Source: Pseudomonadota bacterium (GTDB lineage Bacteria > Pseudomonadota > Alphaproteobacteria > UBA8366). From it: a DNA stretch of 64,000 nt. Position numbers and translations under genes: made by a program. The DNA lies in assembly GCA_036339585.1 (NCBI GenBank), contig JAYZAS010000023.1:1-64000 (forward strand), given 5' to 3'. This document shows positions 1 to 64,000 of the stretch, piece after piece (within the stretch, counting starts at the first letter, position 1; each line of letters starts with the position of its first letter). The notes below the pieces were generated by a model. It was not told where the DNA came from. It saw only the letters and a program-made list of their open reading frames with translations, and did no database searches.

Positions 1-545
1 TATACACAACCTTGAAAATTGAACCGGATCAAGCCGAGAAAAATCACTGCGGCAGTTGTAATGAATGCATAGATATTTGCCCAACACGCGCCATTACCGG
101 GCCACACCAATTAGACGCCCGCCGCTGCATTTCTTATCTTACAATTGAGCATAAAGGCGCTATCCCAAAAGAATTTAGAAAGGCCATAGGCAATCGAATA
201 TACGGTTGTGACGATTGTCTGTCTGTTTGCCCTTGGAATAAATTTGCACGAAAGACTAAAGACCCCGCCTTTTTGCCCAGAGAAGAACTTGTGGGCCCAG
301 AACTTGCTAAGCTGGCAAGCCTAAGTGATAACGACTTTAGGAAATTATTTTCCAAAACCTCAATTAAACGAATAGGAAGGGATAGATTCGTTCGTAATGT
401 ATTGATTGCAATAGGAAACAGCGGTGATCGAGAGTTGCTTAGCTCTGTGATCCCAAGATTAAGCGATGCATCATACATCGTTCGCGAGGCAGCAAAGTGG
501 GCCTCTCTAGAGCTATCAGAAACAGACCGCACGAAACATGGATGA
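1..545 (+). CDS. queG: Epoxyqueuosine reductase QueG, C-terminal part (5' end outside window)
   Basis: The frame is open to the window edge, so this is the end of a longer gene; the TTG at 12 is internal. QueG reduces epoxyqueuosine to queuosine in tRNA, a cytoplasmic cobalamin- and [4Fe-4S]-dependent step. Seen: two ferredoxin-like cluster motifs, CGSCNECIDICPT and, about 40 residues on, GCDDCLSVCPWN, the arrangement characteristic of QueG. The last 60 residues (SVIPRLSDASYIVREAAKWA) resemble the HEAT-like repeat at the QueG C-terminus. The cobalamin-binding N-terminal half is not in the window. The family assignment is firm from the paired Cys motifs and the CPWN signature. Confidence 0.9.
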   Translation, partial: YTTLKIEPDQAEKNHCGSCNECIDICPTRAITGPHQLDARRCISYLTIEHKGAIPKEFRKAIGNRIYGCDDCLSVCPWNKFARKTKDPAFLPREELVGPELAKLASLSDNDFRKLFSKTSIKRIGRDRFVRNVLIAIGNSGDRELLSSVIPRLSDASYIVREAAKWASLELSETDRTKHG

Positions 546-548
546 TAT

Positions 549-567
549 AGCGGTTAAAAAACCGCTT
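549..567 (+). terminator. Weak hairpin after queG
   Basis: A 7-bp inverted repeat AGCGGTT / AACCGCT with a 4-nt A loop lies 4 nt after the queG stop. The following bases (TAATCTCTG) are not a clean T-tract, so this is at best a weak terminator between queG and the convergent VOC gene. Confidence 0.3.
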
Positions 568-679
568 AATCTCTGATTGATTGACAAGAAAAAATTGAAC
601 ATAGACTTTTTTCGTAACAAAAACGTGTATTATATTGAAATCAGACTTGAATCACCACTGCTAAGAAAGATTCCATAGA

Positions 680-1561
680 TTAGCGCAGCTCTTCACCCTC
701 CAGCATGAATGCCCTATCCGAATATCCCGCTGCATAATTATTATTATGCTGGTTAGGATTACGATTAATCATTGGTCGGTTGTAGAGCGGATGGGTCATT
801 GAACGTATTTCGTGTTCGAGAGTGTGTAATTTTTTCCCGTTTTTAAGATCTACAATATATTTAAACCGATATTGGTATTGGTTACTTTCTTCGCTTATTA
901 AATCGACCTTCTTCAATGCTCCATAAGGCGCAGAAAAGTTTGCCAGATAAACTTGAATATGATGCCCATCGAAGGGAGGGATCTTAGCATTTGTTTCGCG
1001 AAAAATTATCCATTGATGATGCCCCGCATGTACGTGAGCCGCTAGACCTCCTACCCGACGAACAACGGCATTTGCACCCATTACTACATTATAAAAATTG
1101 GCTATGCCATCAACGGTGCCGGGTCGGCAATTTAATTCTACATATCTAATGCCGAGCGTTATGCGGCCAAAATTTTTATTTGGTGGAAAAAGGCTATATT
1201 TGTTTCCCCAAGGACAAGTCACATCAATTCGGTTTCGCCCAATTTTAAACTCATATTTGGTTCCTTCGAGCTCCTTTTCTACAGCTTTTAACCGTGACTG
1301 CAGAGCCTTTATATCCGGGATAACGATTCCTGTGCAGCCGGGTATTACCTGAGCTTTACCAGTTGGCAAATGAATTTGGGTTCTGCCAATGTTCATCCAC
1401 ATATTTTTAACACCCGGCATCATATATGGATCTCTCGTGAAACCCAGACCCTCCACGTAAAAAATTGTTGCTAAACGTTGATCTGGAACCCTTACATTCG
1501 TGTGTTCTAAACCAACAAAATTAGCGATGTCTTCTTCGCGGCGATCAAAAACTTTTCCCAT
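680..1561 (-). CDS. Two-domain VOC (glyoxalase/bleomycin-resistance/dioxygenase) family protein
   Basis: A 293-residue cytoplasmic protein. The first VOC module starts at about residue 18 (GLEHTNVRVPD, with a possible metal ligand His20) and runs through FYVEGLGF to about 130; a second, more divergent module follows (ITLGIRYVELNC...ANFYNVVMGA, then HIQVYLANF). Such paired beta-alpha-beta-beta-beta units form one metal-binding barrel in extradiol dioxygenases, glyoxalases and isomerases. The substrate cannot be read from sequence. A strong Shine-Dalgarno (GGGGAGGAG) sits just upstream of the ATG. It stands alone, convergent with queG. No neighbouring ring-hydroxylation genes support a true extradiol dioxygenase, so only the superfamily is safe. 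Confidence 0.75.
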   Translation of the reverse strand: MGKVFDRREEDIANFVGLEHTNVRVPDQRLATIFYVEGLGFTRDPYMMPGVKNMWMNIGRTQIHLPTGKAQVIPGCTGIVIPDIKALQSRLKAVEKELEGTKYEFKIGRNRIDVTCPWGNKYSLFPPNKNFGRITLGIRYVELNCRPGTVDGIANFYNVVMGANAVVRRVGGLAAHVHAGHHQWIIFRETNAKIPPFDGHHIQVYLANFSAPYGALKKVDLISEESNQYQYRFKYIVDLKNGKKLHTLEHEIRSMTHPLYNRPMINRNPNQHNNNYAAGYSDRAFMLEGEELR

Positions 1562-1763
1562 TGTTCTCCTCCCCGGTGTTAATGCTGCTTTAATTTTTTT
1601 TCTTAATAAAACCCTATAAAATATTTATATTATTTTCATTTTTTATTTTACGGGCCCGTGCAGTATTAAAGACCGAACCACAAAAAACTAATGGCGTCGG
1701 CTCAGCAGCAATCCGCTTGCCATTTAAAACTCCATGCCAGATCAAACCGTGCGAATTTTGTGA

Positions 1764-2981
1764 TTAGCCGTTAAACTTTTTAACTGCGAGAACAGCATTT
1801 AATCCACCGAATGCAAACGAATTAGATAGTGCTGCGTTGATTTTCATATCACGTGCTTCATTTGGAATATAATCAAGGTCGCAAGCCGGGTCGGGCTCCT
1901 CAAAATTTGCTGTAGGGGGAGCAACTCCATTGTTTATTGCCAAAGTCGTAACCGCAAGTTCCATTGCGCCGGCTGCCCCAAGCGCATGACCAAACATCGA
2001 TTTACTGGCGGAAATCGAAACTTTGCGGGCATGACCATCTCCAAGAGCCAGTTTTATTGATTTTGTCTCAGTTACGTCATTTGCGGCTGTGCCGGTTCCG
2101 TGTGCATTTACATAGTCTATGTCAGTCGGATCAAGTCCACCGTCCTTCAACGCAAACTTCATAGCCTTCGACGCGCCTTCGAAACTGGGCATTGTGATAT
2201 CCATAGCATCGGAGGTCATTCCGAAGCCAACGATTTCTGCATAAATATTAGCACCCCTAGCCTTAGCATGATCAAGGGTTTCAAGCGTCATTATCGACGC
2301 GCCTTCTCCCAACGTCATCCCGGTCCGGGTTTTCGAAAATGGCCTACACGTATCCCGCGTCATAACCCTAATCGCCTCCCAACCTCTCATGGTTCCAAGC
2401 GCAATACAAGCTTCCGTTCCCCCGGTTACAGCGCGTTCCACCAAGCCACTTCTGACCATGTGGAATGCCTGTCCAATTGCGTGATTTGCAGAAGAACATG
2501 CGCTCGCTATAGCGTATGCAGGCCCGGTAATCCCATTCTCCATAGTTATGTGACTGCACGCAGCGTTTAACATAAGACGAGGAATGGTAAACGGGTGAAC
2601 ACCGCGTCTACCCTCCTTGTATATGTGATAGTACGCTTGGTCTATTGTCTCTTGGCCACCAACACCACAGCCAATTATAGTGGCTGTATTATCTCCATCT
2701 TCACCTTCGAAAGTAAGCCCGGAGTCTGCAATTGCCTCACGCGCAGCCATAAGCCCTAGCTGAGAGAAACGGTCCAGAAGGCCAAGCTGTTTTTTTGGAA
2801 AATGCTCTTTTGGATCAAAATCCTTGATCTCAACACCGATCTTAATCTGCAAGTCATCAGTCGGAATTGTTTCGAGAGGACCTATCACGCAACGACCATT
2901 GCTGACTGTTTGCCAGAATTCCTGCGTGGATTTACCGGCGCCGGAAAAGACACCCAATCCGGTTATGACCACTCTATTCAT
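1764..2981 (-). CDS. Beta-ketoacyl-[acyl-carrier-protein] synthase II (FabF-type)
   Basis: A 405-residue condensing enzyme that elongates acyl-ACP with malonyl-ACP. The full Cys-His-His triad is visible: Cys162 (ASACSSANHA), His294 (VNAHGTGT) and His332 (MFGHALGAAG), with the glycine-rich end SFAFGGLNAV. Length is normal for KAS II. It lies downstream of an acyl carrier protein and lpxD on the same strand (112 bp and then 69 bp apart), so it is more likely a dedicated synthase for a special lipid, such as a long lipid A acyl chain, than the housekeeping FabF. That role is inferred from context only; the enzyme family is clear. Confidence 0.88.
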   Translation of the reverse strand: MNRVVITGLGVFSGAGKSTQEFWQTVSNGRCVIGPLETIPTDDLQIKIGVEIKDFDPKEHFPKKQLGLLDRFSQLGLMAAREAIADSGLTFEGEDGDNTATIIGCGVGGQETIDQAYYHIYKEGRRGVHPFTIPRLMLNAACSHITMENGITGPAYAIASACSSANHAIGQAFHMVRSGLVERAVTGGTEACIALGTMRGWEAIRVMTRDTCRPFSKTRTGMTLGEGASIMTLETLDHAKARGANIYAEIVGFGMTSDAMDITMPSFEGASKAMKFALKDGGLDPTDIDYVNAHGTGTAANDVTETKSIKLALGDGHARKVSISASKSMFGHALGAAGAMELAVTTLAINNGVAPPTANFEEPDPACDLDYIPNEARDMKINAALSNSFAFGGLNAVLAVKKFNG

Positions 2982-3093
2982 ACCAGCGATTCCTAAAATA
3001 GCAGCACTAACAACTAATCTGACGCTTATAGGATCATATCATTTATTTAACCAGAAGTTTTGGGCCGAGAAACGCCATCCAAGTATAACCAAA

Positions 3094-3345
3094 TCAACTT
3101 TGCTCTTCGATTACTTTCTGTACTGCATCAACCACCTGGCCAACCGTTTCAAATTCCATCTCCGCATCATTAGCATTGTAGGGAATTTGAATTTCGAACT
3201 TTTCTTCAATCGCAAAAATTATTTCAACTATGTCCAAAGACTCAATTTCAAGATCATCAAGCCGAGCGTCGCGAACGAGCCTAGCCCTATCTACATCAGC
3301 CTTATCCGCAACAATATCGTAAATATCTTCTTCAACCTTCGCCAT
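3094..3345 (-). CDS. Acyl carrier protein, AcpXL-like
   Basis: An 83-residue acidic helical protein with the phosphopantetheine attachment site at Ser36 in DLEIESLDIVEIIFAIEEKF. The stretch after the serine (SLD..EI.FAIE.KF.I.IP) recalls the specialised alphaproteobacterial ACP AcpXL, which carries very long hydroxyacyl chains for lipid A, more than housekeeping AcpP. The site reads ESL rather than the usual DSL. It sits between lpxD and a KAS II gene, which fits supplying an acyl chain to LpxD. ACP identity is secure; the AcpXL-like role is inferred. Confidence 0.85.
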   Translation of the reverse strand: MAKVEEDIYDIVADKADVDRARLVRDARLDDLEIESLDIVEIIFAIEEKFEIQIPYNANDAEMEFETVGQVVDAVQKVIEEQS

Positions 3346-3414
3346 AGCGTACTCTTTTTCACCTAAAATAATTTCATCGATCGGCCTTGGCCCATGAATA
3401 ACGCGAGCGACTAA

Positions 3415-4515
3415 TTAGCCTTTTTCTGTCTGGGATTCAAGCGCCTTAAGTCTCGCTTTAAAACGCCGAATATCTTTGAACACACTTCCCAACCGACGAA
3501 CATTAAGATATTGAGCTGCCATCTCATCTTTTGGAATAGCAGGATATCCGATTACAACCGTTTTATTTGGAATATCTGTTGCTACGCCAGAACCTCCCCC
3601 AACGACAACATCATCACCAATTTTTACATGGTCTTTCACGCCTACCTGTCCCGCAAGCACCACACGATCGCCTATAACCACGGAACCCGCAACCCCAACC
3701 TGACCACAAATCATACAATGATCACCAATAGTGACGTTATGGCCAATCTGCACTAGATTATCAATTTTGGTATTGTCGCCGATTTTGGTGTCGGTAATCG
3801 TACCACTGTCTATAGCGGCACATGCTCCGATCTCTGCGTCGGAGCCTATAGTTACCGATGCCAATGAGTTAATACGGGAAATTGAGACATTTTTCGCACA
3901 TACCGTGCTATTCGAAATCACACCCTTGGTTTCCTCTACGCTGCCGGCCTCAGGTGTAACAAAGCTAAATCCATCCGATCCAATGCTCGCATTTTGTTGG
4001 ATAATAACACGATCACCAATATTTACTCGTTCGCCGATCCTAACACCCGAATGAATAATAGCGCCGGAACCAATCTTTGCCCCTGCACCTATCGTAACAT
4101 GCGACATTATTTGACACCCTTCACCGATAGAGGCTCCGGGACCCACGTAAACAAAAGGATCGATCGCAGGATTTACACCAATATTAGCCGACGGATCCAC
4201 AATCGCGCTCGGGTGGATGCCACGAGTGATTTGTAATGGTTTCGAAAAAATCTCTGTTAAAAGCCCCAGCGCTACTCTACTTCGTCGCACTTTAATTAAG
4301 GCCTCTAGTATTCCATCAGGTACCTCAGCATCAACAGAAACTATAGCAGCTGCAGCATTAGAATGGGTCAGCAAATCCAACATATCTTCATCGGTAGCTA
4401 TGGCTAAATCACCTCTACCTCTAGCTTCCATCGGATGAGTAATATCAGAAATTTCCAGAGAACCGTTACCGATAAGCTCTCCTTTTAAGGCGTCAGCAAT
4501 ATCAGAAACCTTCAT
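3415..4515 (-). CDS. lpxD: UDP-3-O-acylglucosamine N-acyltransferase LpxD
   Basis: A 366-residue protein catalysing the third lipid A step: transfer of a hydroxyacyl chain from ACP to the 2-amine of UDP-3-O-acylglucosamine. Residues 1-95 are the uridine-binding domain (starts [14 protein letters not shown]); about 100-330 is a left-handed beta-helix of hexapeptide repeats; the C-terminal helix ([20 protein letters not shown]) is the usual ACP-binding helix. The catalytic His is His259 in [13 protein letters not shown]. The segment around residues 200-225 carries extra turns compared with my memory of the enterobacterial enzyme. It starts at ATG with an AGGT Shine-Dalgarno and heads a set with the ACP and KAS genes; lpxA, fabZ and lpxB are not adjacent. 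Confidence 0.9.
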
Positions 4516-4606
4516 ATCTTTTACCTATGATTACCTATACCTTTTCAATTGCATTCGTTAATAGCACATCGCACCGAGGTAAAAAGTATGAACATTGGAA
4601 ATAAAA

Positions 4607-5614
4607 ATGAATATTCCAAATAAAATGCGATACGTAAGTGTTTCAAAACCTGGTGGTCCAGAAGTACTTGAGATAAGAGAGTGCCCTCTTCCAAGCTGCG
4701 GCAAAGAAGAGGTTTTAATAAAAATCGCTGGCGCCGGACTTAATGGGGCAGATTTAACACAACGCAAAGGCAAATATCCATTACCGCCGGGTACCGGGAA
4801 TATTCTTGGTTTAGAAGCCTCTGGAACTGTTTTGGCTGTTGGACAAAACGTTACGACGCTTAAAGAGGGCGATGAAGTTTGCGCTTTAATTAAGGGTGGA
4901 GGCTACGCAGAATATGTCTGCGCCCCAGCACTTCAGTGCCTTAGTATTCCCTCAGGGGTTTCTCTTATGGATGCCGGCGCTTTGCCTGAAACCTTTTGCA
5001 CAGTTTATACCAACCTAATTGATAGAGGTTCACTCAAAAAAGGAGAATGTGTTCTGATCCAGGGAGGCACGAGTGGCATAGGCTACACCGCGATCCAGAT
5101 CGCAAAATTTGTAGGTGCAAAAGTTCTAGCAACAGCACGCACAACCGAAAAATGTGATGCGATACGTCGGTTTGGAGCAGACCGTGCAATAAATTATATT
5201 GAAGAAGATTTCGAGACCATCGCAACAGATTTCACCGACGGAAATGGTGTTGATGTTATATTGGACATTGTTGGTGGCCCATATATCCCAAAAGAATTAA
5301 ACATACTTGCTAAAAACGGTCGGCTTGTGTTCGTAAATCTTCGTGCTGGCAGGGTGGTTGAGGCAGACTTTGGTCAGATACATGCCAAGCATTTAACAGT
5401 AACCGGCTCACGTTTGCGGCCTCGTTCGGTTGCCGAAAAAGCTGCCATCTGTGGATCTTTAAAAGAACAAATTTGGCCTGCATTTAGCACTGGAGATATT
5501 AAAGTTGAGGTCTTCAAGCGCTTTTCTTTCGAAAAAGCGGCGGCGGCTCATACGCTAATGGAGAGTTCGGCGCACATAGGAAAAATACTTCTTTATCCAG
5601 GCTTTGAAAACTGA
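4607..5614 (+). CDS. NAD(P)H:quinone oxidoreductase, PIG3-type MDR family
   Basis: A 335-residue zinc-free medium-chain reductase. Visible: N-terminal GroES-like domain with KPGGPEVLEI and GLEASGTVLAVG, nucleotide-binding motif QGGTSGIGYTAIQIAK, and the tail AAAAHTLMESSAHIGKILL of the PIG3-like quinone reductases. Such enzymes reduce quinones or enones with NADPH in the cytosol. ATG 4607 is preferred because homologues begin with a short M..P..M lead before the barrel and a GGAA lies just upstream; ATG 4625 and TTG 4595 are alternatives. It is divergent from lpxD and 11 bp upstream of an SDR gene, so the two are probably cotranscribed. Substrate unknown. Confidence 0.85.
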   Translation: MNIPNKMRYVSVSKPGGPEVLEIRECPLPSCGKEEVLIKIAGAGLNGADLTQRKGKYPLPPGTGNILGLEASGTVLAVGQNVTTLKEGDEVCALIKGGGYAEYVCAPALQCLSIPSGVSLMDAGALPETFCTVYTNLIDRGSLKKGECVLIQGGTSGIGYTAIQIAKFVGAKVLATARTTEKCDAIRRFGADRAINYIEEDFETIATDFTDGNGVDVILDIVGGPYIPKELNILAKNGRLVFVNLRAGRVVEADFGQIHAKHLTVTGSRLRPRSVAEKAAICGSLKEQIWPAFSTGDIKVEVFKRFSFEKAAAAHTLMESSAHIGKILLYPGFEN

Positions 5615-5625
5615 GGGAGAGAGAG

Positions 5626-6417
5626 ATGCATTTTGAGCTCGAAAAAAAGGTGGCATTTGTCACTGGGGGGGGGCGCGGAATTGGCAAAGCAATTTCATTA
5701 ATTTTAGCTGAGCAAGGGGCGAACATAGCTTTATGCGGACGCACCTTAAGCACACTTGAAGAAACTGCTGACGAAATCAGGGCACTCGGCTCCGAAGCGT
5801 GGCCAATCATAGCCGATGTCTCTGAATTGGATAACATTAAGAACTTTGTATCGACAGCCATGAAAGCTACAGGCCGCATCGACATACTAGTAAATAATGC
5901 AGTGACCTCCCTTCAGGCTCCGTTCGAAGAGCAGACCGATGAACACTGGCGTAATCACATCGATGTGAAACTAATGGCGTATATCCGTTCTGCCCGTGAA
6001 GTCCTTCCTTATATGAAGGAACAACGTTGGGGAAGGATTGTTAACATAGGTGGAATGACAGCACGAATAGCTGCACCACTTCGTATGACTAATGGAATTA
6101 CAAATGCTGGAGTTTCAAATTTTACAAAACAGTTTTCGGATTATGCTGGCAAATATAATGTGACTGTAAATTGTGTTCACCCCGGGCCAACTGTTACTGA
6201 ACGGCTCCGCGCCGGACTTGAAAGGAGGGCAAAAGACGCAGGCTTGGAATTATCAGATATTGAGCGCGAGGAAATTAAAAGCATCCCCATGGGAAGATTG
6301 ATACTACCGCAAGACATAGCCAAAGCGGTGCTTTTCTTTTGCTCTCCTCTTGCAGATATCATTACAGGCCAATGTATAGCAGTTGAGGGAGGATCAAGCC
6401 CGGCCATAAATTACTAG
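5626..6417 (+). CDS. SDR-fold protein lacking the catalytic Ser-Tyr-Lys triad
   Basis: 263 residues. The N-terminal Rossmann fold is intact (VTGGGRGIGKAI at 12-23; DILVNNAV at 86-93), as are HPGPTVTE after the active-site strand and GQCIAVEGG at the end. The catalytic positions are not: the Ser site reads NIGGMT, and where YxxxK is expected the sequence is NGITN (156-160), so Ser, Tyr and Lys are all replaced. Known divergent SDR groups carry a similar R/N-rich replacement there, and whether they are dehydrogenases is unclear. Shine-Dalgarno GGGAGAGAG is good. A run of nine G lies at 5665-5673 in the glycine-rich loop, but the frame is open through it. Probably cotranscribed with the quinone reductase. 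Confidence 0.8.
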   Translation: MHFELEKKVAFVTGGGRGIGKAISLILAEQGANIALCGRTLSTLEETADEIRALGSEAWPIIADVSELDNIKNFVSTAMKATGRIDILVNNAVTSLQAPFEEQTDEHWRNHIDVKLMAYIRSAREVLPYMKEQRWGRIVNIGGMTARIAAPLRMTNGITNAGVSNFTKQFSDYAGKYNVTVNCVHPGPTVTERLRAGLERRAKDAGLELSDIEREEIKSIPMGRLILPQDIAKAVLFFCSPLADIITGQCIAVEGGSSPAINY

Positions 6418-6500
6418 GACCCTGCACTTTCGCCCCCACCCTATTGACCTCTCAACTTTACTAGGGATCATATACACAAAGCTTAATGGGAGGAAAATTC

Positions 6501-7865
6501 ATGGAAGGTTTCACAAAAAAAATTAGTGAAAAAATAGTCCAAACTACTTCTGCAGCTATGACTACCGAAGCAATACAAAAAGCGCGTCAACTTTTTCTCG
6601 ACGGTATTGCAGTAGCCGTAGCCGGTTCAATCAAAGAAGCACCACCGGCGATTTTAGCCAATCATATCAGGAGCAAGGGGTCCCGCGAGCAAGCATCGGT
6701 TATTGGATTCGATTTTAAAACTCATGTAGTAGATGCAGCTTATATCAATGGCGCCTCAATGCATGTCCTTGACTATGAGCCGATGTGGTCACCGGCAAAT
6801 CATGCAGTTTCGACAAATTTACCGGCTATTCTTTCGTTGATAGAAACCCATGAAGTTAACGGCCTTGAAGCTGCTACCGCGCTTGTGAAAGGCACTGAAA
6901 CACAGGGGTGGCTTCGACAATGCTCAGGCGATTTTGATGCCAAAAAAGTTAAAAATCACCCGCCAGGTCTAGTTGGACCTATTTCTTCGTGCGTAGCAGC
7001 AGGGCATATCCTTCAATTTGACACAGAAACGCAGCGGCACGCTTTCGGAATTGCCGCATCACGGTGCGGTGCCTTAAATGCTAATGCAGGCACAATGGTT
7101 AAGATGACACATTGCGGCCTAGCAGTCTCTCTTGGCCTAGATGCAGCGTTACTTGCATCCAAAAAATTCACCGCAAATCCAGATATTTTTGAAGTAGATA
7201 ATGGATACGTCCAACTCTATATGCCTAACTTTGACTATGAGAAAATGTTAAATTTTGGGGCGCCATTCCGTCTCGTGGACCCAGGTTACTCAATCAAGAT
7301 GTTTCCAAGCCAATTTGGTACCCACTTTGCAATAACAGCAGCTCTAGATGCCAGGAAAAAAATAGATGATGTTTCAAAAATCAAACAAATAAAGTTAACA
7401 ACTCCGGTCATGACATACGTCGACCGGCCAAAACCCCACCAAGGATTAGCAGGTAAATTTAGCTTTCAATACACTTGCTGTGCAGCACTCCTGGACGGTG
7501 TCGTTAATATGGCAACTTTTGAAGATAGCCGTCGTTTTGCCCCTGATATGGAAGCGATGCTTGAGAAAGTAAAAGTTGTTCAAGATCCCAACCGGCCAGC
7601 ACGGTTTGAAGAAGAGGTAGTCGATCTTGAAGTTTTATTAGAAGACGGCACAACTGTTGTCTCGCGATGCGATGGGCCTAGAGGATCATGGCATGGTAAA
7701 CCTCTCGAACCCGGAGAGCACGAGGCGAAAGCGCGAATGTGTTTAGGTTGCCGTCTCAACGATCGTGACACTGATCGCGTCGTAGATCTGGCTTACAATT
7801 TAGAGTGCCTTGAAAACACAGATCTTTGCGAAATGTTGTCAATTATCTCAAAGACTAAAAGCTGA
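6501..7865 (+). CDS. MmgE/PrpD family protein, copy 1
   Basis: About 454 residues. The family includes 2-methylcitrate dehydratase (PrpD), cis-aconitate decarboxylase and iminodisuccinate epimerase, all acting on polycarboxylates without cofactors. Family marks are the N-terminal helical domain (ARQLFLDGIAVAVAG), GASMHVLDYEPMW, the KMTHCGLA helix, and the lid-domain block FQYTCCAALLDGV. An ATG at 6486 is in frame, but the Shine-Dalgarno GGGAGGAAA lies inside that extension, so 6501 is the better start. The next gene (78 bp on) is a close paralogue. Local regulators or propionate genes that would identify the substrate are absent. Confidence 0.85.
   Translation: MEGFTKKISEKIVQTTSAAMTTEAIQKARQLFLDGIAVAVAGSIKEAPPAILANHIRSKGSREQASVIGFDFKTHVVDAAYINGASMHVLDYEPMWSPANHAVSTNLPAILSLIETHEVNGLEAATALVKGTETQGWLRQCSGDFDAKKVKNHPPGLVGPISSCVAAGHILQFDTETQRHAFGIAASRCGALNANAGTMVKMTHCGLAVSLGLDAALLASKKFTANPDIFEVDNGYVQLYMPNFDYEKMLNFGAPFRLVDPGYSIKMFPSQFGTHFAITAALDARKKIDDVSKIKQIKLTTPVMTYVDRPKPHQGLAGKFSFQYTCCAALLDGVVNMATFEDSRRFAPDMEAMLEKVKVVQDPNRPARFEEEVVDLEVLLEDGTTVVSRCDGPRGSWHGKPLEPGEHEAKARMCLGCRLNDRDTDRVVDLAYNLECLENTDLCEMLSIISKTKS
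7446..7531 (+). repeat. 86-bp direct repeat, copy A (within MmgE/PrpD copy 1)
   Basis: By eye these 86 bases are identical, base for base, to 8892-8977 in the adjacent paralogue, with an offset of exactly 1446. The flanking parts of the two genes are much more diverged, including at third codon positions. It encodes the lid segment KFSFQYTCCAALLDGVVNM and neighbours. This pattern suggests recent gene conversion between the copies. Confidence 0.9.
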
Positions 7866-7943
7866 GTTTACTCAGGCCGCAGGGCCTTAGCATACAAACG
7901 ATCATTTCGAAACAATGACAGACAAGACATATTTACCAGTCCC

Positions 7944-9311
7944 ATGAAGCATTTAACCAAAAAACTTTCCAAACTCATTACGTCAATATCATCCAAAGAT
8001 ATTACAGAGGCATCTATTATCAAAGCCAGACAATTACTACTTGATGGTATCTCAGTAGCAATAGCTGGGACAATCCAAGAAACAGCCCCTTCGATCCTTG
8101 CAGATCATATCAGAGAACAAGGAGCAAAACCTTTGTCGTCTGTGATTGGATTTGGTTTCAAAACAACTCCAGTAAATGCGGCGTATATAAATGGATCATC
8201 AATGCACGTCTTAGATTACGAGCCAATGTGGGCACCTGCTAACCACGCGCTTTCTACTAATTTACCGACAGTCCTAGCTTTAGTAGAAACCACCGATGTA
8301 AATGGCCTCGATGCTTTAACGGCATTAATTAAGGGGATTGAGATCCAAGGCTGGATCCGCGAAGCATCACGGCAATATGATCCCGGAAAACTCAAAATGC
8401 ATCCGCCTGGGCTTACGGCACCGTTGTCATCGGCAGTTGCCGCTTCGCATATACTCGGGCTTGACGCGGAAACGCTTCAACACGCGATTGGGCTGGCAGT
8501 TTCTCGGGCCGGAACATCACTTGCCAATGTTGGAACCATGGCAAAAATGACACATTGCGGTTTATCTGGAGCTATGGGCTTAGATGCAGCACAGATGGCT
8601 CAACGTGGTTTTACCTCCAATCCTGAAGCGATAGAGGCTCAGCGCGGATACATCGATATGTTTTTCAAGGATGAGTTTCATGGCAGTGAACTTTTAAATT
8701 TTGGACCACCCTTCCGCATAGTAGAACCCGGCTATGCACTGAAGATGTTTCCTAGCCAGTACGCGACGCATTTTGTAATCAGTGCCGGCTTGGCGCTTCA
8801 TCCAAAAGTCGTTGATTCAGACAAGATTGATAAGGTTAAGCTCACCAGTCCTGAAATGGGATACATAGATCGATCTCATCCAGAGAGCGGGTTAGCAGGT
8901 AAATTTAGCTTTCAATACACTTGCTGTGCAGCACTCCTGGACGGTGTCGTTAATATGGCAACTTTTGAAGATAGCCGCCGCTTCGCTCCTGATATGGAAA
9001 AAATGCTCGATAAAATCGAACTCTGTATGTCGCAAACTATTCCCGGAAAATTTCAGGATATGTATGTGGATTTAGAAGTAAGAATGAAGGACGGCACAAA
9101 GCATACGACACGGTGCCGTGGCCCTAAGGGAAGTTGGAATGGTGATCCTGTGAGCGTTGAGGAACATCTACAGAAAGTCAGAAGTTGTCTTGACACAAGG
9201 CTCAATCAAAGCGCACGCGAACGAATCATTGAATTAGGTAATAATTTTGAAATGCTCACTAACACTGAATTGCGTGAGCTCCTTTCAATTGCATCAAACA
9301 GCAGTCTCTAA
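7944..9311 (+). CDS. MmgE/PrpD family protein, copy 2
   Basis: 455 residues, collinear with copy 1 and roughly half to two-thirds identical by eye: ARQLLLDGISVAIAG, SSMHVLDYEPMWAPANHA, KMTHCGLSGAMGLDAAQ, GYALKMFPSQYATHF. The shared YEPMW.PANHA and KMFPSQ...H motifs suggest both copies act on related substrates, but neither matches a characterised PrpD or decarboxylase closely enough for me to name it. No strong Shine-Dalgarno precedes the ATG (AGTCCC), so translation may partly depend on copy 1. The pair could be a heteromeric enzyme or two specificities after duplication. A TauD-type dioxygenase follows after 204 bp. Confidence 0.85.
   Translation: MKHLTKKLSKLITSISSKDITEASIIKARQLLLDGISVAIAGTIQETAPSILADHIREQGAKPLSSVIGFGFKTTPVNAAYINGSSMHVLDYEPMWAPANHALSTNLPTVLALVETTDVNGLDALTALIKGIEIQGWIREASRQYDPGKLKMHPPGLTAPLSSAVAASHILGLDAETLQHAIGLAVSRAGTSLANVGTMAKMTHCGLSGAMGLDAAQMAQRGFTSNPEAIEAQRGYIDMFFKDEFHGSELLNFGPPFRIVEPGYALKMFPSQYATHFVISAGLALHPKVVDSDKIDKVKLTSPEMGYIDRSHPESGLAGKFSFQYTCCAALLDGVVNMATFEDSRRFAPDMEKMLDKIELCMSQTIPGKFQDMYVDLEVRMKDGTKHTTRCRGPKGSWNGDPVSVEEHLQKVRSCLDTRLNQSARERIIELGNNFEMLTNTELRELLSIASNSSL
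8892..8977 (+). repeat. 86-bp direct repeat, copy B (within MmgE/PrpD copy 2)
   Basis: Identical to 7446-7531. Identity stops abruptly at both ends: the left-hand neighbour base is A in copy A and G in copy B, the right-hand one T and C. Confidence 0.9.
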
Positions 9312-9515
9312 AGTTTGACATTTTTGCTTTGGTTTCAAAACTCGCGTTAAATCTCTAGAGCCGCAGCACAATTCGGCGAAGCGCCAAATCTCTAAGGGTA
9401 AAAATAATCTAATTGTCCTATTAATCTCTCTCATAGACACTCCCTATGTTACAAAATTTTTTAGTATGATAATTATCTATTTGCTTTCAAAATCAACATA
9501 GAGGAACCCCTTATT

Positions 9516-10466
9516 ATGGCCATAGAAAAGGCTGAAGTTGTTACATCCAATACACCTAACTCAATTGGAATAAAGCCACTAGCGATGACCATAGGTGCAG
9601 AGATCACTGGGATCGATATTTCGAGCCCACTGTCAGGCGAAGTAATAAAAGAAATACGTAATGCATTCTTAAAATGGAAAGTTCTGTTTTTCAGAGATCA
9701 AAAACTGAACCACGATCAGCACATAGCCTTTTCAAAGCAATTCGGTGAATGCACTCCGGCGCATGCTGTTTATGGGCACCAAGACGATCGCTGGCCCGAG
9801 ATCTACACGGTCGACCGTGACCGCCGCGATAAACGTTATAAGGGAGCTGATTTGCTGTTTCCCTGGTCTGGCTGGCACGCAGACGTGACCCCCGCGATAA
9901 ATCCACCTGCTATTTCAATATTGCGAGGAGATAAAATGCCACCTTATGGAGGAGACACTCAGTTTGCTGACATGGTAGCGGCATACGAAGCGCTTTCCAA
10001 AACCATGCAAGAATTTTTAGACGGCCTTCGAGGGATACATCGATATCGAGGAAATGCGGGAGTAAACACGTCTGAAGAATATAAGAAAACACTCCAGAAA
10101 AATCTTCTGATCAGCGAACATCCGTTAGTACGTGTCCATCCTGAAACGGGTGAAAAAGCAATTTACTGCGCTCCCTCGTTTATTGAAAGTATCGTAGATT
10201 TAACACCAACCGAAAGTGAAGCCTTATTGGTTATGCTTAAGACCCATGTGGCACGACCTGAATTTAATGTTCGTTTTAAATGGACTGATCATTCGCTCAC
10301 AATGTGGGACAATCGCCAAGTGCTGCATATGGGACCGAAAGATATAATTAACTCGGAGTTCCCGAGAGAAATCCATCGTACTACTCTAATGGGCGATATA
10401 CCGGTGGGGCCCGACGGTCGCACATCAACGTCAATAGAAGGAAATCCTATTGAACCTCAGAAATGA
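9516..10466 (+). CDS. TauD/TfdA-family 2-oxoglutarate-dependent dioxygenase, copy 1
   Basis: 316 residues. The family uses Fe(II), O2 and 2-oxoglutarate to hydroxylate substrates such as taurine, alkyl sulfates or aryloxyacetates. The facial triad is visible: His121 and Asp123 in WHADVT, and His271 in WDNRQVLHMG; arginines in FPREIHRTT (284 and 288) would bind the 2-oxoglutarate carboxylate. The N-terminus (IGAEITGIDIS) is typical. No sulfonate transporter or sulfite-handling gene is adjacent, so taurine is not implied. It is followed by an MFS permease, which may import its substrate. Confidence 0.87.
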   Translation: MAIEKAEVVTSNTPNSIGIKPLAMTIGAEITGIDISSPLSGEVIKEIRNAFLKWKVLFFRDQKLNHDQHIAFSKQFGECTPAHAVYGHQDDRWPEIYTVDRDRRDKRYKGADLLFPWSGWHADVTPAINPPAISILRGDKMPPYGGDTQFADMVAAYEALSKTMQEFLDGLRGIHRYRGNAGVNTSEEYKKTLQKNLLISEHPLVRVHPETGEKAIYCAPSFIESIVDLTPTESEALLVMLKTHVARPEFNVRFKWTDHSLTMWDNRQVLHMGPKDIINSEFPREIHRTTLMGDIPVGPDGRTSTSIEGNPIEPQK

Positions 10467-10627
10467 ATTATTACGCTTTTAGCAATCAACAAGCTCGTTT
10501 ACCTTTGTTCGGTCGCTACTTTCAAATGGTAAAGAAGCAGCGGGAATAACAAGGCCGAGGATTGAGAATTTAAGGAACTATACTTTGGTAAAATTTATAT
10601 ACCTAATAACCGTCCTATAGCCCCACT

Positions 10628-11863
10628 ATGATAAGTCGCAGCCAGCTCATTGCCGTGTTCATTGCAAGGGTATTTTTATTCCTTCCCTTCATGGTCGTAG
10701 CGGGCTGTATACCTCTCCTAATTGAGGATTGGAAAATTGGTGCGGTCCGCGTAGGAACGATAGTGAGCGGCTTTTTCGTAGCCTACGCTATTTCTCTAAC
10801 ATTTTTTTCTTATTTAGGTGGGCTTATTGGGGCAAAAAAAGCGGCACAGATTTCAGCCATGTCAACCGCAATAATCAGCACTGCGTTCGGGGTTTTTTCT
10901 AGGGATTTTACCTCAACGTTAGCTCTCTACTCTTTAATCGGACTAAGCCAAGGTGGCGTGTATACTCCCTTAATAGCATTATTCCGAGACAATGTGCCCC
11001 CTCAAAATTTGGGAAGCGCGATTGGATGGCTAATCTCCTCCACATCCATAGGGTATGCTGCATCTATTAGCCTAACGGGAATTGCGATAGGGATCGATAG
11101 TTGGCGTTTAGCATTTTTAGTAACGGGTTCACTCACAACGATCGGCGCGGTAATTTTATTGATAAGCATCAATGGTCTAGATAATGTTATTCATGTTAAA
11201 TCTAAAGATTATGGTATTTTTCGCGAAGCCCTTAAAAGTCGCACAACAAAAATACTTCTAGCTGGTTATTGCGCCCATAATTGGGAATTGATCGGCATGT
11301 GGAGTTGGGGGCCAGCCTTGATCGCTGCCAGCTTTTTACTTTCTGGAATTAATACCGCAGAAGCTGCCCAATGGAGTGCCCAATTTGTTATGGTGCTTCA
11401 TTTAGGTGGGGCAATCGCAGCTTCAACCATGGGAACACTCTCTGATCGAATTGGTCGTCGCAAGATTTTAATATTCACAGCTGTAATCGGGGCGATTTTC
11501 TCTTTTACCATTGGATGGTCAGTAACATTACCGGCCACGATAGTTGCAGGCTTAATGATCATATACGCATTTTTTGCATTGGGTGACTCGCCGGTTCTTT
11601 CGACAGCTTTGGCCGAAGTGGCAGAACCTGCGTCCCTTGGTGACCTGCTCGCGTTGCGTTCCTTACTCGGATTCATTGTTGCAGCAATAGCGCCCATCGC
11701 CGTTGGGTGGGTGATAGACATATTAAGTGCCTCGAACTGCAGCCCCACTATCGTTTGGGGAGCTGCTTTTGCAACCTTAGGACTAGGTGGAATACTAGCA
11801 GTTTGTTTTGCGATGAAGCTGCCAAAAGAAAACCAGCAAATACAGCCAACCGCAAAAGGTTAG
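10628..11863 (+). CDS. MFS transporter (12 TM)
   Basis: 411 residues with about twelve hydrophobic helices in two six-helix halves and the cytoplasmic loop motif DRIGRRKI between TM8 and TM9; an RLAF arm follows TM5-TM6. This is an inner-membrane secondary transporter driven by an ion gradient. It resembles organic-acid or nitrate/cyanate-type permeases rather than drug exporters, but I cannot name the substrate. It lies 161 bp after the dioxygenase on the same strand. No clear Shine-Dalgarno precedes ATG 10628 (CCCCACT), leaving some doubt about the exact start. Confidence 0.85.
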   Translation: MISRSQLIAVFIARVFLFLPFMVVAGCIPLLIEDWKIGAVRVGTIVSGFFVAYAISLTFFSYLGGLIGAKKAAQISAMSTAIISTAFGVFSRDFTSTLALYSLIGLSQGGVYTPLIALFRDNVPPQNLGSAIGWLISSTSIGYAASISLTGIAIGIDSWRLAFLVTGSLTTIGAVILLISINGLDNVIHVKSKDYGIFREALKSRTTKILLAGYCAHNWELIGMWSWGPALIAASFLLSGINTAEAAQWSAQFVMVLHLGGAIAASTMGTLSDRIGRRKILIFTAVIGAIFSFTIGWSVTLPATIVAGLMIIYAFFALGDSPVLSTALAEVAEPASLGDLLALRSLLGFIVAAIAPIAVGWVIDILSASNCSPTIVWGAAFATLGLGGILAVCFAMKLPKENQQIQPTAKG

Positions 11864-12068
11864 TTACACCCCTCAGCCGAGTAAAACTGATCGACTTAAC
11901 GTTACTGCATTTCTTGGTGTAAAGTAGATCACAGATTCAGCATGTATAGTACAAACTCCTCTAGCAAAAAATGGAACTAATTTTTGTAGAGCGGATACTA
12001 ATAACATGACTACTAGCGAAGCGATCCCTCACCTACACAAATACAGTCTGATTAGGCAGAATATTAAA

Positions 12069-12449
12069 ATGAAAAAACGCGCCACAACACTCTGCCTGAC
12101 GATTGCCGTGCTATTTGGATTTGTAAAGGCGAGTTGGGGCGCGGGGGAATTCCCATATTCTCTGAATGGTCTTTGTTTAGACAACCTTGAAGAAGGTTGT
12201 CTGCCACGTTACTTACCACTCAAAGGTCACAAGATATCATATTGCGAAGCATCGTGTGACCTTACAAACCCGATAAAAATAAGAGGCATGGATGGCGTGC
12301 TTTACGATCTTTCGTGTTCCACCGATGGTAGTGAACAACATCCTACTAATGTAATTTTACTAAAACAAAAACTAAAAAATGGTAAAGAAGGTTCAATGTC
12401 GTGGATTGACTCAGCAGGTACATTTAAGATAGTTCGCTGTCCAGAATGA
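12069..12449 (+). CDS. Small secreted Cys-containing protein of unknown function
   Basis: About 126 residues. The frame opens at 12006, but ATG 12069 gives a classical signal peptide: KKR, a hydrophobic core (TLCLTIAVLFGFV) and a likely cleavage after ASWGA. The mature part has six cysteines (CLDNLEEGC, YCEASC, LSC and VRC near the end), suggesting disulfides in the periplasm or outside. I recognise no family. It is flanked by about 200 bp upstream and 130 bp downstream with no other gene, so context gives no role. Confidence 0.6.
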   Translation: MKKRATTLCLTIAVLFGFVKASWGAGEFPYSLNGLCLDNLEEGCLPRYLPLKGHKISYCEASCDLTNPIKIRGMDGVLYDLSCSTDGSEQHPTNVILLKQKLKNGKEGSMSWIDSAGTFKIVRCPE

Positions 12450-12582
12450 TTTCATAATACAGCCAAAGTCATCGAAAAATAATGTGGTTTTTGTCGAACT
12501 GGAATTCATTAGGCGAAATTTATTAGTGAAAACAAAATTAGACCTGGTGAGTTGGCAACTTGAAAAGCTTGCAACCTGATCG

Positions 12583-12861
12583 TTAAAGGAAATGGTGAAG
12601 ACTAGCCAAATGTTTCGGATGATCAGTGGGCCCTATACGAACAAAACTAGCAATATTTGCAAATTTACCAACGTTTGCATTTGCAATATCGGTGTAGCGA
12701 TCACAATAAGAATAATCGTCGATAATGCTATTTAACAAGCGAGTGCCTTTACCAATTTCAACATACCTTCCAAATTGAGTGTTGGTAATCTCACATTCGG
12801 GGTGAATATACGGCTCTGTCGCACTCAGTTTTGGCAAGCTACTCTCACTTAATTCGGACAA
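12583..12861 (-). pseudogene. Truncated hexapeptide-repeat transferase, phosphonate-associated type
   Basis: Only 92 codons remain, starting at a TTG that overlaps the end of the upstream alcohol dehydrogenase gene. The sequence matches the start of the left-handed beta-helix family linked to phosphonate loci (TIGR03308-like): PYIHPECEITNTQFGRYVEI, then DDYSYCDRYTDIANANVGKF and FVRIGPTDHPKHLASLHHF. Intact members are about 200 residues, with a further coil set carrying VWIG and VTKDV motifs. Here the frame stops one residue after HHF, and I could not find the rest in the following 130 bp in any frame. Best read as the 5' remnant of a gene cut by a deletion or insertion. Confidence 0.7.
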
Positions 12862-13976
12862 AATCGCTCAAGACTGCGACGGGCCAAGCTTTGGGCTATT
12901 CTACCGTTTACGTCTCGTAGGTTATTGGCGGCACGCGCCGGAGTAATCAGACTGTCGCCGAACTGGTCTGTCACGTCTGGCGATACGTAGCCTGCCAAAT
13001 AGTGTCCAAGGTTTAGTTCATCAAACCACGATTCCAAAGCACCGGGGATATCCGAAATCGCGCATGACAAACCTGCTGCTATTGGTGCCAGGCGTTCCGG
13101 GTGAACCGCGGAGTTATAACGGGCGACTTCCGGCAATGTGAAACTACAGGCAAATCCATGCGGCATACCGAACTGCGCAGTAAAGGGATAAGAAATCGAA
13201 TGCGCTAATGCCGTTTGGGTCGTGCCCATTGCGTATCCGGCGAATAACGCGGCCATCTGCAAGCGCCTGCGGGTCTCAACCCTTTGCGGATCGGATTGAA
13301 CCAGATCCAAATTCTCACGCAATATTGAAATTGCCACGTTAGCAAAATGATCAGACAACGGTGTATTGTTTTGATTCCAAACGGCTTCCATAGCATGGGA
13401 CAACGCGTCCAAACCGCTTGAAAGCGTCACATCATGTGGCATGGATGTGCACAACGCCGGGTCTATTACAGCGTCACTTGGATATAGGGCAGGATTATGG
13501 AGCGAAAACTTTTCGTTTTCATCACCCCAAATCGTTCCCCAGCGCGTGACCTCTGACCCAGTTCCCGATGTCGTGGGAACCGCAATAATCGGGATTGGCG
13601 CAAATGTATTTGACAACTCCAGGCCGTTTTTCAGATGCGCAAAAAGCGGAGTAATATCTTTTCCGAGTGCAGTCAGCGAGACAATCCCTTTGGTTGCATC
13701 GATAACGCTCCCGCCACCAAGAGCAACAGCAACATCTACACTCGGCATGCCGGCAGAAAATTTTTTAATATCGGAAATGCGCGGGTTAGCGGGAACAGAA
13801 GCGATAGTCGCAACCGGCTGTCCGGCCGCCGCGGTTAAGACTTCAATCGCCCCGCGTTTTGACCAACCCTCACTTGTGACCAATAGCCATTTACGATCCG
13901 CTAACAACCCGGCGACAGCGGTTTCAAAGGAGGAACCCGAATGAATACGGGTAGGACAGTGAAACGGGCGGCTCAA
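12849..13976 (-). CDS. Iron-containing alcohol dehydrogenase, possibly phosphonoacetaldehyde reductase-like
   Basis: 375 residues of a group III alcohol dehydrogenase. NAD(P)-binding GGGSVIDATKG and PTTSGTGSEVT are intact; metal ligands are Asp in VIDPAL, His in GLDALSHAMEA, His in ALAHSISYPF and His in GMPHGFACS. It starts at TTG with AAGGGG upstream, overlapping the stop of an upstream remnant (TTGA). The adjoining phosphonate-type hexapeptide remnant suggests a phosphonoacetaldehyde reductase, but the enzyme could act on other aldehydes. Its base composition is visibly richer in GC than the genes on either side, suggesting transfer. It is the only intact gene between broken neighbours, so its present function is uncertain. 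Confidence 0.8.
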   Translation of the reverse strand: MSRPFHCPTRIHSGSSFETAVAGLLADRKWLLVTSEGWSKRGAIEVLTAAAGQPVATIASVPANPRISDIKKFSAGMPSVDVAVALGGGSVIDATKGIVSLTALGKDITPLFAHLKNGLELSNTFAPIPIIAVPTTSGTGSEVTRWGTIWGDENEKFSLHNPALYPSDAVIDPALCTSMPHDVTLSSGLDALSHAMEAVWNQNNTPLSDHFANVAISILRENLDLVQSDPQRVETRRRLQMAALFAGYAMGTTQTALAHSISYPFTAQFGMPHGFACSFTLPEVARYNSAVHPERLAPIAAGLSCAISDIPGALESWFDELNLGHYLAGYVSPDVTDQFGDSLITPARAANNLRDVNGRIAQSLARRSLERFCPN

Positions 13977-14077
13977 AACCCGTGCCCCTTATCAGCCGCG
14001 GCCCGATTTCGGCCCGCAGTTACGAAACTCGCGCACTCGTCCAGAGTTTGATCGGTGAGTTGGCCGGGAGCGTTAAT
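13973..14077 (-). pseudogene. 3' tail of a lost gene upstream of the alcohol dehydrogenase
   Basis: A GC-rich frame on the minus strand reads [18 protein letters not shown], then VTAGRNRAAADKGHGF, and stops with TGA overlapping the TTG start of the dehydrogenase, the usual arrangement of translationally coupled operon genes. It has no start of its own and runs into the ppk1 stub at about 14077-14105. I take it as the C-terminal end of a protein whose 5' part was lost. I do not recognise the family. Confidence 0.45.
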
Positions 14078-14318
14078 CACCACCCGTTTCCATCTTGTGC
14101 GCTGTCAAGTTGATCGAGATGAAGACACACCATAAAAAATTCATCAATATTACTGGCAGAAATAGATAAAATCCAAGCCTCTTGAGGAGTGGGTTACTTG
14201 TATTGATGGCTTCTTCCAAAACATGCTCATTAAATGCCAGCCAAGACAGCTCTTTATCAATAAAGCCGTCCCTAACCCGTTTCCCACTATTCATTTTTAG
14301 CGTACATTCCGCCGACAC
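14077..14318 (-). pseudogene. ppk1: 5' stub of polyphosphate kinase 1, frameshifted and truncated
   Basis: From a GTG at 14318 the frame reads [19 protein letters not shown], then NPLLKRLGF, the characteristic N-terminus of PPK1 ([12 protein letters not shown]). The expected continuation appears only in another frame: [15 protein letters not shown], then stop at 14077-14079. One base seems missing in a T run near 14172, since restoring a T gives [16 protein letters not shown]. About 80 codons remain of a protein normally near 700 residues; the rest is replaced by GC-rich unrelated sequence. PPK1 makes polyphosphate from ATP. A second intact copy elsewhere in the genome cannot be excluded. Confidence 0.8.
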
Positions 14319-14684
14319 TTTTAAAAATCCGCCCTAGTTTTCTGTGGTTCAAATACAAACTAACAGCAAATTCTTACTAAAATGTTAAATTTTTATTACA
14401 ATGGTGCATTTTGTTCTGCCTCGCCTTCGATGCACGAGGTTTTTTTATTTGACTTCCGTCCCAGGCATGATCGCCATGTGTTCAGATATTGGAACAGTAA
14501 CAATTCTGCAACAAATCCACGTTAGTAATTTAATCTTAATTGAGCTCTAAGACCTGCGAGATAATGTGGAAAATATGGATCGAATAAATTCTTTTTCAAA
14601 CAGCATATGGCGGATAGAAAAATTCTTTTGCGACCGTGCTACGTTATTAGTCGTGTCACACTAAACGTTTTAAAAACCTAAAAA
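14319..14684. other. AT-rich intergenic region between the ppk1 stub and arsI
   Basis: 366 bp without a credible reading frame. It holds one intrinsic-terminator-like hairpin pointing right (14418-14446) and must contain the promoter for arsI-arsC. I saw no clear ArsR-type operator dyad next to arsI. Confidence 0.6.
14418..14446 (+). terminator. Intrinsic terminator without an upstream gene
   Basis: GCCTCG, an 11-nt loop, then CGAGGT followed directly by seven T in total. The stem is five Watson-Crick pairs plus a G.T pair. It faces right, yet the only gene to its left is the leftward ppk1 stub, so it may be the relic of a deleted plus-strand gene. Confidence 0.5.
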
Positions 14685-14696
14685 GTGAGGATGAAA

Positions 14697-15137
14697 ATGG
14701 CAAGGATGCATATTCATATTTCGGTGGACGATTTGGAGAAATCTACCGATTTTTACTCCAAGTTATTCGGTAAAAAACCAACAAAACAAAAAGAGGACTA
14801 TGCAAAATGGATGCTTAGTGACCCCCGAGTTAATTTTGCAATATCCGCGCGCGGCGCGAAGACCGGACTAGATCATCTTGGGATGCAAGCTGAAGAAGAA
14901 GATGAGATGGATGGGTTGCGCGAACGTCTGGAACGAGCGGGCATCTCTACCTTTAATGACGGTGAAACTACGTGCTGTTACGCTAAGTCGGATAAAACCT
15001 GGGTGCAGGATCCGGCCGGCATAGCATGGGAAGTGTATCGTAACATGAAGGATGTAGAATATTTTAATGACACAGCCATGGGCGAAAATACTTGTTCCGA
15101 TACCGCAAGACGACCCGGAAATGAGTGCTGTGAATGA
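14697..15137 (+). CDS. arsI: ArsI/CadI-family VOC metalloenzyme (organoarsenical C-As lyase)
   Basis: 146 residues. ArsI is a non-heme Fe(II) dioxygenase that cleaves the carbon-arsenic bond of trivalent methyl- and aromatic arsenicals. Seen: the vicinal cysteine pair Cys93-Cys94 in ETTCCYAKSDKTWVQDP that binds the arsenical, and candidate metal ligands His5, His60 (GLDHLG) and Glu112 (AWEVY), spaced as in the family. The tail carries extra cysteines (ENTCS, ECCE). ATG 14697 is chosen because GAGG lies 6 nt upstream; GTG 14685 and ATG 14691 are too close to it. The stop overlaps arsC by 4 nt (ATGA), so the two form an operon. Cadmium-responsive CadI is the alternative name. Confidence 0.88.
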   Translation: MARMHIHISVDDLEKSTDFYSKLFGKKPTKQKEDYAKWMLSDPRVNFAISARGAKTGLDHLGMQAEEEDEMDGLRERLERAGISTFNDGETTCCYAKSDKTWVQDPAGIAWEVYRNMKDVEYFNDTAMGENTCSDTARRPGNECCE

Positions 15138-15544
15138 AACGTGTGCTAGTTCTTTGCACGGGCAATTCATGCCGTTCTATAATGGCGGAGGCACTAATAA
15201 ACGCCCTCGCAGAGGGGCGTTATCAAGCGGTAAGTGCGGGGAGTAATCCGACCGGTGAGATACATGAAAAATCTTTTCAAACATTAAGACGCCACGGACT
15301 GAGCGTGGATGGATTTTACAGCAAATCTTGGGATGTGTTTGAGGGGCAGCATTTCGATTACGTAATTACAGTCTGTGACTCTGCAGCAGCAGAGACCTGT
15401 CCATTATTTACAGGAAACTATTCAAAACTTCACTGGAGCATTCCTGATCCCGCAAAAGCAACTGGGGATGATGAAGCGATTTGCACAGCATTTAACGATG
15501 CCTTTTATTTGATAAAACAACGGATCCAAGCCGAGTTACTATGA
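15134..15544 (+). CDS. arsC: Thioredoxin-type arsenate reductase ArsC (LMW-PTP fold)
   Basis: 136 residues. It reduces arsenate to arsenite in the cytosol through a cysteine relay. The phosphatase-like loop is CTGNSCRS with nucleophile Cys8 and Arg14; the redox pair is Cys81 and Cys89 in VCDSAAAETCP, as in the pI258-type enzyme. Length is typical. Its ATG overlaps the arsI stop. No arsR, ACR3, arsB or arsM gene is in the neighbourhood, so arsenite export must be encoded elsewhere if it exists. Confidence 0.92.
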   Translation: MKRVLVLCTGNSCRSIMAEALINALAEGRYQAVSAGSNPTGEIHEKSFQTLRRHGLSVDGFYSKSWDVFEGQHFDYVITVCDSAAAETCPLFTGNYSKLHWSIPDPAKATGDDEAICTAFNDAFYLIKQRIQAELL

Positions 15545-15733
15545 ACTGTCGGTTATTTTTATGATCCCTTCATTTCATGTCATAAGAAGGTACGCTGGAA
15601 ATGGGCGGATATTGACGGAACTTATCGGAGAAAACCTTTAATTCGTATGAAAGTCAGAAAATAAGACGTAATAACCAGAGCGAAAAGCCCTAATCTATGA
15701 CAACTAAGGTTTAAAGCCTTCGAGTTAGGATTT

Positions 15734-15886
15734 ATGTGGGCGCCTATCTTAAATTGGAAAAGTATTTTACTAACTTTTTTCTGTTTTGCGGGCTTCGTGA
15801 CTGCGTCTTTGCTGGCAATCCCTAAAATGTTTTTATCAATGGGCACACCAGAAAACAAATCATACGCCCATGTTGACACAGTCTAA
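15734..15886 (+). CDS. Possible 50-residue single-TM membrane peptide
   Basis: A short frame reads MWAPILNWKS, a hydrophobic helix (ILLTFFCFAGFVTASLLAIP) and a polar tail ending in AHVDTV. AGGA lies 4 nt before the ATG. The hydrophobic core with flanking Trp and Lys looks like a real N-in/C-out membrane helix. I know no family. An antisense frame (15622-15879) covers the same DNA but looks like its shadow. It lies between arsC and the dehydrogenase gene; 15545-15733 and 15887-16006 hold nothing else I can identify. Confidence 0.35.
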   Translation: MWAPILNWKSILLTFFCFAGFVTASLLAIPKMFLSMGTPENKSYAHVDTV

Positions 15887-16006
15887 GCAAATCCCCACTC
15901 TATTGAGCTTGATGCTTTAATAACCATCTCCGAGGATATTGAGGCTCGCTGTTGGTATGCGGCCAACAAGAGTGTTGCTGAAAAACGGAATTGAAGGGTT
16001 TTTATA

Positions 16007-16981
16007 ATGAAGATTACAATCCTTGACGATTATTTTGATACTATTCGAACCCTAGACTGCTTTTCAAAACTAGATGGCCACGAAGTAACAATCTGGAACG
16101 ATCATGTCCAGGATACTCAAGCTTTGGCCGACCGTTTAAAGGAAACGGAAATACTAGTATTGATCCGTGAGCGAACGCACATCAGAAAAGAACTACTTGA
16201 CCAACTGCCCAAACTGAAATTTATCAGCCAGAGAAGCGTGTATCCTCATATCGACGTAAATAGCTGTACTGATAATGGGGTTCTACTCTCCTCCGACCTT
16301 CACATGGATATGCCCTCGCACTCAACCGCAGAACTTACCTGGGGTTTGATATTATGCGCCATGCGAGATATTCCCAACCAAATGGCATCTCTAAGGGCTG
16401 GGAATTGGCAGACCGGGGTGGGCCATTCGCTTGGTTTCAAAACAATAGGTCTTTATGGATATGGCCGTATCTCAAGAGCGGTAGCCGAGTATGCAAAAGC
16501 ATTTCGGATGAATGTGTTAATTTGGGCACGGCCAGAAAGTCGAAAGCAGGCCGAGGTCGATGGACTAGAGACCGCAAAAACAAAACAAGATTTTTTTATG
16601 CGCTCAGATATCCTGTCTTTGCACATGCGCCTCAAAGAGGCTACACGTGGAATAGTGACCGCGGAAGATCTTGCTCTGATGAAAACAAACGCGTTAATTG
16701 TCAATACAAGTCGCTCTGGACTTATCGAGGACGGCGCATTGGTCTCAGCATTGAAGGCAGGTCGTCCGGGAATGGCTGCACTTGATGTGTATGAAGAAGA
16801 ACCAGCCCGGACACACCCTTTATTCGAAATGCCTAATGTTGTTTGTACACCCCATATCGGATATGTGACCAAAGATGAATACGAAATTCAATTCACCGAT
16901 GTTTTCAATCAAATTGAAGCGTATTTGAGAGAGGACCCAATTAATGTCATCAACCCAGAAGTGCTGACCTTAAAAGCATAG
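16007..16981 (+). CDS. D-2-hydroxyacid dehydrogenase family protein
   Basis: 324 residues, NAD-dependent interconversion of a 2-hydroxy and a 2-oxo acid. Coenzyme motif [16 protein letters not shown] lies mid-protein; the catalytic Arg ([13 protein letters not shown]), Glu (VYEEEPA) and His (TPHIGYVT) are all in place. The N-terminal substrate domain ([19 protein letters not shown]) resembles the 3-phosphoglycerate-dehydrogenase-like subgroup, but the C-terminal ACT domain of SerA is absent, so serine synthesis is not indicated. It is alone on its strand, convergent with a GST gene 14 bp away. Substrate unknown. Confidence 0.87.
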
Positions 16982-16995
16982 CTGACAATTCCTCA

Positions 16996-17643
16996 TTACG
17001 TTGTAGCCACCCCACCTCGCTGATCTGGAAAATATTTACCAAGCGTTGTGATCAATGATTGACGTGTTTCATAGCGCATTCTAATTCCTGACAGGTGGGG
17101 GTATTGACTGATATCAATCACCTCACGACCTACCAGCGCATCGGTGGCACAAATCATTGCTGCTTCTGCAAGACCAAATGTGGTTGGCTCTACGAACCAG
17201 CCTTGCGATGCCATCTCGTCTAGCGCCTTTAAACAACGACCCCAACGATCCAAGCTTCGATACAAATAGGGGTGTTCTGAAATAGGCGGGTCCTCTTCCA
17301 TTCCTCTCACCACCATCATTGCGCCCATCATTTCATAGATGAGTGTAAGAATATTTGCTTCACGCCAGTAGTGCGGGCCCTGCATAACACGCACAGACTC
17401 ATGGGCATTAGAGTCTTCTAGTGTTTCAATGTAAGACCAAATCTGACGAGAGTCCCAAAGCGTCACTTCTTCATGTACTAAAACAGGCACCCTGCCCCCC
17501 GGATTCAGGGAGAATAATTCATCCGGTGTATCGCGCCACGCCATAGGGCATAGCTCTACCTCGTGACCAAATTCTATTCCTGCAACTCTGGCTATTCGTG
17601 TTGGCGGAGATGTCGAAGTGCCAAAAATCTTTAATTTTGCCAT
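16996..17643 (-). CDS. Glutathione S-transferase family protein
   Basis: 215 residues. The thioredoxin-like N-terminal half has the conserved cis-Pro and gamma-glutamyl site motif (NPGGRVPVLVHEE, then WDSRQIWSYIE), and the C-terminal half is helical (YLYRSLDRWGRCLKALDE; EAAMICATDALVG). Such enzymes conjugate or isomerise electrophiles with glutathione. The expected catalytic Ser/Cys near the N-terminus could be within GTSTSPPTRIAR. Shine-Dalgarno GGAGGATTC precedes the ATG. Class and substrate are undetermined. Confidence 0.82.
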   Translation of the reverse strand: MAKLKIFGTSTSPPTRIARVAGIEFGHEVELCPMAWRDTPDELFSLNPGGRVPVLVHEEVTLWDSRQIWSYIETLEDSNAHESVRVMQGPHYWREANILTLIYEMMGAMMVVRGMEEDPPISEHPYLYRSLDRWGRCLKALDEMASQGWFVEPTTFGLAEAAMICATDALVGREVIDISQYPHLSGIRMRYETRQSLITTLGKYFPDQRGGVATT

Positions 17644-17848
17644 GAATCCTCCAAAAAATTTACTCTATACTCTCTAAGGTAAGTTACACAATGTTTCAGA
17701 GATCAAAGACCGTCCTCTTAATTTAATGAGAGGACCAAAAGGATATAAATATGCTGAAAATTCACATTCGCCCCTATTCAAGTATAGTCGCCGTCATACT
17801 CGGCGACGAATTTAATTATCTGACCCTGGTGCAGAAAGATACCGCTGA

Positions 17849-18655
17849 ATGTCACGGCCTCTAAAAATAGGTCAAATTGGTTTCGGTGGGATTGGATCAA
17901 CAGTTGCTGAGATGTTATCAGAAGATGATGACATAGAGTATGTTGCTGTTGCCACCCGCCGACCTCATGACGGAGCAATAAAAAAATGCCTGCCCGAAAC
18001 TAAAGTTGTTGAGAGTCCAGAAGCACTAATAGCAACACAGCCGGATTTAGTTATTGAGTGTGGCAGCCACTCGGCTTTACATAGCTATGGCCCACCAATT
18101 TTGAAGGCCGGTATTGACCTGTTAGCCATATCTGTTGGAGTTCTCGCTGATCAAAATGAACGTCTTTTACTTATGGCCGCCGCAGAAGAAGGTGAATCAT
18201 CAATCGAGATACCCGCTGGTGCTGTTGGCGGTATAGATGTTGTCAGCGCCGCCCGTCATTCCGGAATAAAACAAATAACATACGTAACAAGAAAGGCACC
18301 TTCATTGTGGGCTAAAACTCCAGCAGTAGAAATGTTGGACCTTTCAAAGGTGTCTGAACCTGTGATGTTTTTTAAAGGAACTGCAGGTGAAGGAGCTAAA
18401 ATTTTTGAAGAAAAATTAAATGTTGCTGCCACAATCGCAATGGCTGGGATAGGCTTTGAACGAACAACCGTAGAGCTTTGGGCGGACCCTAAATACCCAC
18501 AAAGTACCCATTTCATAGAAATGGAAGCAGAAAGCGGTACAATGAATATCGAACTCACCAACACCGTCACTCCGGCAAATGAAAAATCCTCATTACTTAC
18601 CGCTGCCGCAATTGCACAGGCAGTAAAGCGTAGGAATGCACGAATTAAGATTTAG
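17849..18655 (+). CDS. L-aspartate dehydrogenase family protein (NadX/AspDH)
   Basis: 268 residues. The family oxidises L-aspartate to iminoaspartate (the precursor of NAD in some organisms) with NAD(P). Visible: the Rossmann start IGQIGFGGIGSTVAEML, DLVIECGSH, the AVGGIDVVSAA block, and the C-terminal DUF108-type domain FEEKLNVAATIAMAGIGFERTTVEL with a His in STHFIEME. The family is also found in aspartate catabolism and in secondary routes, and nadA or nadC are not adjacent, so a catabolic role next to the following MmgE/PrpD gene is possible. Start ATG with a weak Shine-Dalgarno. Confidence 0.82.
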   Translation: MSRPLKIGQIGFGGIGSTVAEMLSEDDDIEYVAVATRRPHDGAIKKCLPETKVVESPEALIATQPDLVIECGSHSALHSYGPPILKAGIDLLAISVGVLADQNERLLLMAAAEEGESSIEIPAGAVGGIDVVSAARHSGIKQITYVTRKAPSLWAKTPAVEMLDLSKVSEPVMFFKGTAGEGAKIFEEKLNVAATIAMAGIGFERTTVELWADPKYPQSTHFIEMEAESGTMNIELTNTVTPANEKSSLLTAAAIAQAVKRRNARIKI

Positions 18656-18758
18656 TTTTGTAGCGAGCAAGAACATACGAAAGAATTGATATCTCTTACA
18701 AAAGATGAAACCTGTCTTTATAACTAAAGTTGGGCCAACTATTTTGAAAGGTGTTAAC

Positions 18759-20156
18759 ATGAGTGCGAAAGTTCGATCATCCGGGGAAACAATGCAATTA
18801 GCCGAATTTTTCTCCAAACTCACATACAATGATATCCCGGAGAGTTCTCGCCGCGCAATCCGCCATTTTGTTCTCGATACTGTGGCCTGTGCACTCCACG
18901 GGAGGAAGACCGAGTGGGCCGGCATAGTTGAGAAATGGGCCCGAGATAACGGATCAGGAAATAAGCAAGCAACTGTATGGGGCGATAATGGCCCGTCATT
19001 GCGAGCATCCGATGCTGCCCTTTTGAATGGGACGGCGGCACACGCTTTCGAACTCGACGATTATCACCCCGTCAAGCACCACCCGGGAGCTGTTGTCATT
19101 CCTGCGGCTTTAGCCGTTGGTGAAAAACTAGGATCTTCTGGAGAAGAGATAGTGACTGCTATTGCTGCCGGCTATGAACTAATGATCCGAACCTCTTACG
19201 CGATGGACCCCGCCCCAACAATGTTACGTGGATGGCATATAACCGGCATTACTGGTGCTTTTGGATCCGCTGCCGCCGCAGCAAAATTATTAAACCTAAA
19301 TGTAGAAGAAACTGCTTGGGCATACGGAATAGCCGGAACTCAATCCAGTGGTCTATTTGCATGGTTATATGATGGCGCAATGACCAAAAGGTTTCATGCA
19401 GGCGATGCGGCACGAGCGGGTATTGTTGCATCTGAATTGGCAGGCTTTGGCTATACTGGAAGCAAAGCAATATTCGAATTTGAAAACGGAGGGTTTCTTA
19501 AGGCGCATTCAGACCATGCGGTACCCGCTAAATTAGTAGAAGACCTCGGCACAACTTGGATGCTTGAGGGTACTTCCTTTAAACCTTATTCCTGCTGCGG
19601 CTCAACACATGCCTACGTAGACGCGGCAAAAATATTGCGGACTCGTTATGGAAATTTAGTAGAATCCAATGATGGACGTAAAGTCCGAATGGGATTACCG
19701 CATCTTCTAACCGTTCAATGTGGATTTGATTACGAACCGGGGACAATCCTAAATGGGCAAATGTCAATGCGATACTGTGTTACGGCAGGATTTAGATATG
19801 GCAATGCACTTCCAAATGAATTTACACCGGAAAAACTTTCTGATGCCAAAAATGTAGCTTTTGCCCAGGCTATAGAAATAGAGCATGACCCGGAATTGGA
19901 TAATATATATCCTGCCAATTTCTGCGGATGGGTTGAAGTAGAAACTGGCGTCGGCACAAATCAGTATGATCGTGAATATCTGCTCAATGCCTCTGGATCA
20001 TGTCATAACCCCGACAAGGAAAAAGCGATGGCTGCAAAATTCCATTCTTTGCTGGAAGATATTGTGCCAGAGGAACAACGAGCAAAAGTCGAAAAGTGTG
20101 TGCTTAACATCGAAAGTTCTGCTGCAAATGAGCTCATTAAGGAATTTCATTTGTAA
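18759..20156 (+). CDS. MmgE/PrpD family protein, copy 3
   Basis: 465 residues. The frame extends to 18705, but AAAGGTG 5 nt before ATG 18759 favours the later start. Family marks: AIRHFVLDTVACALHG, GTAAHAFELDDYHPVKHHPGAVVIPAALA, MTKRFHAGDAARAGI, SFKPYSCCGSTHAYVDAA. The ELDDYHP...HPG signature differs from the EPMW.PANHA of copies 1 and 2, so this is a separate subfamily. Its neighbours, an aspartate dehydrogenase family gene upstream and a CoA-transferase downstream, would suit the iminodisuccinate epimerase relative, or a dehydratase or decarboxylase whose product is activated to a CoA thioester. That is inference. Confidence 0.85.
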   Translation: MSAKVRSSGETMQLAEFFSKLTYNDIPESSRRAIRHFVLDTVACALHGRKTEWAGIVEKWARDNGSGNKQATVWGDNGPSLRASDAALLNGTAAHAFELDDYHPVKHHPGAVVIPAALAVGEKLGSSGEEIVTAIAAGYELMIRTSYAMDPAPTMLRGWHITGITGAFGSAAAAAKLLNLNVEETAWAYGIAGTQSSGLFAWLYDGAMTKRFHAGDAARAGIVASELAGFGYTGSKAIFEFENGGFLKAHSDHAVPAKLVEDLGTTWMLEGTSFKPYSCCGSTHAYVDAAKILRTRYGNLVESNDGRKVRMGLPHLLTVQCGFDYEPGTILNGQMSMRYCVTAGFRYGNALPNEFTPEKLSDAKNVAFAQAIEIEHDPELDNIYPANFCGWVEVETGVGTNQYDREYLLNASGSCHNPDKEKAMAAKFHSLLEDIVPEEQRAKVEKCVLNIESSAANELIKEFHL

Positions 20157-20295
20157 AAGTATATGACTGAGAAGACGGAATAGAGGTTCTTATATCTGTT
20201 GCCAATATTTTTCATAGTTTAAGCTTTCTGGGCGCACTTTGAACTTGTATTAATTCCAAATTCTTTAATTGTCACCAACCTGAAGCAAACACATA

Positions 20296-21507
20296 ATGAT
20301 AATGGCCAGAAAAACAAAAGAGATCGACCCTCAATCGCTACCTTTAAATGGTATACGCGTTATCGAATTTTGCCATGTTGTTATGGGACCTAGTTGCGGA
20401 TTAGTGTTGTCAGAACTCGGCGCTGATGTCATTAAAATCGAGCCTTTGCCATCCGGAGACAGAACCCGGCAGCTTAAGGGACATATCGCTGGCTCATTCG
20501 TTTATTTCAATCGTTCCAAACGTTCGGTGGGGCTGGACCTCAAGACGGATGGAGGAAAAGCAATAGCGCATAAGTTGCTCAAGACAGCAGATGTAATGAT
20601 TGAAAATTTTGGTCCTGGCACAGCCGAAAAACTAAATGTCGGATGGGAAGAGGTCTCAAAAGTCAATCCTAGATTGATTTTTTGTGCTCTCAAGGGATAC
20701 CTTCCCGGCCCTTATGAAAAATGGGCTGCACTAGATGAACTCGTGCAATTCTCGACCGGCCTCGCATACATGACCGGACCACCGGGCAACCCGTTACGAG
20801 CTGGCTCCTCTGTAATTGATATAATGGGCGGCACTTTTGGCGCCGTAGGTATCCTTGCAGCTCTGCACAAACGTAATCAGACAGGCAAAGGCGAGAAGAT
20901 TGTCTCTTCGCTGTATGAAAGCTCGGCCTATCTTGTTGGGCAACACATGGCAGGAGAGGTGCAGATGAAAAGAAAAGCCGAGCCAATGCCTGTGCGGCCC
21001 CGCAGCTGGGGTATCTATGACGTTTTCAAAACTAAAAATGGAGAAGAAATCTTTATCGGTGTCACTTCAGACAAACAATGGAAGTCATTCTGCCAGTTAT
21101 ATGAACGCCCAGATTTGTTGGAAACTAAAGAGTTCGACACAAATGAGAAGCGTCGAGAAAATCACGATGAACTTTATATGATTTTGCAGGAAATTTTTAT
21201 CAAATTTGAATACGATGAATTAATGACCATGCTTGTTAATAATTCCATTCCCGCTGCACCGGTTGCAACACCAAGTGATTTATTCAATGACCCACAAATG
21301 AATGTGAGAGGCCGAATGTCAGCAACAGAATTTGCAGACGGCACTGTCGCCAAGTTGCCCCGCCTGCCGATAGCAATTGGCAGAGGGGTAGCGCAAATGT
21401 CGGGACAGGTACCAGAATTTGCTGAGGATACTGATGATGTGCTTGATGAACTAGGAGTGTCTAAAGAGGACATAAAGTCCCTCAAAAAGAACGGCCATAT
21501 CGCTTGA
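20296..21507 (+). CDS. CaiB/BaiF family III CoA-transferase, copy 1
   Basis: 403 residues. The family moves CoA between carboxylic acids through an aspartyl-CoA mixed anhydride. Visible: the N-terminal LNGIRVIEFCHVVMGPSCG, LGADVIKIEP, RSKRSVGLDLK, VMIENFGPG, the putative nucleophile Asp147 in WAALDELVQFSTGLAYMTG, and the C-terminal APVATPSDLFNDPQ. Asp147 is offset by a residue or so from the usual FD..AQA spacing (Glu148 is adjacent). Together with copy 3 of MmgE/PrpD upstream and the enolase-family gene downstream it may form one catabolic transcript. Acid substrate unknown; succinate and itaconate types are possibilities. Confidence 0.87.
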   Translation: MIMARKTKEIDPQSLPLNGIRVIEFCHVVMGPSCGLVLSELGADVIKIEPLPSGDRTRQLKGHIAGSFVYFNRSKRSVGLDLKTDGGKAIAHKLLKTADVMIENFGPGTAEKLNVGWEEVSKVNPRLIFCALKGYLPGPYEKWAALDELVQFSTGLAYMTGPPGNPLRAGSSVIDIMGGTFGAVGILAALHKRNQTGKGEKIVSSLYESSAYLVGQHMAGEVQMKRKAEPMPVRPRSWGIYDVFKTKNGEEIFIGVTSDKQWKSFCQLYERPDLLETKEFDTNEKRRENHDELYMILQEIFIKFEYDELMTMLVNNSIPAAPVATPSDLFNDPQMNVRGRMSATEFADGTVAKLPRLPIAIGRGVAQMSGQVPEFAEDTDDVLDELGVSKEDIKSLKKNGHIA

Positions 21508-21656
21508 TAGTGTGGGGAGGGATGCAAGCGACCTCATCAGGAATAGGCTTTAATAAATTTAACGATTATAGAATTATGATTAAAATATGAGACTCAACTG
21601 TTACTGATAAGTTACATTATCGAGCTCATAGATAAATTTTGCTGGGGATGCACCAC

Positions 21657-22769
21657 ATGGGTACAACAATTAAAAAAATAGAAGTTTTTGGTATAGGAAT
21701 GCCGCTTGTGGGGACCTTCACTAGCGGCGGACAATCGAAAAGTATTACCAAGTGCCTTGTTATACGCGTCACAGATAGCGATGGGACGATAGGAGTAAAC
21801 AGTATTGATCCCTCCACGAGGGCTGAATCTCCGAACACGGCTGCTGAACTTGCGGTTGCCATTCGCGACAAACTAACCCCTGCCCTCATCGGTGAAGATC
21901 CCACTAATGTAAATCGAATTTATGATATTTGCTCTAAAATAGCTCCACAGCAGCCAGGTGCAGCTGCTGGTGTAGAATTAGCTTGTATTGAACTCGCCTG
22001 CCAACGGCATGGTATAGCATTTCATGAATATGTGGGTGGAGCAGTCATGGACACCGTTTTGTTCAACGCATGGGTTGGTGAGTTACCACCTGATGAGGCA
22101 GCTAACGAAGCCCTAAAATGGAAAAATGATGGCTTTAAGTCTATGAAAATAAAAGTCGGAAATGATGCAAATGTGGATGGTGCCCGAGTGATGGCTGTAC
22201 GCGATGCGGTTGGGTCTGACATAAAACTTCGTATGGATGCCAATCAGCAGTGTAGCGTAGACCAGGCATTAGCACTTTGTGATGCAGTGAAAAATTGTGA
22301 TATGCAGCTGTTCGAGCAACCGGTGGCAAAAGATGATTTAGACGGTTTAAGAAAAGTGAGGCGGGAAGGTGGCATCCCAATTATGGCCGATGAGGCAATA
22401 AGCGACCATGCTAGCTTAATACGAGCGATAAAAGCCGATTGTGCCGACTATATAAAATTCGGGATCAAACAGGCAGGCGGGATGTTACCTGCAGCTAAAA
22501 TGATGGCTACCGCCGAAGCTGCTGGGTTACCAATCGTGCTTGGCCATGGCTTTGGCCTTGATCTGAGTACAACAGCAGAAATCATGCTTGGTGCATCATC
22601 CCACAATGTTTTACCGGGCTTGGAGTGCGTAGGCCCTCTGAAAGTAACGGACACAGTTTGCACAACTAAGCTCGATATCAGTAAGGGATATATAAGTCTT
22701 CCAACGGGGCCAGGGCTTGGACTTAAACTCGATGAAAATAAACTTGAAAAATATGGATTTGACGTTTAG
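21657..22769 (+). CDS. Enolase-superfamily enzyme (muconate lactonizing/mandelate racemase-like), copy 1
   Basis: About 370 residues. The superfamily abstracts a proton alpha to a carboxylate with Mg2+. Catalytic residues visible: Lys164-x-Lys166 (MKIKVG) at the end of the second barrel strand, metal ligands Asp194 (MDANQ), Glu220 (FEQP) and Asp245 (MADEA), and Lys267/Lys271 in YIKFGIKQAGG. The KxK and opposite Lys place it in the muconate lactonizing/dipeptide epimerase subgroup. ATG 21657 follows GGGG at fair spacing; ATG 21648 is an alternative. It lies 150 bp after a CoA-transferase on the same strand. Substrate unknown. Confidence 0.83.
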   Translation: MGTTIKKIEVFGIGMPLVGTFTSGGQSKSITKCLVIRVTDSDGTIGVNSIDPSTRAESPNTAAELAVAIRDKLTPALIGEDPTNVNRIYDICSKIAPQQPGAAAGVELACIELACQRHGIAFHEYVGGAVMDTVLFNAWVGELPPDEAANEALKWKNDGFKSMKIKVGNDANVDGARVMAVRDAVGSDIKLRMDANQQCSVDQALALCDAVKNCDMQLFEQPVAKDDLDGLRKVRREGGIPIMADEAISDHASLIRAIKADCADYIKFGIKQAGGMLPAAKMMATAEAAGLPIVLGHGFGLDLSTTAEIMLGASSHNVLPGLECVGPLKVTDTVCTTKLDISKGYISLPTGPGLGLKLDENKLEKYGFDV

Positions 22770-23208
22770 AGCCCAGCGTCAAGAAAATTGGCGCCAGCAG
22801 AATTCGCACCATAACTTGATTCTTGAATAATCGTTTCATTCTACGTATCGGTAGTACTGTCTGTTGGGCAAAACAAAGGCATCAAGCTGGCAATAACAAG
22901 CGGTGGAAGTCTATCGTGAAGATACAATTTTGAGCGACCTCCTGCCCTCGCAAGAGTTCCGTCAGTTATACCCTTGTTTTATTCCTAAAATCTTTCATCA
23001 ATCTTCCACATCATTACCCATAAATTGAGAACTCTATACCGGTCAAACTCTTCTACAGAATTCGAGTGTGTGCTGATTTCTTCGTGAAAAGGATTGCTTA
23101 AGACGCTTTTCATACAAAACTACTAGCCCTAATCAAAGGAAGATTCCGTGTCCCCACTAGACATCAATAGAGAAACGAGCTCATATGGAAAGATAGGGAG
23201 ATACACAA
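22770..23208. other. Intergenic region without a recognisable gene
   Basis: 439 bp. A GTG at about 23147, preceded by AAGGAAGA, opens a 26-codon frame that runs out of frame into the next gene's start; I consider it chance. No remnant of a known family and no hairpin with a T-tract was found. Confidence 0.5.
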
Positions 23209-24621
23209 ATGACTCAATCGTTCGATGAAGTAATGGCTATTCGCAAGCTGCCAAACCCGGAAGACGGTGAGGTAACAATCACGGGTGAGGACCCTGTATT
23301 TACATCACGGTTTAAGCTTGGCGAGGCAACCGCTAGTATTCTATCGGGGGTCGGCGTTGCCGTCACCGACATACATGAACTTAAAACTGGGCGACGGCAA
23401 AAAATAAACATTGATGTTAAGCATGCGGCTGCAACATGCAGAAGTTCGCTGTACTTACGTCAGCCAAATATTAATGGAGAGTTTGAGCCTATTTCAGCCT
23501 CCCCATCTATGGCTCACATGCGTTCGATTACGCAACCTTGGCAATGCAAAGACGGACGCTGGTACCTACCACACTTCAATCTTCCACATCTGCATGACCG
23601 AGTGATAAGCGTGCTTCAATGTGAGTCAAATGCAAACGCAGTTGCGAAAGCTGTCTCCAGATGGGACTCGCACGAGCTCGAGGAAGCTGTTGCTACAGCG
23701 CGTGCATGCGGGTCTATCGTACGATCTAATAGCGAATGGTTACGGCATCCCCACGGCGCCATGTTGTCTTTAAAGCCGTTAGTAGAAATTGAAAAAATTG
23801 GAGAAACGGACCCCATTCCATTTCCTAAAGGAAAGCGCCCTCTCGATGGCATCAGAGTTCTAGACTTGACCCGTATCCTAGCTGGCCCGATAGCAGCTCG
23901 CACACTTGCGGAAAATGGTGCCAATGTTTTAATGGTGACTGCTGAACATTTGCCTCAAGTACCTGAGCATGTAATGGATACAAGCCATGGCAAACGGAGC
24001 TGTTTTTTAAATCTTAATAAAGAAAAAGAATTGGAGACCCTTAAGAAGTTATCAATGCAGGCAGATGTTTTTAGTCAGGGCTACCGACCCGGGATAATGG
24101 AAAAACACGGGTTAAGTCCTGAACAATTAGCATCCGAGCGCCCAGGAATAATTTATCTTTCTATTAGTTGTTATGGTCACGGAGGTCCCTTTTCAGATAG
24201 AGGCGGCTGGGAGCAAATAGCGCAATCCGCGACAGGAATATGTTTGGATAACGGAGTAAATGTTGGTGATGGCCGACCAAAGCTTCTGCCCGCATCAGCA
24301 TGTGATTACACGACCGGGTATAATGGGGCCTATGGAGTATTACTAGCGCTAGCGCGCCGAGCACGCGAGGGCGGTTCCTATCATGTAAGAGTTTCCCTTT
24401 GTCGTTCGGGGATGTTCATATACCAGCAAGGCCACGTGGAACCTACTAAACCCGACATGGATCTTTCCACACAGGAGCTTGATGAAATTATGCTCGAAAG
24501 TGATTGTGCCTTCGGAAAAATAAAACACCTAGGACCTGTGCTTACAATGTCTGAAACACGTCCATTTTGGGATAAACCATCCCCTAAATTGGGATCGAAT
24601 CGTGCCGATTGGCTCAATTGA
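23209..24621 (+). CDS. Atypical CaiB/BaiF CoA-transferase family protein with rearranged domains
   Basis: 470 residues. Residues about 30-80 (LGEATASILSGVGVAVTDIH, KTGRRQKINIDVKHAAATC) look like the second half of a CoA-transferase large domain, and about 100-190 (KDGRWYLPHFN...) like its small domain. From about 207 a standard N-terminal half begins (PLDGIRVLDLTRILAGPIAA) and runs to the ALARRAREGG helix, then ends. The order is thus permuted relative to the classical fold. The position of the nucleophilic Asp reads Glu (GGWEQIAQSATG). Similar permuted proteins exist among poorly studied CoA-transferases. Shine-Dalgarno AGGGAG precedes the ATG. Confidence 0.75.
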   Translation: MTQSFDEVMAIRKLPNPEDGEVTITGEDPVFTSRFKLGEATASILSGVGVAVTDIHELKTGRRQKINIDVKHAAATCRSSLYLRQPNINGEFEPISASPSMAHMRSITQPWQCKDGRWYLPHFNLPHLHDRVISVLQCESNANAVAKAVSRWDSHELEEAVATARACGSIVRSNSEWLRHPHGAMLSLKPLVEIEKIGETDPIPFPKGKRPLDGIRVLDLTRILAGPIAARTLAENGANVLMVTAEHLPQVPEHVMDTSHGKRSCFLNLNKEKELETLKKLSMQADVFSQGYRPGIMEKHGLSPEQLASERPGIIYLSISCYGHGGPFSDRGGWEQIAQSATGICLDNGVNVGDGRPKLLPASACDYTTGYNGAYGVLLALARRAREGGSYHVRVSLCRSGMFIYQQGHVEPTKPDMDLSTQELDEIMLESDCAFGKIKHLGPVLTMSETRPFWDKPSPKLGSNRADWLN

Positions 24622-24865
24622 TACACATGCAATGATGAAATCCGTGCAATAGCATGAAACCACCTTTGGGGGTCGAACCAGTTATCGGTTAGCTAACTCG
24701 AGGCACAATTTGTGTGCGTAGGGCCGGTCGGGTAGCCCTCGGTTGATATGCTTGAACACAACCTCCAGAAAAGCACAAATGGGGGTATACCGTTGAAAAA
24801 CCGCTAAAAATAAAGTACAGAGCAATTAAATATTTTCACATAAAGTTTGATAGGAGGAAATTCTC

Positions 24866-26350
24866 ATGCCGGATTATGACGTAATCGTAGTGGGCGCTGG
24901 AAATGCAGCTTTTGCCGCAGCGTTGTCGGCTAAGGAAAATGGCGCAGAGAAGGTAGTGGTCCTAGAAAAGGCGCACAAGGAAATGCGCGGCGGTAACACA
25001 CATTGGTCGGGTTCAATATTTCGAATTGCTTTCGATGAACCCCGCGACTTAGAACCATTTCTTCCTGGAGTCGAAGACGAATATTTGAACTTTTACGAAG
25101 GCATTACCCCATATACGAAGGAACGGTTTTGGAATGACCTTGACCGCGTCACTCAAGGGCGCACCGACAGAGAACTTGCAGCAGTAATGATTGATAATTC
25201 TTATGACACCGTTAAGTGGGCAGTCGAAACGGCAAAAATACCGTGTGAACCGGCAACCTCAGTATGCGGGATAATGGTTAATGGGCAGTGGACATTTCCG
25301 GGCGGCGTCGTTATTCGAGCAGTCCATGAAGGTGTAGGGCTTTCGAGCTGCTGGTTCAAAGCAGCAGAAGAGGCAGGTATCGAAATTCGATATGGTTCTG
25401 GTGCAACGGAATTAATTCAAAACGATGCAGGTAAAGTCCATGGAGTAATCACGAAAGAAAGCGGCGGGTCAAAGACAATTACGGCCAATGCCGTTGTCCT
25501 AGCTTGTGGCGGCTTTGAGGCTAATGCACAGTGGAGGGCACAATATTTGGGGGCTCCCTGGGATCATGCCAAAGTACGAGGAACATCCTTTAACCAAGGA
25601 GATGGATTGCGCATGGCCTTAGCAATAGGAGCTATGCCCTGGGGACAATGGTCAGGTCGGCACTCAACACCAATTGATGCTGATTGGAGTGATTTTGCCG
25701 ATCGCAAATTGACAGACAAATCTAATCGACTTTCCTATCTATTTGGTATCATGATAAATCGTAAGGGACTTCGCTTTGTAGATGAAGGCGAAGATACCAA
25801 TATGTATACCTATGCCAAATTCGGTGCAGCAATTCTCGACGAACCAGGATCAAAAGCGTATCAAATTTTTGATCAAAAAACAGTTCAACATTTAGAGCCA
25901 CGATACGAAACAGCGAAGCCATTGATAGCAGATAATTTTGAAGAACTGGTTGAGATGATGGACATCGATGATAAAGTTCAAGCACTAAAAACCATCAATG
26001 AGTATAATAATTGTGCACAATCTGCAGATAGGTTTGATCCAACACAAAAGGATGGCTTAGCCACTGAAGGGCTCGCGCTACCAAAAAGCAATTGGGCAAC
26101 CAAGATTGATGAGCCGCCGTACCACGCTTACCCGGCAACCGGCGGTATTACCTTTACCTTTGGAGGATTAAAGGTAAACCCCGAGGCCCAAGTTATAGGC
26201 ACAGACTGGCGTCCTATCCCAGGTCTTTACACAGCTGGCGAAATGGTTGGTGGCTTATTTCATTATAATTATCCTGGTGGTTCAGGTTTGGTTTCTGGCC
26301 AGGTTTTTGGACGCATTGCAGGTAGGAATGCTGCTCAGGAAAAGGCATAG
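24866..26350 (+). CDS. FAD-dependent tricarballylate dehydrogenase-like protein (TcuA family)
   Basis: 494 residues of the fumarate-reductase/succinate-dehydrogenase flavoprotein superfamily. FAD motif DVIVVGAGNAAFAAALSAKE at residues 4-23, VVLEKAHKEMRGGNTHWSG, the strand VVLACGGFEAN, and the C-terminal YPATGGITFTFGGLKVNP, GLYTAGEMVGG and YPGGSGLVSGQVFGR are all typical of TcuA, which oxidises tricarballylate to cis-aconitate. A strong Shine-Dalgarno AGGAGG precedes it. The gene 20 bp downstream is a PrpF-like isomerase, matching a tricarboxylate context. No tcuB or tcuC is present, and other FAD-dependent carboxylate or steroid dehydrogenases are possible. Confidence 0.83.
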   Translation: MPDYDVIVVGAGNAAFAAALSAKENGAEKVVVLEKAHKEMRGGNTHWSGSIFRIAFDEPRDLEPFLPGVEDEYLNFYEGITPYTKERFWNDLDRVTQGRTDRELAAVMIDNSYDTVKWAVETAKIPCEPATSVCGIMVNGQWTFPGGVVIRAVHEGVGLSSCWFKAAEEAGIEIRYGSGATELIQNDAGKVHGVITKESGGSKTITANAVVLACGGFEANAQWRAQYLGAPWDHAKVRGTSFNQGDGLRMALAIGAMPWGQWSGRHSTPIDADWSDFADRKLTDKSNRLSYLFGIMINRKGLRFVDEGEDTNMYTYAKFGAAILDEPGSKAYQIFDQKTVQHLEPRYETAKPLIADNFEELVEMMDIDDKVQALKTINEYNNCAQSADRFDPTQKDGLATEGLALPKSNWATKIDEPPYHAYPATGGITFTFGGLKVNPEAQVIGTDWRPIPGLYTAGEMVGGLFHYNYPGGSGLVSGQVFGRIAGRNAAQEKA

Positions 26351-26370
26351 ACATAAGAACGGAGTTTATA

Positions 26371-27573
26371 ATGAAGCAACTTTCAATCCCCGCAGCGTTT
26401 ATTCGTGGTGGTACTTCAAATGCTATAGTATTTAAAGACTTTGACCTTCCTGAAAGAGCTTATTGGGACGAATTTTTTCTGGCGGCCATGGGCACTCCGG
26501 ACCCTAATGGCCGCCAACTAAATGGCATGGGCGGCGGCATATCCTCTCTTTCAAAGGTTTGTGTGGTCGGAATATCGGACCATCCAGATGCCGATATTGA
26601 TTATACCTTTGCGCAAATCGGCGTCCGTGATGCAACGGTGGGCTACAATGCTAACTGCGGCAACATGTCGGCCGCGATGGGCCCTTTCGCGGTTGATGAA
26701 GGATTGGTCTCACCGCAGCTAGTGGATGGGCAGGCGATGGTTCGTGTTTTAAACACCAATACCAACAAGATCCTACATGCTTATTTCGATCTTGATGAGG
26801 GCCTCTCTGCTGTCGATGGGGATTATGAACTTAAGGGCGTTGCAGGCACGGGATCTCCTGTTCGGATGGCATTTCAAACACCCGGAGGAGCGAGTACGGG
26901 CAAATTACTCCCTACCGGCAACACAAAGGATACGCTTAACATACCTGGCTTGGGCAAAATCGAGGTGTCAATCGTTGATGCTGCAAATACCGTTGTGACA
27001 GTGCATGCAGAGAGTGTTGGTATGAAAGGAACTGAGTTGCCCGATGAGATCGATGCTAATGCAGAATTAATGGAAAAGCTTGAGTTAATTAGATCTCATG
27101 CGGGTGCAATGATTGGTTTTGGAGCAACCTCGGAGGAGGTCAGCCGAAACTCGCCTGTGACGCCCTTCATTGGTTTCGTAAGCCCTCCGCAAGATGCAGT
27201 ACTCATGTCAGGTGAAGCATTACCAGCGGAAACCGGTCATTTAACAGCTCGAATTTTGTCTTCAGGTAATTGCCATCGTGCTCTTCCACTTACGTGCACC
27301 ATGTGCACAGCCACCGCAAGTCGCATAACGGGCACCATTCAGCACGAAGTATCGCGTAAAACAAAGACCGACGAAGATGACATTATTGTCATGCATGGTT
27401 CTGGATTTATAGATATAAATGCTAGCGTGCATCAAAAAAGTAATGGTGAGTGGTTCGTAGAGCAAACCTCTGCCTACAGAACCCAACGCCGACTTTTTGA
27501 TGGCAAGGTTTATGTGTCAGCCTCAAGCGTCCCTTCATATGCTAAAGTTAAAATTGCCAACGCTGCTGAGTAA
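26371..27573 (+). CDS. PrpF-family isomerase (aconitate/oxalomesaconate-type)
   Basis: 400 residues with the diaminopimelate-epimerase-like fold of PrpF. Family marks: AAFIRGGTSNAIVF at the start, LNGMGGGISSLSKV, and the probable catalytic cysteine in NANCGNMSAAMGPFAVDEG; a second cysteine cluster lies at ALPLTCTMCTATA. PrpF isomerises 2-methylaconitate, and relatives interconvert cis- and trans-aconitate or tautomerise oxalomesaconate. Its place directly after a TcuA-like gene suggests that it handles the aconitate produced. acnD and prpC are not in the window. Confidence 0.85.
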   Translation: MKQLSIPAAFIRGGTSNAIVFKDFDLPERAYWDEFFLAAMGTPDPNGRQLNGMGGGISSLSKVCVVGISDHPDADIDYTFAQIGVRDATVGYNANCGNMSAAMGPFAVDEGLVSPQLVDGQAMVRVLNTNTNKILHAYFDLDEGLSAVDGDYELKGVAGTGSPVRMAFQTPGGASTGKLLPTGNTKDTLNIPGLGKIEVSIVDAANTVVTVHAESVGMKGTELPDEIDANAELMEKLELIRSHAGAMIGFGATSEEVSRNSPVTPFIGFVSPPQDAVLMSGEALPAETGHLTARILSSGNCHRALPLTCTMCTATASRITGTIQHEVSRKTKTDEDDIIVMHGSGFIDINASVHQKSNGEWFVEQTSAYRTQRRLFDGKVYVSASSVPSYAKVKIANAAE

Positions 27574-27591
27574 CTAATATTGGAGTACGCC

Positions 27592-29085
27592 ATGCCGCAT
27601 GGCGACGAAGCAGAAGTCACCATAGAAGAAGCCATTGATGTTGGCTTAAAAACCCATGAACAAGGAGACTTAGCTGCCGCAGAATCTATCTATTCTCAAA
27701 TCCTTGAAGTAGACCCTAAAAATTCCAAGGTGTACCACCTCATGGGCGTTCTGCAGATACAGACGGGCAAGATATTAGATTCTCTTTCTTCTTTTGATCA
27801 TGCAATTGATTATGAACCTGGAATGGCGGAAGCCTATTGTAATAAGGGCCTTGCTCTTCAGAAACTCGGACGCAGCGCTGAAGCCGTAGAATATTTTCAA
27901 GGGGCAATTAACCATAATCCAGAAATTGCTGACTTTTATGTAGGCCTTGGTAGCGCACTTGATGACGAACAGAGATTTGATGAGGCAGTAAAGGTATTTA
28001 ACAAGGCCCTTACCCTCGATCCACAACATGCGGATTGTTACAATAATTTGGGATTGGTGCTTCACAAACTTGTTGAATTCGATAAAGCTATATTGAATTT
28101 CAATAAGGCCCTTGCGATATCCCCTGAGTTTGGTGAAGCACATACAAACCTCGGGAATTCCTTAATGGTGTTAGGCCGTGCAGAAGAAGCTTTATCAGCG
28201 TTTCAAACAGCAACTAAATATTTGCCAGAAACTGCGCGTACGCAGTTCAATATTGGTAATGCACTACAAAAGCTTGGTCGACTTGAGGAGGCTATGAAAG
28301 CTTTCGAACATGCTAATCAACGTAAATCTAATTATAGAGTTCTTCATTGCCTCTACTCGCTTAATAAAAAGCATGCCTTCACCACGAAAATTAATCATGT
28401 ACTAAAAGAAGATCCAAATGATCGGGCCGTGGCTGCGGTTAGCGCATTTGCATCTAACCAGTGGCAAATTGAGGATCCCTACCCTTTCTGCAAAAATCCA
28501 ATTGACTTGATACACGTATCAAATGTCATGGATACAAAATATGGACGAGAAACTATTCAGGCATTAAAGGATTATTTTACCGAAGGGCACTATCGTGAGC
28601 TTCCCGATCAGGGACATATCTCAAACGGCAAAACATCACTAGGCAACCTTTTCGATAAATCTCACCCGTCACTTAGCGGTTTATATGCCCTTATTAAAAA
28701 GCATGTCTGTGCATTCCAATCGAAACATTCAGAGTTAGATGCAGGCATCATTACACATTGGCCGGAAAATTGGCGTCTTGAAGCTTGGTACCTAAAGATA
28801 AGCAGTGGCGGAAAAGTTGAGCCCCACATTCATGATCCAGGTTGGCTTTCTGGCACCCTATATCTCAATATACCGGATAGAATTACGGGCAACGAAGGCG
28901 CCATAGCATTCGGCCTGAACGGAGACCAAATGCCAATATTGAATAGCGACTATCCACGAAAAATCTGTCGAGTACGAACAGGTGACCTAGTGCTGTTTCC
29001 GGCGTCTTTGTTCCATAGCGTTCTACCATTCAATAGCAAAGAAGAACGCCTTTGCGTTGCCTATGACGTAATTCCAACTCTTTAA
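27592..29085 (+). CDS. TPR protein with C-terminal 2OG-Fe(II) oxygenase-like domain
   Basis: About 497 residues. Residues about 10-250 are at least seven tetratricopeptide repeats (AAESIYSQILEVDPKNSKVY, AYCNKGLALQKLGRSAEAVE and so on). A linker leads to a jelly-roll region with PHIHDPGWLSGTLYLNIP, VRTGDLVLFPASLFHSVLPF and RLCVAYDV, matching the 2OG-Fe(II) oxygenase family seen behind TPRs (His-x-His plus a distal His). This suggests a protein-modifying hydroxylase that docks its target through TPRs. GGAG 7 nt upstream selects ATG 27592 over TTG 27580. It follows prpF by only 18 bp but is probably functionally separate. A split version of the same architecture lies 500 bp on. Confidence 0.8.
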   Translation: MPHGDEAEVTIEEAIDVGLKTHEQGDLAAAESIYSQILEVDPKNSKVYHLMGVLQIQTGKILDSLSSFDHAIDYEPGMAEAYCNKGLALQKLGRSAEAVEYFQGAINHNPEIADFYVGLGSALDDEQRFDEAVKVFNKALTLDPQHADCYNNLGLVLHKLVEFDKAILNFNKALAISPEFGEAHTNLGNSLMVLGRAEEALSAFQTATKYLPETARTQFNIGNALQKLGRLEEAMKAFEHANQRKSNYRVLHCLYSLNKKHAFTTKINHVLKEDPNDRAVAAVSAFASNQWQIEDPYPFCKNPIDLIHVSNVMDTKYGRETIQALKDYFTEGHYRELPDQGHISNGKTSLGNLFDKSHPSLSGLYALIKKHVCAFQSKHSELDAGIITHWPENWRLEAWYLKISSGGKVEPHIHDPGWLSGTLYLNIPDRITGNEGAIAFGLNGDQMPILNSDYPRKICRVRTGDLVLFPASLFHSVLPFNSKEERLCVAYDVIPTL

Positions 29086-29101
29086 AAAATTATTTTCTAA
29101 T

Positions 29102-29407
29102 TTAGTCTTCATCTCCAAAAATTTCACTAGCCACGCGACCGGCATTAACTGCGCATGGCCATCCAGCATAGAATGCAACGTGAGTAATTAAGCCGCGAAG
29201 TTCATCATGTGTAACGCCATTTTCAAGTGCTCGCTCCATATGGCCTCTCATTTCCGGTGTTCTATATAACGCGGCAAGCATTGTTACAGTTATCAAGCTG
29301 CGGTCACGTTTGCTGAGTTCCGGTTGCTCCCAAACATCGCCGAAGAGAACATCATCGCGCAAGCGGCCGAGCTGCGGAACTAATTCGTAAGGGGTTTTCT
29401 TAGCCAT
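29102..29407 (-). CDS. Carboxymuconolactone decarboxylase (CMD) family protein
   Basis: 101 residues, all alpha. Typical motifs: LSKRDRSLITVTMLAALYR and NGVTHDELRGLITHVAFYAGWPCAVNA. It resembles the 4-carboxymuconolactone decarboxylase branch, which has a single Cys near the C-terminus, rather than AhpD, since there is no CxxC pair. Shine-Dalgarno AGGAGA is good. It lies alone between two plus-strand genes. The CMD fold is used for many hydrolytic and decarboxylating reactions, and no protocatechuate genes are nearby, so the substrate is open. Confidence 0.85.
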   Translation of the reverse strand: MAKKTPYELVPQLGRLRDDVLFGDVWEQPELSKRDRSLITVTMLAALYRTPEMRGHMERALENGVTHDELRGLITHVAFYAGWPCAVNAGRVASEIFGDED

Positions 29408-29554
29408 TGGTATCTCCTAATTAGTGAAAATTGAACTTGCTCAAAAAGATCTATATGAAAATCTTCATTGAGGGATTACGATGATCGCATATAAAATTCT
29501 CATGTTCGAGCATGATTTATTTTATCTAACTAGGTTAAGTATCTAAGGTGCTGA

Positions 29555-30355
29555 ATGTCACGTCGAAAACGAAACCAAAACAAAAATCCCGATGCTTCTA
29601 ATATAAATCAAGCACTGATGGTGAAAGCAGTAGATCTACACGGCACCGGAGATCTAGACGGGGCAGAGGAGATATACCTCGAAATACTCAACAAGGACCC
29701 CGGGAATCCAATCGCATTACATTATCACGGTGTCCTGCAGTTTCAGCGAGGGAAACATGGAGAGGCTAAAGCGCTAATCTCAAAGGCACTTGAAATCGCT
29801 CCTGATTATGCAGACGCACACTATAACCTCGGCAAAGTACACCATGAAAGCGACGAAATTGATACAGCAATCTCTTACTATGAAACGGCCATATCGTACG
29901 ATTCCGAAAGCCCTGAGACTTACAATCGATTAGGGTTAGCACAAGAGCAAAAAGGATTGTTGTCGGCAGCTGAGAAAAGTTACGAAACTGCGCTGGAGCA
30001 GCAACCAGAATTTTTAGATGCACTTAACAATTTAGGTAATGTGTTGCGTTCACTGGAGCGTCCGGAAGATGCAATAAAACAATTCCTACGAGCAATAGAG
30101 ATAAACTCAAATTTTATGGAAGCACACCATAATCTTGGAAATGCGTATCAGGATCTATCCTTGTTTGAAAAAGCAACCGATAGTTACCTGATGGCTCTTT
30201 CAATTAACCCTGATTTTACAGAAAGTCAGAAAAATCTTGGAACCTGCCTTTTAGGATGCGGTCAATATCGAGAGGGGCTAAATTACTTGCGAAAGTCATG
30301 TGGAGTTATTGAGTTCACATTAGGTGAATATCCTCAGTATCAGTTAGCACGATAG
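29555..30355 (+). CDS. TPR-repeat protein
   Basis: 266 residues. After a basic N-terminus (SRRKRNQNKN) come about six tetratricopeptide repeats from residue 25 (GDLDGAEEIYLEILNKDPGN; ADAHYNLGKVHHESDEID; LDALNNLGNVLRSLERPEDA; MEAHHNLGNAYQDLSLFEKA). It has no signal peptide, so it is probably a cytoplasmic scaffold. AAGGTG precedes the ATG. Its stop is 18 bp before a prolyl-4-hydroxylase-like gene, so the two are very likely cotranslated partners: together they reproduce the fused TPR-oxygenase protein encoded at 27592. Confidence 0.85.
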   Translation: MSRRKRNQNKNPDASNINQALMVKAVDLHGTGDLDGAEEIYLEILNKDPGNPIALHYHGVLQFQRGKHGEAKALISKALEIAPDYADAHYNLGKVHHESDEIDTAISYYETAISYDSESPETYNRLGLAQEQKGLLSAAEKSYETALEQQPEFLDALNNLGNVLRSLERPEDAIKQFLRAIEINSNFMEAHHNLGNAYQDLSLFEKATDSYLMALSINPDFTESQKNLGTCLLGCGQYREGLNYLRKSCGVIEFTLGEYPQYQLAR

Positions 30356-30373
30356 AAATAGCACAAACCACTT

Positions 30374-30976
30374 ATGAAACAGCTCCCAATTAAAGCAACG
30401 CAAACGCCAAATTTTATAGGCGCCTGGCAACTCGATGACTTGGAACTATGTGACGAGATAATGGCTTTATTTGAGGCAAACAAAGCACTTCAGCAAGAGG
30501 GTGGGACAGGCCTCGGCAGTGTGGATAAAAAGATCAAAAATTCAACCGATCTTATTATTGAGCCGAAGGATTTGGAGCGAGCCGACTACGCCCCGCTGAC
30601 AAACTTTATGGAAAAGCTGCATAGCTGTTATGTTGCCTACACAAATAAATGGGACATAATTCCAACTTTTATGCCCAGAATTCACATAGGAAGGTTCAAT
30701 ATTCAACGCTATACCTCAGGGGGACATTTTAATAAATTACACTCCGAGCGGATGAGCTTTAGTACTATGCATAGGCTTCTTGTTTGGATGACTTATCTCA
30801 ATGATGTTACCGATGGTGGCGAGACTGAATTTCCATATTACGACTTAAAGATAAAACCTGAGAAGGGTAAAACACTAATTTGGCCGGCGGAGTGGACACA
30901 TGCACATCGTGGATGCCCTGTTGGATCAGGTGCTAAATATATAGTCACCGGTTGGATGCATTTTCCCGGCGATTAG
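30374..30976 (+). CDS. 2OG-Fe(II) oxygenase, prolyl-4-hydroxylase-like
   Basis: 200 residues. The double-stranded beta-helix core carries His123-Ser-Glu125 (HxE in place of the usual HxD), TYLNDVTDGGETEFPYYDL, the distal His in EWTHAHRG (176 or 178) and Lys188 (GAKYIVTGW), which would anchor 2-oxoglutarate. This family hydroxylates prolines or other residues in proteins. The partner TPR gene just upstream could present the target. HxE triads occur in some 2OG oxygenases, so activity is plausible but not certain. Confidence 0.83.
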   Translation: MKQLPIKATQTPNFIGAWQLDDLELCDEIMALFEANKALQQEGGTGLGSVDKKIKNSTDLIIEPKDLERADYAPLTNFMEKLHSCYVAYTNKWDIIPTFMPRIHIGRFNIQRYTSGGHFNKLHSERMSFSTMHRLLVWMTYLNDVTDGGETEFPYYDLKIKPEKGKTLIWPAEWTHAHRGCPVGSGAKYIVTGWMHFPGD

Positions 30977-31076
30977 CACACGAACCATTTCTGCACGAAA
31001 AATCGCACGGTAGTGATTAAAGTACGTTTGTGTTTCCACAAAAAATGCATCCCTCCTGACGGTGAATTCTATGGAG

Positions 31077-33419
31077 TTAGGCTATAATTTTCTCATTATC
31101 TAATATTTTTTGCTGCTGAAGGATACGCCACGTATCCTCTGATGAAACTGGCATGTCTACATGGGTAATATTTAAGGCGTTGGAGATTGCACCAATGATA
31201 GCCGGTGGAGCACCGCAAGCGCCGCCTTCTCCAATCCCTTTAACACCAAGATCGTTACTCGGGTTAGGCACCACATTAAAGCCGACCGAAATATCGGGAA
31301 AATCGTCTGCCCTTGGCATTCCATAATCCATATAGGATGCGGTAACAAGTTGACCAGTAGTATCATATGCAGTCCGTTCAGTAAGTGCTTGGCCAAGCCC
31401 CATAGCCACACCACCATGCACCTGCCCTGCAACTATGAGGGGATTAATAATAACCCCACAATCATCAACAGCAGTGTATGAAACTACCTTAATAACACCG
31501 GTATCTGAATCAATCTCAACTTCACAAATATGACAACCATTAGGGAAATTACACTCGGTATCTCGTTCGTAAGAAATATCTTCGTCAAGCCCTAACTCCT
31601 CCCCTTGCGGTATTTGGGCTGGGTCATAAGCTGCTCTAGCCACTTCACTAATTGACAAACGTAAATCTGTACCGGCTACAGAAAAAATACCATTTTTAAA
31701 TTCGACGTCTTCGATAGCCGCTTCGATTTTATGAGCTGCGATTTTTTTTGCTTTTTGAACTACAAGATCTGCCGCTCGTGATACTGCAACACCTCCCATC
31801 TGCGAAGAACGAGAGCCACCAGTACCATTGCCCTCAGGAATTACAGAGGTATCTCCCTGATTGAATGAAATGCTATCAAAATCTATCCCTAATTTTTCTG
31901 AAAGAATTTGACTAAAGGCTGTCTCGTGACCCTGACCGTGACTATAAGTGCCAACATAAAGTTCTGCATTCCCGTCCGGATCAAGCGCCACCCTCGCCCA
32001 TTCGCTGGGTTTGCCACCAGATGCTTCAACATAGTACCCTATTCCGATACCTCGATGTTTACCGCGTATTGCAGAAGCGGACCGCCTCTCTTCAAAACCA
32101 TACCAGTCAGCAGCCTCCAATGCCTTATCCATGGTCTCTTCGAATCGTCCAGAATCGATGACCATGCCCATTTGATTTGTATACGGCAATTGATCGGGCT
32201 TAATGAAATTAAGCCTTCTAATTTCTTCTCGACCAATATCAAAAGCTTCGGCCCCAGCATCAAGTAACCTTTCCATCTGATAACACAACTCAGGCCTGCC
32301 TGCGCCGCGGTATGCATCGGTTGGATGCATATTGGAAAAGCAAGCCTTTACAGAATGCTGCATCGCCGGCACATCATATACTGTCCCCGCAACACGAGCA
32401 CCAGCAACAGTAGAAATACGTGGTCCATTATCAGACAGATAGGCACCAACATTTGCAATTGTTTCGGCTTTCATACCTAGAATTTTTGCCTCTTCATCGA
32501 AAGCCATCTCTAGGATAGATACTTGATCGCGGCCGTGTGTATCTGCCAGAAACGTCTCGGTTCTATCCGCTCTCCATTTCACAGGCCGGTTTAACTTTTC
32601 TGCTGCCCACAAACATAGGATACTCTCAAGGTACATTTTTGATCTCACGCCAAATCCGCCACCTGTATCAGTGGAAATCACCCGAATCCTCTCTGGATCT
32701 ATCCTGTAGAACGTTTTTGCGAGTGCATCCCTTATCTTATGGACGCCCTGTGTTGGTGACCGTAGGATCTTCGTATCGGTATCTGCGTCATACTCGCCGA
32801 TGGCCACGCGAGGTTCCATCGGTGAGCCAACGACCCGATTATTAACGACCTCAATTCTAACAGTTTTGTATGCCTTGTTGAAAGCCTCAGTAACTTTTCC
32901 ACTTTCGTGACTGATCCAATGTGCGCAGAAGTTCTCAGGTCGCTCAGGCCAAATTGGCACCACGTCGGGAGCGCCTGAGGCAGAAGTTGATGTTATGGCA
33001 GGAAGTTCTTCATACTCTATTACGACAGCCTCTGCTGCATCGATCGCCTGAGACCGGCTCTCTGCTATAACAAAAGCAATAGGTTCCCCAGCGAAGCGCA
33101 CCCTATCCTTCGCAAGAACATACCGTGGCGGCGTGTACATTTCTTGCCCTGTGGCGCACTTTATTGAGACCTGACACGGAATCGTCGGGATGGAATCGGC
33201 CTCCGCATCATCGTAAGTAAGAACGGCAAGAACACCGGGCATGGATTTAGCGGAAGCTATATCTTTTATTGTAAAGTCCGCGTGAGCCAATGGTGATCTT
33301 AAAATCGCACCATGAGCCTGGCCATCGAGGTTTATGTCATCGGTATATTGGCCTTTTCCAGTAATAAATCGAACATCCTCCTTGCGCATTACTGGTTGTC
33401 CGATACCGTATTTTTCCAT
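31077..33419 (-). CDS. Xanthine dehydrogenase/CoxL-family molybdopterin-binding subunit, form II
   Basis: 780 residues, the large Mo-containing subunit of a molybdenum hydroxylase. Visible: N-terminal GQPVMRKEDVRFITGKGQY, the molybdopterin-contact region GGGFGVRSK, the active-site loop AYRGAGRPE (form II, not the AYXCSFR of true CO dehydrogenase) and the catalytic Glu in GVKGIGEGGACGAPPA. Substrates of this group are aldehydes, purines or N-heterocycles. The frame begins two TTG codons upstream; GAGGAG is better placed for ATG 33419. The FAD and 2Fe-2S subunits (CoxM, CoxS) normally next door are absent, so they must be unlinked. Confidence 0.9.
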   Translation of the reverse strand: MEKYGIGQPVMRKEDVRFITGKGQYTDDINLDGQAHGAILRSPLAHADFTIKDIASAKSMPGVLAVLTYDDAEADSIPTIPCQVSIKCATGQEMYTPPRYVLAKDRVRFAGEPIAFVIAESRSQAIDAAEAVVIEYEELPAITSTSASGAPDVVPIWPERPENFCAHWISHESGKVTEAFNKAYKTVRIEVVNNRVVGSPMEPRVAIGEYDADTDTKILRSPTQGVHKIRDALAKTFYRIDPERIRVISTDTGGGFGVRSKMYLESILCLWAAEKLNRPVKWRADRTETFLADTHGRDQVSILEMAFDEEAKILGMKAETIANVGAYLSDNGPRISTVAGARVAGTVYDVPAMQHSVKACFSNMHPTDAYRGAGRPELCYQMERLLDAGAEAFDIGREEIRRLNFIKPDQLPYTNQMGMVIDSGRFEETMDKALEAADWYGFEERRSASAIRGKHRGIGIGYYVEASGGKPSEWARVALDPDGNAELYVGTYSHGQGHETAFSQILSEKLGIDFDSISFNQGDTSVIPEGNGTGGSRSSQMGGVAVSRAADLVVQKAKKIAAHKIEAAIEDVEFKNGIFSVAGTDLRLSISEVARAAYDPAQIPQGEELGLDEDISYERDTECNFPNGCHICEVEIDSDTGVIKVVSYTAVDDCGVIINPLIVAGQVHGGVAMGLGQALTERTAYDTTGQLVTASYMDYGMPRADDFPDISVGFNVVPNPSNDLGVKGIGEGGACGAPPAIIGAISNALNITHVDMPVSSEDTWRILQQQKILDNEKIIA

Positions 33420-33563
33420 CAACAAACTCCTCTGACAATTTCTTTAGTACAAGGGTATACAGTATTAATTATGTAAATAAAATCATGCTGGCCTATCAAT
33501 TCAACCGGCCTGATAAAAATACCCGAAGTGCCATTTCCTCAAATTTTATATGGAAAGAATAAA

Positions 33564-34913
33564 ATGATTTCTGAAATATTTTCAGCTTATGCAGTAAATG
33601 AAAGAAATAGCGCAATTCAACCGGAGGTGCTTCATGCAGCAAAACGGTGCTTTATTGATTGGTTTTCTACAACAACTGCAGGCGGAGTGAAGATGCCTGC
33701 GATTGGCTTCCAAACAGCTTTTGCGGAAGATATGGATAGAGGAATGGCTCGTATTGTCCCAACGGGGCGCAAGGCCACAATGCGCACAGCAACTTTAATA
33801 AATGCTGCGGCATCTCACACCGTCGAATTCGATGATGTATTTGGCCCAGCAGCATATCATCCCGGCACGCCGACAACCTCAACTGCCTTTTCAGTGGCAG
33901 ATCATTTGGGGGCTGATGGGCTGACATTTATGCGGTCTATCATTATTGGATATGAGATTAGTACCCGAATAGCAGAGGCAATGGGACGGCCTCACTATGA
34001 ATATTGGCATACCACAGCAACAAATGGATCGTTTGGATCGTTATTTAGTGCGGGGACGTTATTAGAACTCAATGAAGAACAATTTGTGAATGGATTAGGC
34101 AGTGCTGGCACGATGGCGGCGGGCTTACAACAAGCATTCAGGGAGGATTGCCACGGCAAACCGATACACGGCGCCCATGCGGCTGTAGTCGGATTGATGG
34201 CAGCGCAGCTAGCTAAAAATGGTGTTACAGGAGCAAAAAATATACTTGACGGACCTGTGGGCTTTGGAAGGGCTATGAGCAGCGAGGTAGATTGGGCAAA
34301 ATCTACAGAAGGTCTTGGAACGACCTATAACATAACAAAAATCACCGTCAAAAATCATGGATGTTGTGGACACACATTTCCTGCAATTGACGCCGCGCTC
34401 ACAATAAAAAAGAAATATAATATTTCACACAGAGATATAATGTCCGTGAAAATTGGGATGGCAAAATCTACAGTTGCCATTTGTGGGGGTAAATCTCATC
34501 AAACTTTTTTTGAGGGTCAATTTAGCTTAGGATTCGTAGTAGCAACAGCATTTGTCAAAGGACGAGTGCGATTAAACGCGTTTGAACCTGAAGCTCTTAC
34601 CGATCCATTAATTTCAAATCTCGCCAAAAAATGTGAGGTATATATTGACGATCAGGTTGATGAGGCGTTTCCATTGAAAAGAATGGCCCATTTGACCGTT
34701 AAACTGCGTGGTACCGAGACCATAGACTTCATGCAAGAAACAAGAAAAGGCGCCCCAGATGATCCTATGAGCGATGAAGAACTCGAGGATAAGTATTTTG
34801 AACTTGTCTCACCGGAAGTAGACTTGGATGTTGCTCAGAAATTATTAGATGATATCTGGCGCATCGAAAAATGCGATAATATTCAGGACTTATGCATTGC
34901 ACCCAACCGCTAA
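33564..34913 (+). CDS. MmgE/PrpD family protein, copy 4
   Basis: About 449 residues. Motifs: AAKRCFIDWFSTTTAG, AASHTVEFDDVFGPAAYHPGTPT, KPIHGAHAAVVGLMAAQLA, KNHGCCGHTFPAIDAAL. The EFDDV...YHPG signature again differs from copies 1-2 and is nearer to copy 3, so at least two subfamilies coexist. The frame opens at 33528, but ATG 33564 fits the family start and has GGAAAG upstream. It diverges from the molybdenum hydroxylase gene and is followed after 13 bp by a cysteine-synthase-like gene, suggesting one transcript. Confidence 0.85.
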   Translation: MISEIFSAYAVNERNSAIQPEVLHAAKRCFIDWFSTTTAGGVKMPAIGFQTAFAEDMDRGMARIVPTGRKATMRTATLINAAASHTVEFDDVFGPAAYHPGTPTTSTAFSVADHLGADGLTFMRSIIIGYEISTRIAEAMGRPHYEYWHTTATNGSFGSLFSAGTLLELNEEQFVNGLGSAGTMAAGLQQAFREDCHGKPIHGAHAAVVGLMAAQLAKNGVTGAKNILDGPVGFGRAMSSEVDWAKSTEGLGTTYNITKITVKNHGCCGHTFPAIDAALTIKKKYNISHRDIMSVKIGMAKSTVAICGGKSHQTFFEGQFSLGFVVATAFVKGRVRLNAFEPEALTDPLISNLAKKCEVYIDDQVDEAFPLKRMAHLTVKLRGTETIDFMQETRKGAPDDPMSDEELEDKYFELVSPEVDLDVAQKLLDDIWRIEKCDNIQDLCIAPNR

Positions 34914-34926
34914 AACGGATTTTGAC

Positions 34927-35904
34927 ATGCTTATAGCTAATGACCTTACCGAGCTTATAGGAAAAACTCCTCTACTGAGATTGGAAAGACTCTTCCCAAA
35001 CTGCTCAGCTAATATCCTCGCCAAACTTGAGGCCATGAATCCCACATCGATTAAGGATCGGCCAGCGCTTTTTATGATTAAAAATGCAATTGACGCTGGT
35101 GATATAAAACCGGGAACTGAAGTAGTGGAAGCAACAAGCGGGAATACCGGCATAGGCATCGCTTGTCTTTCAGCAATACTCGGGTTTAAAGCGCGTTTTT
35201 ATATGATTGATACGAGCTCTATCGAACGCCAGAAGTTATTAGCAGCATATGGTGCGACTGTGGTCCTCACACCTGCCGCAAAGCTTACGACGGGTGCACG
35301 CGAACTAGCGCTAGCTTATTGTGCAAATAATCCCGATACGACATTTTTTGCTAATCAACACGGGAACCCTAATAATTCAGCGGCTCATTTCGAAACCACT
35401 GGCCCCGAACTTTGGGAACAAACAGGTGGTGAAATTGGTGCTGTAGTAATAGGAATGGGCACCAGCGGAACTATTGAAGGTATCTCAAAATATCTCAAAG
35501 CGAAGGACCCCTCAATTCGCATAGTTGGAGTTGAACCGGCAGCAAGCCCAGTCAACGCCGGTGGCGCTCCAGGGCCCCACAGAATAAGTGGTATAGGCCC
35601 CGGTTTCGTTGCTGAAAACTTCGAACGTGCTCGCCATCGGGTAGATGAAATTTTACTTGTCGAAGACGAAGTTGCATTTGAATGGGCTAGAAAGACCACA
35701 AAGGCAGAGGGATTTATAATTGGACCTACTTCAGGCGCGACTATTTGGGGCGCCGGTGAATTAGCCAAGAGACCGGAGTTTGCAGGGAAAAATATAATCT
35801 GTTTTTTCTGTGATACGGGTGAACGTTATTTGTCGATGGATGATTTGTTCGACCCTGGGACGGTATTATATGAGGGTTATGAAAACGGGATTGATGATCA
35901 ATGA
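34927..35904 (+). CDS. Cysteine synthase-family PLP enzyme (CysK/CysM-like)
   Basis: 325 residues of fold-type II PLP enzymes, which make cysteine from O-acetylserine (or O-phosphoserine) and sulfide. PLP lysine Lys43 in MNPTSIKDRPA, the phosphate and carboxylate loop TSGNTG (70-75), GMGTSGTIEG and the C-terminal FFCDTGERYLS are all present. Start ATG 34927 matches the family; the open frame upstream overlaps the previous gene. The stop overlaps the sulfotransferase start by 4 nt (ATGA), coupling the two. A cystathionine beta-synthase without CBS domains is an alternative. Confidence 0.88.
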   Translation: MLIANDLTELIGKTPLLRLERLFPNCSANILAKLEAMNPTSIKDRPALFMIKNAIDAGDIKPGTEVVEATSGNTGIGIACLSAILGFKARFYMIDTSSIERQKLLAAYGATVVLTPAAKLTTGARELALAYCANNPDTTFFANQHGNPNNSAAHFETTGPELWEQTGGEIGAVVIGMGTSGTIEGISKYLKAKDPSIRIVGVEPAASPVNAGGAPGPHRISGIGPGFVAENFERARHRVDEILLVEDEVAFEWARKTTKAEGFIIGPTSGATIWGAGELAKRPEFAGKNIICFFCDTGERYLSMDDLFDPGTVLYEGYENGIDDQ

Positions 35905-36776
35905 ATAAATACCAGCGCCTTCAAAAGTTATTCGATAAAAAAATCTTTTTTATTGTGGGAGCTTCAAAGTCGGGGACTACGTGGTTGCAACGTTTACTTG
36001 ACGGACACCCAGCCATACGCTCCGCCGGCGAAGGGCACTTTATGAACCATCTCGCTCCAAATCTTACCAAAACTCTACTAGCTTATAACAAACAATCGGA
36101 AATACGAAAGGAGCGTGCCTCCTCACTTGGATTAAATGGAGACTTCCCTGTTTTCGACGCAGATGGTCTTACGCTGCTCCTACGAACCGCTATTTTAACA
36201 ATATTTGACCAATGGGTTAACGATATTGATGCCATAGAAGCCATCGGTGAAAAAACCCCGGAGCACGCTATTGCTCTGAATGAGTTAGCTAAATTATTCC
36301 CGGAAAGTCGCTTTATTCATGTTTTGCGCGATGGACGCGATGTTTGCCTATCGGGCTGGCACTTTTCACAGAAGTGGAGTCCTGAAGCTCTTAAAGATAC
36401 TACTTTAGCAGAATTTGTTTCAGATTATGCGGGTGCGTGGCGTAGCCGCGTCACTCAGGCCCGTGAATTTGGAGACGCCCATCCGGGTCGTTTATTGGAG
36501 ATACGATATGAGGCGTTACACGCCAATCCTGAGACCGAGATCAAACGTCTTTTGGAGTTTATTCAGGTTGCTAGCGCGCCTGATATCATTGACTCATGTC
36601 TTGAGGCGGGCTCCTTTGAGGCCTTATCGGGAGGACGAATTCGTGGCGATGAAGACCAAAATTCATTCTTCCGCAAAGGAATTGTTGGGGATCATAAAGA
36701 ATACTTTGATAACGACGCTTTTGCCGCGTTCGAGAAAGCAGCAGGCCCGTTACTAAGAGAACTTGACTACGATTGA
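35901..36776 (+). CDS. Sulfotransferase family protein (PAPS-dependent)
   Basis: 291 residues. It would transfer a sulfuryl group from PAPS to an alcohol or amine. The 5'-phosphosulfate loop is visible as VGASKSGTTWLQRLL (Lys23) and the 3'-phosphate motif as VLRDGRDVCLSGWH, followed by LLEIRYEAL. There is no signal peptide, so it is cytosolic. It is translationally coupled to the cysteine-synthase-like gene, giving a two-gene sulfur-linked unit. The acceptor is unknown. Confidence 0.87.
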   Translation: MNKYQRLQKLFDKKIFFIVGASKSGTTWLQRLLDGHPAIRSAGEGHFMNHLAPNLTKTLLAYNKQSEIRKERASSLGLNGDFPVFDADGLTLLLRTAILTIFDQWVNDIDAIEAIGEKTPEHAIALNELAKLFPESRFIHVLRDGRDVCLSGWHFSQKWSPEALKDTTLAEFVSDYAGAWRSRVTQAREFGDAHPGRLLEIRYEALHANPETEIKRLLEFIQVASAPDIIDSCLEAGSFEALSGGRIRGDEDQNSFFRKGIVGDHKEYFDNDAFAAFEKAAGPLLRELDYD

Positions 36777-36781
36777 GCTGA

Positions 36782-38314
36782 CTATTCGTTTACTTTTTTG
36801 ATCCTTACCAAAAGCAATAGAGGAAGCATAAGAACAGTAACTAGGGTCATTATCTGAAAATCGATGATGTAGCCCATAAATTCTGCTTGCTTTTCGATTA
36901 ATTTATCAAGTGCCATTACTCCCGGCAAACTCTCCATGTCCCATTTTTCTGGCAAAACAAGGTGCTGAAACCGTTCGTTATATTCGCTCACATTTTGTGC
37001 CAGATTGGACCGTGCGCGCTGCGTGCTACTAACTAATATGGCAATTAGTACCGATATACCTATACCGGATGCGATGCGTTGTGCTGTAGATAATATAGAG
37101 GTTCCATCAGGTCGCATTGACGACTCAAGTGTCATAAAGGTTAGCGATAAGATAGGCGTCTTGACAAACCCAAGTCCAAAACCTTGTAAAAAAACTGCAA
37201 AAATAATGTGCATAGCCGTTGCGTTTGGTGCCAATGCTGCCAACGACCATGTTGAGAATGCTATACCCAGCATACCCAAAATGATTAAATACTTGGGACT
37301 GTAGCGAAGCACTAAGAACCCGGCAATAAATGAAGCAAGCATAGAGCCTATGCCACGATAAGCTATAATAAATCCAGCTTCGTAGACGGGCATGCCAAGT
37401 TGATCCTGAAGAATTGGGGGCAACAGACCGATATACCCATAGATCATAAATTGGGTAAAGACGACCAGTATCATTCCAATTAGGAATTCCCTATTTTTGA
37501 AAACCCTGAGATTTAAATAAGGTTGCCTACAAGTGAGCGCATGGAAGAGAAATACATAAGAAAAACATGCCGCGATAAATATGTAGATGACGATAAGATT
37601 GGAATTGAACCAGTCCATTTTACCACCCTGCGAGAGCAGTAATTGCGTTGCACAAAGTGCAATACTGAGTGTAACGAATCCAAAAAAGTCGAAAGCTTTG
37701 GCACCCTGTGGTTTATCTTTGGGAAGTAAACGCCATATTAAAAACGAACCCAAAAGACCGAGGGGAACATTCATAAGATAGATAAACCGCCAATCGAAAA
37801 GTTCGGTAAGAAGCCCCCCTACAATGGGACCAATTACTATAGAGCTATTCCGTCCCATCTGGAGCCAGCCAAAAGCGATGCCATGTAACTTTCGAGGAAA
37901 AGCAGCAAGAATTATCTGGATTGTAAGAGGATTAAAGCCGGCGCCGCAGGCACCTTGGAAAAACCTAAAAACTACCACCTCAATCAAGCTATCAGATTGC
38001 GCAACGAGAATTGAGAAGCAAACAAACCCAAAAGCGACTGAAATAAAGAGGTTTTTACAACCAATTTTCCGACTAAGCCACGCATAGAATGGGGTGAACA
38101 TTGCAGATGCTACAAGGTAGGAAATCAAAACCCATGAAATTTCAACAAGAGTGACTGAAAAAGATCCCATCATACGCGGTATCGCAACACCGGTAGCAAA
38201 GGTATCCATACCTTGCATAGCGCCAGCCGGGAGTACTGCTAAAGCGACCAAGATGCGTTGCCGAGGGGGCAAGCCTTCTTCTTCGGACTGTTTTTCAGGA
38301 GACGGTGCGCTCAT
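36782..38314 (-). CDS. DHA2-family MFS exporter (14 TM, EmrB/QacA-like)
   Basis: 510 residues with about fourteen hydrophobic helices. Typical marks: MQGMDTFATGVAIPRMMGSF near the start, YLVASAMFTPFYAWLSRKIG (motif A region), FQGACGAGFNPLTIQIIL, and the TM5 motif WLQMGRNSSIVIGPIVGGLL with INVPLG-like LMNVPLGLLGSF. This is a proton-driven drug or metabolite exporter of the inner membrane. An EmrA-type adaptor is not adjacent. It converges with the sulfotransferase gene, 5 bp apart. Confidence 0.88.
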   Translation of the reverse strand: MSAPSPEKQSEEEGLPPRQRILVALAVLPAGAMQGMDTFATGVAIPRMMGSFSVTLVEISWVLISYLVASAMFTPFYAWLSRKIGCKNLFISVAFGFVCFSILVAQSDSLIEVVVFRFFQGACGAGFNPLTIQIILAAFPRKLHGIAFGWLQMGRNSSIVIGPIVGGLLTELFDWRFIYLMNVPLGLLGSFLIWRLLPKDKPQGAKAFDFFGFVTLSIALCATQLLLSQGGKMDWFNSNLIVIYIFIAACFSYVFLFHALTCRQPYLNLRVFKNREFLIGMILVVFTQFMIYGYIGLLPPILQDQLGMPVYEAGFIIAYRGIGSMLASFIAGFLVLRYSPKYLIILGMLGIAFSTWSLAALAPNATAMHIIFAVFLQGFGLGFVKTPILSLTFMTLESSMRPDGTSILSTAQRIASGIGISVLIAILVSSTQRARSNLAQNVSEYNERFQHLVLPEKWDMESLPGVMALDKLIEKQAEFMGYIIDFQIMTLVTVLMLPLLLLVRIKKVNE

Positions 38315-38885
38315 AGATCTAATAAATAAAATTTAATCCTATAGTTTTTCTTAAGCGCGCGGTGCGGGCGATATTACCAAACCGAAATTGTAGCATCTGT
38401 CACAATCATTATTCCTAAAGCCAATGGCAACGGTAATAATTACTTATAATTATCATGATATTCATCTGCATAATACCGTTTGCGATTCGAGGATACCATT
38501 TATCTCGTTATCTCAAAAACCAACATATTTCTCGTGAAACGCATGTCCGAAAAACATCGTGGTTTTCCGATAAGTTATCTTTTGGAAAATTTTAAGAAAA
38601 TCTTTGTCACTCTGCTGTCTATTTCCCATGGCCAAAGGTGACAAAATTATTGATTGTAGCTAGGCTCTTTACTCGCGAACTATAACACTTCGCATTTATC
38701 TATTTACAGCTCCTCGGTTCTAAAAATCATCTCAAAGGGCTTGATTCTTGAATTTTGCATCTCTTTTATGACCAATTTCTAAATTTGCGCACAAAAAAGC
38801 AATCCTTTACAAAATCATAATAGAGGACTAAACCGGCGCACATCGGCTATGTTTGTTTAGCTCCATTCAACGAAACTATTAAAGA
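38315..38885. other. Divergent intergenic region, AT-rich
   Basis: 571 bp between divergently oriented genes, so it should hold both promoters. I found no gene, RNA fold or long repeat that I can support, and no convincing sigma-70 boxes at standard spacing. Confidence 0.5.
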
Positions 38886-38897
38886 GTGCTCCATGTG

Positions 38898-40082
38898 ATG
38901 GACCGCTATATTTCTGCTGAGTCACTGGTATTCACTCTCAATCCGCAAAGGCCAGTAAGCTGCATTCGACCTAAAGCTGCACATAATGCAGCCGAATATT
39001 TCTTAAAAAATTTTCCGGGGAATACTCTCTATGCTGTTAAAACCAATCCACACCCTTACATACTTAAGACATTGTATAAATCTGGAATACGTCAGTTCGA
39101 TGTTGCGTCATTATCCGAGGCCGCGCTGGTTAGAGAGATCCTTCCCAAGGCTGAAATAAATTTCCTCCACCCAGTTAAAAATAGAGCTGCTATTGAAAGC
39201 GCGTATTATGAATATGATGTCCGATCTTTTGCCTTTGATAGCGTAACAGAATTAGAAAAAATTTCTGCGTCCACAAATCACTCTAAGGATCTGACTTTAC
39301 TGATGCGTCTATCAGTTTCCAACCGCTATGCGGCGCACTCGCTTACTAGAAAATTTGGTGTAACTACTGCCACTGCGGTCACTTTATTAAAAGATGCAGC
39401 TAAAAGATGCGAAAGACTTGGTCTCTGTTTCCATGTTGGATCCCAATGCCTAGACCCCACGGCATATAAACTTGCACTGCAACAAATAAAAAAAATCACG
39501 TGTACAGCAAATATACCAATTGACATAATTGATGTTGGCGGCGGATTTCCATCTTTATATCCCGGACAAGACCCTGCACCATTAGTGGACTATTTTTCTG
39601 AGATCAAAACTGCTCTAACCGAGCTCTCTATTCCTAATAATTTTGAAGTATGGTGCGAGCCCGGGCGAGCGTTAGTGGCCGAATCAGGGTCAGTAATTGT
39701 GCATGTAGACGCACGCAAGAATAATTTTTTGTACATAAATGATGGTACTTATGGAGGACTCTTCGATGCAGGCTTGCTTGGTTTTCGTTACCCGGTTAAG
39801 TGCCTAGGGAAAAACGGTTCCACAGATCTAAAGCCATTTATATTTTATGGACCAACGTGTGATAGCCTTGATGTAATGCCAGGGCCTTTTATGCTACCTG
39901 CCAATATCACCGAAGGTGATTATATTGAGATCGGCCTAACGGGAGCGTACAGCTCAGCTCTGAGGACACCTTTTAATGGTTTCGACAAGTTACAAGAGGT
40001 AATTCTTGAGGATGCGCCGATGACGAGCATGTATAGCTCAGCGGTAAATACCACCGCAGCACTAAATGCCGGCGAATTATAG
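38898..40082 (+). CDS. Ornithine/diaminopimelate-type PLP decarboxylase (fold type III)
   Basis: About 394 residues. The PLP lysine is Lys48 in TLYAVKTNPHPYIL; other marks are RQFDVASLSEAALVRE, FHVGSQCLDP, DIIDVGGGFPSLYPG (PLP phosphate), WCEPGRALVAESG and the Cys of the partner subunit in YGPTCDSLDVM, ending in GLTGAYSSAL. The eukaryotic-like ODC form decarboxylates ornithine to putrescine; lysine or carboxynorspermidine are alternatives. The frame extends to GTG 38886; ATG 38898 overlaps an out-of-frame ATGTGA. Polyamine synthesis is the likely role. Confidence 0.87.
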   Translation: MDRYISAESLVFTLNPQRPVSCIRPKAAHNAAEYFLKNFPGNTLYAVKTNPHPYILKTLYKSGIRQFDVASLSEAALVREILPKAEINFLHPVKNRAAIESAYYEYDVRSFAFDSVTELEKISASTNHSKDLTLLMRLSVSNRYAAHSLTRKFGVTTATAVTLLKDAAKRCERLGLCFHVGSQCLDPTAYKLALQQIKKITCTANIPIDIIDVGGGFPSLYPGQDPAPLVDYFSEIKTALTELSIPNNFEVWCEPGRALVAESGSVIVHVDARKNNFLYINDGTYGGLFDAGLLGFRYPVKCLGKNGSTDLKPFIFYGPTCDSLDVMPGPFMLPANITEGDYIEIGLTGAYSSALRTPFNGFDKLQEVILEDAPMTSMYSSAVNTTAALNAGEL

Positions 40083-40127
40083 GATATTTGATTGAAAGCA
40101 ATGTATTTAAAATTGAACGCGCGTTGT

Positions 40128-40862
40128 TTACCCGCCATCAACTATAATGTTGGTGCCAGTGTTAAAACTTGCCGCTAGACTAACCAAAAAAGCTACTGCA
40201 CTAGCAACTTCATCTAGCGTACAAGCGACCAGCTGGAGCAGCTTTAATGGCCGCTTCATACATTTTCAGCATATTTTTTCCGCAAATCCCAAACATCACC
40301 CGGAAAATAAACAGGACGTGGCGACACTGTGTTCGCACAAATACCCTTCCGTGCCAGATTGGTGCTTAAACCGGAGATATAGTTAATTAACGCCGCTTTG
40401 GCACCACTATATGTTCGGACACGACCTGCCGTATTTATGCTTGCCGTGCTTGAGATAGCACAGTTAGCGCCTGCATCAGATCCCTCAAGGTATACCTGTG
40501 TCGCTTCAACAGCACGCACAGTGCCAAGAATGTGACCTTAGAAGCTAGTCCGCCACGCCTCTTCATCCGCGCCGACGCTCAATGCACTTGCGTTAGCGAT
40601 CAAAATATCCAACCCACGTAATTCTTCTGCGCTTTCAACTATCCAATTTCTGAAGAAAATGCTTTGCGTACCATATACCGCCCCAGAAATAATTCTAGTA
40701 CCACGTTTACTCAATATTTCGTGTTTCAAGTACTTCTTCGCCGTTTCGCGCACAGAAGGCTATATCGCAACCTCCATCTGTTAAAAGTTCGACTATTGCT
40801 CAACCTATTCCGCGCGCTCCACCAGTAACAATGGCAAGGTTCCCTTTAAGGCCTAAATCCAT
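40128..40862 (-). pseudogene. SDR-family oxidoreductase pseudogene
   Basis: Reading from ATG 40862: MDLGLKGNLAIVTGGARGIG, then an in-frame TGA where Arg or Lys is expected, then AIVELLTDGGCDIAFCARN. Later pieces lie in shifted frames: GLDILIANASALSVGADEEAW, SSTASINTAGRVRTYSGAKA with the catalytic Tyr and Lys, and near the end LDEVASAVAFLVSL, then FNTGTNIIVDGG and stop at 40128. At least one nonsense codon and two or three frameshifts separate the parts. All SDR landmarks are collinear, so this is a decayed gene rather than chance. It follows the thioesterase gene by 11 bp and was the last gene of that operon. Confidence 0.85.
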
Positions 40863-40873
40863 TTCTGAATCCT

Positions 40874-41293
40874 TTATCCCTTAGGCGGTATCATCCCACC
40901 CGGGTCGGTTGCATGGACACGGCGTGTCATAAAAGTGCCAAGACCAGTAGCACAGATATCTCCCTCATCGGTCCGAACATCACACCTTACTACAGCAGTT
41001 CGAGAGCCCAATTTTAGGACGTCAGCTACGGCTTCAAGGCGATCACCAGTAGCACCCGATAGATAATTAACCTTTAGCTCCAATGTTGCCATTGGGCGAA
41101 GACGGGTATCGTAATTACCTCCCGCTGCTGCCGTAGCCATTGCAACGTCAATCAGCGACGCCACAATGCCACCCTGACACATGTTACGGAGATTCTGCAT
41201 TTCTGGCCGAACGTTCATGTGCACAACCGCATGCCCATCCTCCATAACAGTATACTCAACACCAAGCCATTTGCGAAAACCATCATCTGGCAT
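40874..41293 (-). CDS. PaaI-type hotdog thioesterase family protein
   Basis: 139 residues. The hotdog helix and active-site region read LRNMCQGGIVASLIDVAMATAA, then ATLELKVNYLSGATGDRLEA and GSRTAVVRCDVRTDEGDI, normal for acyl-CoA thioesterases of the PaaI group. The usual HGG is replaced by QGG, so one active-site residue differs. It overlaps the stop of the acyl-CoA synthetase gene by one base (TGATG), so translation is coupled. Likely role: releasing CoA from an intermediate of this operon's pathway. Confidence 0.83.
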   Translation of the reverse strand: MPDDGFRKWLGVEYTVMEDGHAVVHMNVRPEMQNLRNMCQGGIVASLIDVAMATAAAGGNYDTRLRPMATLELKVNYLSGATGDRLEAVADVLKLGSRTAVVRCDVRTDEGDICATGLGTFMTRRVHATDPGGMIPPKG

Positions 41294-43437
41294 CAGCCTG
41301 CTCCTCCTTTTAAAACTGCCATAGCATCCAGTGCAATAACACCTCGATTTTTTGGCATCACCATTAACGGATTTATATCCAACTCCTTCAGGGAACCCGC
41401 GAGCCCCGCAGCCATTTGAGATATACTCACCATTGTTGCAACAAGAGCATCCACATCACATGGTTCGCTACCCCTGAACCCAGCCAAAAGCTTAGCACCG
41501 ATTACCTCATTGATCATCTCGTGCGCTTCATGCGGCAAAATGGGACAATGCCGTAATGCCACATCATTATAAACTTCCACCATAACTCCACCTAAACCAA
41601 ACAGGAGTATTGGCCCCATTAACGGATCATCGAAGACGCCAAGAATAGTCTCAACCCCTTCAGTCACCATTTCTTGAACCGCAACTCCCTTTAGTGGCAG
41701 CTCGGAGTCATAAGCATTCACAGCCTGAATAATCTCGTCATAAGCGGCAGCACCCGTTTTACCATCGAGGATTCCGATTTTTATTATGCCTGCCTCTGTT
41801 TTATGAGCAATATCTGGACAAACACCTTTCATGACAACGGGACCGTCAAAATTTTCAACAGCAGCAGCCGCTTCTTGTGATGAGTTTACAATTACTTCGG
41901 TCGTTACCCTGACATTCCAGGCAGAGATTAATTGTTTCGCCTCAGTTTCGCTGAGTTGCGCTCGGCCTAAGCTTTCAAGGCCCTTAAAAACTTGTTTTTG
42001 GTCTTCGCTATTCATTTGAGTTTTAGCAAACCCATTTTTATTTCGACCCTCTAACCAACAATAATAATCTTTCAAATGCCGAAGGGCCCTAGCAAGAGAA
42101 TCAGACGTATAGAAAATAGGAATACCAGCGGCTTTTAATTCATTAAGACCTTCTTTCTGATCTCTACGACCGGTCCACATGTACGCCACATTATGGGTTC
42201 CCGTATCGCGGACGGAGATTAATTTATCAACGTGAGCACCTTTACCTGCACTTGCTACCACCAAAGTCCCAGAGCTTGGCTCCTTTACCAAATAATCAAT
42301 AATCTCAGAAAAAGCCTCGCGATGAGCAAAACCCGTTATGTCAGCGGGGTTTGATGCCCAACCAAAACCTGAAAGGATTTTATTGATGCCAGTTCGGGCA
42401 TTATCGCTTAGGTCGGGTAAATGGAGTCCTTCAGTCCCTATCATATCGGCGAGCAGTGAACTGATACCGCCAGAATGAGATACCGCCACAATACCATCCG
42501 CACGAGGTTTCTTTCCACCAGCCATAATTTGTGCAATCTCAAGACAATCATCATAGCCACTGGCCCTAATTACTCCATACTGTTTAAAAGCTGCATCTAT
42601 CACTTCATCAGCACCGGTAAGAGCGGCAGTATGTGAATTTGCAGATCGCGCTCCGTAGTCGGACCGCCCGATTTTAATAATCACCATTGGCTTTGCATAT
42701 TCAGCAGCAAGCTTGGCAACTTCAAGAAATTTTGCTGGGTTTTTAATTCCCTCTATAAATCCAGCAATAACTTGTGTGCTATCGTCATCTAACAAAAATC
42801 GAGCGAAGTCAGCAAAGTCTAAATCGGCTTCATTGCCAGTTGAAATGGCATAGGATAGTCCCACTCCACATTCATCCGCACGCACCAAAATCGGGCCAAA
42901 TAGTGTCGCGCCAGATTGGCATATTAAGCCTATCGGCCCTGCCTCACCCATCATTGGCCGAGAAGACGCGTTGAGCCAACGTTTGTCTTTTATGCTTGCT
43001 AGACCAAGACAGTTTGGGCCGGTAATTCTAACGCCTGTACGTTCACTGAAACCTGTAAGTTCTTTCTGTAGATTTTCCCGTTCCTCATTTCCTCGTTCAG
43101 CAAACCCTGCCGATATTACAATTACTGACTTAATCCCTTTTTCATGACATTGTTCGAGGGTTGGAAGGACGAAATTCCACGGCACCAAAATTGCCGCCGC
43201 ATCTGGAACTTCCGGCAAATCTAAAACACTTTTGTACGCCTTTAGGCCCTGAATCTCATTTCTGTTCGGATTGACAGGATAGACTGTTAATGCACCTTCA
43301 CTAGATAGGGCCTTAGCCATAAATCGGCCGCCGTAGGATTTATTCTCGGACGCGCCAATAATCGCAACCGATTTCGGATTTAGCATGCTGTCAATTGCTG
43401 AGAGCGTTTCTTTATTCCAGTAATCCATAGTGGGCAT
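41293..43437 (-). CDS. ADP-forming acetate/acyl-CoA synthetase family protein
   Basis: 714 residues, single-chain fusion. Order: CoA-binding Rossmann domain (KSVAIIGASENKSYGGRFM at 22-40), ligase-CoA domain with the phosphorylated His269 in SANSHTAALTG, and a C-terminal ATP-grasp domain (LSETEAKQLISAWNV; GPVVMKGVCPDIAHKTEAG; LFGLGGVMVEVYND; ELDINPLMV). It converts acyl-CoA plus ADP plus phosphate to acid plus ATP, or the reverse. A CoA-transferase gene lies 6 bp upstream and a thioesterase overlaps downstream, so the operon handles one acyl group. The specific acid is unknown. Confidence 0.88.
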   Translation of the reverse strand: MPTMDYWNKETLSAIDSMLNPKSVAIIGASENKSYGGRFMAKALSSEGALTVYPVNPNRNEIQGLKAYKSVLDLPEVPDAAAILVPWNFVLPTLEQCHEKGIKSVIVISAGFAERGNEERENLQKELTGFSERTGVRITGPNCLGLASIKDKRWLNASSRPMMGEAGPIGLICQSGATLFGPILVRADECGVGLSYAISTGNEADLDFADFARFLLDDDSTQVIAGFIEGIKNPAKFLEVAKLAAEYAKPMVIIKIGRSDYGARSANSHTAALTGADEVIDAAFKQYGVIRASGYDDCLEIAQIMAGGKKPRADGIVAVSHSGGISSLLADMIGTEGLHLPDLSDNARTGINKILSGFGWASNPADITGFAHREAFSEIIDYLVKEPSSGTLVVASAGKGAHVDKLISVRDTGTHNVAYMWTGRRDQKEGLNELKAAGIPIFYTSDSLARALRHLKDYYCWLEGRNKNGFAKTQMNSEDQKQVFKGLESLGRAQLSETEAKQLISAWNVRVTTEVIVNSSQEAAAAVENFDGPVVMKGVCPDIAHKTEAGIIKIGILDGKTGAAAYDEIIQAVNAYDSELPLKGVAVQEMVTEGVETILGVFDDPLMGPILLFGLGGVMVEVYNDVALRHCPILPHEAHEMINEVIGAKLLAGFRGSEPCDVDALVATMVSISQMAAGLAGSLKELDINPLMVMPKNRGVIALDAMAVLKGGAG

Positions 43438-43443
43438 TCCTGA

Positions 43444-44637
43444 CTAAATTACATTTCGTTTTTTTAAATCAGTTATAACCACATTATCGTATCCCAATTC
43501 TCTAAGAATCTGTTCTGTATGCTCGCCGAGTTCGGGCGTGGGCAGTCGTACGGTATCACCAACATTTGTTCGACTCATCTCCAATGGTGTTCGAACAACC
43601 GGAAACTCACCAGAAGCATTAGCCATTGGCCATGCCATCTTAAGGTGCTTTACTTGTGGATCGTTAAAAACCTCCCCCATATCGTAGATGGGACCACAGG
43701 GCACACCAACATCTTGCATCATTTCAACCCAATACTCAGAAGACTGTGTCGCAGTAACCTTTGAGATTTCTGCATTGAGTTCCGCACGGTTACTCGAACG
43801 CCCCTCATAAGTGTCGAAGCGAGTGTCTTGGTACAACTTAGATAAACCAACTGCATCACAAAACCTTCGAAAAAGGACTTCGCCGGCCGCCGCAATATTT
43901 ATGTGACCGTCAGCTGTGGGAAATACTCCAGTAGGAACCCCTGTGGGATGGTCATTACCAGCCTGCTTTGGAACCTCGCCATCTTTGAGAAATCTAGCAG
44001 CTTGAAAGTCCATCATAGCAATAATGGCCTGTAAAAGTGACGTCTGAACCCACTGCCCTTTCCCCGAGGCCTCGCGCTCAAACAATGCAGCCGCAAGCCC
44101 AAATCCCAAAAACATTCCAGATGTTAAGTCACAAATGGGAATGCCTACACGAACGGGACCTTGCCCCGGCAAACCAGTGACAGACATTAAACCACCCATA
44201 CCCTGTAATATCTGGTCGACACCAGGACGGTTGTCATAAGGACCATCCTGCCCAAAACCAGAAAGGCTGCCATAGATAATACGCGGATTAATATCTGCAC
44301 AGCTCTTATAATCCACACCAAGCCGATTTTTTGTTTGTGACCGGAAATTTTCCACGATCACATCTGAACGTTTAACAAGATCGAAAAAAATCTTTTTACC
44401 TTCTGCAGATTTAAGATTAATCGTCAGACTTTTTTTATTGCGATGAAGATTTTGCAAATCAAACCCATTGCGGGCCCCCAAAATGCTTCCTTTATCTGTG
44501 CTCGTGGCTGCTGGCTGCTCAATTTTAATTGTATCTGCACCCCAATCGGATAACAGACGCACAGCCGTTGGCCCGGCACGCGCGTGTGTAAGATCCAATA
44601 CTTTAACCCCACTGAATGGTAATTTTTGATCCGGCAC
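43444..44637 (-). CDS. CaiB/BaiF family III CoA-transferase, copy 3
   Basis: 397 residues with a canonical layout: SGVKVLDLTHARAGPTAVRL, WGADTIKIEQP, LHRNKKSLTINLK, the nucleophile Asp141 in PGVDQILQGMGGLMSVTG, and the C-terminal GVPCGPIYDMGEVFNDPQV. It is the first gene of a four-gene minus-strand operon (with ADP-forming synthetase, thioesterase and SDR pseudogene). The formyl-CoA/succinyl-CoA transferase type is clear; the acid is not. Confidence 0.9.
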   Translation of the reverse strand: MPDQKLPFSGVKVLDLTHARAGPTAVRLLSDWGADTIKIEQPAATSTDKGSILGARNGFDLQNLHRNKKSLTINLKSAEGKKIFFDLVKRSDVIVENFRSQTKNRLGVDYKSCADINPRIIYGSLSGFGQDGPYDNRPGVDQILQGMGGLMSVTGLPGQGPVRVGIPICDLTSGMFLGFGLAAALFEREASGKGQWVQTSLLQAIIAMMDFQAARFLKDGEVPKQAGNDHPTGVPTGVFPTADGHINIAAAGEVLFRRFCDAVGLSKLYQDTRFDTYEGRSSNRAELNAEISKVTATQSSEYWVEMMQDVGVPCGPIYDMGEVFNDPQVKHLKMAWPMANASGEFPVVRTPLEMSRTNVGDTVRLPTPELGEHTEQILRELGYDNVVITDLKKRNVI

Positions 44638-44880
44638 GAATGATCCTCCAATTAGAAACTCGACTCGTATACGTATCCTCTAAATTCTATCCCATAGCAA
44701 GATAGCGCAAGGTCAGTCGATAATATTGCCACCATAAATTAAGAATTTTTTCTTGCTTTGTGACTGTATCGATGATGACTTTGCAGATCATCGAATAACG
44801 GCTATTTTTATATTGAAATTTTTTCCAACAAAAAGTTGCTAGAGCTATATGAATGTCACAAACGCGATACGGGTAATTTT

Positions 44881-45810
44881 ATGAATGTAACTCATCCATC
44901 AGACGCAGCAATTCAACAAAAATTAAAGTTTGCATGGCACACCTTCCAAATGTTGTGCTCAGTTGTCGTTATTACTACCACTTGCAGCGTTTCGAGCGCC
45001 GTTGGTTTTAATCTTGAAAATTCTTCCAATCTTCCATGGGCCACGGCATCCAAGTCTAACCATGTATTCCCCTCTGAGACGCAATCTTTTAAATTAGCGC
45101 AATCCACTTCATCAGAAAATGTTTTGAGAGCGCTTGATTTGTTTCTTGGCCTAATACAACGAAAGAGTAATCTGAATCCTCTGCCCAGTAGCAGGTGCAG
45201 CAATACGCTTAACACAGAGGGATTGTTGCAACGTTCATGGATTAATGAAGCCAAGCAATTTTTACGCGGTAGGCAAAATTTATTTTACTATTTTAACAAA
45301 TCGACGAATAGATTTGTTTTCAGACATGAAGGCCAAAATTACGCACTTAATCCTCGACGCATAACCGAAGCGGATGCTAGAGATGCACAAAAACTCCTAT
45401 ATAGATTAGATCAGCTAATTAGTTTAGATTTTCGACGAACATATTATAAAAGTAACGCCGATTTATTGGTGTACCTAATTTGCGTGCCAGATGCGCATTA
45501 TGGAGAAGTTATCGACGACTCTAGCGGTACTAAGCAGATTATGTTTTTAAACGAATGCGCAGAGGGAGCCGGCAAACATAATCGGATGGACTACAAATTT
45601 CTTCACGAAATGGGCCATGTGTTGGGTTTGGAACATCCATTTGATGGTGATGACGGAGATTGTCTTTTCACAACTGCAAAGTTTTCTTCGGATAGCGCCC
45701 ATTTAGGACAGACCCTGATGGCCTACAGAGAGCCTCCTTTCGGAACGATTCCGGGCTTTTATACTTCATTAGACATTAGAGCTTTAATCGAAGCTTGGGG
45801 GCCTGAATAG
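44881..45810 (+). CDS. Secreted metzincin zinc metalloprotease (M10-like)
   Basis: About 309 residues. Zinc motif HEMGHVLGLEHP (HExxHxxGxxH) is followed about 35 residues later by TLMAYRE, a plausible Met-turn, so this is a metzincin of the matrixin/serralysin kind. The N-terminus from ATG 44881 has a hydrophobic stretch (MLCSVVVITTTCSVSSAVG) acting as signal or anchor; the 15 codons upstream to TTG 44836 are less likely. RTX repeats and the haemopexin domain are missing, so secretion by a type I system is not indicated. Substrate unknown. Confidence 0.8.
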   Translation: MNVTHPSDAAIQQKLKFAWHTFQMLCSVVVITTTCSVSSAVGFNLENSSNLPWATASKSNHVFPSETQSFKLAQSTSSENVLRALDLFLGLIQRKSNLNPLPSSRCSNTLNTEGLLQRSWINEAKQFLRGRQNLFYYFNKSTNRFVFRHEGQNYALNPRRITEADARDAQKLLYRLDQLISLDFRRTYYKSNADLLVYLICVPDAHYGEVIDDSSGTKQIMFLNECAEGAGKHNRMDYKFLHEMGHVLGLEHPFDGDDGDCLFTTAKFSSDSAHLGQTLMAYREPPFGTIPGFYTSLDIRALIEAWGPE

Positions 45811-45956
45811 GTTGTCAGCATTATAAGACGCATAACCCAAACTGAATTTCGCATAAATTTTTTTACCGTTTAAACAAAATGGCTTCAGTTATTCTCAAAC
45901 CTTCTTCCTTGAATGCGGTTCTAAGTTTAAAATGCTCGTACAAGGAAGGGTAAGTC

Positions 45957-46832
45957 ATGGCAATTAAAATTGAGCCTACCGGAAAAGCGTTGGGAGCTAT
46001 GGTAAGCGGCATTGATCTGTCGGAAGATATATCTTTGGAAGACCAAGAGGTAATATTTTCTGGGTGGATCGAGCATATGGTCCTAGTTTTCCGAAACCAA
46101 ACATTACAGTTTGACGATCTGCTTAGATTGCGGCACGTTTTTGGGCCCGCAGGGAAAACAGCGAACCAGCTTCTGGGCCTGGGTCGCAAAACGTATTACA
46201 GCGATGAAGTACCGGACGATATTACGATTATCTCAAATATTACCGATGCTAACGGACATCCAAAGGGGTCATTGGGAAACGGTGAAGCTTTTTGGCATAC
46301 TGATAGCTCCTTCACTGAGGAACCCATTTCTGCGAGCTTACTCCACGCAGTAGAGGTGAGCGATCAAGGCGGACAAACGTCTTTTCTCAATATGTATATG
46401 GCCTACGAAACACTGCCGGAGGAACTGCGCAAGGTTGTGGACGGCTCATATTCAAACCATTCGAAAAGCCACAGTTCGGATGGCACTCCACGCCAGGCCT
46501 ATGGGGAAATAACAGATGTTTCCAAAGCTCCGGGCGTTAGGCATCCATTGGTCCGCCTACACCCGGTTACTAGAAAGAAATGCCTGTTTCTCGGTAGACG
46601 CTTAAACTCTTTCATATTTGATTATACTGTAAAAGAAAGCGAGGAATTGTTGGACAAAATCTGGTCACACTCATGTGACCCAAAGTTTATTTGGGAGCAC
46701 GAATGGGCAGTCGGCGATTTGCTTGTATGGGACAATCGGTGCACAATGCACCATCGAAAACCATTCCCCGCACACGAAAGACGCCTTATGCATAAATCAA
46801 TAACTGCCGGCGAATCTGTCATACCAGGCTAG
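45957..46832 (+). CDS. TauD/TfdA-family dioxygenase, copy 2
   Basis: 291 residues. Facial triad: His and Asp in FWHTDSSFTEEP, distal His in WDNRCTMHHRKPF; the 2OG arginine lies in ERRLMHKS. The N-terminal IEPTGKALGAMVSGIDLS is typical. The tail MHHRKPFPAHERRLMHK is closer to the alpha-ketoglutarate/2,4-D dioxygenase branch than copy 1. Shine-Dalgarno AAGGAAGGG is strong. An EthD-like gene and an SDR follow on the same strand, perhaps one catabolic transcript. Confidence 0.87.
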   Translation: MAIKIEPTGKALGAMVSGIDLSEDISLEDQEVIFSGWIEHMVLVFRNQTLQFDDLLRLRHVFGPAGKTANQLLGLGRKTYYSDEVPDDITIISNITDANGHPKGSLGNGEAFWHTDSSFTEEPISASLLHAVEVSDQGGQTSFLNMYMAYETLPEELRKVVDGSYSNHSKSHSSDGTPRQAYGEITDVSKAPGVRHPLVRLHPVTRKKCLFLGRRLNSFIFDYTVKESEELLDKIWSHSCDPKFIWEHEWAVGDLLVWDNRCTMHHRKPFPAHERRLMHKSITAGESVIPG

Positions 46833-46909
46833 ACGGATCGTTTTGTATAAGCGTTCAAAAAATATTCATAACAACATAGAAAATTTTTGCACATGGACCG
46901 GGGATACAC

Positions 46910-47509
46910 ATGAGTGACGCTATTTGGATGTTGCTATACGACGTAATGCCAGAAAACGAAACAAAATATCTTTCATGGTTCCACAAAACGCATATCCCGG
47001 AAAAACTTGCCCGACCAGGCTATAAGTGGGCAGGTCATTACAAAAACGGAACGCGTTATGCTGCATTTTTTGGCGGCACCAATAGTAGAGTTTTTTTCGA
47101 TCCTAATCCCACTCAATTAAAACTTCAGCAAGACGATTTAACACGCCAAATGATCGCATTACGAAATAAACCATTGAGCTTAATTTTTTGTCACGAATGG
47201 AGTTGCGAAGGTACCGCGATCACAAAACGGCCAGGTCACGCATGTGAAATTTTAATCGGAAACGCAGAACAAGATGAAATGTATAACACTTGGCTAACCC
47301 AAAACTTCCTACCCGCCTTTAGCATTGCAAATGGCGCAGTGCGAGCAAGAAAACTACTCTGCACATCCGGCCCAGTAAGGCATGGCCTTGTGACTCAATT
47401 CGACACATTGCAATCTCTAAAAGCCTTTGACATCACCTGTCCTTGCCCCCTTTCTAGCACACTTTATTCCTCTCTCACTGCCAAACGCCTCTGGCCTGAG
47501 TCAAGCTAA
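46910..47509 (+). CDS. Uncharacterised protein, possibly EthD-like dimeric alpha+beta barrel
   Basis: 199 residues without signal peptide or TM helix. The first half (SDAIWMLLYDVMPENE, then YLSWFHKTHIPEKLARPGYK) resembles EthD or related ferredoxin-like barrels, where a W.H..H.PE motif precedes a strand; the second half (HACEILIGNAEQDEMYNTWL, FLPAFSIANGAVRARKLL) looks like a repeat of the same unit. Such proteins assist or catalyse oxidation steps in degradation pathways. It sits between a dioxygenase and an SDR gene, which fits, but the identification is tentative. Confidence 0.5.
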   Translation: MSDAIWMLLYDVMPENETKYLSWFHKTHIPEKLARPGYKWAGHYKNGTRYAAFFGGTNSRVFFDPNPTQLKLQQDDLTRQMIALRNKPLSLIFCHEWSCEGTAITKRPGHACEILIGNAEQDEMYNTWLTQNFLPAFSIANGAVRARKLLCTSGPVRHGLVTQFDTLQSLKAFDITCPCPLSSTLYSSLTAKRLWPESS

Positions 47510-47549
47510 GGTTGTAAGCTGGGAGTATTTTTTGGTTGAGAGGTTAGTG

Positions 47550-48299
47550 ATGGAAAACGAAAGACGGACCGCTTTAATTACAGGTTCTGGACAAATGATA
47601 GGACGGGGAATTGCACTTCGGTTAGCCGAAGCGGGTTTTAATATCATTTTGAACGGGTCCAAGAATAAAGGTGCTTGTGAGGCGGTGGCAAAGGAATTGG
47701 CTGCATTTGGTGTCGATACACTTATTGCTATGGGTAATGTGGGCATAAAAGAGGATACGAGCCAAATAATAAAGGCAGGCATAGATAAGTTTGGCTCTAT
47801 AGATGTTCTCGTAAACAATGCTGCAATACGGCCTCATACCGCGTTTCTAGACGTCACCGATGCCGAGTGGGATGAAGTCCATAATATAAATCTTAAGGGG
47901 CCACTCTGGATGATTAAAGCCTGCTTACCTGGCATGATGGAAAGAAAATGGGGCCGCATAATTAATTTCACTGGCATGATGGCTCAGCAGGGTTATCAGG
48001 GTGCGGCTGCAGTTGCATCATCTAAGCATGCAAATTGGGGGTTGATAAAATCGTTGTCCGACGAATTTGGCAAATACGGCATAACAGCAAATATAATATC
48101 GCCAGGGACTTTTCCTGGAGATGATTTCGATGTCGAAACGGATGAACGTCGTAAAAAGTTACGAGATGAAAATCCGTTACGCCGCCTTGGGCGAACAACT
48201 GAAATAGGTGGTCTAATAGCCTACCTATGCTCCGAAGATGGAGCGTTTATGAATGGCCAGATGCTGCAAATAAATGGCGGGGTCGTAGTTCAGTTTTAA
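47550..48299 (+). CDS. SDR-family oxidoreductase with Tyr replaced by Val
   Basis: 249 residues; the 41 codons upstream in the open frame overlap the preceding gene and ATG 47550 matches the family start (RTALITGSGQMIGRGIA). VLVNNAAI and the C-terminal LIAYLCSEDGAFMNGQMLQINGG are normal. The catalytic triad is altered: Thr141 at the Ser site (NFTGMM) and Val155 where Tyr is expected before Lys159 (VASSKHANWGL). SDR relatives with this kind of replacement exist, so it may be a non-classical or inactive member. Expression with the dioxygenase upstream is likely. Confidence 0.83.
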   Translation: MENERRTALITGSGQMIGRGIALRLAEAGFNIILNGSKNKGACEAVAKELAAFGVDTLIAMGNVGIKEDTSQIIKAGIDKFGSIDVLVNNAAIRPHTAFLDVTDAEWDEVHNINLKGPLWMIKACLPGMMERKWGRIINFTGMMAQQGYQGAAAVASSKHANWGLIKSLSDEFGKYGITANIISPGTFPGDDFDVETDERRKKLRDENPLRRLGRTTEIGGLIAYLCSEDGAFMNGQMLQINGGVVVQF

Positions 48300-48485
48300 G
48301 AGAAAATTTTTAATTGGTGACTATAGCCACATCAGCGACAAGGGCGGCCTTAACACTCCTGAGTGTTCGAAAACAGGGGAAGTTTCTTTTTAAGGGCATG
48401 CGGTTTATTCATACTTTGCCAAGAAGGTGGCCGCGCCGTGATGTGAACAAAGTTTAACTTCCGACACCGTTATGAGAGTAGTTTG

Positions 48486-50087
48486 CTACTTTTTAGCATC
48501 CGCCAAAATCATAGCCGCCCCTTTTTCACCAATCATAATAGCGGGAGCGTTTGTATTACCCGATGTGACGCTTGGCATTATAGATGCGTCTACCACTCTT
48601 AAACCCTCAACGCCCCGCACTTTTAAGCACGGATCCACAACCGACATCGTATCGTTACCCATCTTGCAAGTGCCCACCGGATGATAAATTGTGACACCCC
48701 TCGCCTTGGCAAACTCGACGCAATCTTCAACTGTTTGTACAGGTTTACCAGGTATATCCTCACCAAGGGAGTGTTGGCGGAGCGCATCTTGTTCAAAAAT
48801 TTTCTGCCCTTGTTTGATGCCCGATAACATCACTTGGATATCGTCATCAACACCGAGATAATTTGGGCGTATAACGGCTTTCTTGAATGGGTCGGGAGAT
48901 CCCGCCATAACGGTACCTCTGCTTTGTGGACGAACGGGACATATAGAAAGTGTCATTCCGGGCGATTTATCTAACTTTCCTACAATTTTTATTGAAGAAC
49001 TGGCAGGAGCGAATAGCAACTGCAGATCAGGACTAGCTAACCCTTCACGACTATCGCAAAAAACCATCGCGCTAGTAACACCAAATGTTAATGCACCATC
49101 CCCGCGAATTATGTATTTTAATACCTCTGGAAGCACACGAATAGAATCTGCGATTTGATTTAAGGTCAAAGCTTCCTTTACTTTATGCACTAGGCGTACA
49201 ACAAAATGATCGCTGAGGTTCTCGCCAACCCCGGCACAGTCATGCAGCACTTCAATACCAAGGCTACGCAGGTGCCGTGCTGGTCCAATACCGGAAAGCT
49301 GAAGAATGTGAGGGGAGTTGATCGATCCACCACAACAAATTACCTCTTTATTTGCCCGTATCTCCATATCTTTATTGCCAACTTGGTATGAGACACCCAC
49401 ACATTTCTTCTCATCAAAGATTAATTTTTTCACATAAGCTTCTGTAATAATTTGTAAATTTTTTCTGTTCTTGGCTGCCTTTAAAAAACTTTGTGATGTG
49501 GAAGCTCTGAAGCGGTTATCGCGAGTATTTTGGGAATATGTCACTCCCGCTTGCCGCCTTCCATTGTAGTCTTCGTTGAAAATATGTCCCGCTTGTTGCG
49601 ATGCTTCTACAAATTTATGTGTTAGTGGAAGTATATTTTTGTAGGGTTCAACTGCAAGCAAACCGCCTTTAGAACGAAATTCATTTTCTCCATTCCCCCT
49701 AAAATCCTCAGATTTTTTGAAAAATGGTAGAACATCCTCAAAACTCCAGCCGGTGCAGCCCGCCTGAGCCCAAGTGTCGTAATCATTTGAGTTGCCTCTG
49801 ACATACAACATTCCATTTATCGAACTTGATCCACCCAAAACCTTACCGCGAGGCCAATAGACTTTCCGACCTCCCGTCATTTCCTCTGGCTCTGTTTCAT
49901 AATTCCAGTTTAATACCGGATGATGTTGCAAGGAACGTAGCCCGGCTGGAATATGAATCATCGGATGGTTGTCTTTTGGTCCTGCTTCTAACAGTGCAAC
50001 AGTGGCTTTGGTTTCTGTCAAGCGGCTGGCAACAACGCAGCCAGCAGACCCTGCTCCGACGATAACATAGTCAGCAACTCTGATCAT
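48486..50087 (-). CDS. GMC-family FAD oxidoreductase (choline dehydrogenase-like)
   Basis: 533 residues. FAD motif [21 protein letters not shown] opens the protein; GMC signatures are [19 protein letters not shown] and [17 protein letters not shown]. The active-site His is in [14 protein letters not shown] and the downstream Asn in [17 protein letters not shown]. It oxidises an alcohol to an aldehyde, feeding electrons to a quinone or oxygen. The frame opens at 50126; ATG 50087 matches homologues and has a run of G upstream, ATG 50108 with GGAG being the alternative. The betB and betI genes of choline pathways are absent, so the substrate is open. Confidence 0.9.
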
Positions 50088-50260
50088 AGCCCCCCCCAAT
50101 GAAGTCATTTTCTCCACATAATACATAAAGTAGAGGTAAAAGCGCTAGATGACCAATAAAAGCATCATTAAAAGCGCCATGTAGTTGTGAGTAGTGATTA
50201 TGCTATTAGAAAATGATGCTATAAATACGTATCAACAACTTTATCTTTGGATTACCGGAT

Positions 50261-50689
50261 ATGTCCCCATACCTTACCTTTACTATTGGCTCCGCAATGA
50301 ACTGCGATGTTCATTTAAATCATTCTAGTGTTTCTGACATTCATGCTGAGCTTGTTGTGTCATCTAGTGGAAAACTATTCTTGACAGATAGAGCGAGCGA
50401 GGCGGGCAGTTTCAAAAAAGAAAAGCAAAAGTGGGTCAACTTCAAGCAAACTTACGTAGGTAAAAATACCGAAATTCGGTTTGGTAAATACAAAACCAAA
50501 GGTCAATCAGTGTTAGCCATGATTGCGCCCAATGGGATATGTGCTAAATTCGAGGAATACGAAAATTCTATTCTTACTTCTTTATCGCCTAGCAACAAAA
50601 ATCACTACGACCCAAAAAATAACCTTCCCACCGGTCAAGTGAGGCGCTCTATTCATACCGGAGAAATTATTTCAGCGAAGGAGAAATAA
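50261..50689 (+). CDS. Small FHA-domain protein (stator-like operon, gene 1)
   Basis: 142 residues. A forkhead-associated domain spans about 5-85: LTFTIGSAMNCDVHLN, the SxxH motif SDIH (25-28), AELVVSSSGKLFLTD and a GSF turn in place of the usual NG. The Arg of the canonical IGR is Ser here, so phosphothreonine binding by the classical mode is uncertain. The rest is polar. No signal or TM segment is seen. It overlaps the next gene (TAATG), so translation is coupled. Likely a cytoplasmic regulator of the channel encoded next. No Ser/Thr kinase is nearby. Confidence 0.75.
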   Translation: MSPYLTFTIGSAMNCDVHLNHSSVSDIHAELVVSSSGKLFLTDRASEAGSFKKEKQKWVNFKQTYVGKNTEIRFGKYKTKGQSVLAMIAPNGICAKFEEYENSILTSLSPSNKNHYDPKNNLPTGQVRRSIHTGEIISAKEK

Positions 50690-51459
50690 TGCGAAAGCTA
50701 GATCTTGAGAGAGATAGCGAAACCCGTATCATCGGGGCATTAATAGGCGTTTTTTTCTCGATTGCATTGCTATTGGTATTTCATTTTTTGCTCGAAGGGA
50801 TTGCAGAACGTCTGCTAATTGACCGAAATTTCGCGACCTACCCTTTTACGGTTCAAAATGTCATGTGGGTTGTTTTTGCAATAGGCTTTTCGGAGCTTTG
50901 GGTGCGGCATACTGTCAGCAATCGAGAAATGAGTGTCCTGCGACGGCAGTTCCTACCAGAGGACCGGGAAACAGTGCTTAGATCAGAAGATTTAGGCCAC
51001 TACTATCAGCTCTCCATCCGCGATGAGGCTACCCAAGACTGCTTCCTTACACGTCTCATTGCAAGAGTGATACTTCAGTTTCAATCAAGTCGCTCGGTTG
51101 ACCAATCGAATGCATTATTAAATTCTAGCATTGAGCTATACCACCACGAGGTCGATCTCCGTTATAATATGTTGAGGTATATAGTATGGCTCATTCCAAC
51201 ATTGGGCTTTTTAGGTACTGTTATTGGCATTGCCATCGCGCTAGAGGGAATTGCTAATATGCGGCCAGATGATGCAACGCTATTACGAGTTTTAACGACC
51301 AAACTTGGTACCGCTTTTTTTACCACATTACTTGCATTAGCAATGTCAGGAATACTCGTATTCCTGATGCATATTGTACAAGGCCGTGAGGAACGGGCTT
51401 TAAACCTCTCTGGTCAATATTGTCTCGATAACCTTATAAATCGTCTATACGAACGGTAA
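50689..51459 (+). CDS. MotA/TolQ/ExbB-family proton channel subunit (stator-like operon, gene 2)
   Basis: 256 residues with four predicted TM helices: about 13-35, 55-75, 162-187 and 207-230, and a cytoplasmic loop between 2 and 3. The channel signature is WLIPTLGFLGTVIGIAIALEGI (162-187), followed by ATLLRVLTTKLGTAFFTTLLALAMSG; Pro170 is the usual proline at the ion pathway. Such proteins form pentamers that conduct protons with a B subunit of the MotB/ExbD kind. Here the next gene supplies a candidate B subunit. exbD, tolR, motB, tolA and tonB are absent. The only N-terminal feature is a charged start (RKLDLERDSETR). Confidence 0.82.
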   Translation: MRKLDLERDSETRIIGALIGVFFSIALLLVFHFLLEGIAERLLIDRNFATYPFTVQNVMWVVFAIGFSELWVRHTVSNREMSVLRRQFLPEDRETVLRSEDLGHYYQLSIRDEATQDCFLTRLIARVILQFQSSRSVDQSNALLNSSIELYHHEVDLRYNMLRYIVWLIPTLGFLGTVIGIAIALEGIANMRPDDATLLRVLTTKLGTAFFTTLLALAMSGILVFLMHIVQGREERALNLSGQYCLDNLINRLYER

Positions 51460-51485
51460 TCCATAATTGGCAACAGGAAATTCTG

Positions 51486-52439
51486 ATGAAACGCCGAAGC
51501 CGCGAAGTCGTCATTTTCAGTATGTCCGCACTAGACTTGTTTGCATCTGCCCTTGGAGCATTCATTTTGGTGACAATTGTCTTGCTTCCATATTATCTAA
51601 AGCATGACGATGTTGTGCGAGACAACAACAAAATGCGCGAAAAAATTGTCGAATTAGAACAAACCGTCTCGACATCAGTAAGCAAGACAAAACTCGAAGA
51701 GGCACAAAAACAAATTGACCAACTTCAAGAAAAAATACAAACGAGTGATAATCTAAGTGAAAGGCTGCGTGCTGCAGAAGACCGAGCAAGGAAAGCGGAG
51801 AAAAAAATTGCAGCTGCCCAATCCTCAGCGAACAAAGTAAAGGCTGATCTAAATGAAGCTCGAAAGGAAGCCAAACGTCGAGTAAAGTTTGCACTTCTTG
51901 GTCTAGCTACCAACGCCCAAAGTTTCGTAGTTGTCATGGATATGTCTGGCAGTATGAAAAAATTTAGAAATATCACACTTCAAACAATGCAGAAGATACT
52001 CGAGCCCATGAGCGAAAAGGAAAAGCTTGGAATCATTGGTTTTCATGCGCCGGGCACTAAAGCATTTTATACCATTCAGTTGCCGCGTTGGCCGAACCAA
52101 GGGACAGCGCCAATGTTAAACCAAAATAAGGGAATTGCTATGAATTTTGTCCGTAATATGATGGGGCGAGTTGATGGCGGTACTCCAACAATGGATGGAT
52201 TAATGGCAGCACTGCAATATAATGTTGATGCGATTATTCTAATGACCGATGGACAACCAACGGTGCCAAATCGTAATTGGCGACAGGTCATTCAAAATAT
52301 TACCCGACGTAATGGTGGGCGAAAAGAAATTCACACCGTAGCCATAGGTAATTTTTATGAGCGCCCCACTTTTGTCACCTTTTTAAGCCAATTAGCTATG
52401 GCTAATAGAGGTAAATTTACCGGAGTTGCCCTGCCATGA
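51486..52439 (+). CDS. Membrane-anchored coiled-coil vWA protein, candidate stator B subunit (gene 3)
   Basis: 317 residues. A single TM helix (about 9-37) contains an acidic residue, Asp17, in FSMSALDLFASALGAFILV, the position and setting of the essential Asp in MotB and ExbD. Residues 45-135 are heptad-rich (coiled coil). From about 145 a von Willebrand A domain follows with a full MIDAS: Asp152-x-Ser154-x-Ser156 (MDMSGSM), Thr in GGTPT and Asp255 in LMTDGQP. The vWA part would lie outside the inner membrane, where MotB carries a peptidoglycan-binding domain. Shine-Dalgarno CAGGAAA precedes ATG 51486. Confidence 0.8.
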   Translation: MKRRSREVVIFSMSALDLFASALGAFILVTIVLLPYYLKHDDVVRDNNKMREKIVELEQTVSTSVSKTKLEEAQKQIDQLQEKIQTSDNLSERLRAAEDRARKAEKKIAAAQSSANKVKADLNEARKEAKRRVKFALLGLATNAQSFVVVMDMSGSMKKFRNITLQTMQKILEPMSEKEKLGIIGFHAPGTKAFYTIQLPRWPNQGTAPMLNQNKGIAMNFVRNMMGRVDGGTPTMDGLMAALQYNVDAIILMTDGQPTVPNRNWRQVIQNITRRNGGRKEIHTVAIGNFYERPTFVTFLSQLAMANRGKFTGVALP

Positions 52440-52473
52440 CGTTTCTTTCACTATTACGCCAAGAGAGAGCACC

Positions 52474-53787
52474 ATGAGTGATCATTTTTTTTTCGAAATC
52501 AAAACCAGTGCTCTTGAAAATAATGGTGTTGTTATTGGCTCTGATAAGGAGCTTTGCGATTATGTTGCAAATGCCCCCAAAATTTCGCGTCGTCATGCAC
52601 GTCTAACAGTGAGTGGAGCTGAGTTTTTAATCGAAGATTTGAATAGTGAATCTGCCATAGTTGTTAATGGACGACAACTTAAACCCTTTTGCCCAACGCA
52701 AATTGCCCCTCAGACAGTTGTAAAGATTGGTGAAACAGAAATAGAATTAAAAATTATTCCCGACAAAGATTCGCTTGACTTGTCTTTGACAGCAGCTGGG
52801 GCACCACTACGACATTCGCAGAAGTCGAGGTTGGGTGTTCTGGCAATGGTGATCCTTTTTGGAGTGCTTTCGATCGGGGTCGTTGCCGGAACGGGGTTTG
52901 GTTATCAGTACTATCAAGCATGGAAGACTGAGGAAGGAATTTGGCTGAGAGCACTTAATTCAAACCAAATCAGTGATTTTACATCATATATCAGCGCTTA
53001 TCCGGAAGGTCGGTATCGAGAGGATGCCATTCGAGCAATAGAGCGGGTTCAACTTGAGAAGAAGAAAGCAGAACTTGCAGCAGATAATGCAACATTCGAA
53101 TTGTCTAAAGAGGTCAACACTATATTTGCATTTAAAACCTACATTCGCTTGTATCCAAAGGGCACTCATATAGAGCCGGCAAAGTCTGCACTCGCACGTT
53201 TGCAAATCGAAAAAACAAGCGAAGAAAAAGCGGCCGCTGAGAGAGCTGCGTGGGCTATAGCAAGCAAAGCTAATACCCGTGCCTCTTATGAAAAGTACCT
53301 AAAAGACTTTCCCGGAGGCCCTAATTCCGATAATGCCAAGACAGCCATTAAGTCAATCACAGAAGCAGAGGCCGAACGTAAAAGTCGTTTAGCAAAAGCC
53401 GAAGCAAAACGACAAAAAATGCTACAAATTAAAAGCGCCTTCGAAAACGCCCGCAAAGAAGATACTGTTGCTGCCTATCGGATGTTTTTGAGGCAATATC
53501 CCGGCAGTGGCAAAGAGGCAGATTGCCGTAATTTTATAGGGTTCTTATATGCAAACGGGAAAAGCGTTGCCAAAGACGCCGCCGAAGGAATTAGATGGTT
53601 TCAAGAAGCCGCTGAATTAGGACATACCGAGGCCATGATGAACCTTGCATATCATTATCGCTATGGTCTTGGTGTTCAAAAAAATACGAGCACTGCAGCA
53701 CAGTGGTATAAAAAGGCTGACGCAGCAAAACACCCCTACGCTAAGCTACACCTCAATGATTTAAAAAAAGAAATGGGAACTCCATAA
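52474..53787 (+). CDS. FHA-TM-repeat-Sel1 protein (stator-like operon, gene 4)
   Basis: 437 residues from ATG 52474 (AAGAGAGAG upstream; the open frame before it overlaps gene 3). Order: FHA domain 17-95 (VVIGSDKELCD, ISRRHARL, VVNGRQL; Arg of IGR missing as in gene 1), TM helix 118-142, then about four repeats of a YxxYPxG helical unit (DFTSYISAYPEGRYREDA; FKTYIRLYPKGTH; YEKYLKDFPGGP; YRMFLRQYPGSG) and two Sel1-like repeats (IRWFQEAAELGHTEAMMNLA). The FHA would be cytoplasmic and the repeats outside, the reverse face to the stator's cytosolic ring. It links cytosolic signals to an envelope scaffold. Confidence 0.78.
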   Translation: MSDHFFFEIKTSALENNGVVIGSDKELCDYVANAPKISRRHARLTVSGAEFLIEDLNSESAIVVNGRQLKPFCPTQIAPQTVVKIGETEIELKIIPDKDSLDLSLTAAGAPLRHSQKSRLGVLAMVILFGVLSIGVVAGTGFGYQYYQAWKTEEGIWLRALNSNQISDFTSYISAYPEGRYREDAIRAIERVQLEKKKAELAADNATFELSKEVNTIFAFKTYIRLYPKGTHIEPAKSALARLQIEKTSEEKAAAERAAWAIASKANTRASYEKYLKDFPGGPNSDNAKTAIKSITEAEAERKSRLAKAEAKRQKMLQIKSAFENARKEDTVAAYRMFLRQYPGSGKEADCRNFIGFLYANGKSVAKDAAEGIRWFQEAAELGHTEAMMNLAYHYRYGLGVQKNTSTAAQWYKKADAAKHPYAKLHLNDLKKEMGTP

Positions 53788-53860
53788 GCGCTCCATTACA
53801 ATTAAGTAGGATTATGAGCACGAATTTTATAGGCTAGCCGTATCAGAGACGCTGGCTTGT

Positions 53861-54922
53861 TCATGATTCTGCGCTAATTACAACTTTCAATGCCTCTTTG
53901 GCCATCATCATTCTCAGTGCTTTTTCTGCATGCTCGATCGGCATTTTTGCACTTAATAACAAATCGACAGGAAATCTTGATTGAGCTAATAGGTCCAGCG
54001 CCCTACGCACAGTGTCTGGCCGGTGGTGATAAACACCTTTCACAGTAATTTCACTATAATGCAAGAGATGAGCGTCCAAAGACACCTTTGTTTCAGGCTT
54101 GCAACCGCCAAATAAATTAACTATTCCTCCTGGCCTCACTGTAGACACGGCGTCCTCCCAAACGGCAGGCTGACCTGTTGCATCAATAGCTATCCAGGTT
54201 CCTTCCTTATTTTGGCACAGTGATTTTAGCACTCCAGCTTGACCACCGTCGCGCTTTATCTGAATAACTTTCTTAGCGCCCATTGCCTTCCCAACATCAA
54301 GCCGAGACCGATTAGGGTCAGCTAGAATTACACTAAAGCCTAAATCAGCTAATACCCCGACAAAGAGAAGTCCGATAGGGCCACCCCCATATACTGCAAT
54401 CTCAGTTCCTACCTCATAATTTTCTAAGTTACATGCATCGATACCATGAAGTACGCATGCAAGAGGTTCGGTTAGCGCAGCTCGAGAGAAATTTAGTTCA
54501 TTAGGAATTTTATGGGTGCTTCGTGCCACGAAGCGCTCAGGAATAAGCAAATACTCTGCATAGGCTCCGTTGAGATACTGAAGATCACGACATAAATTTT
54601 CACGATGCATATTGCAGTAATCGCAGTTAAGGCAGGGTGAAGAATTTGCAACTACTACGGCATCCCCTTCCAAAAATTTTTGTACGCCTTTCCCAACAGC
54701 TTGAACTCGTCCTGACACCTCATGCCCAAATAATGTAGGGGCATGAAGCATTCGCGCGTGTCCCCCTTGGCGAAATACCTTTACATCGGTCCCGCAAGTG
54801 GTTGCTGCTTCAACAGAAATCAATAATTCCCCCGTACTTGGCGGAACAACTGGAACCTCCCTTATTTCGATTTGTTCCGGCCCTATGAGCATTGCAGCAG
54901 TCATATTTTTCGGTAAAGTCAT
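53861..54922 (-). CDS. Zinc-dependent alcohol dehydrogenase family protein (MDR), second of pair
   Basis: 353 residues. Catalytic zinc ligands Cys (ATTCGTDVK) and His (FGHEVSGRV), structural zinc motif PCLNCDYCNMHRENLC (C-x2-C-x2-C-x7-C), coenzyme region EIAVYGGGPIGLLFVGVL. A sorbitol/threonine dehydrogenase-type enzyme using NAD(P). It overlaps the upstream gene by 4 nt (ATGA), so the two enzymes are made together. Substrate is unknown; polyols, sugars or amino alcohols are typical. Confidence 0.88.
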   Translation of the reverse strand: MTLPKNMTAAMLIGPEQIEIREVPVVPPSTGELLISVEAATTCGTDVKVFRQGGHARMLHAPTLFGHEVSGRVQAVGKGVQKFLEGDAVVVANSSPCLNCDYCNMHRENLCRDLQYLNGAYAEYLLIPERFVARSTHKIPNELNFSRAALTEPLACVLHGIDACNLENYEVGTEIAVYGGGPIGLLFVGVLADLGFSVILADPNRSRLDVGKAMGAKKVIQIKRDGGQAGVLKSLCQNKEGTWIAIDATGQPAVWEDAVSTVRPGGIVNLFGGCKPETKVSLDAHLLHYSEITVKGVYHHRPDTVRRALDLLAQSRFPVDLLLSAKMPIEHAEKALRMMMAKEALKVVISAES

Positions 54923-55965
54923 AGAAAGCCTAATGATGCCTTTGATGGTGTAAACAAAACTTTTAACGCTCTACGATTGCGCACAAGGGACACTCCCTTT
55001 TCAAAATCATCTAATGGCATTGTATGCGTAACTAATAAAGATGGGTCAAGTCGACCACACTTGATTAAGTTAAAAATTTCAGATTGCTCAGCAAGAGCAC
55101 CAGAATATGTACCGACAATGCGGCGCTCGAACTTAAAAACGTTATTAAGATCAATTTTTGCGTGTTCCCCATTTGATGCATGAGCAAAAAGCACCACCGT
55201 CCCGCCATGGCGTGTTAATTCTATAGATGAACCCATCACCAACGAACCGCCGACTGTATCGAAAACAGCATCGGCATTAATGTTCTGAGCAAAAATATTA
55301 GCCTTTTCCGGACTTAAAACCTCATGCGCACCCATTTTTTTAGCAAAAACCCGCCTTTCAGATACAGGGTCAATAATTATTACTCTGGTCTCTGGCATCT
55401 CAGCTCTTAATACCAACAAGTGTAATAATCCCATGGGCCCAGCACCCTGAACCACAACAAGATCGCCGCTGCTAATCCCTGAACGGCGTATACTTCTTAA
55501 AACGCAGGCAGCGGGTTCTAAGAAGACTGCGGCCCTGTCCGATATCTCATCACTAAGAATATAGGCAGCAGATGTAACTGCAGGCTCGCCTATCACCATC
55601 GTGTCAGCAAACCCGCCTGGAGCAATAAGATTTTCACGAAACACTTCACACATTGTCTCATTACCCTTTTTGCAAAAGGAGCAATTACCGCAAGACACGT
55701 GATGAGGAACAACAATACGGTCACCGACAGCAAAATGCTGAACACCTTTGCCTAACGACAGGACATCACCAACAACTTCATGTCCGAGAACAGAACCAGG
55801 CTGCTCATTTCCAGCTGAAAGCTTATAAAGATCCGTTCCGCACAAACCAACAACTCGCAGCCGCAATAGTAATTCTCCAAAGTCAGGCGACTGTTCTGGT
55901 CTCGGTTCGAGACGCGTTGCTGAACCTCCGGCACAAGCAACTACGTTATTAGAAGAAATTATCAT
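54919..55965 (-). CDS. Zinc-dependent alcohol dehydrogenase family protein (MDR), first of pair
   Basis: 348 residues. Zinc ligands in VVGLCGTDLYK and LGHEVVGDV; structural zinc motif VSCGNCSFCKKGNETMC; nucleotide site VVQGAGPMGLLHLLVLRA. It is clearly a distant paralogue of the gene it overlaps, so the pair may have arisen by duplication and act in sequence or as a heteromer. It diverges from an enolase-superfamily gene 112 bp away, together suggesting a sugar acid or polyol route. Confidence 0.88.
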   Translation of the reverse strand: MIISSNNVVACAGGSATRLEPRPEQSPDFGELLLRLRVVGLCGTDLYKLSAGNEQPGSVLGHEVVGDVLSLGKGVQHFAVGDRIVVPHHVSCGNCSFCKKGNETMCEVFRENLIAPGGFADTMVIGEPAVTSAAYILSDEISDRAAVFLEPAACVLRSIRRSGISSGDLVVVQGAGPMGLLHLLVLRAEMPETRVIIIDPVSERRVFAKKMGAHEVLSPEKANIFAQNINADAVFDTVGGSLVMGSSIELTRHGGTVVLFAHASNGEHAKIDLNNVFKFERRIVGTYSGALAEQSEIFNLIKCGRLDPSLLVTHTMPLDDFEKGVSLVRNRRALKVLFTPSKASLGFL

Positions 55966-56077
55966 AAATAGAGCACTAACTGTTTACACAAGGTATCAAC
56001 TTTGCTTCCAGCACGATTGCAAGGATTACACTTTAGCATCACACTGCGTATATGTAAGGAAATTAGGGAACACAAGA

Positions 56078-57172
56078 ATGAAAATTGTAAACTATGAAGT
56101 AACCGTTCTAAATGTGCCTGAAGATGACCCGCTGGCTAACATGCCCGAAGAGCGAGGACGCACTAGGCCCGTTGTTGCATTAAAACTTAGGACTGATGAT
56201 GGAATAGAAGGCATAGGCATAACTTTCTATGGCGGCAGATTGACCGCAACTCTCAAAAAAGCGGTTGAAGAGCTTGCTGAAATGACAATTGGTGAAGACC
56301 CGGCAATGATTGAACACATTGCAAAAAAATTTCGCTCGTCAACAGGCGACCCCTTCGGATCATCGGGTATTTTCACCCTCGCGCACTCGGCTATTGATAT
56401 AGCTCTTTGGGATATAAAGGGCAAATCGGTCAACATGCCATTATGGAAGTTGTTGGGTGGGTATCGTAAACAAGTTCCAACATACGCATCAGGATCTCTC
56501 CGACGCGGTCTTACCGACGATCAAGCGCAGGAGGCCGCTGCAACACTCATTTCAAAGGGCTTTAGAGCAATGAAAACTCAGATGGCACTTCCGGGGGTGC
56601 CCTCTCCAAAAGATGAAATCCGTCGAATTCAGGTAATTCGCGATGTAATCGGCCCGGAAATAAAATTAATGTGCGACATCAATCAACTATGGCGACCGGA
56701 ACAAGCAATCGATATTGGCAGCCAAGCTGAGGAAGTGGGCCTCTTCTGGCTTGAAGACGTAACACGCGCGGATGATTATGATGGGTTAGCGCGAGTCACA
56801 GCGGCACTGAAGACGCCTATTGCTGGCGGCGAATATCTTTACGGTACTGTACCTTTTCACCTCATGATCCAAAAACATTCTGTTGACATAGTCATGGTTG
56901 ATATTATCCGTGTTGGCGGCGTAAGTCAGTGGATGAAAGTTGCCGCAATGGCTGATGTAGCTAATTTGCCTATTGTTAGCCATGTAATGCCAGAAATATT
57001 AGGGCATGTAGTTGCAGCATGCCCCAATGGGCTTACGGTCGAATATATGCCGTGGATGTTGGATCTCTATGAAGAAACGCCCAAAATTAAGGATGGATAT
57101 TTACAATTAACTGAAGAACCAGGTTTAGGGTTGCAGTTTGACGAAAAAGCATTGGCAATATTCGCTGCTTAA
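56078..57172 (+). CDS. Enolase-superfamily enzyme (mandelate racemase-like sugar-acid dehydratase), copy 2
   Basis: 364 residues. Lys166 (AMKTQMA), metal ligands Asp200 (CDINQ), Glu226 (WLEDV) and Glu252 (GGEYLY), and the His302 base (SHVMPEI) are in place, the pattern of the mandelate racemase subgroup, most members of which dehydrate acid sugars. Start ATG with an AGGG upstream. The divergent alcohol dehydrogenase pair supports a sugar or polyol pathway: oxidise, dehydrate. Specific substrate unknown. Confidence 0.87.
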   Translation: MKIVNYEVTVLNVPEDDPLANMPEERGRTRPVVALKLRTDDGIEGIGITFYGGRLTATLKKAVEELAEMTIGEDPAMIEHIAKKFRSSTGDPFGSSGIFTLAHSAIDIALWDIKGKSVNMPLWKLLGGYRKQVPTYASGSLRRGLTDDQAQEAAATLISKGFRAMKTQMALPGVPSPKDEIRRIQVIRDVIGPEIKLMCDINQLWRPEQAIDIGSQAEEVGLFWLEDVTRADDYDGLARVTAALKTPIAGGEYLYGTVPFHLMIQKHSVDIVMVDIIRVGGVSQWMKVAAMADVANLPIVSHVMPEILGHVVAACPNGLTVEYMPWMLDLYEETPKIKDGYLQLTEEPGLGLQFDEKALAIFAA

Positions 57173-57252
57173 CGGCTACTTTCTTGTGAGGATCACTTTT
57201 TAACATGCAATGCAGCATCTTACCGGAGATTGATCCGCAAATATTGGGCGAT

Positions 57253-58074
57253 TTATCGAGCAGATTTGATCCAATCAGAGATCCTATTGACTGTTTCCTT
57301 TTCAATATCCAAAAAGCCATGATGTGATTTTGATTTGCATGCATGCTCTTCCCATCCTGCTTCGCCGCCCTCCATCGTGACAAATTCTTTCCGTGGAGAA
57401 TTTTTGAGTTTTTTGAAGAAATATTTTGCGTCCCCATGTAGCGTGACATAGCAATTATCGTCTCGATGATGAATTACCAATGACGGTATATTGATGTCTT
57501 CGACTTTTAAATCGGTGACCTTCGGTTGACCGCGGTTCCCGGTACCCACAACACTGGCTGCAAAAATTAGCCCTGTAGGTTTTGAAGGTCCCTCTAACTT
57601 TAATCCGGCATTCGCAACCGAAATCGACCCGCGGCTATGACCGATCAACCACACGTCAACCTGATATTTTAATTTAATTTCCCGTATCAACTTTCCTACA
57701 TCTTCCGCGTGCGTGTTCGAAAGCCTAAAGTCCCAGTCATCGGAATCTGCGGGCATGCTGTAAATTCCAACTAAAAGTCCGTTTTTCACAAATAATTTCC
57801 GCGACCGGACTAAAAAATTGCCTCGCATCCTGCTGATGCTGCCATCTTTTTCAAATTTAACCATTCCGTGCCCACCAGCAAATAATATTACCGCATGTTT
57901 TGGCTTGGTATTTGGCTGAAGTAGTAAAAGGCTGTGAGACGATCCCGGGCGTAGTTTTTGTTTAATAAATTCCTGCGCGGAAAGTTTACCCGACCACGTG
58001 GGAGAAAAAGAGACTACTACAAGTGCTAAAAAGGACGACCTTAATTTTATAGCAGCAGAAAACCCTCGGATCAC
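57253..58074 (-). CDS. Secreted alpha/beta hydrolase
   Basis: 273 residues. Signal peptide: KLRSSFLALVVVSFSPTWSG. Catalytic Ser in WLIGHSRGSISVA, Asp candidate in HHRDDNCYV and His in SHHGFLD, so the triad is complete; an oxyanion-region motif FAGGHGMVKF precedes. Likely a periplasmic esterase or peptidase-like hydrolase; substrate unknown. It converges with the enolase-family gene and lies 76 bp before a secreted hypothetical on the same strand. Confidence 0.82.
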   Translation of the reverse strand: MIRGFSAAIKLRSSFLALVVVSFSPTWSGKLSAQEFIKQKLRPGSSHSLLLLQPNTKPKHAVILFAGGHGMVKFEKDGSISRMRGNFLVRSRKLFVKNGLLVGIYSMPADSDDWDFRLSNTHAEDVGKLIREIKLKYQVDVWLIGHSRGSISVANAGLKLEGPSKPTGLIFAASVVGTGNRGQPKVTDLKVEDINIPSLVIHHRDDNCYVTLHGDAKYFFKKLKNSPRKEFVTMEGGEAGWEEHACKSKSHHGFLDIEKETVNRISDWIKSAR

Positions 58075-58150
58075 AACTGTATCTCCATTCGATACATCAA
58101 CGTGTTTGATTATGCGGCAAATCTATCTCTGCTCAATAAAATCAATCTTC

Positions 58151-58597
58151 CTACTCTAACACAGAGACTTCGCACATCAAATGTCCAACAGCCACTTCGT
58201 ATTTTTCTTTTTTTATCACCTCAGTGAACGCAACTGTAAGCGAATCAACAATCGTGCGACCCTGTGGACCCTTGGTTTGCTCTATTATTCCAACCACAGT
58301 TGAAAGCCCTGCATGACCTAACAGTGCAAAAGAAATAGCAACCCGGCCGTTTCCATTTTGCCTAGCAACCCCAAGGCCACTGAAGGCTCTCCTTAGCCAC
58401 ATTGCGTTCATTCGGTAACCATCGCCGCTAGCCATTATTTCAAATCGCGCGTCTTTAATTATCCGGTGTTCCGGGAAAGTGAGGTTTCCCTCGCAAAGAA
58501 AACTATTAACAAACCCATCTTCCGCCCTGAGCGAAGCAGACAAGACCGTAAGGAAATTTATTATTACGATACTGAGGATTAATCTCCGTATGATCAT
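58151..58597 (-). CDS. Secreted protein of unknown function
   Basis: 149 residues from ATG 58597 (the open frame upstream overlaps the DM9-like gene). Signal peptide IIRRLILSIVIINFLTVLSASLRA. Two cysteines in the mature part (FLCEGN and HLMCEV) could form a disulfide. Strand-rich middle (GRVAISFALLGHAG; STVVGIIEQ). I recognise no family. It is 7 bp after the stop of the DM9-repeat gene, so the two are surely cotranscribed and may work together. Confidence 0.65.
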   Translation of the reverse strand: MIIRRLILSIVIINFLTVLSASLRAEDGFVNSFLCEGNLTFPEHRIIKDARFEIMASGDGYRMNAMWLRRAFSGLGVARQNGNGRVAISFALLGHAGLSTVVGIIEQTKGPQGRTIVDSLTVAFTEVIKKEKYEVAVGHLMCEVSVLE

Positions 58598-58604
58598 TCC
58601 CCAG

Positions 58605-60665
58605 TCAGTAACCTTTGATCCGCTTGCAAAACCAAGTTCGCTCCTCCCCTTTACCCCATTTAGCAATTTTTAAAACAGCGCGCTTTCCGCCCTTTGGTAT
58701 TGGAACTAATTCAGTAGATATACTAGTCATATGCAAACTATCCCCGTTGCCGGAAATATCGCTCAAGTTAATGAGTGCTACAAACGTTCGGGACAGGTGT
58801 TTTGTTGTTTTTGATTGAGCTCCAAATGCAACCGCCATTCTGCGTTTTTTAAACTCCAGGCTGTGAGGGTAGTAAACTCCTACACCGAGTCTACTACTTG
58901 CCTCATCGCCTTTACTATGCGGGGAGCGGGTACCTTTTCGCATTGTAACTCTCCGAGGGCCGGCTTTAGCCTCTCTTTGGAATGCCGCTATACGCAACAA
59001 AACTTCATTTTGGGTATTTTGCTCACGATTGTTACAGCGATACTCCCCATCAAAAAAACCAAAACTCTGGCTGCTTGCTGCCTTACGAATAACCGGTGAA
59101 AGTGTGTAATAACCCTTTTTCATATATATCGGGGCATTCCCACCAGGAAGAATGCATTTGTTATCATCTAAGGTACCCGTAATAAACTCACCTGACACTA
59201 TCGCGGCACACAGATGCTCATAAGAACCTCGCATTTTATTGTGACTAGATTTTTTATCGGAAATAGCATCAGACTTATGCCAACGCCCTGTATATTTGGA
59301 ACGAAAAACAAGTACCTCGTACCTTTTTTCTCTAGTAACCTTGGAATTTATAGCCAAAAGGCAAGCGCGAGCCTTGGGTATTGCATTGCCGTTTTGAAAC
59401 ACCACGTCACGCAGTCTTTTCATGGTGCCAAACACGTAGCCGGTTTGTTCATAGAAAACCCTACAAACGTAGTGTGACTTTTTTATTTTGCTTAAAAAAG
59501 CATCTGGCGGCACATCGTCTTCAGAGGCCACCCATTTAATAATCGGTAAAAATTGGGGTGGGAAAAAACCAGATGAGCCGCCCTTCCAACGTAGTACATC
59601 AAATTTAACCCTCACAGGAACTGGACTTTCTTGCTGAGCGGTATAGGGGATAGTACATACATCACGTTCAAGACGCCCAACTACGTAACGGCCACGTTCA
59701 ACCTCAACTCTGCAAACAAACGTCTTTTCTAAGCCCGAATGGGAGGCAACAACCATTGTTTTGGATAACGCTTGTGGGTTATGAGGCTGCCACGAAGCCT
59801 CATAACCTCTATTAAAAGCGAGAATTTGATATTGCTCATGTCGGGTACGGACCCCACCGACACCGATGTTACAGCGCGGATCTACGGTGTCACTTGATAA
59901 TGTTCCAGTAAACCAACCCCAATTTGGGTGTTTAACTCTGCAGATATAAACTGGCCCACTAGAACCACTTTCCTTCCTCATCCTGTAAGCACCTGAGGGG
60001 ATTTTGTTTTTTGCTTTTATCCATTTAATTGGCGCCTCATTTAACGTTGCAAAGGATAGATTCTTTCTTTTGGTGATTGACTCCTTTTTGCTCAGGCTAA
60101 ATTCGGTTGCTTTATTCCGATAAATACTACTCAAAGAGCTGTCGCGTTTTCGAATTAGTAACACTTCATTTTTACTGCTCGACCTAGTAGTGCGTACACC
60201 ACGAGCACTAAATTCGCAGACACGAGAGTCGTCTATCAACTTGCCAAAAAACCACCGGCCGTGGGCTCGAGTGCGACAAATAGAAAACTTGGCGGGCGTT
60301 TTTACAAATACCCCATAATCCATCAGGTTTGATTTGTTAGATTTGTGCCACGATGCGGAAAAATCACCTGAAATACTCAAAATTCGATAATGTTTTGTCC
60401 ATTTGGAGGTGTTATTTTTGCTATTGAAATAAGAACAAACATAGTTTTTTCCCGCAATCAAAGTTCCCGGATTGCCGCGTTTTGCGCAGATCGGCAATTG
60501 TTTTTTTCCAGGCATTAGGTAAGCACCGTCAGGGATGCTTTGGTTTGCTTTTAACCAACGGACTGGGTTTGCCAACAGAAAACTGGAAGGAAGAAAAATT
60601 GTCCCAAATATCGTTCCGGCAAGCACTAAGGGGACGAGATTTTGTATCGTTGAGCGATCTATCAT
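58605..60665 (-). CDS. Secreted protein with multiple DM9-like (DUF3421) repeats
   Basis: About 686 residues from ATG 60665, which gives a signal peptide (LVPLVLAGTIFGTIFLPSSF) ending at LLA; the frame opens at 60707. At least three clear units begin W-x-K/A-x(3-6)-P-x-G/D-A and continue with a C-R-x-x motif and a V/L-G-x-L turn: RWLKANQSIPDGAYLM, KWIKAKNKIPSGAYRM with VYICRVKHPNWGWFTGTL, and KWVASEDDVPPDAFLS; each is followed by a second, weaker unit beginning W-H/Q-x-S/H. This is the DM9 pattern, known in eukaryotic lectins that bind mannose. The C-terminal 150 residues are different and unassigned. Confidence 0.7.
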   Translation of the reverse strand: MIDRSTIQNLVPLVLAGTIFGTIFLPSSFLLANPVRWLKANQSIPDGAYLMPGKKQLPICAKRGNPGTLIAGKNYVCSYFNSKNNTSKWTKHYRILSISGDFSASWHKSNKSNLMDYGVFVKTPAKFSICRTRAHGRWFFGKLIDDSRVCEFSARGVRTTRSSSKNEVLLIRKRDSSLSSIYRNKATEFSLSKKESITKRKNLSFATLNEAPIKWIKAKNKIPSGAYRMRKESGSSGPVYICRVKHPNWGWFTGTLSSDTVDPRCNIGVGGVRTRHEQYQILAFNRGYEASWQPHNPQALSKTMVVASHSGLEKTFVCRVEVERGRYVVGRLERDVCTIPYTAQQESPVPVRVKFDVLRWKGGSSGFFPPQFLPIIKWVASEDDVPPDAFLSKIKKSHYVCRVFYEQTGYVFGTMKRLRDVVFQNGNAIPKARACLLAINSKVTREKRYEVLVFRSKYTGRWHKSDAISDKKSSHNKMRGSYEHLCAAIVSGEFITGTLDDNKCILPGGNAPIYMKKGYYTLSPVIRKAASSQSFGFFDGEYRCNNREQNTQNEVLLRIAAFQREAKAGPRRVTMRKGTRSPHSKGDEASSRLGVGVYYPHSLEFKKRRMAVAFGAQSKTTKHLSRTFVALINLSDISGNGDSLHMTSISTELVPIPKGGKRAVLKIAKWGKGEERTWFCKRIKGY

Positions 60666-61024
60666 GCATTTATCCAAAATTACGAAATATTGAATACCAC
60701 TGGACAACCCTGTATTAAAAACACTGGCACGGAATAATTGTAGCCACGATTATTGCTGATTACTAATAACTAAAACAACGTGCGGGCCTAATGCCTTTTC
60801 AAATTGTTCCTGTTTGCCTGACTCAATATTTTTTTCTGAGTTTCATATTACCACTATCTGCACCGAACTCATTTTTGATTAATCGAATTCCTAAAAGCCC
60901 TACTGAATATTTTGCTCAGACTTTCGATGGGATGGGACTATTCGACCCAAATTACTGTCTAATAAATATCAGGCCACGGGTCAGAGATCAAAAAAGTATA
61001 GCGGGATAATGCAAAACCGCCTTG
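60666..61024. other. Intergenic region before the DM9-like gene
   Basis: 359 bp. A 72-codon frame at 60791-61009 on the plus strand starts with a hydrophobic stretch (PVCLTQYFFLSFILPL) but has no Shine-Dalgarno and no recognisable continuation; I do not support it as a gene. The promoter of the DM9-like gene should be here. Confidence 0.4.
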
Positions 61025-61831
61025 TCAATTATTTTTAAAAAAACTATCCAAAGCGGAGTTGTAGGACTCTGGATCCTCTAGATATGGCGAATGCCCTAAC
61101 TCTGGGAAAACCAATTTTTCTGCAGTTGGCATCGTGGCTAATAGGCGTTTGTGTCCCTCGGACGGGCCTAACCTATCGGCACCGCCATGAAGAATGAGCG
61201 CTGGCGTCTTACAACGAGATAGCCATGAACGATTATCAGCGTGCTGGCACATTGCAGCATTAACGGGGAAGAACTCGGCACTGGTTTGAGAAACGACCGA
61301 AGCAATTTTATTTTTTAATTCGACCGAAGCGCAGTCTGTTGTCATCTTTTCGGCTTGCATCCGGCCATATTCCATCGGTGTGGCCTTAGCACGTTCTTTG
61401 ATACGGATTTGATAACGCTCCGCTAGCGGTTCTTCTATCGGGCGTGCTGCGCCGGTATGAGTGCAAGAAAACACAATTGAATGCACTCGGTCGGGATATT
61501 TACCTACAAAAGCACCGCCAACAATTCCTCCCATTGAATGACCTACAATCCGCGCCTTTTCTATAGCTAATGCATCGAGCAAGGCTGCAAGTCCTGCTGC
61601 ATAGACCTCTACTCTGCCCTCCCTCGGCATTGATTTTCCGTAACTTGGAGCATCCCAAGCTATAACTCGATACCGTGATGAAAAAAAAGGAAATTGATAG
61701 CCCCAGATACCTGAATGAATGTTTATTCCATGCAGAAAAATTATAGCCTCTCCGCAACCTGCCTCGCGGTAGCTAATGGTGCCGCTTGGCATTTTTTTTA
61801 TTGCAAGTTCGGGGACACTAAATTCGCTCAT
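61025..61831 (-). CDS. Alpha/beta hydrolase (cytosolic)
   Basis: 268 residues from ATG 61831 (AAAGGA about 10 nt before it; ATG 61840 and ATG 61864 are alternatives). Oxyanion motif FLHGINIHSG, nucleophile Ser in IVGHSMGGIVGG, Asp in LHGGADRLGP, His in ELGHSPYLED. A classic monomeric esterase/lactonase layout such as 3-oxoadipate enol-lactonase or a haloperoxidase-like hydrolase; no pathway neighbours identify it. Confidence 0.87.
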   Translation of the reverse strand: MSEFSVPELAIKKMPSGTISYREAGCGEAIIFLHGINIHSGIWGYQFPFFSSRYRVIAWDAPSYGKSMPREGRVEVYAAGLAALLDALAIEKARIVGHSMGGIVGGAFVGKYPDRVHSIVFSCTHTGAARPIEEPLAERYQIRIKERAKATPMEYGRMQAEKMTTDCASVELKNKIASVVSQTSAEFFPVNAAMCQHADNRSWLSRCKTPALILHGGADRLGPSEGHKRLLATMPTAEKLVFPELGHSPYLEDPESYNSALDSFFKNN

Positions 61832-61995
61832 TCTAGACATTTCCTTTGTTTTGTGAAATTTCAATCCGACGGTGACGAAGTTTGCGAGTTTAAGAAACGA
61901 GCGGAGATAGTATTTTTCTACATTGGGAAGTATCTTTTGGAGATTACCATCATTTTTTGTAGCGTGTACGGACCGTAATATAGATCTTGTAAAAA

Positions 61996-62496
61996 TCAGT
62001 CTTTAACTGAAACCCACTTCTCCCATGAAAGGTCATCGATGAGCAAATCTGTTATCGCAGCTCCACCGATCCCATCCAAAGAAAGTATAACCTCTCCTCT
62101 TTTGTTAACAACTGCCTGTTCTAACTCCCGTGCGTACTTTTGAGGAATATAAAATCTATCCAGACCTGTTTGAAAACGACCATTTTTACAAACTCCTTTT
62201 AAATATTTCCGGCACTCTGATGGCTGTGGTCGTGCACCCAAAATCTTTTTCGGAGCAAAACAAATATAAGTCTTTTTTTCATGCTGGTTTTTAGAACCGG
62301 TACAGAGCGACTCAAAACCATAATCGATACGGTAGGCCAAATAATGGCCAGCCAACAAATCTCGAGGGTCAAACCCACGAATAGGCAACGTGAGTTTTTG
62401 GCCTTGAGTCGCAACCCATACGTTCCACAAGACAAATCCGGCCAAACATAGTATTGGAAACATTAGGGCCGCGCCGAAACGATACTTGCCACTCAT
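61996..62496 (-). CDS. GDYXXLXY-domain membrane protein
   Basis: 166 residues. One N-terminal TM helix (LMFPILCLAGFVLWNVWVA), then LPIRGFDPRDLLAGHYLAYRIDY, the motif for which this family is named. Mature part probably periplasmic, with four cysteines (SLCTGSK, YICFAP, ECRKYLKGVC). Genes of this family usually follow a DUF2157 membrane protein, as here, with a 4-nt overlap (ATGA). Function unknown in the family. Confidence 0.85.
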   Translation of the reverse strand: MSGKYRFGAALMFPILCLAGFVLWNVWVATQGQKLTLPIRGFDPRDLLAGHYLAYRIDYGFESLCTGSKNQHEKKTYICFAPKKILGARPQPSECRKYLKGVCKNGRFQTGLDRFYIPQKYARELEQAVVNKRGEVILSLDGIGGAAITDLLIDDLSWEKWVSVKD

Positions 62497-63644
62497 TTAG
62501 GCACACCCTCCAGCCATGACATCACATTATGACGCTTCCGATACCAAATGAGAGTTGTAAGTAAAATTAACACACCAACGCATATCAATCCGACTGCAGT
62601 GATAGCTAATCCCCCAAAAGCATCAATGTAGAACGTTAACATTCTGATCCCAATCAGTACCAAGAGAAATTGGGCCGCGCCGCGCCGACCAGCACGAGCC
62701 ATATCTGTTGCGCAAAACCCAAATAACAAGATTACAAAAACCGATCCAAGGTATGGAACACCATTGGTTAGGCAAGCGAGAGCAAGAAAACACAAGTAAA
62801 TCCCCAACTGGACCCCAATCAATATCAAACGTGCACGGGGAAATATTTCCCAAAACCAAGCGATTGCGAATAAGAACAATGACAATAACACCCCAAATGA
62901 TACCATTAACGAAGCACCGGATAATTCGTCCTTATTTGTTGGATTAGCAGTTTCCCAACTCAGACATATGTCAAAAATAACTATTGCGCTGAACCACGCA
63001 AACACTGTTATTGCCCGCAACGCCCATTCAAAATTATCAAAACGCCTCAGTTTGTTGAGCGCTACTAGCCCAATCGCTGTAGTTATCGGTAATATGCCTA
63101 CTAATCCGATTACGGTGCTTTGATCTAGCCAGCCAAGCTGGTCCATCCACTCAACGATCGGTATTACGAGCCCCACCACCAACATTACCCATGACCAAAG
63201 AGCAGGGACCAGACGAAACTGAGCCATAACTGTTATAGGTGCCACAATAAGGCCCCAAAAAAGCAATGCATGATCAAGCCTGCCCGAAAGATTAAAGGTC
63301 TGACTAATTAAGCCAATGGCTGCAAGACAGGCTATTAGAAATGCGAATATGAATAGATCGGCCCCCGTAGGATTATTACGCATTTTCATTGCCCAAGCCG
63401 CAAGTGCAATGGTAACCAAAAGCACGAACATTAGCCCAAGCATAATTGCATCGGGGATGTTTTCCCAATGCGAAGCAACCAGTGCAATAACGCCTATCCC
63501 TATTGAAGTAACTGCAAGACCAAGCAGTCCACGCAATAACCAGCTGGATTGTCCAGCTTCAAATTTCTCTATTGCGAAGACTTGCTGCTCATCTATAAGA
63601 CCTGCCCCGCACCACTTATTTAAACGTCGTCTTAGTCTAACCAT
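62493..63644 (-). CDS. DUF2157 membrane protein
   Basis: 383 residues. A soluble N-terminal stretch with WCGAGLIDEQQVFAIEKFEA leads into about ten hydrophobic helices (LLRGLLGLAVTSIGIGVIAL; HWENIPDAIMLGLMFVLLV and so on). The DUF2157 start region (LIDEEQ...I) is recognisable. It is the first gene of the DUF2157-GDYXXLXY pair, and the two probably form one inner-membrane complex. No enzyme motif is visible; function is unknown. Confidence 0.85.
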   Translation of the reverse strand: MVRLRRRLNKWCGAGLIDEQQVFAIEKFEAGQSSWLLRGLLGLAVTSIGIGVIALVASHWENIPDAIMLGLMFVLLVTIALAAWAMKMRNNPTGADLFIFAFLIACLAAIGLISQTFNLSGRLDHALLFWGLIVAPITVMAQFRLVPALWSWVMLVVGLVIPIVEWMDQLGWLDQSTVIGLVGILPITTAIGLVALNKLRRFDNFEWALRAITVFAWFSAIVIFDICLSWETANPTNKDELSGASLMVSFGVLLSLFLFAIAWFWEIFPRARLILIGVQLGIYLCFLALACLTNGVPYLGSVFVILLFGFCATDMARAGRRGAAQFLLVLIGIRMLTFYIDAFGGLAITAVGLICVGVLILLTTLIWYRKRHNVMSWLEGVPK

Positions 63645-63683
63645 TGGCGTTTAATGGGCTATTGAAAATAAAACCTATGTCCA

Positions 63684-63965
63684 CTAATCATCGCGACTAG
63701 TGACTTCAAGTAAATGATATCCAAATTGAGTTTTAACTGGGCCTTGGACCTCGTTAATTGGCGCAGTAAAAACAACCTTATCAAACTCCGGCACCATGGC
63801 TCCAGGCCCGAAGGAGCCTAATTCACCCCCGCTAGCGCCTGAAGGACATGAAGAATGCTCCTTTGCCACATCAGCAAATTCTTCTCCATTTTTTATTTTC
63901 TCCTTGAGTTCAATGCAAAGTTCTTCACTGTCCACCAAAATATGCCGTGCTTCAGCTTGTGCCAT
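63684..63965 (-). CDS. Parvulin-type peptidyl-prolyl isomerase (PpiC-like)
   Basis: 93 residues, a single rotamase domain with no signal peptide, so cytosolic like E. coli PpiC. Family marks: EARHILVDSEELCIELKEKI at the start, FADVAKEHSSCPSGASGGELGSFG and VFTAPINEVQGPVKTQFGYHLLEV. It catalyses cis-trans isomerisation of peptidyl-proline bonds. AAGGAGGTG is an almost perfect Shine-Dalgarno. Confidence 0.92.
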   Translation of the reverse strand: MAQAEARHILVDSEELCIELKEKIKNGEEFADVAKEHSSCPSGASGGELGSFGPGAMVPEFDKVVFTAPINEVQGPVKTQFGYHLLEVTSRDD

Positions 63966-64000
63966 TCGGCACCTCCTTAAAGGAAAAATTTAAAACATTT

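Follow-up and report, generated by a model that had tools for sequence, protein, structure and literature searches.

A four-gene alphaproteobacterial operon for a probable small, FHA-linked motor of the predicted TPH-vWA type

A run of four plus-strand genes in the genome of a marine alphaproteobacterium appears to encode a small, FHA-linked form of the TPH-vWA motors, a reading to which we give a probability of roughly 0.6. In Williams-Jones et al. (2025, PMC12204202), these are predicted 5:2 motors composed of a TolQ-like channel and a vWA protein with an aspartate in its transmembrane (TM) helix. The observed basis for our reading is gene content, conservation, the lack of a linked kinase or phosphatase, residue changes and purifying selection. 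The open reading frames (ORFs) follow one another at positions 50261–53787 of the window (the whole stretch of 64,000 nucleotides that was analysed, contig JAYZAS010000023.1; Table 1). The start of the channel gene overlaps the stop of the preceding FHA gene in a TAATG (50689), and both the adjacency and the overlap had been described in an earlier account made from the DNA alone (the sequence-only reading).

Table 1 Features of the operon, in positions of the window
Feature	Position	Strand	Basis
Gene 1, FHA protein, 142 aa	50261..50689	+	Pfam FHA 1.7e-8; hydropathy; position upstream of channel
Gene 1, C-terminal tail motif R-S-I-H-T-G-E	50645..50665	+	Alignment of upstream FHA proteins
Gene 2, MotA/TolQ/ExbB-like channel subunit, 256 aa	50689..51459	+	Pfam MotA_ExbB 1.3e-12; hydropathy
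Gene 2, Thr177, GTV motif	51217..51219	+	Invariant, 8-row channel alignment
Gene 2, T213, second candidate pore position	51325-51327	+	Invariant, 8-row channel alignment
Gene 3, B-type subunit, 317 aa	51486..52439	+	Pfam VWA_3 2.3e-10; hydropathy; alignments
Gene 3, Asp17 codon in SALDLFASALGAF, candidate proton-carrying residue	51534..51536	+	Alignments
Gene 3, MIDAS motif DMSGS, residues 152-156	51939..51953	+	Translation, alignments
Gene 4, FHA-TM-Sel1 protein, 437 aa from ATG	52474..53787	+	Pfam Sel1 3.7e-15, FHA 2.1e-13; hydropathy

The same four genes occur in the same order in three relatives (G010, G001 and G002), the kind of recurrence that the sequence-only reading had proposed to look for. 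It runs counter to the first outcome named there as a refutation, that the genes would occur together nowhere else. In the window, Pfam identifies TauD and GMC oxidoreductase among the genes next to the set. All three relatives have a GMC-oxidoreductase-type neighbour on one flank, judged in G002 from ORF length and place only; the opposite flank holds an alcohol-dehydrogenase-type neighbour in G010 and G001 and falls almost beyond the contig in G002. Inspection of the ORF list by eye found no TonB, TolA, flagellar or Zorya C/D/E gene adjoining the set, in agreement with the earlier account, and no tolR, exbD or motB gene beside the motor genes in the window. The four genes are under purifying selection. 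All four frames are open in the four genomes, which represent two genera, and dN/dS values against G010 are 0.055 for the channel, 0.11 for the vWA protein, 0.21 for the first FHA protein and 0.25 for the FHA-Sel1 protein, the channel gene being the most constrained. Over seven computable gene pairs the values range from 0.03 to 0.31, with the vWA pair of G001 and G002 (an ambiguous base) and the window/G001 comparison (no usable dS) left out.

Gene 2 is probably a channel subunit with four TM helices, judging from hydropathy profiles that put three segments over threshold in the window protein and a fourth in its relatives. By analogy with the threonine ring reported in PMC12204202, Thr177 and T213 are candidates for a role in the pore. 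Solved structures searched with the channel profile gave MotA and PomA chains only, at E values of 0.5 to 0.94. By eye, another channel gene of the genome, at C12, is followed by two MotB-like genes; we regard it as flagellar.

Gene 3 combines an N-terminal TM helix bearing an aspartate, a coiled coil that is predicted to be periplasmic and a vWA domain. Hydropathy places its hydrophobic segment at residues 7–40 and a marginal one at residues 133–151, where the vWA domain begins. Asp17 is invariant in a five-row alignment and aligns with the aspartate of both branches in a second alignment; the coiled coil drifts, and the TM motif and its aspartate stay conserved. The MIDAS is intact, as the sequence-only reading had stated, with the DxSxS, T and D residues all present (DMSGS ... 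GGTPT ... TDG). A vWA model from a two-row alignment was too poor for a fold search (mean pLDDT of 39.6). At the gene level, the TM aspartate and the conserved co-occurrence across genomes bear out the earlier pairing of this protein, as B subunit, with the channel.

The likeness to the TPH-vWA motors, as PMC12204202 describes them, extends to a TolQ-like gene adjoining a membrane-tethered vWA gene with a proton-binding aspartate in the TM helix, to the lack of a TolR, ExbD or MotB gene and to conserved channel threonines, here T177 and T213. The systems in that paper predominantly, though not universally, have heterologous vWA pairs, whereas the window, G010, G001 and G002 have one vWA gene, and the window operon differs further in its two FHA proteins. 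The words kinase, phosphatase, forkhead and Sel1 are absent from its text, and the single occurrence of 'FHA' is in the protein name FhaC. Because the channel/TM-Asp-vWA pair is in print there as a predicted 5:2 motor, the motor core is not new, and the earlier remark that no described system with exactly this content was known does not hold for the core. For the FHA-linked TolQ-vWA branch, a search of open-licence PMC papers brought up no description.

The comparison covered a class sample of 385 genomes and a family sample of 11. The same-genus genome G009, 84% complete, gave no match to gene 3. In the class sample, the channel was found in 17 genomes, the TM-Asp/vWA-type protein in 17 and both in 16; the window's channel branch accounts for 8 genomes and a second branch for 9. 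G381 has the channel only at the cut-offs used, yet two vWA-type genes lie directly downstream. The vWA-type gene of G153, an 81%-complete genome with no channel match, has an integrase-like upstream neighbour by eye. In G049, G129, G164 and a Rhizobium plasmid, the TM-Asp subunit lacks a recognised vWA domain, and G164 has the channel and this subunit without FHA, kinase or phosphatase genes. A plasmid locus of Rhizobium leguminosarum BT01 is among the relatives that carry the full set.

Within the window's branch, 11 of 12 readable loci have an FHA gene immediately upstream of the channel gene. Of the nine loci outside the window's sub-clade, seven also contain a kinase and/or PP2C gene; for an eighth (G106), such a gene is found on a second contig, adjoining the vWA gene. 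The sub-clade itself comprises the window, G010, G001 and G002, each with one vWA gene and two FHA genes, and none of its four loci has a linked kinase or phosphatase. No kinase or PP2C gene was found in 12 second-branch loci; the FHA, kinase and PP2C profiles were built from the window's branch, and divergent second-branch members could escape them. Since Hanks kinase and PP2C genes are added in the fuller relatives, threonine phosphorylation is most likely the switch of the motor there. Threonine phosphorylation in type VI secretion runs through the PpkA–PppA–Fha pathway, which likewise combines a kinase, a PP2C phosphatase and an FHA protein; in the fuller relatives the set lies at a proton-motive-force (PMF) motor locus, and no kinase or phosphatase gene stands beside the window motor.

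The channel tree groups the four small loci together (99/100) and separates the two branches at 95/100; we rely on these two divisions only. Thirteen of the 26 inner branches are open, and four reference channels from the window's own genome sit on very long branches, two on each side; we therefore do not claim monophyly of either branch. The small four-gene set may have arisen by loss of the kinase and phosphatase; the tree gives its clade no firm point of attachment within the window's branch and is compatible with loss as well as with later gain.

The FHA domains of the window also differ from those of the fuller loci. Only two FHA matches occur in the 2.79-Mb genome (E up to 0.001), both in this operon. 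In both, the arginine of the GR motif, which we take to be a phosphate contact along with the serine of SxxH, is replaced by serine (IGS), and the SxxH serine is retained. At least one of these contact residues is missing from all eight FHA domains of the four small loci as against 2 of 20 elsewhere. The small loci come from two sister genera, and the difference may reflect no more than a handful of separate events. The FHA-Sel1 proteins of G001 and G002 retain the contact arginine, and, among loci with a kinase, G129 has one FHA domain without the arginine and G121 one without the serine. The altered contact residues in both domains, together with the lack of kinase and phosphatase genes beside the window motor, suggest that its FHA domains are probably phosphate-independent docking parts, connectors that no longer read phosphothreonine. 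The sequence-only reading had given the FHA domains control of the motor; in the phosphothreonine sense this is doubtful for the window genome, since both lack the contact arginine and every kinase match in it scores below the family cut-off.

Gene 1 has no hydrophobic segment, and its R-x-x-x-T-G tail is found in all 11 aligned upstream FHA homologues. Gene 4 could instead begin further upstream, at a TTG at 52426. In its product, hydropathy places a TM helix at residues 116–145, between the FHA domain and a TPR/Sel1 solenoid that is predicted to be periplasmic. The model of this protein is poor for residues 1–145 and reaches block-mean pLDDT values of 69–94 from about residue 151 on. Fold searches returned Sel1/TPR proteins in general, Foldseek listing BamD and AlgK among others, with no single closest family that would point to a function. 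A weak resemblance to CpoB/YbgF, under the cut-off in both cases (5.6e-8 and 4.2e-5), recalls Tol-Pal, which also pairs a PMF channel with a TM-Asp partner; the window set, however, has no TolA, TolB or Pal beside it by eye, its output domain is a vWA domain and its TPR protein carries a TM helix, an FHA domain and Sel1 repeats.

These features are compatible with the following mechanism, for which we infer both the target of the motor and any topology beyond hydropathy. A pentamer of the TolQ-like gene 2 product would surround a dimer of the vWA protein in a 5:2 stoichiometry, and Asp17 in the TM helix of gene 3 would carry protons past the threonine ring of the channel. The resulting rotation or strain would move the coiled coil and the vWA domain, which may grip a metal-dependent partner in the periplasm or outer membrane. 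The FHA protein of gene 1, with its conserved RxxxTG tail, would contact the channel from the cytoplasmic side. Gene 4 would cross the membrane, its periplasmic TPR/Sel1 arm probably holding the target or positioning the motor.

An alternative is that the window FHA domains still read phosphothreonine and that a kinase encoded elsewhere switches the motor in trans. Such phosphorylation is conceivable because the genome encodes a kinase-like protein (G000:C10:122331, next to purA by eye), along with a single PP2C match; the retained SxxH serine and the threonine conserved in all 11 FHA1 tails are also in keeping with it. However, the kinase match scores 29.6 bits, below the family cut-off, and G003 and G004, two genomes that gave no gene 3 match, have similarly weak ones. 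The PP2C has a homologue in 10 of the 11 genomes of the family sample, whether or not they carry the operon, as against 5 of 11 for gene 3, so it is not linked to the operon, and we rejected it as a dedicated phosphatase acting in trans. With the GR arginine changed to serine in both domains, we consider a switch in trans unlikely.

By content, the nearest working analogue is gliding in Myxococcus, and the operon could be read as a gliding or adhesion surface machine in which an adhesin complex is pulled along by the motor and coupled to it through the bitopic FHA protein and its TPR arm. This would give the motor a target and does not deny the motor. In PMC3169522, the Agl-Glt machinery of Myxococcus xanthus unites a motor of the MotA/TolQ/ExbB type, AglR together with AglQ and AglS, with a bitopic protein, GltG, that has a cytosolic FHA domain, and with several periplasmic TPR proteins, a combination that makes the idea of an FHA protein joined to such a motor less new. 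A title cited in PMC12204202 adds a vWA surface adhesin, CglB, to that machinery, and the GltG model gives a match of 3.6e-9 to the FHA portion of L106:1981-3648. Nevertheless, the GltG matches cover the FHA part only and fall far under the 650-bit cut-off, and neither an ExbD-type AglQ/AglS gene nor an outer-membrane Glt gene was seen by eye beside the set. As PMC3169522 presents it, the Agl-Glt motor works with ExbD/TolR-type partners (AglQ and AglS) rather than a vWA protein, its motor and FHA protein are encoded in separate clusters, its table lists no linked kinase or PP2C and GltG ends in a TonB-type domain where gene 4 ends in TPR/Sel1. The window genome also has a flagellar MotAB-like locus by eye, and a gliding role seems to us distinctly unlikely.

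It is improbable that the TolQ/vWA pair acts as a proton-linked sensor or channel instead of producing force, with gene 4 and the FHA proteins reporting the state of the envelope to the cytoplasm. Signalling genes do surround the motor in other loci, and proteins in which one strong hydrophobic segment joins an FHA domain to a trypsin-like, PG-binding or vWA domain are recurrent. The channel, however, retains the threonines and arrangement of force-producing relatives and is under the strongest constraint of the four genes.

A defence role, which the sequence-only reading had entertained, found no support. Zorya systems consist of ZorA, with a long cytoplasmic tail, and ZorB, with a peptidoglycan-binding domain, plus ZorC/D or ZorE. 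The window operon resembles them in its MotA-like channel and single-TM Asp partner, and in a PADLOC scan gene 2 weakly matched ZorA models, at 3.3e-6 in the best case, while gene 3 weakly matched a ZorB model at 0.0016. These are local TM or coiled-coil matches, those to ZorA spanning about 70–90 positions of models 461–683 positions long; the channel has 256 residues and no ZorA tail, gene 3 ends in a vWA rather than a peptidoglycan-binding domain, and ZorC/D/E were not seen beside the set by eye. The flanks are metabolic, the place is conserved in two genera and a viral contig scan gave three short channel matches only, all of which makes it very improbable that the operon is a Zorya-like system whose motor detects incoming phage and sets off an effector. 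That the set is a functionless, decaying remnant of a fuller system, as the missing kinase, phosphatase and second vWA gene and the altered FHA residues might suggest, is scarcely credible and is largely refuted by the dN/dS values, alongside the open frames and the intact MIDAS and TM aspartate.

The small FHA-linked motor may belong to a wider group. Tentatively, and at somewhat less than even odds, we suggest an undescribed branch of envelope proton motors run by threonine phosphorylation, in which an RxxxTG-tailed FHA protein binds to the channel, a linked kinase and PP2C determine its state, and the TM-Asp subunit has an exchangeable periplasmic end, a vWA domain or another fold; the window lineage would have shed the switch and kept its FHA domains as fixed connectors. 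No 5:2 motor is known to us whose kinase, phosphatase and FHA genes share a single locus. Such a branch would widen the set of genes associated with the TPH-vWA motors, for which PMC12204202 describes the function as unknown or leaves it open. It would also provide a system in which the control of a proton motor by phosphorylation can be tested, together with a comparison in which one lineage keeps the motor without the switch.

Open reading frames, Pfam matches and hydropathy agree on the gene content proposed in the sequence-only reading, namely a small FHA protein, a MotA/TolQ/ExbB channel protein, an anchored coiled-coil vWA protein and an FHA–TM–Sel1 protein, with TAATG as the overlap of the first two genes. 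Gene 1 has no hydrophobic segment by hydropathy; gene 2 has three over threshold, with a fourth over threshold in relatives; gene 3 has one at the N terminus and a marginal one where the vWA domain begins; and gene 4 has a single segment at residues 116–145. Predicted structure and fold searches give gene 4 a TPR/Sel1 solenoid, and the model of gene 3 is of poor quality; the structure models contribute little on mechanism. Elsewhere in the window, 58605–60707 (minus strand) encodes a protein of 700 residues that contains a DM9 repeat (Pfam, 3.7e-14), a domain best known from animals, and repeat-like stretches by eye, and 44836–45810 (plus strand) encodes a putative secreted metallopeptidase (HExxH by eye; Reprolysin_5, 2.8e-5, below cut-off).

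Genes of the four-gene operon
Gene	Product	Position	Strand	Evidence
1	FHA protein	50261-50689	+	Pfam
2	MotA/TolQ/ExbB channel subunit	50689-51459	+	Pfam
3	TM-anchored coiled-coil vWA protein	51486-52439	+	Pfam
4	FHA-TM-TPR/Sel1 protein	52474-53787	+	Pfam

The channel and vWA genes match the description of a predicted motor type in PMC12204202, where sequence and AF3 models place membrane-tethered vWA proteins with a transmembrane Asp beside tolQ-like genes, without tolR, and the vWA proteins are proposed to rotate within the pentamer. The four-gene set is a variant of a recently predicted motor type. The words kinase, phosphatase, forkhead and Sel1 are absent from the text of PMC12204202, and we found no report of an FHA-linked TolQ–vWA branch in the literature searched.

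The window genome is a 2.79-Mb assembly in 25 contigs. The sole named relative found by searching genome contigs is an uncultured Rhodospirillaceae MAG (gene 3 95% identical). The same four genes occur in comparison genomes G010, from the window's genus, and G001 and G002, from another genus of the family; all three keep a GMC-type neighbour, and G010 and G001 an alcohol-dehydrogenase-type one. Gene 3 is present in 5 of 11 family genomes (E 0.001). Among 385 genomes of the class, the TM-Asp/vWA-type protein (E up to 1e-8) and the channel (E up to 1e-15) each occur in 17, and together in 16. Outside this overlap, the channel of G381 is followed downstream by two vWA-type genes, and the incomplete genome of G153 yields no channel match. 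The G153 vWA-type gene (L054:5846-7599, TM-Asp), ~0.8 kb from a contig end, may stand alone, because the upstream reading frame resembles an integrase by eye.

Channel matches split into branch A, which includes the window (8/385 genomes, 309–424 bits), and branch B (9/385, 79–90 bits). Across 398 genomes sampled from the phylum, E 1e-25 was passed by the window genome and by just two loci, both of branch-B strength (103 and 106 bits). A channel tree, in which half of the inner branches are open and reference channels from the window's own genome are too long to place, supports the split at 95/100 and unites the window, G010, G001 and G002 loci (hereafter the small loci) at 99/100. The window genome carries a further MotA-like gene (G000:C1:221812, locus L006; 387 residues, 20.8 bits, below the family cut-off), followed by a single-TM partner-like reading frame and by eye unlike the genome's other channel loci. 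Comparison of the window with G010 gives dN/dS values of 0.055 (channel), 0.11 (vWA), 0.21 (upstream FHA gene) and 0.25 (FHA–Sel1), and of 0.06 and 0.10 for two flanking genes; between G001 and G002 the values are 0.03, 0.31 and 0.20 for channel, upstream FHA and FHA–Sel1. Selection maintains the four-gene set and constrains the channel most tightly.

Alignment shows that the segment S-x-S-x-x-D-x-x-x-x-A-x-G-x-F of the TM-Asp subunit holds across branch A, and that Asp and Gly are conserved in branch B. DxSxS is intact in the single vWA genes of the small loci, G225 and G106, and the second gene of the vWA pairs in G007 and G165 has a broken MIDAS. The output end appears exchangeable, since G049, G129, G164 and a Rhizobium leguminosarum plasmid have no recognised vWA domain behind the TM helix. 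Among TM-Asp subunits with no Pfam vWA match at the periplasmic end (L055:3094-4643 and L070:10811-11548), both G129 proteins carry D-V/I-D-L-H-V-V-D-P there, and the Rhizobium protein has a less strict version of this motif.

We scanned the neighbours of 13 branch-A loci with a channel gene (the small loci, G007, G225, G106, G165, G129, G121, G049, G164 and the Rhizobium plasmid) and 12 branch-B loci, using profiles built from branch-A proteins. The immediate upstream neighbour of the channel is an FHA gene in 11 of 12 readable branch-A loci, G164 being the exception; the G129 locus begins at the channel gene, which leaves its upstream side unreadable. A kinase and/or PP2C gene shares the locus in seven of the nine branch-A loci other than the small ones, with no profile match to either at G164 or at any of the small loci. 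G106 has two PP2C genes on a second contig, where they surround its vWA gene. Pfam confirmed, in example loci, a kinase with an FGE domain, a kinase with a beta helix, and PP2C. Proteins that fuse an FHA domain to a second domain recur beside branch A. The partner is trypsin-like, PG-binding or vWA (in Rhizobium, a vWA match below cut-off), and in each protein a strong hydrophobic segment separates the two, a parallel to the window's FHA–TM–Sel1 gene. The branch-A-derived profiles matched FHA, kinase or PP2C in 0/12 branch-B loci; the one scanned with Pfam holds a PEGA–FGE gene alongside two or three genes that lack clear domains. In G007, L023:2313-5798, upstream of the channel cluster, encodes a 1,161-residue protein with, by eye, a very high content of S, G, Q and T and no Pfam match.

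FHA domains contact phosphate through two residues, the GR-motif Arg and the SxxH Ser. We aligned 28 branch-A FHA domains, all found with an FHA profile built for this analysis. All eight domains of the small loci lack at least one contact residue: Arg is missing from the upstream FHA of every small locus, and Ser as well from that of G001 and G002, and FHA–Sel1 lacks Arg in the window and G010 and Ser in G001 and G002. These losses represent few independent events, because the small loci fall into two sister pairs. At the other branch-A loci, 2 of 20 domains lack one contact residue (Ser in the G121 upstream FHA, Arg in G129), and both loci have a kinase. A C-terminal R-x-x-x-T-G tail is present in 11/11 upstream FHA proteins, those of the small loci included; the tail Thr may be phosphorylated in the fuller systems.

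Genome-wide, the window assembly has two FHA matches, both inside the operon, one PP2C match with a homologue in 10 of 11 family genomes, and one kinase-like match (29.6 bits, below the Pfam cut-off), whose gene adjoins purA by eye. Relatives show comparably weak kinase matches as well; among these are G003 and G004, both without gene 3, and G003 has strong kinases too. G010 has one kinase match below cut-off, and those of G001 and G002 are slightly above it (35–40 bits); matches reach 92–149 bits in G007, G225, G106, G165, G121, G129 and G049, and 68.5 in G164.

Most likely, genes 2 and 3 form a proton-driven 5:2 motor with vWA as its output, which the gene 4 TPR/Sel1 arm would place or load, as gene 1 would from the cytoplasmic side. 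Threonine phosphorylation probably gates the motor in the fuller relatives and probably does not in the window lineage. The earlier proposal of an FHA-controlled, proton-driven envelope machine is supported in part. The gliding machinery of Myxococcus xanthus, which combines the TolQR-like motor AglRQS with GltG, a bitopic FHA protein, and with TPR proteins (PMC3169522), is a precedent for the partnership of an FHA protein and a motor of this type, although it differs in its ExbD-type partners and separate clusters. By content, the nearest analogy suggests that the motor may serve surface attachment or a gliding-like role.
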